Source: a virus
Strand: one strand, 5' to 3'
Length of the DNA: 20,794 nt
Virus record (IMG/VR): IMGVR_UViG_3300025128_000434
Location: 1 to 20,794 of that record
Both the position numbers and the translations under genes were made by a program. Positions 1 through 20,794 of this stretch are shown piece after piece; the stretch's first letter is position 1, and the number at the start of each line of letters is the position of its first letter. The notes under the pieces are model-generated. The model saw only the letters and a list, made by a program, of their open reading frames with translations, made no database searches and was not told the origin of the DNA.

Positions 1-109
1 CCATGGGAGTTGCAAGGTTAAAAGTTTCATCGGCGTCATCCTGCATGGCCATCTGAATCATGGTGTCAAGATTACCAGAGCCGCTACCGTATCCGATTTT
101 GCCGGGCAT
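1..109 (-). CDS. Hypothetical protein, N-terminal part only (cut by window edge)
   Basis: The ATG is at 109-107, and 36 codons are open to the edge of the window. The fragment begins MPGKIGYGSGSG, a glycine- and serine-rich start, and continues with a Met/Gln/Asp-rich segment (MIQMAMQDDADE). An AAGGGA ribosome-binding sequence lies upstream, inside the end of the preceding gene, and only one base separates the two genes, so it belongs to the same operon. I do not recognise a family from this short piece. From its position after the tail-hub gene it could be an internal virion or tail protein, but that is inference. Confidence 0.75.
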   Translation of the reverse strand, partial: MPGKIGYGSGSGNLDTMIQMAMQDDADETFNLATPM

Positions 110-110
110 A

Positions 111-464
111 TTACGTTCCCTTCAAGTTACGAATTAACAAATCAAGCATCTCTCGTGTTCTAAATAGATCATTTGCAAGCACTTGTACATCTTCACGTAG
201 ATTCCGTAGCGCAGTTAGCGCAGCTACATCCTGACTTGATATATTATACCCGTCGCTGCCGCTAAGTGTAACACTTATCATATCTTGTTGTCCTAAGTTC
301 TGCGCAGTAATATCACCGCGGACACAGGCAATACTAGCACCGTCCGTTTCACCGCGTGTCCCGCATAGCAACTCAATGTTTTCTTTCTGCGCGGCCAGCA
401 GTATGGCTTCCCAATCTAGGATACCATCTGGCACTTCAGGAACGGCTACAAATCTACGCGCCAT
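111..464 (-). CDS. Small conserved phage protein of the tail module (117 aa)
   Basis: The protein has 117 residues. Its ATG overlaps the stop of the tail-hub gene as TAATG (466-462), with AAGGAAA upstream as ribosome-binding site, so translation is probably coupled. Residues 17-36 (around DWEAILLAAQKENIELLCG) and the RGDIT motif near residue 49 resemble a small hypothetical protein I recall from marine podoviruses. The C-terminal 35 residues (LREDVQ to LIRNLKG) look like an amphipathic helix or coiled coil, as in small trimerising tail or fibre adaptor proteins. There is no signal peptide or membrane segment. The role is unknown; its place directly after the tail-hub gene suggests a tail-associated structural or assembly protein. 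Confidence 0.85.
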   Translation of the reverse strand: MARRFVAVPEVPDGILDWEAILLAAQKENIELLCGTRGETDGASIACVRGDITAQNLGQQDMISVTLSGSDGYNISSQDVAALTALRNLREDVQVLANDLFRTREMLDLLIRNLKGT

Positions 465-3070
465 TACGATTTCCTTAATCCGTCAGGGGTTTCGCTCAAG
501 TGAATAGCTCGAACTCTTGCCCGACCGGAGACAGTCACTTCAAATGTATCAGATTTATACCCTACCGGGCAGCGAAAAATTTCAGAGTCGGTGACATAAC
601 GAGAAAAGACTTCCTGCTTATTTTGGAATAATTTGAATGTGACTGTGTAGCTGGAAGGTGCTGTTCGGAAAGATCTAGTCAGACCGTCACCATGAATAAC
701 AGTACTATTAAACTCCCCAAAGTTATTGATCTCTACCCCATCGGAATCAGTATAGTCTGTAGGCCCATTTAGAGCAGCTAACTGTTGTGAGTCAGCAAAG
801 ATGCTTGTGTTATAAGCTGCAACTCCTGCGTTATACGTGGTGTACGCGGATGAATCTTCAGTGGTGACGTCGTAATCAGCAACTATCCGAGCCGCACCGA
901 TATTGATGTAATCTTTTGTAACGATAGTTTGAGATTTCCACTCTAATGGTCGAATAGGTGAAGTAGGATCACCCCATTGCGTTACATTTCCAAGAGTGTC
1001 ACTAACGGTATACAACGCGTTAGTAGAAGTATCTAACCATGCACTATTAAACATATGCCCAGCGGTTGTATAATACCCGCCAATCTTCTGATCTGCTTCA
1101 AACAGAAACGACCCTGTGCTATGTGCCCCAAAGTATTTATCGTTATAAAACGTGCCTACAATGGTGGCTGGATCAACCTCCTCTTCCCACGTATCCCAGT
1201 CATGGACTGCTTGGGTCGCTAACGCTAGGCCAGTGCGCGAGGACCAAAGAGCAAGACCGCCATAAGTAGCGAACAGAACTCCGTACCCCATATTAACAAC
1301 GGACCGCTTAGAGAGGCAGGGGTACGCCTTATCAATCTTAACGATGGAGAGTGCGTTAGGATCGTTACCAGACACGCGGTACACGAAGGTATCAGTAAGG
1401 ACTAATAAGAACCCGCCTGCCGAAGACAACGCAACGATGTCATGCTCGAAAGTGGTTCGGTATTTTAGAGGCCAAGCCCATGGTTTGTTCGGCTCTGCAA
1501 AACACACTTGGTTATCAAAGAACCCCGCAAGCAGGTTATTCTGTGCAAGCGTCAAGCCTTGCATCGACGCATCAGGCGCGTCGAAATCATCGGTTGTCAG
1601 AAACTCAACAAGATTCAGAAAGTCAAAATCATCTAGGAAGCTATTATTTGTTATGACGCCATTTGTATCTGCGGTATTTCCCTCATCAGAACCGGTATTC
1701 TCGTACGTAAACGCTGTAGTACTTGTTACTGTAACAACAACATCAGAGGCGTTGTAGTCGGAACCACCTAACCCACTAATAGTAACAGCCTGACCAGTAA
1801 CTAGACCATGTGCGGCGGCGGTAGTAATTGTAGAAACATTAGTGCTTCGTGATCTATGAGTGCTGGTTATACTGTCATCGCCCCAGTACCTTGGCGTGTC
1901 CTCTGCTAACTCAGCAACATTCAAATATAACTTCCCAGCCGTCTCGTTCTTCTCTGTAACGTTACCGGCAGTCTGAGCGAATGTAAACTGAGTGTCGCTA
2001 ACGACCGATGTAACTACGCCACCAACAATGTTAAAAGAGGAATCCGAGCACTTCGCAATCTTAAACTTATCGTCTTTGATAAGATTGTGGTGGTTAGAAG
2101 TAGTGACGGTTACGACATTACTAGTACGAGAGACTTTTGCGAGGGTAGTTGGAAACCACAAAGTAGACAACTTCAGAAAATTAGTACCAGACGCAGAGCT
2201 GACTGTCCGGTATATATTTACACCGCGGACAAAATTACTGCCGGTAGGCTTAGCGGTGGGTATATTAACGAGCGTTGTTGACTGGCCTTCTTTCAGGTAA
2301 ATATCATCTGAAGGTTCAGAAGCAATGGATTCTTCATCCCACGGAGTAAACCACGTATAGACGTACTGCCGCCGTTGCGTATTACCTGCGAGATCAACCA
2401 CACCCTCAGTATTAGCGGTGCTACCTTGCGCACTTCCGGAGTTGAAGTACTCAAAAGTAGTAGAACTTGTTACAGTAATTTGAACATTCGTTGTGTTAAA
2501 ATCAGGACCGGGTGAACTGGAAAACCCGCGTATAGTTACGATATTACCTGTACGTAAACCATGAGCAGCGGAAGTTGTGATCTTCGCAGTGTTACCCGAA
2601 TCCCGCTCAAAGTGCGTAGACGTAGGAGACGTAAAGGAAATTGCAGTTGCAGTAAGCGTAGTAGTAGGCAGAGGCAAGCCTAGATCATAGTACCCAGCAG
2701 CAACTGGATACGGCTCAGATCCGGTAGTAGCAAGGTCGTAATTAGAAACCTTTGGTGTGCCATCGCCTGTATAGTAAAACCGCTGCTCGCCGTAGTTAGC
2801 TCCCTCAGACTGTGAGAAAGTCACAACGTCAACATCAGTTGTCCAAGTCAGAAACTTTAGAGCGTTTGTAGAGGGAGTGCGTAATCCGTATAGCGCTTTC
2901 AGTTCACCCAGTCGGGGAACGCGAGTAACCTCTCGAGGTTCCGGGTATGGAATAAGATTACCAGAATATAGCTGAACATTATAGGCCGTCTGCGCAAAAC
3001 CAGTAGGGAGCAATTCACCCGCAACTCTAGGTGCTGTACCGTAGAACTTCTCTAGTTTAATTGCGGCCAT
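464..3070 (-). CDS. Tail-hub / stabilisation-type protein (T7 gp12- or P22 gp10-like) with inserted repeat domains
   Basis: This 868-residue protein opens with residues 8-45 (KFYGTAPRVAGELLPTGFAQ, then NVQLYSGNLIPYPEP). That pattern is typical of phage tail tubular B / stabilisation proteins, in which a conserved 'G..PRV...LLP.G.AQ.A.N..L.SG.L.P' start leads into a beta-propeller-like hub. The later part (residues 500-730: LAGFFDNQVCFAEPNKPWAWP, GYGVLFATYGGLALWS) keeps the hydrophobic strand pattern of that family. Three repeated beta domains interrupt the N-terminal half at residues 155-226, 313-382 and 405-474 and make the protein longer than usual. It should sit between the head connectors and the tail tip. 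It starts two bases after the endolysin stop. The family call comes from pattern recognition and needs a profile search. The next gene overlaps it as TAATG. Confidence 0.75.
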   Translation of the reverse strand: MAAIKLEKFYGTAPRVAGELLPTGFAQTAYNVQLYSGNLIPYPEPREVTRVPRLGELKALYGLRTPSTNALKFLTWTTDVDVVTFSQSEGANYGEQRFYYTGDGTPKVSNYDLATTGSEPYPVAAGYYDLGLPLPTTTLTATAISFTSPTSTHFERDSGNTAKITTSAAHGLRTGNIVTIRGFSSSPGPDFNTTNVQITVTSSTTFEYFNSGSAQGSTANTEGVVDLAGNTQRRQYVYTWFTPWDEESIASEPSDDIYLKEGQSTTLVNIPTAKPTGSNFVRGVNIYRTVSSASGTNFLKLSTLWFPTTLAKVSRTSNVVTVTTSNHHNLIKDDKFKIAKCSDSSFNIVGGVVTSVVSDTQFTFAQTAGNVTEKNETAGKLYLNVAELAEDTPRYWGDDSITSTHRSRSTNVSTITTAAAHGLVTGQAVTISGLGGSDYNASDVVVTVTSTTAFTYENTGSDEGNTADTNGVITNNSFLDDFDFLNLVEFLTTDDFDAPDASMQGLTLAQNNLLAGFFDNQVCFAEPNKPWAWPLKYRTTFEHDIVALSSAGGFLLVLTDTFVYRVSGNDPNALSIVKIDKAYPCLSKRSVVNMGYGVLFATYGGLALWSSRTGLALATQAVHDWDTWEEEVDPATIVGTFYNDKYFGAHSTGSFLFEADQKIGGYYTTAGHMFNSAWLDTSTNALYTVSDTLGNVTQWGDPTSPIRPLEWKSQTIVTKDYINIGAARIVADYDVTTEDSSAYTTYNAGVAAYNTSIFADSQQLAALNGPTDYTDSDGVEINNFGEFNSTVIHGDGLTRSFRTAPSSYTVTFKLFQNKQEVFSRYVTDSEIFRCPVGYKSDTFEVTVSGRARVRAIHLSETPDGLRKS
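1649..1858 (-). repeat. Inserted beta repeat domain, copy 3 of 3 in the tail-hub protein
   Basis: Residues 405-474 of the 868-residue protein: TTAAAHGLVTG, AVTISGLGG, VVTVTSTTAFTYENTG and DTNGVI. It is clearly homologous in layout to copy 1, which lies about 250 residues upstream. Confidence 0.75.
1925..2134 (-). repeat. Inserted beta repeat domain, copy 2 of 3 (diverged)
   Basis: Residues 313-382 of the 868-residue protein. SNVVTVTTSNHHNLIKDDKF matches the strand, HxL and turn start of copies 1 and 3, and SDTQFTFAQTAGN matches their TTFEYFNSG segment. The conserved HG-L-TG turn has become HNLIKDD, so this copy is the most diverged of the three. Confidence 0.6.
2393..2608 (-). repeat. Inserted beta repeat domain, copy 1 of 3 in the tail-hub protein
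   Basis: Residues 155-226 of the 868-residue protein. They carry the pattern TTSAAHGLRTG, then IVTIRGF, then VQITVTSSTTFEYFNSG, and end in NTEGVV. The same order of motifs returns in copy 3 (TTAAAHGLVTG, VTISG, TVTSTTAFTYENTG, DTNGVI) and, more diverged, in copy 2. The short all-beta unit looks like an Ig-like or carbohydrate-binding insertion rather than hub core. Confidence 0.75.
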
Positions 3071-3072
3071 AA

Positions 3073-3558
3073 TTACACTGCCTCAAATAACCGACGTTCT
3101 GCAGCTCGTCGTCGTACAAGTCCGGAAAGGATACGACCAGCAGACCTGCGCCATTTCGGAAACTCCGCTCCCGCACCTTCCACATCGCCTCTGTTAAGTT
3201 TCATTCTCAACGAGGATTTTTGCAGGTTCCCGCTTCCGATATTATAGCAGAAAGACACTAGACTTGAGAACTGATTTTCGTTAAGGGGGTATTTGACAAG
3301 GCGGTTAACTGCCCCTTCAGAATGAAGTATTTCTTGTCGGAGTAGAAACTCGCCCTCGACCTTATCAATGTCAGGGTGAGTAGGGGTGATACGATTGCGA
3401 TCACGATCATAGGTGCTCCCGAAGCCAATAGTCCATCGAGCGCCGCAATGGTAGACAGACGGTGACCAACCTTCAAAGGACTTAATGATTCCCAAACCGG
3501 CCGCATTGATATGGCCGTCCCAAGAATTATTTCGTATCAGGATATCATGTAGACTCAT
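3073..3558 (-). CDS. Endolysin, phage lysozyme (muramidase, GH24 family)
   Basis: A 161-residue glycoside hydrolase family 24 lysozyme, which cleaves the beta-1,4 bond between N-acetylmuramic acid and N-acetylglucosamine in peptidoglycan. The catalytic Glu is E29 in IIKSFEGW. C38 stands where T4 lysozyme has D20, and T43 begins TIGFGS. The family's second hallmark follows (NENQFSSLVSFCYNIGSG, residues 93-110), then the C-terminal FPKWRRSAGRILSGLVRRR (133-151), the usual 'W..A.G....GLVRRR' ending. There is no signal peptide or N-terminal SAR segment, so release should need the holin encoded just upstream. The two genes overlap as ATGA (3558-3555), which suggests translational coupling. One oddity is that E29 to C38 has the normal eight-residue gap, but C38 to T43 has four residues instead of the usual five. 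Confidence 0.96.
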   Translation of the reverse strand: MSLHDILIRNNSWDGHINAAGLGIIKSFEGWSPSVYHCGARWTIGFGSTYDRDRNRITPTHPDIDKVEGEFLLRQEILHSEGAVNRLVKYPLNENQFSSLVSFCYNIGSGNLQKSSLRMKLNRGDVEGAGAEFPKWRRSAGRILSGLVRRRAAERRLFEAV

Positions 3559-4001
3559 GTCTGAGTTTTCCTAGCCATGGTCCTTGCGCCAAACCAAAAT
3601 GAGACGACGGCTGCCCAAACGGCCTGAAATTCATCGTTCCAAATCATGTTGTACTGTTCTGTCGTAATCCAGTCCATGTTTACGCAAACGGTTAGCGCAG
3701 CAAACTCCAAGAACAAAAGATAGGTAATACAAGGTCTTACAGAAGCAGCGAGGTTTCGGATAAAGGGACTGGCGCTTGCTTGTAGCTTAGAGCTATGCTG
3801 GATCAAAGCTTCACTCTCTCGAATATCTGCTTCAACGTGCATCGTCTGGAGTTTAATGTCACCAAGAGCTTTCTGCTGTTCCAACTGCTTATCCATTAGC
3901 TGCAGCTCATGGGCTTTATCGCTTTTATCTTGGAAATAATCCATGACTTTTGGGAGAAAACTGGTGCCAAACCCAAGGACACTACCTAATAACGAAAGCA
4001 T
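3555..4001 (-). CDS. Holin, probably of the gene-transfer-agent 3-TM holin family
   Basis: The 148-residue protein has a hydrophobic N-terminus (residues 1-19), a charged helical stretch (22-75, MDYFQDKSDKAHELQ onward), and two clear membrane segments at about 90-108 (PCITYLLFLEFAALTVCV) and 121-138 (FQAVWAAVVSFWFGAR). The SVRP-ITY and SFWFGAR signatures are those I associate with the 3-TM holin family named for gene transfer agent release (GTA_holin_3TM). The holin would form inner-membrane lesions that let the signal-less endolysin reach the wall. The endolysin start overlaps its stop as ATGA. The holin start itself overlaps the stop of an 18-codon hydrophobic ORF as TAATG, with GGAG ten bases upstream. 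Family membership is from memory of motifs; the gene position supports it strongly. Confidence 0.85.
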   Translation of the reverse strand: MLSLLGSVLGFGTSFLPKVMDYFQDKSDKAHELQLMDKQLEQQKALGDIKLQTMHVEADIRESEALIQHSSKLQASASPFIRNLAASVRPCITYLLFLEFAALTVCVNMDWITTEQYNMIWNDEFQAVWAAVVSFWFGARTMARKTQT

Positions 4002-4057
4002 TACAAAAGCACTCCTATAACTAAAACTTGCATAACCAAGATTGTAAGTCCAACCAT
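4001..4057 (-). CDS. Putative 18-residue hydrophobic micropeptide upstream of the holin
   Basis: An ATG at 4057-4055 opens a short frame encoding MVGLTILVMQVLVIGVLL. Its stop overlaps the holin start as TAATG (4003-3999). An AGGAG sequence (4069-4073) lies eleven bases before the ATG, and only two bases separate this ATG from the stop of the upstream 65-residue gene. Without it the region would be a 58-base gap in an otherwise gapless operon. The whole peptide is one uncharged hydrophobic stretch long enough to enter a membrane. It could be a real membrane micropeptide (holin partner or antiholin-like) or only a leader that delivers ribosomes to the holin start. No database support is available to me. 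Confidence 0.45.
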   Translation of the reverse strand: MVGLTILVMQVLVIGVLL

Positions 4058-4059
4058 AA

Positions 4060-4257
4060 TCAAATCTTCTCCTGCGGTTCGCTGAAATTGATAGTGGTAC
4101 ACATTGCTGCCCACTGTCTAAAAGCCCCTAACTCTTGGTGATAATTGTAGTATTCTTCCGTTATATCTTGCGGAGGGCACTTATCAACAGGCATAGAAGT
4201 TACGTCATAAGTGCCATCACTAGTAATTATAAATACGACTAAAACTAAAAGTTTCAC
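4060..4257 (-). CDS. Small hydrophobic-N-terminus protein with a cysteine pair (65 aa)
   Basis: The start is GTG (4257-4255), preceded by AGGA seven bases upstream. Residues 2-12 (KLLVLVVFIIT) form a short hydrophobic stretch; it may be a weak signal or membrane anchor or simply a beta strand. Two cysteines, C27 and C53, could form a disulphide if the protein is exported. It lacks a lipobox, so it is not an obvious outer-membrane spanin lipoprotein. The layout (short hydrophobic start, then Cys, about 21-26 residues, then Cys after a Trp) resembles the 73-residue protein encoded at 4841-4620. Position next to the holin suggests a lysis or membrane-related role. The function is unknown. Confidence 0.75.
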   Translation of the reverse strand: MKLLVLVVFIITSDGTYDVTSMPVDKCPPQDITEEYYNYHQELGAFRQWAAMCTTINFSEPQEKI

Positions 4258-4265
4258 GTTTTATC

Positions 4266-4616
4266 CTACTCTACTTTAGGGTGCTTGCCATTATGTTGCT
4301 TGTTTAGATGTGCCACTTGCGCCTGTAGTACTTCAATCTGCGCCTGCACTGTTGCCATCTCACGGTTACGATGCTCTAGAGCAGGTACCGAGTTTATCTC
4401 TTTGAGAACATCTATCTGAGAAGTAAACACTGCCCGCTGAGATTCAGCCTCGTCCAGCCGCTGATCAAAGGCAGACTTTGATTTCTCATACCGCTTGATA
4501 AAACTCCCTAGATCTTCCATGACTCGGGCAAGTTGGCTTTTGACTACGGCGTAGCCGCCAGCCACAGTGGCCAACATTATTGCAAGTTGCATCCCAAGTT
4601 TTGCATCTACTTCCAT
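4266..4616 (-). CDS. Single-pass membrane protein with long coiled coil (116 aa), spanin-like layout
   Basis: An N-terminal membrane segment (about residues 8-25, GMQLAIMLATVAGGYAVV) is followed by a long charged helix with heptad-like spacing from residue 28 to 107 (ARVMEDLGSFIKRYEKS through IEVLQAQVAHLNKQ). The ATG follows the upstream TAA after three bases (TAAGGTATG). An inner-membrane anchor plus periplasmic coiled coil is the architecture of Rz-type inner spanins, and the gene lies in the lysis neighbourhood, but I see no outer-membrane lipoprotein partner. The spanin role is therefore inference. Haemolysin XhlA-like or other membrane accessory roles remain possible. Confidence 0.85.
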   Translation of the reverse strand: MEVDAKLGMQLAIMLATVAGGYAVVKSQLARVMEDLGSFIKRYEKSKSAFDQRLDEAESQRAVFTSQIDVLKEINSVPALEHRNREMATVQAQIEVLQAQVAHLNKQHNGKHPKVE

Positions 4617-4619
4617 ACC

Positions 4620-4841
4620 TTAATCCACCATCAATTTGACCGGGTACTGCTTTCCATCAATCGTTTTTAGCAATAGTTTCCCCTTCCTACAAATCCATCG
4701 TTCTTTTCCCTTTGGGGGATCAGATCGCTCAATAACCCGCTTCGCTTTCAGACACTCAGATAATGAATCCCGTGGCGTGAACTCCAAAAGTGCCCCCGCT
4801 GTTGTATACAGATGTAACACAAAGCCAACAAAGGTCTCCAT
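4620..4841 (-). CDS. Small conserved-looking protein with a cysteine pair (73 aa)
   Basis: I place the start at the ATG at 4841-4839, one base after the upstream stop. This gives 73 residues beginning METFVGFVLHLYTTAG. An in-frame ATG at 4877 would add 12 residues but would overlap the upstream gene by 35 bases and give a non-hydrophobic start, so I consider it less likely. C30 and C51 flank a basic stretch (CLKAKRVIERS, then KERWIC). The C-terminus is lysine-rich. The function is unknown. The N-terminal hydrophobic segment and Cys spacing resemble the 65-residue protein at 4257-4060, which suggests that both are small exported or disulphide-stabilised proteins of the same type. Confidence 0.75.
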   Translation of the reverse strand: METFVGFVLHLYTTAGALLEFTPRDSLSECLKAKRVIERSDPPKGKERWICRKGKLLLKTIDGKQYPVKLMVD

Positions 4842-4842
4842 A

Positions 4843-5265
4843 TTATTTCCCGGTAATCTGTAGGTGCCTCTGGGCATCTTTTAGTTTCTCAACAGCACTC
4901 CGCACTTCCATCATGTCCGTCTGCAAACGCGTTATGTTGACGCTATTGTTTGACCTGTCTTCGACCTTCGCCGTTAGCTTCTCCAGTTGGCCGCTGATAT
5001 GCTCAATTAACATAAAGGCTTCTTTTACTGCGGGCGATTGTGGGCGCTCGATACGAAAAGTTGTGTTCTTGTCAATGTCAAGTTTTAAGGACGCAACGCT
5101 TGTCTCCAGATCTTTCTTAACAAGTTGTTCTGAAGTCTCCAAACGGTTGAGCCGCTCTTGGATAATAAAATATGAATATACGCCCATACCGACCAACGCG
5201 ATCAGGCTGATGACAGTTTTCATCGGCATCTGCACGTTGGTCGTATCGCTAATCTTAGTAGTCAT
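4843..5265 (-). CDS. Single-pass membrane protein with coiled coil (140 aa)
   Basis: The chosen ATG at 5265-5263 overlaps the upstream stop as ATGA. It gives MTTKISDTTNVQMPMKTV, a start I associate with a small membrane protein common in marine phages. A longer frame would begin with TTG at 5307 and overlap the preceding gene by 46 bases, so I reject it. A membrane segment lies at about residues 17-35 (TVISLIALVGMGVYSYFII). Helical, charged sequence follows (36-65 and 82-135), with the FRIERP motif at 70-75. An N-in, coiled-coil-out layout fits a spanin-like or virion-membrane accessory protein. The exact function is unknown. Confidence 0.85.
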   Translation of the reverse strand: MTTKISDTTNVQMPMKTVISLIALVGMGVYSYFIIQERLNRLETSEQLVKKDLETSVASLKLDIDKNTTFRIERPQSPAVKEAFMLIEHISGQLEKLTAKVEDRSNNSVNITRLQTDMMEVRSAVEKLKDAQRHLQITGK

Positions 5266-5798
5266 CTGACTGCGGGTCCGTAAGTTGCCGCCCACCAAAG
5301 GAACCAAGCAATACCGCCAGCGACAGCCGCGACAGCTAATCCTTTAGCAACTTCAATCAGTATTGCCTTTCGTCGTTCTGCACGTTCTTCTGCATCTAAC
5401 TTGTCTTGCTTCTCACGCTCTTTTTTAGCAGCAACACGTTTGTCTTTTTCCTCAAGGATTAACTCCCAAGTAGATTTCTCACCCGGTTTAGACGGCCATT
5501 TACGATTTATTTCGTCCTTTAAATCTTCGATTTGTTGTTGAAGTTGTTTCTCTTCTATAACAGCAGCAGCGGCAGATGATACTGAAGTTTCTGAGCCATC
5601 ATCTTTGGCCCGTTTCTGAAGAATACTTTTATTTTTCTTGCCAATCGAGCTACCGGGGTCGTGACTTTTATTCTGCTCATGCTGTTCTTTGGCGTGAAAA
5701 ATCCCATCCAATCCATGTGCGATTTCTTGGACGCCTCTAGCAGATTTTACTAATGTCTTGGTAGCAGCTATCGCAGCAGCAATTGTAAGTGGGTCCAT
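5262..5798 (-). CDS. Coiled-coil protein with C-terminal membrane anchor (178 aa)
   Basis: The protein begins MDPLTIAAAIAATKTLVKSARG, a hydrophobic or amphipathic Ala-rich start that I have seen in small proteins of marine phages. The middle (residues 36-145) is very rich in Lys, Glu and Gln and should be largely helical (KQLQQQIEDLKDEINRKW, then EEKDKRVAAKKEREKQDK). A membrane segment lies at about 146-170 (ILIEVAKGLAVAAVAGGIAW), followed by a Trp-rich interface (FLWWAATYG). It starts three bases after the stop of the upstream adhesin. With the next three genes it forms a run of membrane-anchored helical or small exported proteins. It could help the virion or lysis apparatus meet the inner membrane; no specific role can be assigned. 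Confidence 0.85.
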   Translation of the reverse strand: MDPLTIAAAIAATKTLVKSARGVQEIAHGLDGIFHAKEQHEQNKSHDPGSSIGKKNKSILQKRAKDDGSETSVSSAAAAVIEEKQLQQQIEDLKDEINRKWPSKPGEKSTWELILEEKDKRVAAKKEREKQDKLDAEERAERRKAILIEVAKGLAVAAVAGGIAWFLWWAATYGPAVR

Positions 5799-5801
5799 GC
5801 A

Positions 5802-8009
5802 CTATCTCGCCCTTGCTTGTGCTACACCTGAGCCACCGAAGGGGCGAAGACCCCACGCCCACACCAACATAGGATCATCAGCGTCCTTACCAAAAGCCCC
5901 CCCAGCACTAGGCCGCATCTTGTAGCCGTTGGCAGTGACATCTCCAATCGTAATGCCGGTATAACCTTTTTCTTGATTGCCCCAGTTATAACGAACATCG
6001 GTAGGATTGCCGTTTCCGTTGCTGGTGTACGTTGGAAATGTTGAAAAGAAATCGTTGGAATTGGAAGAATCGATGTTGCGCCATAAGACCAAAGACGCCG
6101 ATCCATTAAGATGCACATAAGGACCATCAGTCGTCGAACCGTTATGGTCATACCCGGTAAACGCGCTGAACCCTTCGATTTGCTCCCACACAATGACCCG
6201 ATAAGTGCCAGACGGGAAACTAGTGCTTAGTGTTATGTTCGTTCCATCTACCGTTACAAGCTCGCTGGTTGACACCTCTTGTACGTTAAAACGGCAATTA
6301 GCCGAGGACAAATTTGGGTGTGATATATACCAATCGCCTGTGCTATCCGACCTTTTCGCTACTGCCGATTTTGCACCACTCCCTAGACCATGAGCTTGGG
6401 TTGTTGGCGAACTGTTATCATGGCTAATCTCTGCTGTATAGCAACCATAAGCCGCACCTACACGCCAAGACCATGCGGAGTAGTTTACGCCTGAACTCAA
6501 GGTTTGCTCTGACCCTGCGGCGGCGTTTGTATTGAAGTGCATTGAATTACCGCTGTCATCAGAAAACCGAACTTCCTTGTCTTGGCCATCGGTTTCACGG
6601 AAAAATACGTCGATGAAGTTGCTCCACCCTGTACGTGCGGTGGCTAGGCTGGCTTCGATAGTAGCCCCGTCCTCCAATGTAATGAACGAAAACCCATCAT
6701 CAGGGTTCTTCACCGTGGGAGCCGGGAGATTGGCGGTATGAAGGGTCTTATAACTTGTGTCGGTCGGAATGTAGCCTTTTTGACCAAAGTCGAGAGTGAC
6801 ATTTGACCACTCAAGAAACACGACAAAGACCGGGGTTGTAGCTGAAATGTTTGTAATTGTTGAGCCGGTCTGCGAGCCGTTGGTGTAGACTTTGATTGTG
6901 TTCGCATCGACATCGACCAGAATCTCGGCGTACCCGCCCGCACTCAACTTAGTGTGTCCTGTGGACGCTGCTGATCCGCTGTCATAAATATCTAAATCAG
7001 AAGCATCTTGGTATAGGCCATCAAATGTAGAATCTTGATATGGCCCACTTGGAGTTCCCGGATATGTTCCGTGCTGCCCAACGCCAAACGCCAGCCAAGT
7101 CCCATAATTATAAGTCATCTTCGCAGCCCACTTGCCGCTGCTTGGAATAGGGATTGTAGCAACAGCATGTCGCGCATTTGCGCTTCCAGTGTTTGTGCTG
7201 TTAGCGGTTAAATTTCCATTTGATAAATCGGCTGAAACGAAACCTGAGACATTATAAATAGAATTAAATGTCGCGTAGTTTCCAACGCCAGTCACAGTCT
7301 GCGTAAGCGGAACATAGGTAGCACTAGCGGGTTTATCAAACGGCCCTGAAAAATTAAACCGCATCAGGTTCGTGCCAACCGTCTGATATAAATGCCCCGC
7401 AAGATGAACTTTCTTATCGGCTAGTGCGGTCTTTCCCGAACCTGACGTAACACTGTTGCCAGAATTTTCTGCCGTCCAAGTTCCGCCACTGGCCTTACGC
7501 CAAACGTAAACATCGCCCGTGTCGTTATTAAATTCGAGGTGGTACATGTCGCCATCAACAATGGCTGTGTTTGATGACATCGCCGCTGTGTCATTGTCGT
7601 GATAGATTGCTTCACCGTTATCGGATACAAACGCCCAGCCTTGCCCAGTAGATGAGTTGGTGCCTATCTGTTCCCCGCCGCTTACTACATCACCGGGCAA
7701 GATAGCGCCGATCTTTATGTTAGGGTCGTGCTTTATAACGGTGACTTCCCAAACATATTTACTAGAACCGTCAGTCAGTATGTTCGTCTTCAGAGTCACG
7801 TGACCGGTGTTACCGCTTGCAACAAGATTGTTGTGGCTGTAGCTCGCCGCATTGCCTTGGTTAATCGCGTTGTCTGGGTCTAGGCAAGCAGTCAGTATAA
7901 CTTCGGCATTTTTGTTACTATCACAAGCGTCAGCAATAAGGTTGTTTGCACCCATACTGGTTGCCGACCAATCTTGAGGGAGATAAACAGGGGAGTAAGA
8001 CTGCGGCAT
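5802..8009 (-). CDS. Tail adhesin / receptor-binding-type protein with two SPRY-like domains (735 aa)
   Basis: The protein is rich in Ser, Thr, Gly and Asn, almost all beta in character, and has no signal peptide. Residues 55-225 and 242-415 look like two SPRY/concanavalin-type sandwiches: 'KYVWEVTVIKHDPNIKIGA' with 'DTGDVYVWRKASGGTW' in the first, 'GKWAAKMTYNYGTWLAFGVG' with 'DANTIKVYTNG' and 'NVTLDFGQKGYIP' in the second. The segment YKTLHTANLPAPTV (420-433) recurs in the upstream 1223-residue protein as YKRLNTADLAAPTV. The C-terminal 300 residues are another beta region that I cannot name, ending GVAQARAR. The ATG follows the upstream TAA after one base. It is probably a virion-surface protein that binds host glycans or proteins; the receptor is unknown. 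Confidence 0.8.
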   Translation of the reverse strand: MPQSYSPVYLPQDWSATSMGANNLIADACDSNKNAEVILTACLDPDNAINQGNAASYSHNNLVASGNTGHVTLKTNILTDGSSKYVWEVTVIKHDPNIKIGAILPGDVVSGGEQIGTNSSTGQGWAFVSDNGEAIYHDNDTAAMSSNTAIVDGDMYHLEFNNDTGDVYVWRKASGGTWTAENSGNSVTSGSGKTALADKKVHLAGHLYQTVGTNLMRFNFSGPFDKPASATYVPLTQTVTGVGNYATFNSIYNVSGFVSADLSNGNLTANSTNTGSANARHAVATIPIPSSGKWAAKMTYNYGTWLAFGVGQHGTYPGTPSGPYQDSTFDGLYQDASDLDIYDSGSAASTGHTKLSAGGYAEILVDVDANTIKVYTNGSQTGSTITNISATTPVFVVFLEWSNVTLDFGQKGYIPTDTSYKTLHTANLPAPTVKNPDDGFSFITLEDGATIEASLATARTGWSNFIDVFFRETDGQDKEVRFSDDSGNSMHFNTNAAAGSEQTLSSGVNYSAWSWRVGAAYGCYTAEISHDNSSPTTQAHGLGSGAKSAVAKRSDSTGDWYISHPNLSSANCRFNVQEVSTSELVTVDGTNITLSTSFPSGTYRVIVWEQIEGFSAFTGYDHNGSTTDGPYVHLNGSASLVLWRNIDSSNSNDFFSTFPTYTSNGNGNPTDVRYNWGNQEKGYTGITIGDVTANGYKMRPSAGGAFGKDADDPMLVWAWGLRPFGGSGVAQARAR

Positions 8010-8010
8010 T

Positions 8011-11000
8011 TTACCTCGCCCTTGCTAAGTTGGATGGTTGATCCGCGAAGGCTAGATAAAAGTATCTTCCTGAAGAAGCATTAATCGTCGCAGATGTGTC
8101 TCTAATCTTAAACCCATTTGCCGTAAAATCCATGTTAATCCCAGAACCGTCTCCGGGAGTATCGTCAGCAAATAGCGGTAAATCAGTTTGGTTGAACGGA
8201 CTTCTAGCCGCATCATTGACAGCCCAGCTTCCGGTACTATCCATTCTTTTAATCATAACCCACGCTGGCCGAAACCCCGACGCCCCGTCATCAACGACGA
8301 CGTATGGTAAGCTTCCGGTAGTCGTATTTCCTGTATACGTACCAATACCAATCAGGCCCGGTGTTCTTGCAAAGAAGTAAGCGATCATTGCGCGGGCACC
8401 TGTAGCTTCACCGTCTTGTATAGCAAATAAGGTTGATGTTACAGGGCTTTCTCCAGATGAAATATCTGCATAACTACCAGTGCCGTCAGCACTATCAGAA
8501 GCATCTGCCCAATAAGCCACAGATTCAGCCACAGTATCATTGATCCAAACTCGTTTGGCGGTGTCAGCAAAATCTTTGTGCCAACTGGACCAATTTAGCG
8601 CCTCATCACGAGCCTTCGTAATAAAAAATTCTGGCGTTGTCCCAAGGTTATGCTTGATAGCGTAGTTACCAGAAGTGCGGTGTGTCCAGCTTGCTATTGA
8701 AAACTTAGCTGTGTCACTTTTGCGGCCAGACGATGCAAGAATATTTGAGTTTTGTGCGCTCTCCGACCACGCCGTTCCTGCCTTTAAACACCATGCAACG
8801 TAAGTTTTAGCGTTGTCGTTGCTGTCGTTTCGATCATCACCAGCGCCAAGGGTAAACCCGCCTTCAATAAGTGACGCTACTGATTTTATATCATGGAACT
8901 CAACCGGAGTGTGATCTGGCGTTAGAACATTAGCGGCACCTCTAACACTATCAACAAGCACACCCTCACCAGCATTGCTGCGACCCTTTATCCACACAAG
9001 ATCAGGTGTCCATGCTGTACCCGTACTGTCAAAGCACGACCGGACAGTTTTGCTCTGCGCTGTGCCTGTATACAACGCAATAGCGAAATGTGCCCGTGGA
9101 TCGGTTACGGTTGGTGCTGCAAGGTCGGCGGTATTTAATCTTTTGTAACCAGTAGGAACGCTACCGGCGAACGCCGTCTGACCAAAATTAAAAGTAACGC
9201 TATGCCCACCAGAATTGTGAGCAGTCATTGCTACATACAAATCGTCTGGCAGAGAAGACAGCATCGGGCTGGCACGAGTAGCTGGGTTGCTACTTGCGAG
9301 GAATGTTCCGTCATCGCTCACATACATCTCGTCGTTGTCTTTGTCGATAGCAAACCCAAGAACAGAGCTATTTCCAATAGACCCGCCATAGCTAGAGCTA
9401 GATCCGTTAGCAATTTTAGATGACGAGCTATTAACTGGGTAGAACCCGTAGAACCCCGCTGAAGTAGAACCGTCCGCAGCAGATACGAAGTCCCATTTAT
9501 TCGCTTCATTAACAACGCCGATATATTGGTTGGACAAAGTTCCGGGGAGAGTAACCTCAAAATAATACTTTCCGCTATTTGGTATTCTTTGAGTAGCAAC
9601 AGCCCCATGAAATGCAGCAGCGCCTGTATTTGTAACGGTCAAATTTCCGTTAGTGAGGGTCATGTTGGAGCTTTTATCAATCGAGTTAAATGTAGTATAA
9701 TTACCTTCATTATCACCAGAGGTGTTGGTGGGTGAGTCGGTGGTTGTTTGAGTTGTAGCAATAACACCACCAACAGTAAAATCATGGTTATTACTACCGC
9801 TAGCACTTACATCATTTCCCGGCGCACTTGCGTCTGCAAAGTCTAAGTGGAAACCATTGGTCCCAAAACCAACTGTTGCTTCATGATAGAACTCAAGCTC
9901 TGCTACAAAGAAATAATTTGATACACCTTGAGTTAGCTTTATATAGACGTAACGATATGCAGTTGAATTGCTAAATGAGAAGTCTTGGGCGTTTGCGTCT
10001 GTAGTGTCTGCAATAGTTCCTGATGTAAAGAGAGTTACTTCATCACTTCCAAGGCCAGTATTCGATCCTATAACAGCAATTGTGCAAGTTTGACTAGCAT
10101 TAGAGGTAAATCCTCCACCGTTGTATCCCCACACTTTGACTTGGTTTACAGCTTTGGCATTTCCAGAGCCAAAATCTTTACCGATTGTAGCAGTGCTTAA
10201 AGCACTGGAATGTGTTGCACATGCTCCATCTGCTTGATTATTATTTCCATCGAACGCGTTCGCTGTTCTGACCGCCATAGTACCGATTGTACTGCCGGTG
10301 TCTTGAGCAATTAGCACCTGCCCTTTTAAACTAGATAAACTAGATGGATCGGTTGGAAGCCAGTTTCCATTGGCATCCCACCCACCAAAATCGGTTGCAG
10401 TTCCAGCAACTCCATCAAGAAGAATTACATCAGCGAGGTAGCCGCCGAAATGCTGATGACTTAGGTTTCCCGCCCTAGCGCCAATAACCTGATTCTCAGT
10501 GTAATTGATATTTGTGTCATAATTTAGGGACGGATAAGTAGGCGAATTAAGGGCCTCCTCAACACCGTTTACATAGATCTTAACGCGCTCGCTAGCTACT
10601 GGTTGTGTTGTGTCCACGACCCATAAAACGTGCATCCATGCAGTTGGATCACGATAAACTGCTGTCGTCTTACAGGTTCCAGATGTCCCATCATGGAACG
10701 AAGCTTCTATATAGTCATTACCGTCGTCAGCAGTTCCAAACATCAATCTGTCAGAATGCCCGCTTCCACTAGCGCGATCTCCCCCAAAAATATTGTTTCC
10801 GGTAGTGCCGCCCTGACTACCAACAGCAGATCGTTTAAGCCAACAGCTAAATGTAAAAGTTCGTCTGTTACCACTAGAACTTGGATCACGAACTAGATAA
10901 TCAGCACCTCCATCCAACCATACCGAGTTATCTATCTTATAGGTGCCAGAATTTGCTGTTATAGCAGTTGGCCGACTGTTCTTTCCTATGTTGCTCCCAT

Positions 11001-11682
11001 CATCAAACTTTAACCAAAATGAATTTTTACCGCCCCAATCTGCAATGTTGTCTGTGTCCGATGGGTCTTTTGGTCCCCACACACCGTTGCTGTCATTTCC
11101 AGCGAAAGAGCCAGCATCCGTTGTTGCCACACCGTCAAGGAATATAAACTCTGCTAAATACCCACCAAAATAATCACCACTGCCACTAAAGCCAAGGTAG
11201 TGCGGATTTGCTGAGTTTATACCTTGCGCCGACTCATAGCCTTGACCAGAGTTGGTGTTTGTGCTGAATGACGTTAATCTAGTTCCGTTTACATAAATTC
11301 TTTGCCGGTCACCAGTTGTGTCGTTTCCTGTGTCGTTTACTAAAACGATGTGCATCCACGCAGTTGGGTCACGATACATGGCGTCAGACCGCAATCGCCA
11401 TGCAGGGGTGGCGACACCATCATCATAATCTTGCCAGTAAATATCCGAATCTTGAAAATAAAACGCACCAGTATTGTTACCATCAGCACGGGCTTCAAAA
11501 ACAACTCCGGTACCTATGTCCGCACGTTTAATCCAAAGAGAAGTTGTCCACTTTGCTGTATTACCTGCCCCATCAAATTTTAATTGCAGACGATCACTTG
11601 AACCGTCAAACATCAACGCACTTTTTATTAACTCCGCACTAGCCGGAACTGCCAGTGCACCGGCAGGTACAACATGCAGCAT
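8011..11682 (-). CDS. Giant modular adhesin with laminin-G-like, discoidin-like and SPRY-like domains (1223 aa)
   Basis: The domains, in order, are: laminin-G/concanavalin-like domain 1 (residues 20-205; ALMFDGSSDRLQL, YRDPTAWMHIV, IYVNG, FGGYLAEFIFLDGV); laminin-G-like domain 2 (250-446; YRDPTAWMHVL, IYVNG, FGGYLADVILLDGV); a discoidin-like jelly roll (about 455-600; TANAFDGNNNQ, IGKDFGSGNAKAVNQVKVWG, YRYVYIKLTQ); a linker (GFHLDFADASAPGNDVS); an SPRY-like domain (658-845; GKYYFEVTLPG, VLGFAIDKDNDEMYVSDDG, VTFNFGQTAF); and three beta repeats (866-966, 993-1106, 1110-1216) of the type 'YTGN..P..V.IK....' with FYLAFAD near the end. It ends NLARAR. Such domains bind carbohydrates or proteins, so host recognition is the likely role. 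The start overlaps the stop of the fibre gene as TAATG. Domain names rest on motifs; boundaries are approximate. Confidence 0.85.
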   Translation of the reverse strand: MLHVVPAGALAVPASAELIKSALMFDGSSDRLQLKFDGAGNTAKWTTSLWIKRADIGTGVVFEARADGNNTGAFYFQDSDIYWQDYDDGVATPAWRLRSDAMYRDPTAWMHIVLVNDTGNDTTGDRQRIYVNGTRLTSFSTNTNSGQGYESAQGINSANPHYLGFSGSGDYFGGYLAEFIFLDGVATTDAGSFAGNDSNGVWGPKDPSDTDNIADWGGKNSFWLKFDDGSNIGKNSRPTAITANSGTYKIDNSVWLDGGADYLVRDPSSSGNRRTFTFSCWLKRSAVGSQGGTTGNNIFGGDRASGSGHSDRLMFGTADDGNDYIEASFHDGTSGTCKTTAVYRDPTAWMHVLWVVDTTQPVASERVKIYVNGVEEALNSPTYPSLNYDTNINYTENQVIGARAGNLSHQHFGGYLADVILLDGVAGTATDFGGWDANGNWLPTDPSSLSSLKGQVLIAQDTGSTIGTMAVRTANAFDGNNNQADGACATHSSALSTATIGKDFGSGNAKAVNQVKVWGYNGGGFTSNASQTCTIAVIGSNTGLGSDEVTLFTSGTIADTTDANAQDFSFSNSTAYRYVYIKLTQGVSNYFFVAELEFYHEATVGFGTNGFHLDFADASAPGNDVSASGSNNHDFTVGGVIATTQTTTDSPTNTSGDNEGNYTTFNSIDKSSNMTLTNGNLTVTNTGAAAFHGAVATQRIPNSGKYYFEVTLPGTLSNQYIGVVNEANKWDFVSAADGSTSAGFYGFYPVNSSSSKIANGSSSSYGGSIGNSSVLGFAIDKDNDEMYVSDDGTFLASSNPATRASPMLSSLPDDLYVAMTAHNSGGHSVTFNFGQTAFAGSVPTGYKRLNTADLAAPTVTDPRAHFAIALYTGTAQSKTVRSCFDSTGTAWTPDLVWIKGRSNAGEGVLVDSVRGAANVLTPDHTPVEFHDIKSVASLIEGGFTLGAGDDRNDSNDNAKTYVAWCLKAGTAWSESAQNSNILASSGRKSDTAKFSIASWTHRTSGNYAIKHNLGTTPEFFITKARDEALNWSSWHKDFADTAKRVWINDTVAESVAYWADASDSADGTGSYADISSGESPVTSTLFAIQDGEATGARAMIAYFFARTPGLIGIGTYTGNTTTGSLPYVVVDDGASGFRPAWVMIKRMDSTGSWAVNDAARSPFNQTDLPLFADDTPGDGSGINMDFTANGFKIRDTSATINASSGRYFYLAFADQPSNLARAR
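10345..10935 (-). repeat. Laminin-G-like domain, copy 2, in the 1223-residue adhesin
   Basis: Residues 250-446. The motifs YRDPTAWMH, IYVNG, FGGYLADVILLDGV and GNWLPTDPS align with copy 1. The rest of the domain is diverged, which suggests an old tandem duplication with strongly kept core motifs. Confidence 0.85.
11068..11625 (-). repeat. Laminin-G-like domain, copy 1, in the 1223-residue adhesin
   Basis: Residues 20-205. The motifs YRDPTAWMH, IYVNG, FGGYLAEFIFLDGV and GVWGPKDPS occur in the same order and at similar spacing in copy 2 (10345-10935). At the DNA level the stretch coding YRDPTAWMH (near 11350-11376) is 25/27 identical to its counterpart near 10630-10656. Confidence 0.85.
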
Positions 11683-13805
11683 TAAGAAACGCCCCCATGA
11701 TTACCCATAAGAACCCAAGTGTCGGTCGCTATCTTCAAACAAGATACAGCACCGTACTGTGCAGATATGGTTCCAGAGCCTGCAACGGTGCCGTTAACAG
11801 TCACCCCGCTATCGCCTGTAATCGTAGTTGCGCCAGCTCCGAGCATGACCACATCAATGCGGTCTCCTACAGAAAACGCTATAGCAGAATTGGCGGGAAT
11901 AGTGAGAGTATTCGTGCCAGAGTTAGACATAGTTACGGTTTTGAAAGCATCTGTAAGAGCTAGCGTATAAGTAGCGCCAGTCTGAGCGTTTACGCTTCCA
12001 GCAACATGTTCTACACCAACAGCATTATCGGCTATCTTGGCACTGGTAATAGCGTCCGCATTGATCTTTGCGCTGGTAACAGCATTCGTATCAAGTTTAA
12101 CACTTGTTACTGCACTGGATGCGAGTTGTGTAGTATCAACACCGCCACCAGAAATACTAATTGTAGTACCGCTGATGCTAAGCCCGGTGCCCGCGACAAC
12201 AGGAGACAGGTCTGCCACGACCCAGTTATCAGTAGAGTTGTCATCGGCAACAACCATAATATATTCGGATATTGCACTAAGCGTATAGCTTGTACCCGCG
12301 TTAATTGTATCCGAACCATTCCGGTTTATTGTTACCGTGTTTGAAGCGTGAGTTTTCTGAAACCCAAAGCGATGACCTTCATCAGAACCAATCGCCGGAA
12401 GGTTAATAGTAATGTTACCGCCGCTTGTATCACAGAGATAAAGCCGCCCATCATCATTGGTAATGTGGGGAACTGTGGTACCAGTTGTAATATTACCAAC
12501 CTTGGAGAACATACCTGAACCAAGAGCAGTAATCGAAGCCGTGTTAGTGTCAACACGCCCCTCAACCTCATCTATCGCAGCTTGAGCTGTTGTTGCAGAC
12601 AACCCTGAAGATGAATTGCTATAGGATACGGACGCTGCGCTATTAGCACCATACGATACCCAAGCGGATCCCGTATAGGCGCGAAGGTCGTTGGAGGTAG
12701 AGTTAAAATATAATGCACCCGCAATCAAAGCATCGCCGTCGTTATCGACACTGGGATCTGAAGACTTAGCCCCTAGATACCTATCATCGAACGAGTCAAA
12801 GGAATTTGCGGCGTTGTTCGCGCTTGTTAATGCCTCACTAGCTTTCGTTGTGGCAGTACCCGCTTGCGTTGTAGCGGTAGTTGCGCTCGCAGCCGCTTTA
12901 GCGGCCCAGTGAAGCGCAGAATATCCAGAACCATCGACGGTGCTATTCTCGGCCTTAGTAGCCCATTCTTTAGCCGCGCCCCGACTAGCTGTATCCGTAA
13001 CATTAGTACCGCCAATAGCCCACGCTTTTGCACTGAAATCTGTGCCAGTTACAGCACCGTCTACCTTAGTTGCATAAGTTTTAGAACTTGTTGCTGTTGT
13101 ACCTGTTGCATATTCCTTTGCCGAATACTCTGATCCGTTTACCGTACCGCCAGTAACCTGCGCCCAGTCCTTAGCAGAACCACCAAGGGTAGAACCCGTC
13201 ATAGTTGCGCCTTGCGCCCAGTTCTTAGCGCTCCGATCGTTAGTACTTGCACCGTTTACTTGGTCTGTGTCCTGTGCCCAAGACTTAGCAGAGCCGCCCG
13301 TAGACGCTTGTGTGCCTTGCGCATACTCCTTAGAGGAATACGATGTCCCATCTACCGTCCCACTGGTTTCAGTCGCCCATTCTTTTGCCGCGCCAGCACT
13401 AGCAGTATCAGTTACTCCAGTGCCGCCTAATGCCCAAGCTTTGGCACTATAATCACTTCCAGTTACTGCACCATTGATCTTAGTAGCGTAGTCGCCAGCG
13501 AGAGCCGTACTCGCAGTAAGCCCCGCTGCAGTAAGTCGCATCTCAATACGATCACCTGCTGAATAAGCTCGCTTAGTCGTACCTTCTTGTTCGCGTACAA
13601 CCGTCAAAGTATCGGTTGAACGAGAGGTACATTTAACAATCTCAAGGTTATTAGAGGTATCAATAAGCGTTGCGTAAAAGTATTCAACTCCCGTAGGAGA
13701 AGGAAATTTCGCACCGTCTCCAGAGCTTAAAGCTATAGAGGTAGCAACATCACTAATACCGCTGTCAAGAGTGCTAAACGCATTATTCTTAAATAGAGCA
13801 GTCAT
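11682..13805 (-). CDS. Repeat-rich tail fibre protein (707 aa)
   Basis: A strong ribosome-binding site (AAGGAG, seven bases before ATG) precedes the gene. Residues 1-95 form a compact N-terminal domain (DVATSIALSSGDGAKFP, VVREQEGTTKRAYSAGDRIE) that I recognise from tail fibres, where it anchors the fibre to the tail. Residues 106-305 hold about eleven short repeats with an SAK-x-WA or SSK-x-YA core, probably a long trimeric shaft. PSVDNDGDALIAGALYFNST (351-370) is a common fibre motif. Residues 560-600 hold VTSVKLDTNAVTSAKINADA-type shaft repeats. The C-terminal 100 residues (YTLALTDAFKTVTM onward) form a beta tip. The protein should trimerise and carry or be the host-binding fibre. It is the first of three consecutive large adhesion genes, and the next overlaps it as TAATG. 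Confidence 0.88.
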   Translation of the reverse strand: MTALFKNNAFSTLDSGISDVATSIALSSGDGAKFPSPTGVEYFYATLIDTSNNLEIVKCTSRSTDTLTVVREQEGTTKRAYSAGDRIEMRLTAAGLTASTALAGDYATKINGAVTGSDYSAKAWALGGTGVTDTASAGAAKEWATETSGTVDGTSYSSKEYAQGTQASTGGSAKSWAQDTDQVNGASTNDRSAKNWAQGATMTGSTLGGSAKDWAQVTGGTVNGSEYSAKEYATGTTATSSKTYATKVDGAVTGTDFSAKAWAIGGTNVTDTASRGAAKEWATKAENSTVDGSGYSALHWAAKAAASATTATTQAGTATTKASEALTSANNAANSFDSFDDRYLGAKSSDPSVDNDGDALIAGALYFNSTSNDLRAYTGSAWVSYGANSAASVSYSNSSSGLSATTAQAAIDEVEGRVDTNTASITALGSGMFSKVGNITTGTTVPHITNDDGRLYLCDTSGGNITINLPAIGSDEGHRFGFQKTHASNTVTINRNGSDTINAGTSYTLSAISEYIMVVADDNSTDNWVVADLSPVVAGTGLSISGTTISISGGGVDTTQLASSAVTSVKLDTNAVTSAKINADAITSAKIADNAVGVEHVAGSVNAQTGATYTLALTDAFKTVTMSNSGTNTLTIPANSAIAFSVGDRIDVVMLGAGATTITGDSGVTVNGTVAGSGTISAQYGAVSCLKIATDTWVLMGNHGGVS
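12897..13076 (-). repeat. Internal duplication in the tail fibre, copy 2
   Basis: Residues 244-303, containing GAVTGTDFSAKAWAIGGTN, VTDTASRGAAKEWAT and TVDGSGYSALHWAAK. The spacing is the same as in copy 1 apart from one or two extra residues. Confidence 0.85.
13314..13490 (-). repeat. Internal duplication in the tail fibre, copy 1
   Basis: Residues 106-164, containing GAVTGSDYSAKAWALGGTG, VTDTASAGAAKEWAT and TVDGTSYSSKEYAQG. It corresponds nearly residue for residue to copy 2 at 12897-13076. The two copies flank shorter SAK-x-WA repeats. Confidence 0.85.
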
Positions 13806-13815
13806 ACTTTACTCC

Positions 13816-14472
13816 TTACGCGAACGACGACCCGATAGCAGTTTGTACAGCCCGACCCGGCCCAACATTAGCCCGCGCACGGCGCTCTGCCGATTTGAAA
13901 GCATATTGCTTTGCGTGATATGAAGCTAACTCTCGATCTGACCAAGTGCGCTCCGGTAGCACAAGAAGATGTTGTAAAGCACTATGCATAATCACATCCT
14001 CGAGATCATCCATCACGCCTTTATCCATAGCGGTAGCGGTTCGCACTGGCTTAAGAGCAACATGCATCTTTACCTTATAAGTGGGACTGCTATTCGGTAC
14101 CGGCACTGTCTGAAACTTATCAGCAGATACATAGACTAAATACCGTGGGGTGGCGCGATCATCCGAGTCGCTCGAAGGATAATCAGCATATAGACGATGA
14201 GCCTGCTCAATCGTAATAAATTTTATTGGTGAATCGTTAATCGTAGAAGTAAGCACAGAATGCACTTCGGAATTAGAGTCAGGCGGAACAAAAGCATATT
14301 CAAACGTACCAGCAGTAAGCGTAACATCGGCCTGCTTATAACGCCACGCACCGGTACGTTCGCACACTTCGATTGCAGCATCACGTATGGCATACTCAAT
14401 CACAAGATTTGGGCACCCGGGCACGCTCGATGCAAGGCGGGGAACCATATCAGCGAAGGTACGAGTAGACAT
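13816..14472 (-). CDS. Head-tail connector / adaptor-type protein (218 aa)
   Basis: The protein begins MSTRTFADMVPRLASSVPGCP, followed by VIEYAIRDAAIEVCERTGAWRY. This helix-rich start is typical of a podovirus structural protein family usually located between head and tail genes. The C-terminal part (residues 160-205: VIMHSALQHLLVLPERTWSD, AKQYAFKSAERRARA) fits the same family, with a helical end rich in Ala and Arg. The start overlaps the stop of the preceding adaptor as TAATG, so the pair is probably made in step. It likely forms a ring below the portal or at the head-tail junction. The family name is not certain; it could also be called a tail-tube or neck protein. Confidence 0.7.
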   Translation of the reverse strand: MSTRTFADMVPRLASSVPGCPNLVIEYAIRDAAIEVCERTGAWRYKQADVTLTAGTFEYAFVPPDSNSEVHSVLTSTINDSPIKFITIEQAHRLYADYPSSDSDDRATPRYLVYVSADKFQTVPVPNSSPTYKVKMHVALKPVRTATAMDKGVMDDLEDVIMHSALQHLLVLPERTWSDRELASYHAKQYAFKSAERRARANVGPGRAVQTAIGSSFA

Positions 14473-15122
14473 TAGACCACCTCAACTTGTAGTTTTTGCA
14501 GCCCAGCATCCTCTGTATCAGTTACTGGCAACGAAGCTGTTGATGCACCAAGTTCTGCTAGGAACAACTCCTGATACATCTTCGCACGACCGCTAGTGAC
14601 ATGCTCATTATCGACAGACTCAGCTAAAAACACTACTACATCAACCAATGCGGGTAAGTATGAGTCTGGTAACAAAGCCACAGTGGTCGTTCCATCATAC
14701 GTTGGCGGAACCTGTGAGTACTCTATCTTTAGCGTCTGACTAGCTGGCGCAGGTGGGGATATAAAGAATTTATTAGGGTTGCGTACATGCCGCATCCAGT
14801 TTACGGCCGCACCTTGCGTAGCGCTAGACCATGCGGGCACAGTTTGATCCAATACCTCCCGCTTGGCCTCAACAAGACCGCCGCCCCCGACAATGGAAAA
14901 ACATTCGATAATGCGTAAAGAATCAGCGGGAGCGCTCTGTAGAACCTCACCTTGCACACAAGTCATTGTGCCTTGGTAGGAGAATAAATCCGGACGCAAC
15001 AACTGGATTCTTTTAAGTCCTTGGTTGCAGAGTCCGAGAAGAAACGCATCACTATAACGGTAAGTGACCGTTTCATCCTGAAGAATACGACGAACTTCCG
15101 TAATAACGTCGTTAAGAATCAT
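14472..15122 (-). CDS. Phage head-tail adaptor protein (216 aa)
   Basis: The protein begins MILNDVITEVRRILQDETV, then YRYSDAFLLGLCNQGLKRI and RPDLF. This '..LQD....R.SD..LL...N.....I....PDL' start is characteristic of phage adaptor proteins (the family I know as DUF6682). They bind the lower face of the portal ring. A later IEYSQVPPTY segment and the helical ALVDVVVFLAESVDNEHVTS, which carries the conserved late 'D....H' pattern, agree with this. The ATG lies inside the end of the upstream gene, overlapping it by 11 bases. It works with the 218-residue protein encoded immediately downstream. Confidence 0.78.
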   Translation of the reverse strand: MILNDVITEVRRILQDETVTYRYSDAFLLGLCNQGLKRIQLLRPDLFSYQGTMTCVQGEVLQSAPADSLRIIECFSIVGGGGLVEAKREVLDQTVPAWSSATQGAAVNWMRHVRNPNKFFISPPAPASQTLKIEYSQVPPTYDGTTTVALLPDSYLPALVDVVVFLAESVDNEHVTSGRAKMYQELFLAELGASTASLPVTDTEDAGLQKLQVEVV

Positions 15123-15483
15123 CGTCCCACGCCTCGTTTACGTCAGGCGTCGAGGGATCGTCTGACTTATAATGACCCGTCTTGGTTCTTGCACGCTTCT
15201 TTGGCAGTCCCTTAGTCGCGTCGGCGTTTAAGGCATCACGGGCTTTAGACCGTTTCTTAGGCGAAACAGTCGCTTCCTCAACACTAGACTCGTCAGTTGC
15301 AAGCGCAAGCTTAGTCTTACGAGCCTTCTGCTTTTTGGGGATATGCCGCTCTGGAAAAGCTACCTCTTCGGTCACTTCTTCCACAGAAGGATTTTTTGCA
15401 AGAATCTGCGTCCAACCATAGATAGTTCCGTCTTTCTTATGACGAAGCCAACGGCCGGGGGTTGCTAGAAAATCATCTGCCAT
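15112..15483 (-). CDS. Charged head-module protein with basic, lysine-rich tail (123 aa)
   Basis: Residues 1-40 form a small domain with GRWLRHKKDGTIYGWTQILA. This pattern (W.RHK.DG.IY.....LA) recurs in small head-module proteins of tailed phages. Residues 48-105 are strongly basic and probably disordered (KKQKARKTKLA, PKKRSKARDA, PKKRARTKTG), and the end is acidic (NEAWDDDS). A basic tail next to the capsid genes could touch packaged DNA or act as an assembly aid, but that is inference. The ATG is preceded by GGAG at good spacing. The gene follows the intercistronic hairpin at 15505-15526. Confidence 0.8.
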   Translation of the reverse strand: MADDFLATPGRWLRHKKDGTIYGWTQILAKNPSVEEVTEEVAFPERHIPKKQKARKTKLALATDESSVEEATVSPKKRSKARDALNADATKGLPKKRARTKTGHYKSDDPSTPDVNEAWDDDS

Positions 15484-15504
15484 AACTAAATCTCCAAATA
15501 GGTA

Positions 15505-15526
15505 GTAGGGGGCCGAAACCCCCTAC
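15505..15526 (-). terminator. GC-rich intercistronic hairpin, possible weak terminator or mRNA stabiliser
   Basis: An 8-base-pair perfect stem (GTAGGGGG at 15505-15512, CCCCCTAC at 15519-15526) with a six-base loop lies in the 56-base gap after the decoration-protein gene. No T-run follows in the direction of transcription, so it is not a classical rho-independent terminator. It may trim transcription of downstream genes, mark an RNA-processing site, or protect the abundant capsid message from 3' exonucleases. Confidence 0.6.
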
Positions 15527-15539
15527 ATCCCTAGAAGTG

Positions 15540-16007
15540 CTACGAGCAATCAACAACGACCGCCCAGACTTTAATCTTCGCCGAATCCGTTACGGCACCA
15601 GATACACCGATAAGCATATCAATAGTATCTGCCGCTGCAAAGTAATGGCTCTGATTATCGCCGTCGAGACCAGCACCGTTTGATGAAGTGGTTCCCGCCG
15701 AGTTAGCGTCTCCACCATCAACAAACAGATCAACATCCCCACCGGTCAAACCGATATCAAATGTTGACGCTGCGCCTTCAGCAGTTTCAGTTGTTGCACC
15801 AACTGCCAGAACCAGCGTATTAGCCGGAATAGACAGTACTTGGATAGAATCACCAGCGGCAAGTGCGGTTGCACCTGCGGTGGCTCTATCTGCCGTAATG
15901 GTAGCGAAGTCAAGCGTGACTTCCATGTAGCCGACTCTGCTAGTGCCTTTGGCAGGATGTGCCGCAGAACCTTTATCAAAGCCGTGCGAGTCTGTATATG
16001 CAGCCAT
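15540..16007 (-). CDS. Probable capsid decoration / head structural protein (155 aa)
   Basis: The gene lies directly after the major capsid gene, with a near-perfect ribosome-binding site (AAGGAGG) before ATG, as expected for an abundant virion protein. The sequence is low in charge, rich in Ala, Gly, Thr and Asp, and beta-like: YMEVTLDFATITADRATAG, SIQVLSIPANTLVLAVGA, STFDIGLTGGDVDLFVDGGD and KIKVWAVVVDCS. A small all-beta protein in this location usually coats the capsid (decoration or cement protein). The family is not one I can name, so the role rests on position and composition. Confidence 0.75.
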   Translation of the reverse strand: MAAYTDSHGFDKGSAAHPAKGTSRVGYMEVTLDFATITADRATAGATALAAGDSIQVLSIPANTLVLAVGATTETAEGAASTFDIGLTGGDVDLFVDGGDANSAGTTSSNGAGLDGDNQSHYFAAADTIDMLIGVSGAVTDSAKIKVWAVVVDCS

Positions 16008-16027
16008 AATTAAACCCTCCTTATGAC

Positions 16028-16933
16028 CTACAGGGTGATGACGCCAGCGGTAATTGCTTCCGGCTTAACGACCTTGTAGCCGTAAACTTGAAGCCCGCGA
16101 ATGATGTCGCCAAAGGTGGTTTCAGACCGCAGAGTTTCCATATTGGTCATCTGCGAAGCAAAGGTAAGCGCTACCTTATGTCCGGAGAAGATCGTAAACT
16201 CTGAACCTGATTTTGGCAGATTGTGCGATACATAGAGAGTAAAGCGGTCAATCATACCGAGGCGACCATTACGAAGCGGCGTAGATCCGTCACCCGTAAT
16301 CGAAGCGTCCTTGAGGTCGGACTGTTTAATATAGCCCGCCATTTTAGCCGGGATCACCATGAAGCGATCCGACTCAGGCACGTTTTGCTCATCCAACACT
16401 GTACCGTGATTGATGATCTCAGCAATCGCACTAGTGGCATCAATTGCGTTGGGGGTACTTGCGACACCCAAATCAATATCGCCAGAGATGCGGCCCGCCG
16501 TCGTTCCCTTATTAGCTGCTGGAACATCGGTGGCAATATTACCGAGTACGTCGGTGTCGATCGTAATCTTCATCCGCTCGGAAGCATCTTTAGACCACTG
16601 ATCCATCATGGCGATGTCAGACTGAACCTGATCTACATCATCCTCGACGCAGGCAAAGTACTTACCTTTATCGATGAGGAGTTGCAGCTTCGGCTTGTCA
16701 GGGTTTTCAACGCTTAGCGTTTGGCCCTTAACATAGTCGTTGATCGTGATCTCAGGAGTGGTACGGATGTTAACCGTATCACCATGAGCCTTGATCTCGC
16801 CTTCATAGTCAGTGTTTGCGATCGCCGCCAAAACGGTGGCATCATAGAAGTTTTCGATGAGCTTCCCACTCCAGATCTCTGGAATAAAGTTGCCCGTATA
16901 GGCCGGATGGCCCGGGGAAGTTGCGTAAGCCAT
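16028..16933 (-). CDS. Major capsid protein (HK97-fold type, 301 aa)
   Basis: Residues 16-58 contain FIPEIWSGKLIENFYDATVL, then IANTDYEGEIKAHGDTVNIR. This opening is familiar from a podovirus/siphovirus coat protein family, in which 'G.IK..GDTV.IR' is the region before the P-loop/E-loop. DYVKGQTLSVENPDKPKLQL follows, and then YFACVEDDVDQVQSD. The C-terminal half has the coat-like TIFSGHKVALTFASQM and QVYGYKVVKPEAITAGVITL. The gene sits directly after the scaffold gene and before a small beta protein, and has an AAGGGA ribosome-binding site. There is no N-terminal delta domain or protease gene, so a separate scaffold (16953-17954) is expected to guide assembly. Confidence 0.92.
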   Translation of the reverse strand: MAYATSPGHPAYTGNFIPEIWSGKLIENFYDATVLAAIANTDYEGEIKAHGDTVNIRTTPEITINDYVKGQTLSVENPDKPKLQLLIDKGKYFACVEDDVDQVQSDIAMMDQWSKDASERMKITIDTDVLGNIATDVPAANKGTTAGRISGDIDLGVASTPNAIDATSAIAEIINHGTVLDEQNVPESDRFMVIPAKMAGYIKQSDLKDASITGDGSTPLRNGRLGMIDRFTLYVSHNLPKSGSEFTIFSGHKVALTFASQMTNMETLRSETTFGDIIRGLQVYGYKVVKPEAITAGVITL

Positions 16934-16952
16934 GATTACATCCCTTCATTAA

Positions 16953-17954
16953 CTACGCGTTGACAATACGACCTTCTCGTTGTGCAACGAAAATGTCCTG
17001 TTCGATAGCATCCCGTTCAGCTTCCTTACCCTTAAACTTTCCAAATCGTACATCATCAAAGAACTTTGTAATGTCCTTAGTGGTGTAGACTTTTCCCTCA
17101 TTGCTAGTGGGAGCAGGACCACTGCGGCCTTTTCCCGGCGCAACTTGACGTTCAAGTTCCGAAGACTGTTTGGGACTCGTATTTTGAGCTGGCGCTGTAC
17201 TACCCGGCCAAGAAGTAAAGAATCCTGCAGCACGACGAGCATCCATATTACGCTGAGCGTCTTCAAGAAAAGCTTGCCGTGGCATACCAGACAGGGGGTC
17301 AACCTCTAATAACCAAGCCTGAAAGTCTTGGTTATCATTGATCGCACGCCAATTTGGTACTGCACTTGATAAATCTGACCAGAAAGTTTGCTCGGCTGTC
17401 TGAGTCTGTTGCTGTGCAAGATGCTCCACACGGGGAACAAGCGCACCTTGTAACTGCTGCACTTGCTGTGTGAGCGCATTTAGTTGCTGCTCGTGACTAC
17501 TAGAGACTTCCTGACTTACCTTCCGCATAATATCAATGGACTCTCCATACTCTTCAATCTCGTTGTCAGATAAAAGAGATGCAGGAGCTGGCGCTTCAAC
17601 AGGTTGCGTTGGAGCGGACTCCATAGTTGCAAGTAACTGCTGAAGTTGATCGACTCGTCCTGCAAGATCACGATTTTGTGCATGAACTTGCGTAACTTGA
17701 GAATCAAACATGCCTTGTAGAGTTTTGTATTTATGCTCAAAACTCTCTTCTGGGGGTTCTGAACCCTGCTCAGGGGGTTCGGAAATATTAGCAACTTCGG
17801 CCGCACTGTCGGAATCTACAGATGGTGCATGGCCCTCAACAGGCATCGCTTCAGCTTCACCGTCTACAGGCGACTCTTCGGACGAAGTGTTAAGGTTAGC
17901 ATACAACTGTTGAACTTCCTCAGTCTGCTTACGAACTTGCTCTGGTACTGCCAT
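16953..17954 (-). CDS. Capsid scaffolding protein (333 aa)
   Basis: The sequence is low in complexity, acidic and Gln-rich: residues 25-72 are disordered and acidic, 73-112 are helical (KYKTLQGMFDSQVTQVHAQN), and 150-190 form a Gln-rich coiled coil (LNALTQQVQQLQGALVPRVE). The C-terminal 45 residues (KVYTTKDITKFFDDVRFGKF, KGKEAERDAIEQDIFVAQRE) match the basic/amphipathic coat-binding tail of phage scaffolds. It occupies the usual scaffold slot directly upstream of the coat gene. GGAGCG precedes the ATG. The scaffold directs procapsid assembly and leaves or is degraded before DNA fills the head. Confidence 0.9.
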   Translation of the reverse strand: MAVPEQVRKQTEEVQQLYANLNTSSEESPVDGEAEAMPVEGHAPSVDSDSAAEVANISEPPEQGSEPPEESFEHKYKTLQGMFDSQVTQVHAQNRDLAGRVDQLQQLLATMESAPTQPVEAPAPASLLSDNEIEEYGESIDIMRKVSQEVSSSHEQQLNALTQQVQQLQGALVPRVEHLAQQQTQTAEQTFWSDLSSAVPNWRAINDNQDFQAWLLEVDPLSGMPRQAFLEDAQRNMDARRAAGFFTSWPGSTAPAQNTSPKQSSELERQVAPGKGRSGPAPTSNEGKVYTTKDITKFFDDVRFGKFKGKEAERDAIEQDIFVAQREGRIVNA

Positions 17955-18002
17955 AATACGCTCCTATCGGTATGCGTTGGTTAATGAAGTAGCTGCATAT
18001 TG

Positions 18003-18212
18003 CTATGCTACTGACTCAGGGGCTTTCTTTATGAGGGAGATAAGTTCCCCCAAAACCTGACAGCGCCCCTGTGCAACTGCCACGTTATTCGTAACCTGTG
18101 GTAACCTTTCTAACTCTAAAGTATGCCACGACTCAAGCCATTCGACTGCGACCGGCACATTTTGTGAGATATGACTAAACGCCTTAAGCGTACGCTCGTC
18201 AGCTTGAATCAT
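18003..18212 (-). CDS. Small head-module accessory protein between portal and scaffold (69 aa)
   Basis: The ATG overlaps the portal stop as ATGA (18212-18209), so translation is coupled. The protein is helical, with AVEWLESWHTLELERLP and NNVAVAQGRCQVLGELISLI as its two recognisable stretches; the 'AQGRCQVLGEL' part resembles a small protein often found just after the portal gene. There is no membrane segment. It may be a portal- or scaffold-binding helper. The function is not known. Confidence 0.82.
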   Translation of the reverse strand: MIQADERTLKAFSHISQNVPVAVEWLESWHTLELERLPQVTNNVAVAQGRCQVLGELISLIKKAPESVA

Positions 18213-20275
18213 ATAGCCGCTCCCGTATTTTGGTTAGCAACTAGATTCGTCCCGCCAGCGGGATTACCCGCTGGATCTAAGGCTTGAGGTTGTGCCCCTG
18301 CGCCGCTCTGGGAAGGCGGGCCGAGCGCAAGCTGAGCTTCCTGCTGTGCAGCACGAAACTCTAAGGAAGCTTTCTCTCGGGAAGGCACAACCTCATCTTC
18401 AGGCATCTGAAGACTCTTTGCAATTTCACGTAAGATAGCTGCGCGTCCATCTTTACCGATAATCTCCATATCAAATTCATTAGCAGTGGCCTGCAAGAAT
18501 TCAACACGGCGAGTATTAACCGTATCCTTAACAGCAAGATTGATCGCGCCCAACGGAATAATCTGCGCATCACCTTTTAGTTCTTCATCTGTATCGTACC
18601 GCATGTTGTAGACAAACTGACGGTGCACAATAAGTTTTATAATGTCTGCATCAATGTGCATAACAACTTGCCGAATAGATTTACCTGCTGACCCCATCAA
18701 CATTGACAGTCCAGATGCGGTACGACCTGCGCCCTGCACATTTAGATCACCGTAGATATACGAGGGTATCCCGGAATGATCATCAGCCAGCTTGGAAAAC
18801 TTTTCGTAGACTGCCATCAACTGCGCGGAATTATCATTCGGCTGATTAAACCGGACAGCCGGGGCAGACGAACCTAGCGGATCACTCAGAACCTGCCAAA
18901 TACGCCACGGATGAAGTTGTGTAATGTCCTCATTTGTTGGGATACGCTCAAGGTTAACCTCGACTTGAGGACCAGAAGCGATACCCATGTTATTGACCAA
19001 CGAACGCGCAGATGCGTTGCAAACGTTCTGCAAGTCCTCAATAATTTCTGGAATACCTTTACCCCAAAACGAACCGGGGTTTTTAATGAAAGAGGTAGCA
19101 GCATATGGCTTCTCCCCTAAGGGATCATAATTGAGAATAGCCTTAATTACGTAGCTACCGATCACCCATACATTAGCATCATACTCTTTGGTAGGATCGG
19201 TAACTTCGTCTTCATTTAACCCCCACTCAATAAGCATACGGCCACTAACTTTACCCCAAAACTCGAGCGCGTCAAATATTTCTGTGGGGCGGTTCTCCGT
19301 GCTGTGCTTACTTTCTAGATCATCCTGCTCTTGTGCAGAGAAAGGCGTAATCCAACTCTGACCATTACCATACTCTAGGACTGCACGAATAGCCTCATCG
19401 TCGTATCCGGGCACTCCAATTAAGTCAGCAAGGTCCATCCTAGTGAGGGGGTGATGCTCGAATACATACCCATCATCGATGGATGAGATTCCCGGCTCCG
19501 GATAAAACTTAAAGGGGTCAACACGCTCATACTCTGGTGCAAGCTCCTCAGTAGTCACTGCAACAGTACTACCATCAGCATCGACATCCCAACCAAGTTT
19601 ACGCTGACGGCGTATAACTGGACCCTTAATTATTGCACATGGAAACGTTACAAGGTCAGTAATAAACTCATTGAACGCAGACGCATAACCACCTTCGGCA
19701 AACTGATCCTCAATCTTACGCTTCATTTTATCGGCACGATTCTGCGCATCCTTTAGCATCTCGAAGCGCATATCCTGAGCAATAACCTCACGGATCTCAT
19801 CAACCTCAACCGGGGAAGGTGCCTGCCCGACCGTCTGAATAAACTCAAGGACACGCTCACCTAAGATTTCAGTTATAACTTGATCTCGCGCATCAGGTAG
19901 GGTGGGGAGCGGTGTAGGCTTTATATTCCAAGGGGGAGACCCCGTATCCATCAGAATATCACGGAGCCAACTCTCAGCAGCACGACACTTAACTTCCGTA
20001 AGCATCATGTAAATCTCGGACCCGCCTTGTGCTCGAATCCCAGAGAGTTTAGCGGCTTCATACTCACCACGGCGTTGCCGTAAAGCTCGAAGCATATTTG
20101 TTTCAATAGGATCCTTAGCTCTCTTCGCGGCCTCAAACGCATGGCGAAGATACGCCGATAGACCAAGGATAAGCGGTTCGTTCTGCCGCTCCTCCATAGC
20201 CCGCCGCGCATCGTCACGCTCTTGCTCGACTAAAGACGCGTTGTCAACAACGCGAAGAAAGTTAAGTCCTGCCAT
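18209..20275 (-). CDS. Portal protein (688 aa)
   Basis: The portal is the dodecameric ring at one capsid vertex through which DNA is packed by the terminase and later ejected. Residues 69-110 (RGEYEAAKLSGIRAQGGSEI, then YMMLTEVKCRAAESWLRDIL) form a signature I recognise from portals of this type of podovirus. Further conserved-looking parts are NEFITDLVTFPCAIIKGPVI and DPFKFYPEPGISSIDDGYVF, and the helical core RTASGLSMLMGSAGKSIRQV followed by HIDADIIKLIVHRQFVYNMR. The Gln/Gly/Pro-rich end (AQPQALDPAGNPAGGTNLVA) is probably disordered. Length fits large podovirus portals. The start lies one base after the stop of the 47-residue gene. Confidence 0.92.
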   Translation of the reverse strand: MAGLNFLRVVDNASLVEQERDDARRAMEERQNEPLILGLSAYLRHAFEAAKRAKDPIETNMLRALRQRRGEYEAAKLSGIRAQGGSEIYMMLTEVKCRAAESWLRDILMDTGSPPWNIKPTPLPTLPDARDQVITEILGERVLEFIQTVGQAPSPVEVDEIREVIAQDMRFEMLKDAQNRADKMKRKIEDQFAEGGYASAFNEFITDLVTFPCAIIKGPVIRRQRKLGWDVDADGSTVAVTTEELAPEYERVDPFKFYPEPGISSIDDGYVFEHHPLTRMDLADLIGVPGYDDEAIRAVLEYGNGQSWITPFSAQEQDDLESKHSTENRPTEIFDALEFWGKVSGRMLIEWGLNEDEVTDPTKEYDANVWVIGSYVIKAILNYDPLGEKPYAATSFIKNPGSFWGKGIPEIIEDLQNVCNASARSLVNNMGIASGPQVEVNLERIPTNEDITQLHPWRIWQVLSDPLGSSAPAVRFNQPNDNSAQLMAVYEKFSKLADDHSGIPSYIYGDLNVQGAGRTASGLSMLMGSAGKSIRQVVMHIDADIIKLIVHRQFVYNMRYDTDEELKGDAQIIPLGAINLAVKDTVNTRRVEFLQATANEFDMEIIGKDGRAAILREIAKSLQMPEDEVVPSREKASLEFRAAQQEAQLALGPPSQSGAGAQPQALDPAGNPAGGTNLVANQNTGAAI

Positions 20276-20276
20276 C

Positions 20277-20420
20277 CTACGCAGCCTTTGGCGGCGATGA
20301 CATAGGGTTCATTGGGTTCTTCGTAGCGGTCGGCTTTGCTTTAGCCATCGCGCTGGCTTTAGCAGCGGCGGCCATACCTTCTTTGTCGTATGAATACTTT
20401 TTACCAGCAACCATAGGCAT
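20277..20420 (-). CDS. Small basic protein between terminase and portal (47 aa)
   Basis: The ATG at 20420-20418 is preceded by a strong ribosome-binding site (GGAGG, about nine bases upstream). The product starts MPMVAGKKYSYDKEGMAAAA and ends in a Lys-, Ala-, Met- and Pro-rich tail, with eight lysines and hardly any acidic residues. 'M..V.GKK..Y.KEG...A.K.A' is a pattern I have met in tiny hypothetical proteins of marine phages, often near packaging genes. It is the first gene after the terminator and so the first gene of the head/tail transcript. A DNA-binding or assembly-helper role is possible but unproven. Confidence 0.8.
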   Translation of the reverse strand: MPMVAGKKYSYDKEGMAAAAKASAMAKAKPTATKNPMNPMSSPPKAA

Positions 20421-20434
20421 CGTAAAAATCCTCC

Positions 20435-20473
20435 AATAAGTTACTGGTTCTAAGATATAGCCTACAACTTATT
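20435..20473. repeat. Perfect 8-base inverted repeat upstream of the head operon
   Basis: AATAAGTT (20435-20442) is repeated in inverted form as AACTTATT (20466-20473), with 23 bases between. The right arm, in the transcribed direction, ends next to the GGAGG ribosome-binding site of the 47-residue gene. The other arm falls in the spacer of the candidate promoter. It could be an operator or an RNA structure; both readings are speculative. Confidence 0.45.
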
Positions 20474-20482
20474 CCTACACAA
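20454..20482 (-). promoter_or_regulatory. Candidate promoter for the head/tail/lysis operon
   Basis: On the minus strand, TTGTGT (20482-20477) and TATATC (20459-20454) are separated by 17 bases, a sigma-70-like arrangement with three of six and four of six consensus bases. It lies just after the terminator and about 35 bases before the first start codon of the downstream genes, which is where a promoter is needed if the terminator works. The match is weak, and a phage polymerase promoter could be used instead. Confidence 0.35.
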
Positions 20483-20483
20483 T

Positions 20484-20523
20484 AAAAAACTCCCGCTGGT
20501 TCCTTGGGGTAAACCAGCGGGAG
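20484..20523 (-). terminator. Rho-independent terminator after the large terminase gene
   Basis: A perfect 12-base-pair stem (CTCCCGCTGGTT at 20490-20501, AACCAGCGGGAG at 20512-20523) with a ten-base loop is followed, in the direction of minus-strand transcription, by six T residues (20489-20484). This is a textbook intrinsic terminator ending the terminase transcript. There is no T-run on the other side, so it acts on the minus strand only. Confidence 0.92.
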
Positions 20524-20531
20524 AGGGAAAA

Positions 20532-20596
20532 CTCAGGGTGACAGGGAGAACAACCTGAGAAGGAGGTAACTACTGGACAGGGGTAACTATGTCCAG
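20532..20596 (-). other. Two further stem-loops in the terminase 3' region
   Basis: Before the terminator the transcript can form a 7-base-pair stem (CTGGACA at 20573-20579 with TGTCCAG at 20590-20596) whose loop contains the terminase stop codon. It can also form a 6-base-pair stem (CTCAGG at 20532-20537 with CCTGAG at 20554-20559). With the terminator this makes three hairpins in a row. Stems this short may be chance. Confidence 0.4.
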
Positions 20597-20794
20597 CCTA
20601 CGGCAGAGAGAGGTTTAATATCCCGCCGTGCGGCTATTATACTTCCCTCAGACACAGATGCAATATGTAACATTAAGTATTGTAAAGCTTCTGCAACGTG
20701 GGAATGTTTACCTTTCTCAATCGCACCCGTCTTCGGATGAAACCTATACCCGCCCATCATTGCGGCTTTTAGCGCAGTGCAACGGGGATCAACG
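20587..20794 (-). CDS. terL: Terminase large subunit, C-terminal end only (cut by window edge)
   Basis: The frame is open from the window edge and ends with TAG at 20589-20587, giving 68 residues. It contains VDPRCTALKAAMMGGYRFHP, then KGKHSHVAEALQYLML. This is the highly characteristic end of the nuclease domain of phage large terminases ('DPRC..L..A..GGYR...' and 'SH..(D/E)ALQY'). TerL is the ATPase and nuclease that cuts concatemeric DNA and pumps it through the portal. The acidic residue of the last motif is Glu (residue 35 of the fragment) where many relatives have Asp. The ATPase part lies outside the window. Position directly upstream of the portal gene supports the call. Confidence 0.9.
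   Translation of the reverse strand, partial: VDPRCTALKAAMMGGYRFHPKTGAIEKGKHSHVAEALQYLMLHIASVSEGSIIAARRDIKPLSAVGWT

Follow-up and report, generated by a model that had tools for sequence, protein, structure and literature searches.

An 18-codon micro-ORF lies directly 5′ of the holin-like gene in IMG/VR virus record IMGVR_UViG_3300025128_000434, of which a stretch of 20,794 nucleotides was analysed (the window), and comparison with related loci indicates that it is almost certainly a genuine gene, translated and under selection. Its product is predicted to be an uncharged single-pass membrane micropeptide, and the full proposal, in which this peptide would act in the membrane step of lysis, stands at an even chance. 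The features of the region are as follows.

4001–4057, minus strand: micro-ORF of 18 codons, MVGLTILVMQVLVIGVLL and stop TAA, conserved here with a coding substitution pattern
4069–4073, minus strand: Shine-Dalgarno (SD)-like AGGAG of the micro-ORF, 11 nt 5′ of its ATG, within the final codons of the 65-aa gene
4012–4016, minus strand: AGGAG internal to the micro-ORF, the SD-like site of the holin, 10 nt from the holin ATG (-6.8 kcal/mol)
3999–4003, minus strand: TAATG overlap, in which the micro-ORF stop TAA (4003–4001) and the holin ATG (4001–3999) have one base in common
4060–4257, minus strand: 65-aa ORF with a GTG start, directly upstream of the micro-ORF
3555–4001, minus strand: 148-aa holin-like protein, phrog_6637 (E 1e-28, a family of unknown function), related to GTA_holin_3TM
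3073–3558, minus strand: phage lysozyme (endolysin), PF00959 (E 7.1e-36), phrog_7, its start overlapping the holin stop (ATGA)

Translation of the complement of 4001–4057 gives MVGLTILVMQVLVIGVLL*, bearing out the 18-codon ORF with an upstream AGGAG and a TAATG overlap described in an earlier note on this DNA, which had correctly placed it in the gap before the holin but left the minus strand unstated. The gap between the 65-aa ORF and the holin start is 58 nt long and almost wholly filled by the micro-ORF, the ATG of which lies 2 bases past the TGA of the 65-aa ORF, with the 65-aa ORF, micro-ORF, holin-like and lysozyme genes forming four frames packed end to end. The anti-SD duplex energy at the micro-ORF SD is -7.4 kcal/mol in the window, with a median of -7.35 over the 18 versions described below, and a TAATG or TGATG stop/start overlap is kept in 18/18. 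The peptide had also been called hydrophobic and uncharged, in keeping with its zero charged residues and GRAVY of 2.66. All versions are likewise uncharged (GRAVY 2.24–2.76) with 16–20 consecutive mostly hydrophobic residues, as in a single-pass membrane peptide, position 10 (Q, T or S) being the one polar residue. Against a membrane span, 18 residues is short for a bilayer.

Through the holin, 80 IMG/VR loci were retrieved and the DNA 5′ of the holin start read irrespective of the peptide, with further cases coming from pattern scans of IMG/VR that all demanded an initial M[VA]GL and of which one also called for four T-centred codons, such that conservation within the group of loci in which an endolysin gene follows (the endolysin group) is partly ascertained. 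Many of the holin-retrieved loci carry M[VA]GL[TA] and a hydrophobic run, the end of the ORF overlapping the holin by one base. Altogether 18 distinct DNA versions were collected from IMG/VR (13 of 18 codons, three of 20 and two of 16), encoding peptides of 16–20 residues of the form M[VA]GL[TA]-hydrophobic...G[VI]L.

The earlier note had proposed comparing this position in related phages for a bias towards synonymous substitution, and such a bias was found. Across the 18-codon class (13 versions), variable columns at codon positions 1, 2 and 3 number 11, 1 and 17 of 17 each (permutation, <1e-5), while the nine versions found through the holin only, and so unselected on the peptide, gave 9, 1 and 14 of 17 (permutation, <1e-5). 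With the holin SD excluded by taking codons 2–13 alone, the same nine versions still gave a permutation value of 0.00015. Substitutions are thus concentrated at synonymous sites over several lineages, the pattern of a protein-coding gene, which supports the reading of the ORF as selected at the peptide level, most likely as a membrane micropeptide, and linked to lysis genes. MVGLT, Q10, I14, G15 and L17 are the same in every version of the 18-codon class, with most of their codons varying, and pN/pS for the micro-ORF is 0.34 over codons 2–18 and 0.07 over codons 2–5. The value of 0.34 lies above that of the holin in the same loci (~0.18), as expected if it is chiefly hydrophobicity that is maintained. 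Searches of isolated phages with the DNA or a 20-aa peptide query returned no homologue, PHROGs gave no match for two 20-aa versions, and three pattern matches in bacterial genomes included none related by peptide. Other matches of two looser scans were mostly larger or out-of-frame ORFs, and one locus (L131, MVGLAVLIVYIFIWGW, no SD) was set aside as chance.

That the micro-ORF might be a chance open frame between two genes was considered by randomising the window 100 times under a first-order Markov model and scoring the results for coupled (TAATG/TGATG) ORFs of 14–22 codons. Coupled short ORFs proved commonplace at ~6 per randomised window, such that the stop/start overlap is by itself uninformative, but none of those in the 100 randomisations reached a GRAVY of 2.2. 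Among related holins an SD-preceded hydrophobic micro-ORF was present in 10/83 upstream clusters, the expectation after randomising the upstream DNA being 0.06. Together with a substitution pattern that is that of coding DNA, conservation refutes a chance frame, which is hardly credible.

The holin label of the downstream gene comes from weak family matches and from its position by the lysozyme, and is reasonable but indirect. The window protein scores 14.9 against GTA_holin_3TM (PF11351), under the Pfam gathering score of 24.8, whereas a protein 61% identical to it (L090) reaches 25.2; with the lysozyme next door this makes the label reasonable. The fold model (mean pLDDT 61.8) consists of a long helix and two hydrophobic helices, and structure comparison with this model gave no significant match. 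GTA_holin_3TM/phrog_6637 is the downstream partner of the micro-ORF, from which it is separated by one gene in the endolysin group; the micro-ORF is a gene of its own, neither part of the holin nor an alternative start for it. A dual-start holin/antiholin arrangement of the lambda S type was also rejected, the micro-ORF lying in another frame and ending at the holin start.

A role as a leader controlling holin translation, which the earlier note had offered as an alternative, is not favoured by the data. No consensus base pairs were found around the downstream start in 13 sequences, and folding energies were ordinary (z-scores -0.02, 0.18, 1.50 and -0.01), and a leader or attenuator acting via RNA structure was rejected on these results. 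Holin SD strength is alike in loci that carry the micro-ORF (median -6.8) and in those that lack it (median -7.3; P 0.40), and the idea that the holin ribosome site is weaker where the micro-ORF is present was rejected on the same figures. The absence of conserved RNA structure and the ordinary holin SD thus disfavour a structured regulatory leader, and a leader specific to the holin is further disfavoured by four contigs in which the same peptide precedes an endolysin. As both ends of the peptide are conserved and its middle is freely hydrophobic, it would fit a membrane peptide better than a ribosome-arrest leader.

A simpler translational coupler, in which translating the micro-ORF delivers or meters ribosomes to the next lysis gene with the peptide a by-product, is in keeping with the one-base overlap in all 18 versions. 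In the endolysin group the SD GGAGTG has become GGCAT(T/C), leaving the downstream gene nearly without an SD (-1.5 kcal/mol) and probably dependent on coupling. In that partly ascertained group IG[VI]L[LF] is retained though the SD is gone, indicating that it is the peptide and not the SD that is conserved. The peptide is also conserved at codons that tolerate third-position change, including the N-terminal MVGLT distant from the overlap, and neither the normal holin SD nor the RNA structure, which is neither conserved nor unusually stable, points to a coupling device. As such, coupling alone does not explain the conservation of the peptide, and a coupler with a by-product peptide is unlikely.

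The genes on either side indicate that the peptide belongs to the lysis cassette and not to one holin. The upstream gene is one of four unrelated families, namely the 65-aa protein (for which Pfam and PHROGs searches gave no family match), a 126-aa lipoprotein, a 116-aa coiled-coil protein and a 154-aa protein. The gene 3′ of the micro-ORF is always lysis-related, being either a phrog_6637/3TM holin, 46–100% identical to that of the window, or, in four contigs (L126, L202, L206 and L209), an M15 peptidase endolysin (PF08291, E 3.6e-21 in L206). In L206 the endolysin is followed by a divergent phrog_6637 holin (E 3.7e-11), with an identical order in L126. The holin adjacency looked for in an antiholin is present, though in the endolysin group the endolysin gene stands between the two, but a strictly holin-only role, as first envisaged, is not supported.

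A membrane peptide serving some purpose other than lysis, such as host membrane takeover or superinfection exclusion, could have been placed here by the dense packing of late genes, and its upstream neighbours are indeed mostly small uncharacterised proteins. Set against this, a lysis gene is always immediately downstream across the four upstream families, and a scan for the 18-codon form that left the downstream gene unconstrained returned 18 contigs, all 18 with the micro-ORF immediately before a lysis gene. A non-lysis role is on this evidence unlikely.

The micro-ORF is absent from several close relatives (L003/L216, L006, L008 and L015), the holins of which are 79–95% identical to that of the window. 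Relatives with the ATG lost and the holin start kept had been named in advance as evidence against the micro-ORF; such loci exist, but it is the whole ORF that is gone from them and not the ATG alone, which argues for an accessory, dispensable gene and not a spurious one. In L006 an SD, AAGGAGA, stands immediately 5′ of the holin. No MxGL-type hydrophobic ORF was found elsewhere in the stretches of L006, L008 and L015 examined, and relocation was rejected on this basis. On a holin tree of 82 rows, presence and absence require six changes, at least four of them across well supported branches. At the sequence level the micro-ORF is a conserved, selected and module-like first gene of a swappable lysis cassette.

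For the lysis-acting membrane micropeptide, the most economical course that may be envisaged is the following. Ribosomes would translate the micro-ORF from its own SD, which lies over the stop of the preceding gene, and would then pass on to the next lysis gene by coupled translation, while the peptide would insert in the inner membrane. There its helix could make contacts, maybe via the conserved polar residue 10 (Q, T or S), and alter how the holin oligomerises or the threshold at which holes form, acting as an antiholin or a helper. In membrane peptides generally, contacts between helices can be driven by a polar residue within the helix.

Phage antiholins and accessory holins are likewise small membrane proteins whose genes lie among the lysis genes and which modulate the action of the holin, examples being RI of phage T4, which acts on holin T (PMC11413866), and LydB, LydC and LydD of phage P1 (PMC9025707). 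All of these are much longer than the micropeptide, for which such a role is proposed, and are not related to it in sequence as far as tested. A further precedent for unexpected small membrane helpers in lysis cassettes is the phage Mu releasin gp25 (DUF2730), a non-holin membrane protein needed in lysis, which has SAR endolysins as its target and a cytoplasmic domain tethered to the membrane (PMC9239132), whereas the micropeptide has no soluble domain. Catalogues of phage small proteins now hold more than 2 million small phage genes (review PMC11323111), and the micro-ORF is broadly of this kind, a conserved phage micro-gene that lacks annotation. No such peptide was described in the literature searched, which took in little of the subscription literature and none of the original catalogues of small phage genes.

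Standard gene finders pass over genes of this length, and a selected component of the lysis switch in an apparently common marine phage type would thus go unannotated. Should the peptide act on the holin, it would rank with the smallest known lysis regulators, and natural pairs of loci with and without it exist in which its action could be tested. By the major capsid protein, which is 53% identical to that of the Rhizobium phage RHph_TM phages, and the portal, which at 26–35% identity comes nearest to those of Rhizobium phages and HMO-2011-type marine podoviruses (capsid and portal both within 16028–20275, minus strand), no close isolated relative of the window phage was found. The lysis region of the window was not seen in the stretches of HMO-2011-type and Rhizobium phages examined.

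Some versions of the micro-ORF resemble lipoprotein signal peptides. In L216, which has a holin 95% identical to that of the window and no micro-ORF before it, a 119-aa lipoprotein beginning MAGLALLILTLLISAC... directly follows the 154-aa gene, while at the same junction after the 154-aa gene L026 carries MAGLAMLILTLLLGVL* and then immediately the holin start; the two agree in 11/16 residues and 27/48 bases. In L019 a 45-aa ORF, MAGLTMLIFSLLLGACRLEVPVD..., with the N-terminus MAGLTMLIFSLLLGAC..., occupies the holin-proximal place, and by ungapped profile comparison L216 and L019 have the best N-termini, micro-ORFs aside, among the loci not fetched by peptide. Compared with these lysis-region lipoproteins (the 119–126-aa family of L216 and L206, and the 45-aa protein of L019), the signal peptides MAGLALLILTLLISAC and MAGLTMLIFSLLLGAC of which resemble MVGLTMLLLTLLLGVL and MAGLAMLILTLLLGVL, the micro-ORF stops at the position of the lipobox cysteine and has no mature part. 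A cysteine, expected in a lipoprotein or o-spanin, is present in 0/18 versions.

The likenesses to L216 and L019 suggest a relationship between the micro-ORF and a lipoprotein signal peptide, whichever of the two came first, though a likeness of hydrophobic N-termini can also be convergence. Given the resemblance of the 16-residue versions to the signal peptide at the same junction, the micro-ORF may have arisen as a severed lipoprotein signal peptide, a possible case of a signal peptide become an independent gene. The shared L026/L216 junction and the holin-proximal N-terminus of L019 would also suit a recently severed, decaying and functionless remnant. Such a remnant is very improbable given purifying selection, an intact SD, the invariant residues and the complete lipoprotein gene that stands directly upstream of the micro-ORF in many contigs, and the N-termini may match by convergence. 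A broader reading, put forward tentatively, is of a new autonomous family of lysis micropeptides of 16–20 residues, derived from a severed signal peptide, mobile between holin-first and endolysin-first cassettes and timing lysis by helix-helix contacts; equally tentatively, such a family would be among the shortest known phage proteins.

Several other small genes were seen in the region. The 126-aa lipoprotein family (L206:5163–5543 and relatives; MARISVLTLAFFLAGCQTDQAVHP...) is often directly 5′ of the micro-ORF, the ribosome site of which is then formed by the lipoprotein's C-terminal codons (KKEI or KKGV). Upstream in the window, 4266–4616 and 4843–5269 (minus strand) encode two small proteins, each with a hydrophobic segment at the N-terminus and otherwise coiled-coil-like, which are candidates for an inner-membrane spanin or for releasin-like parts. 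Very weak Rz-like spanin matches (phrog_739, E 0.04–0.08) were obtained with the 154-aa protein and with the relative of the 116-aa protein in L206. In L040 and L052 an unrelated 24-aa hydrophobic ORF, MQIIFLVILLLFGIFFCIAAHGGL, overlaps the holin at a TAATG (one to two substitutions in L052), and in L274, before position 2061, a 17-aa hydrophobic ORF with an SD, MPLWLIIILAAAAVGGS, ends one base 5′ of the holin ATG. Micro-lipoproteins occupy the slot of the micro-ORF before the holin in L011 (28 aa), L022 (27), L271 (26) and L282 (27), with what would be a mature part of only ~11–13 residues and with a conserved tail (e.g., MRYIYILAVLVFLEGCKLRIPVDNLFGY and MRIISFLIIFILLQGCRLRIPVDMFGY).
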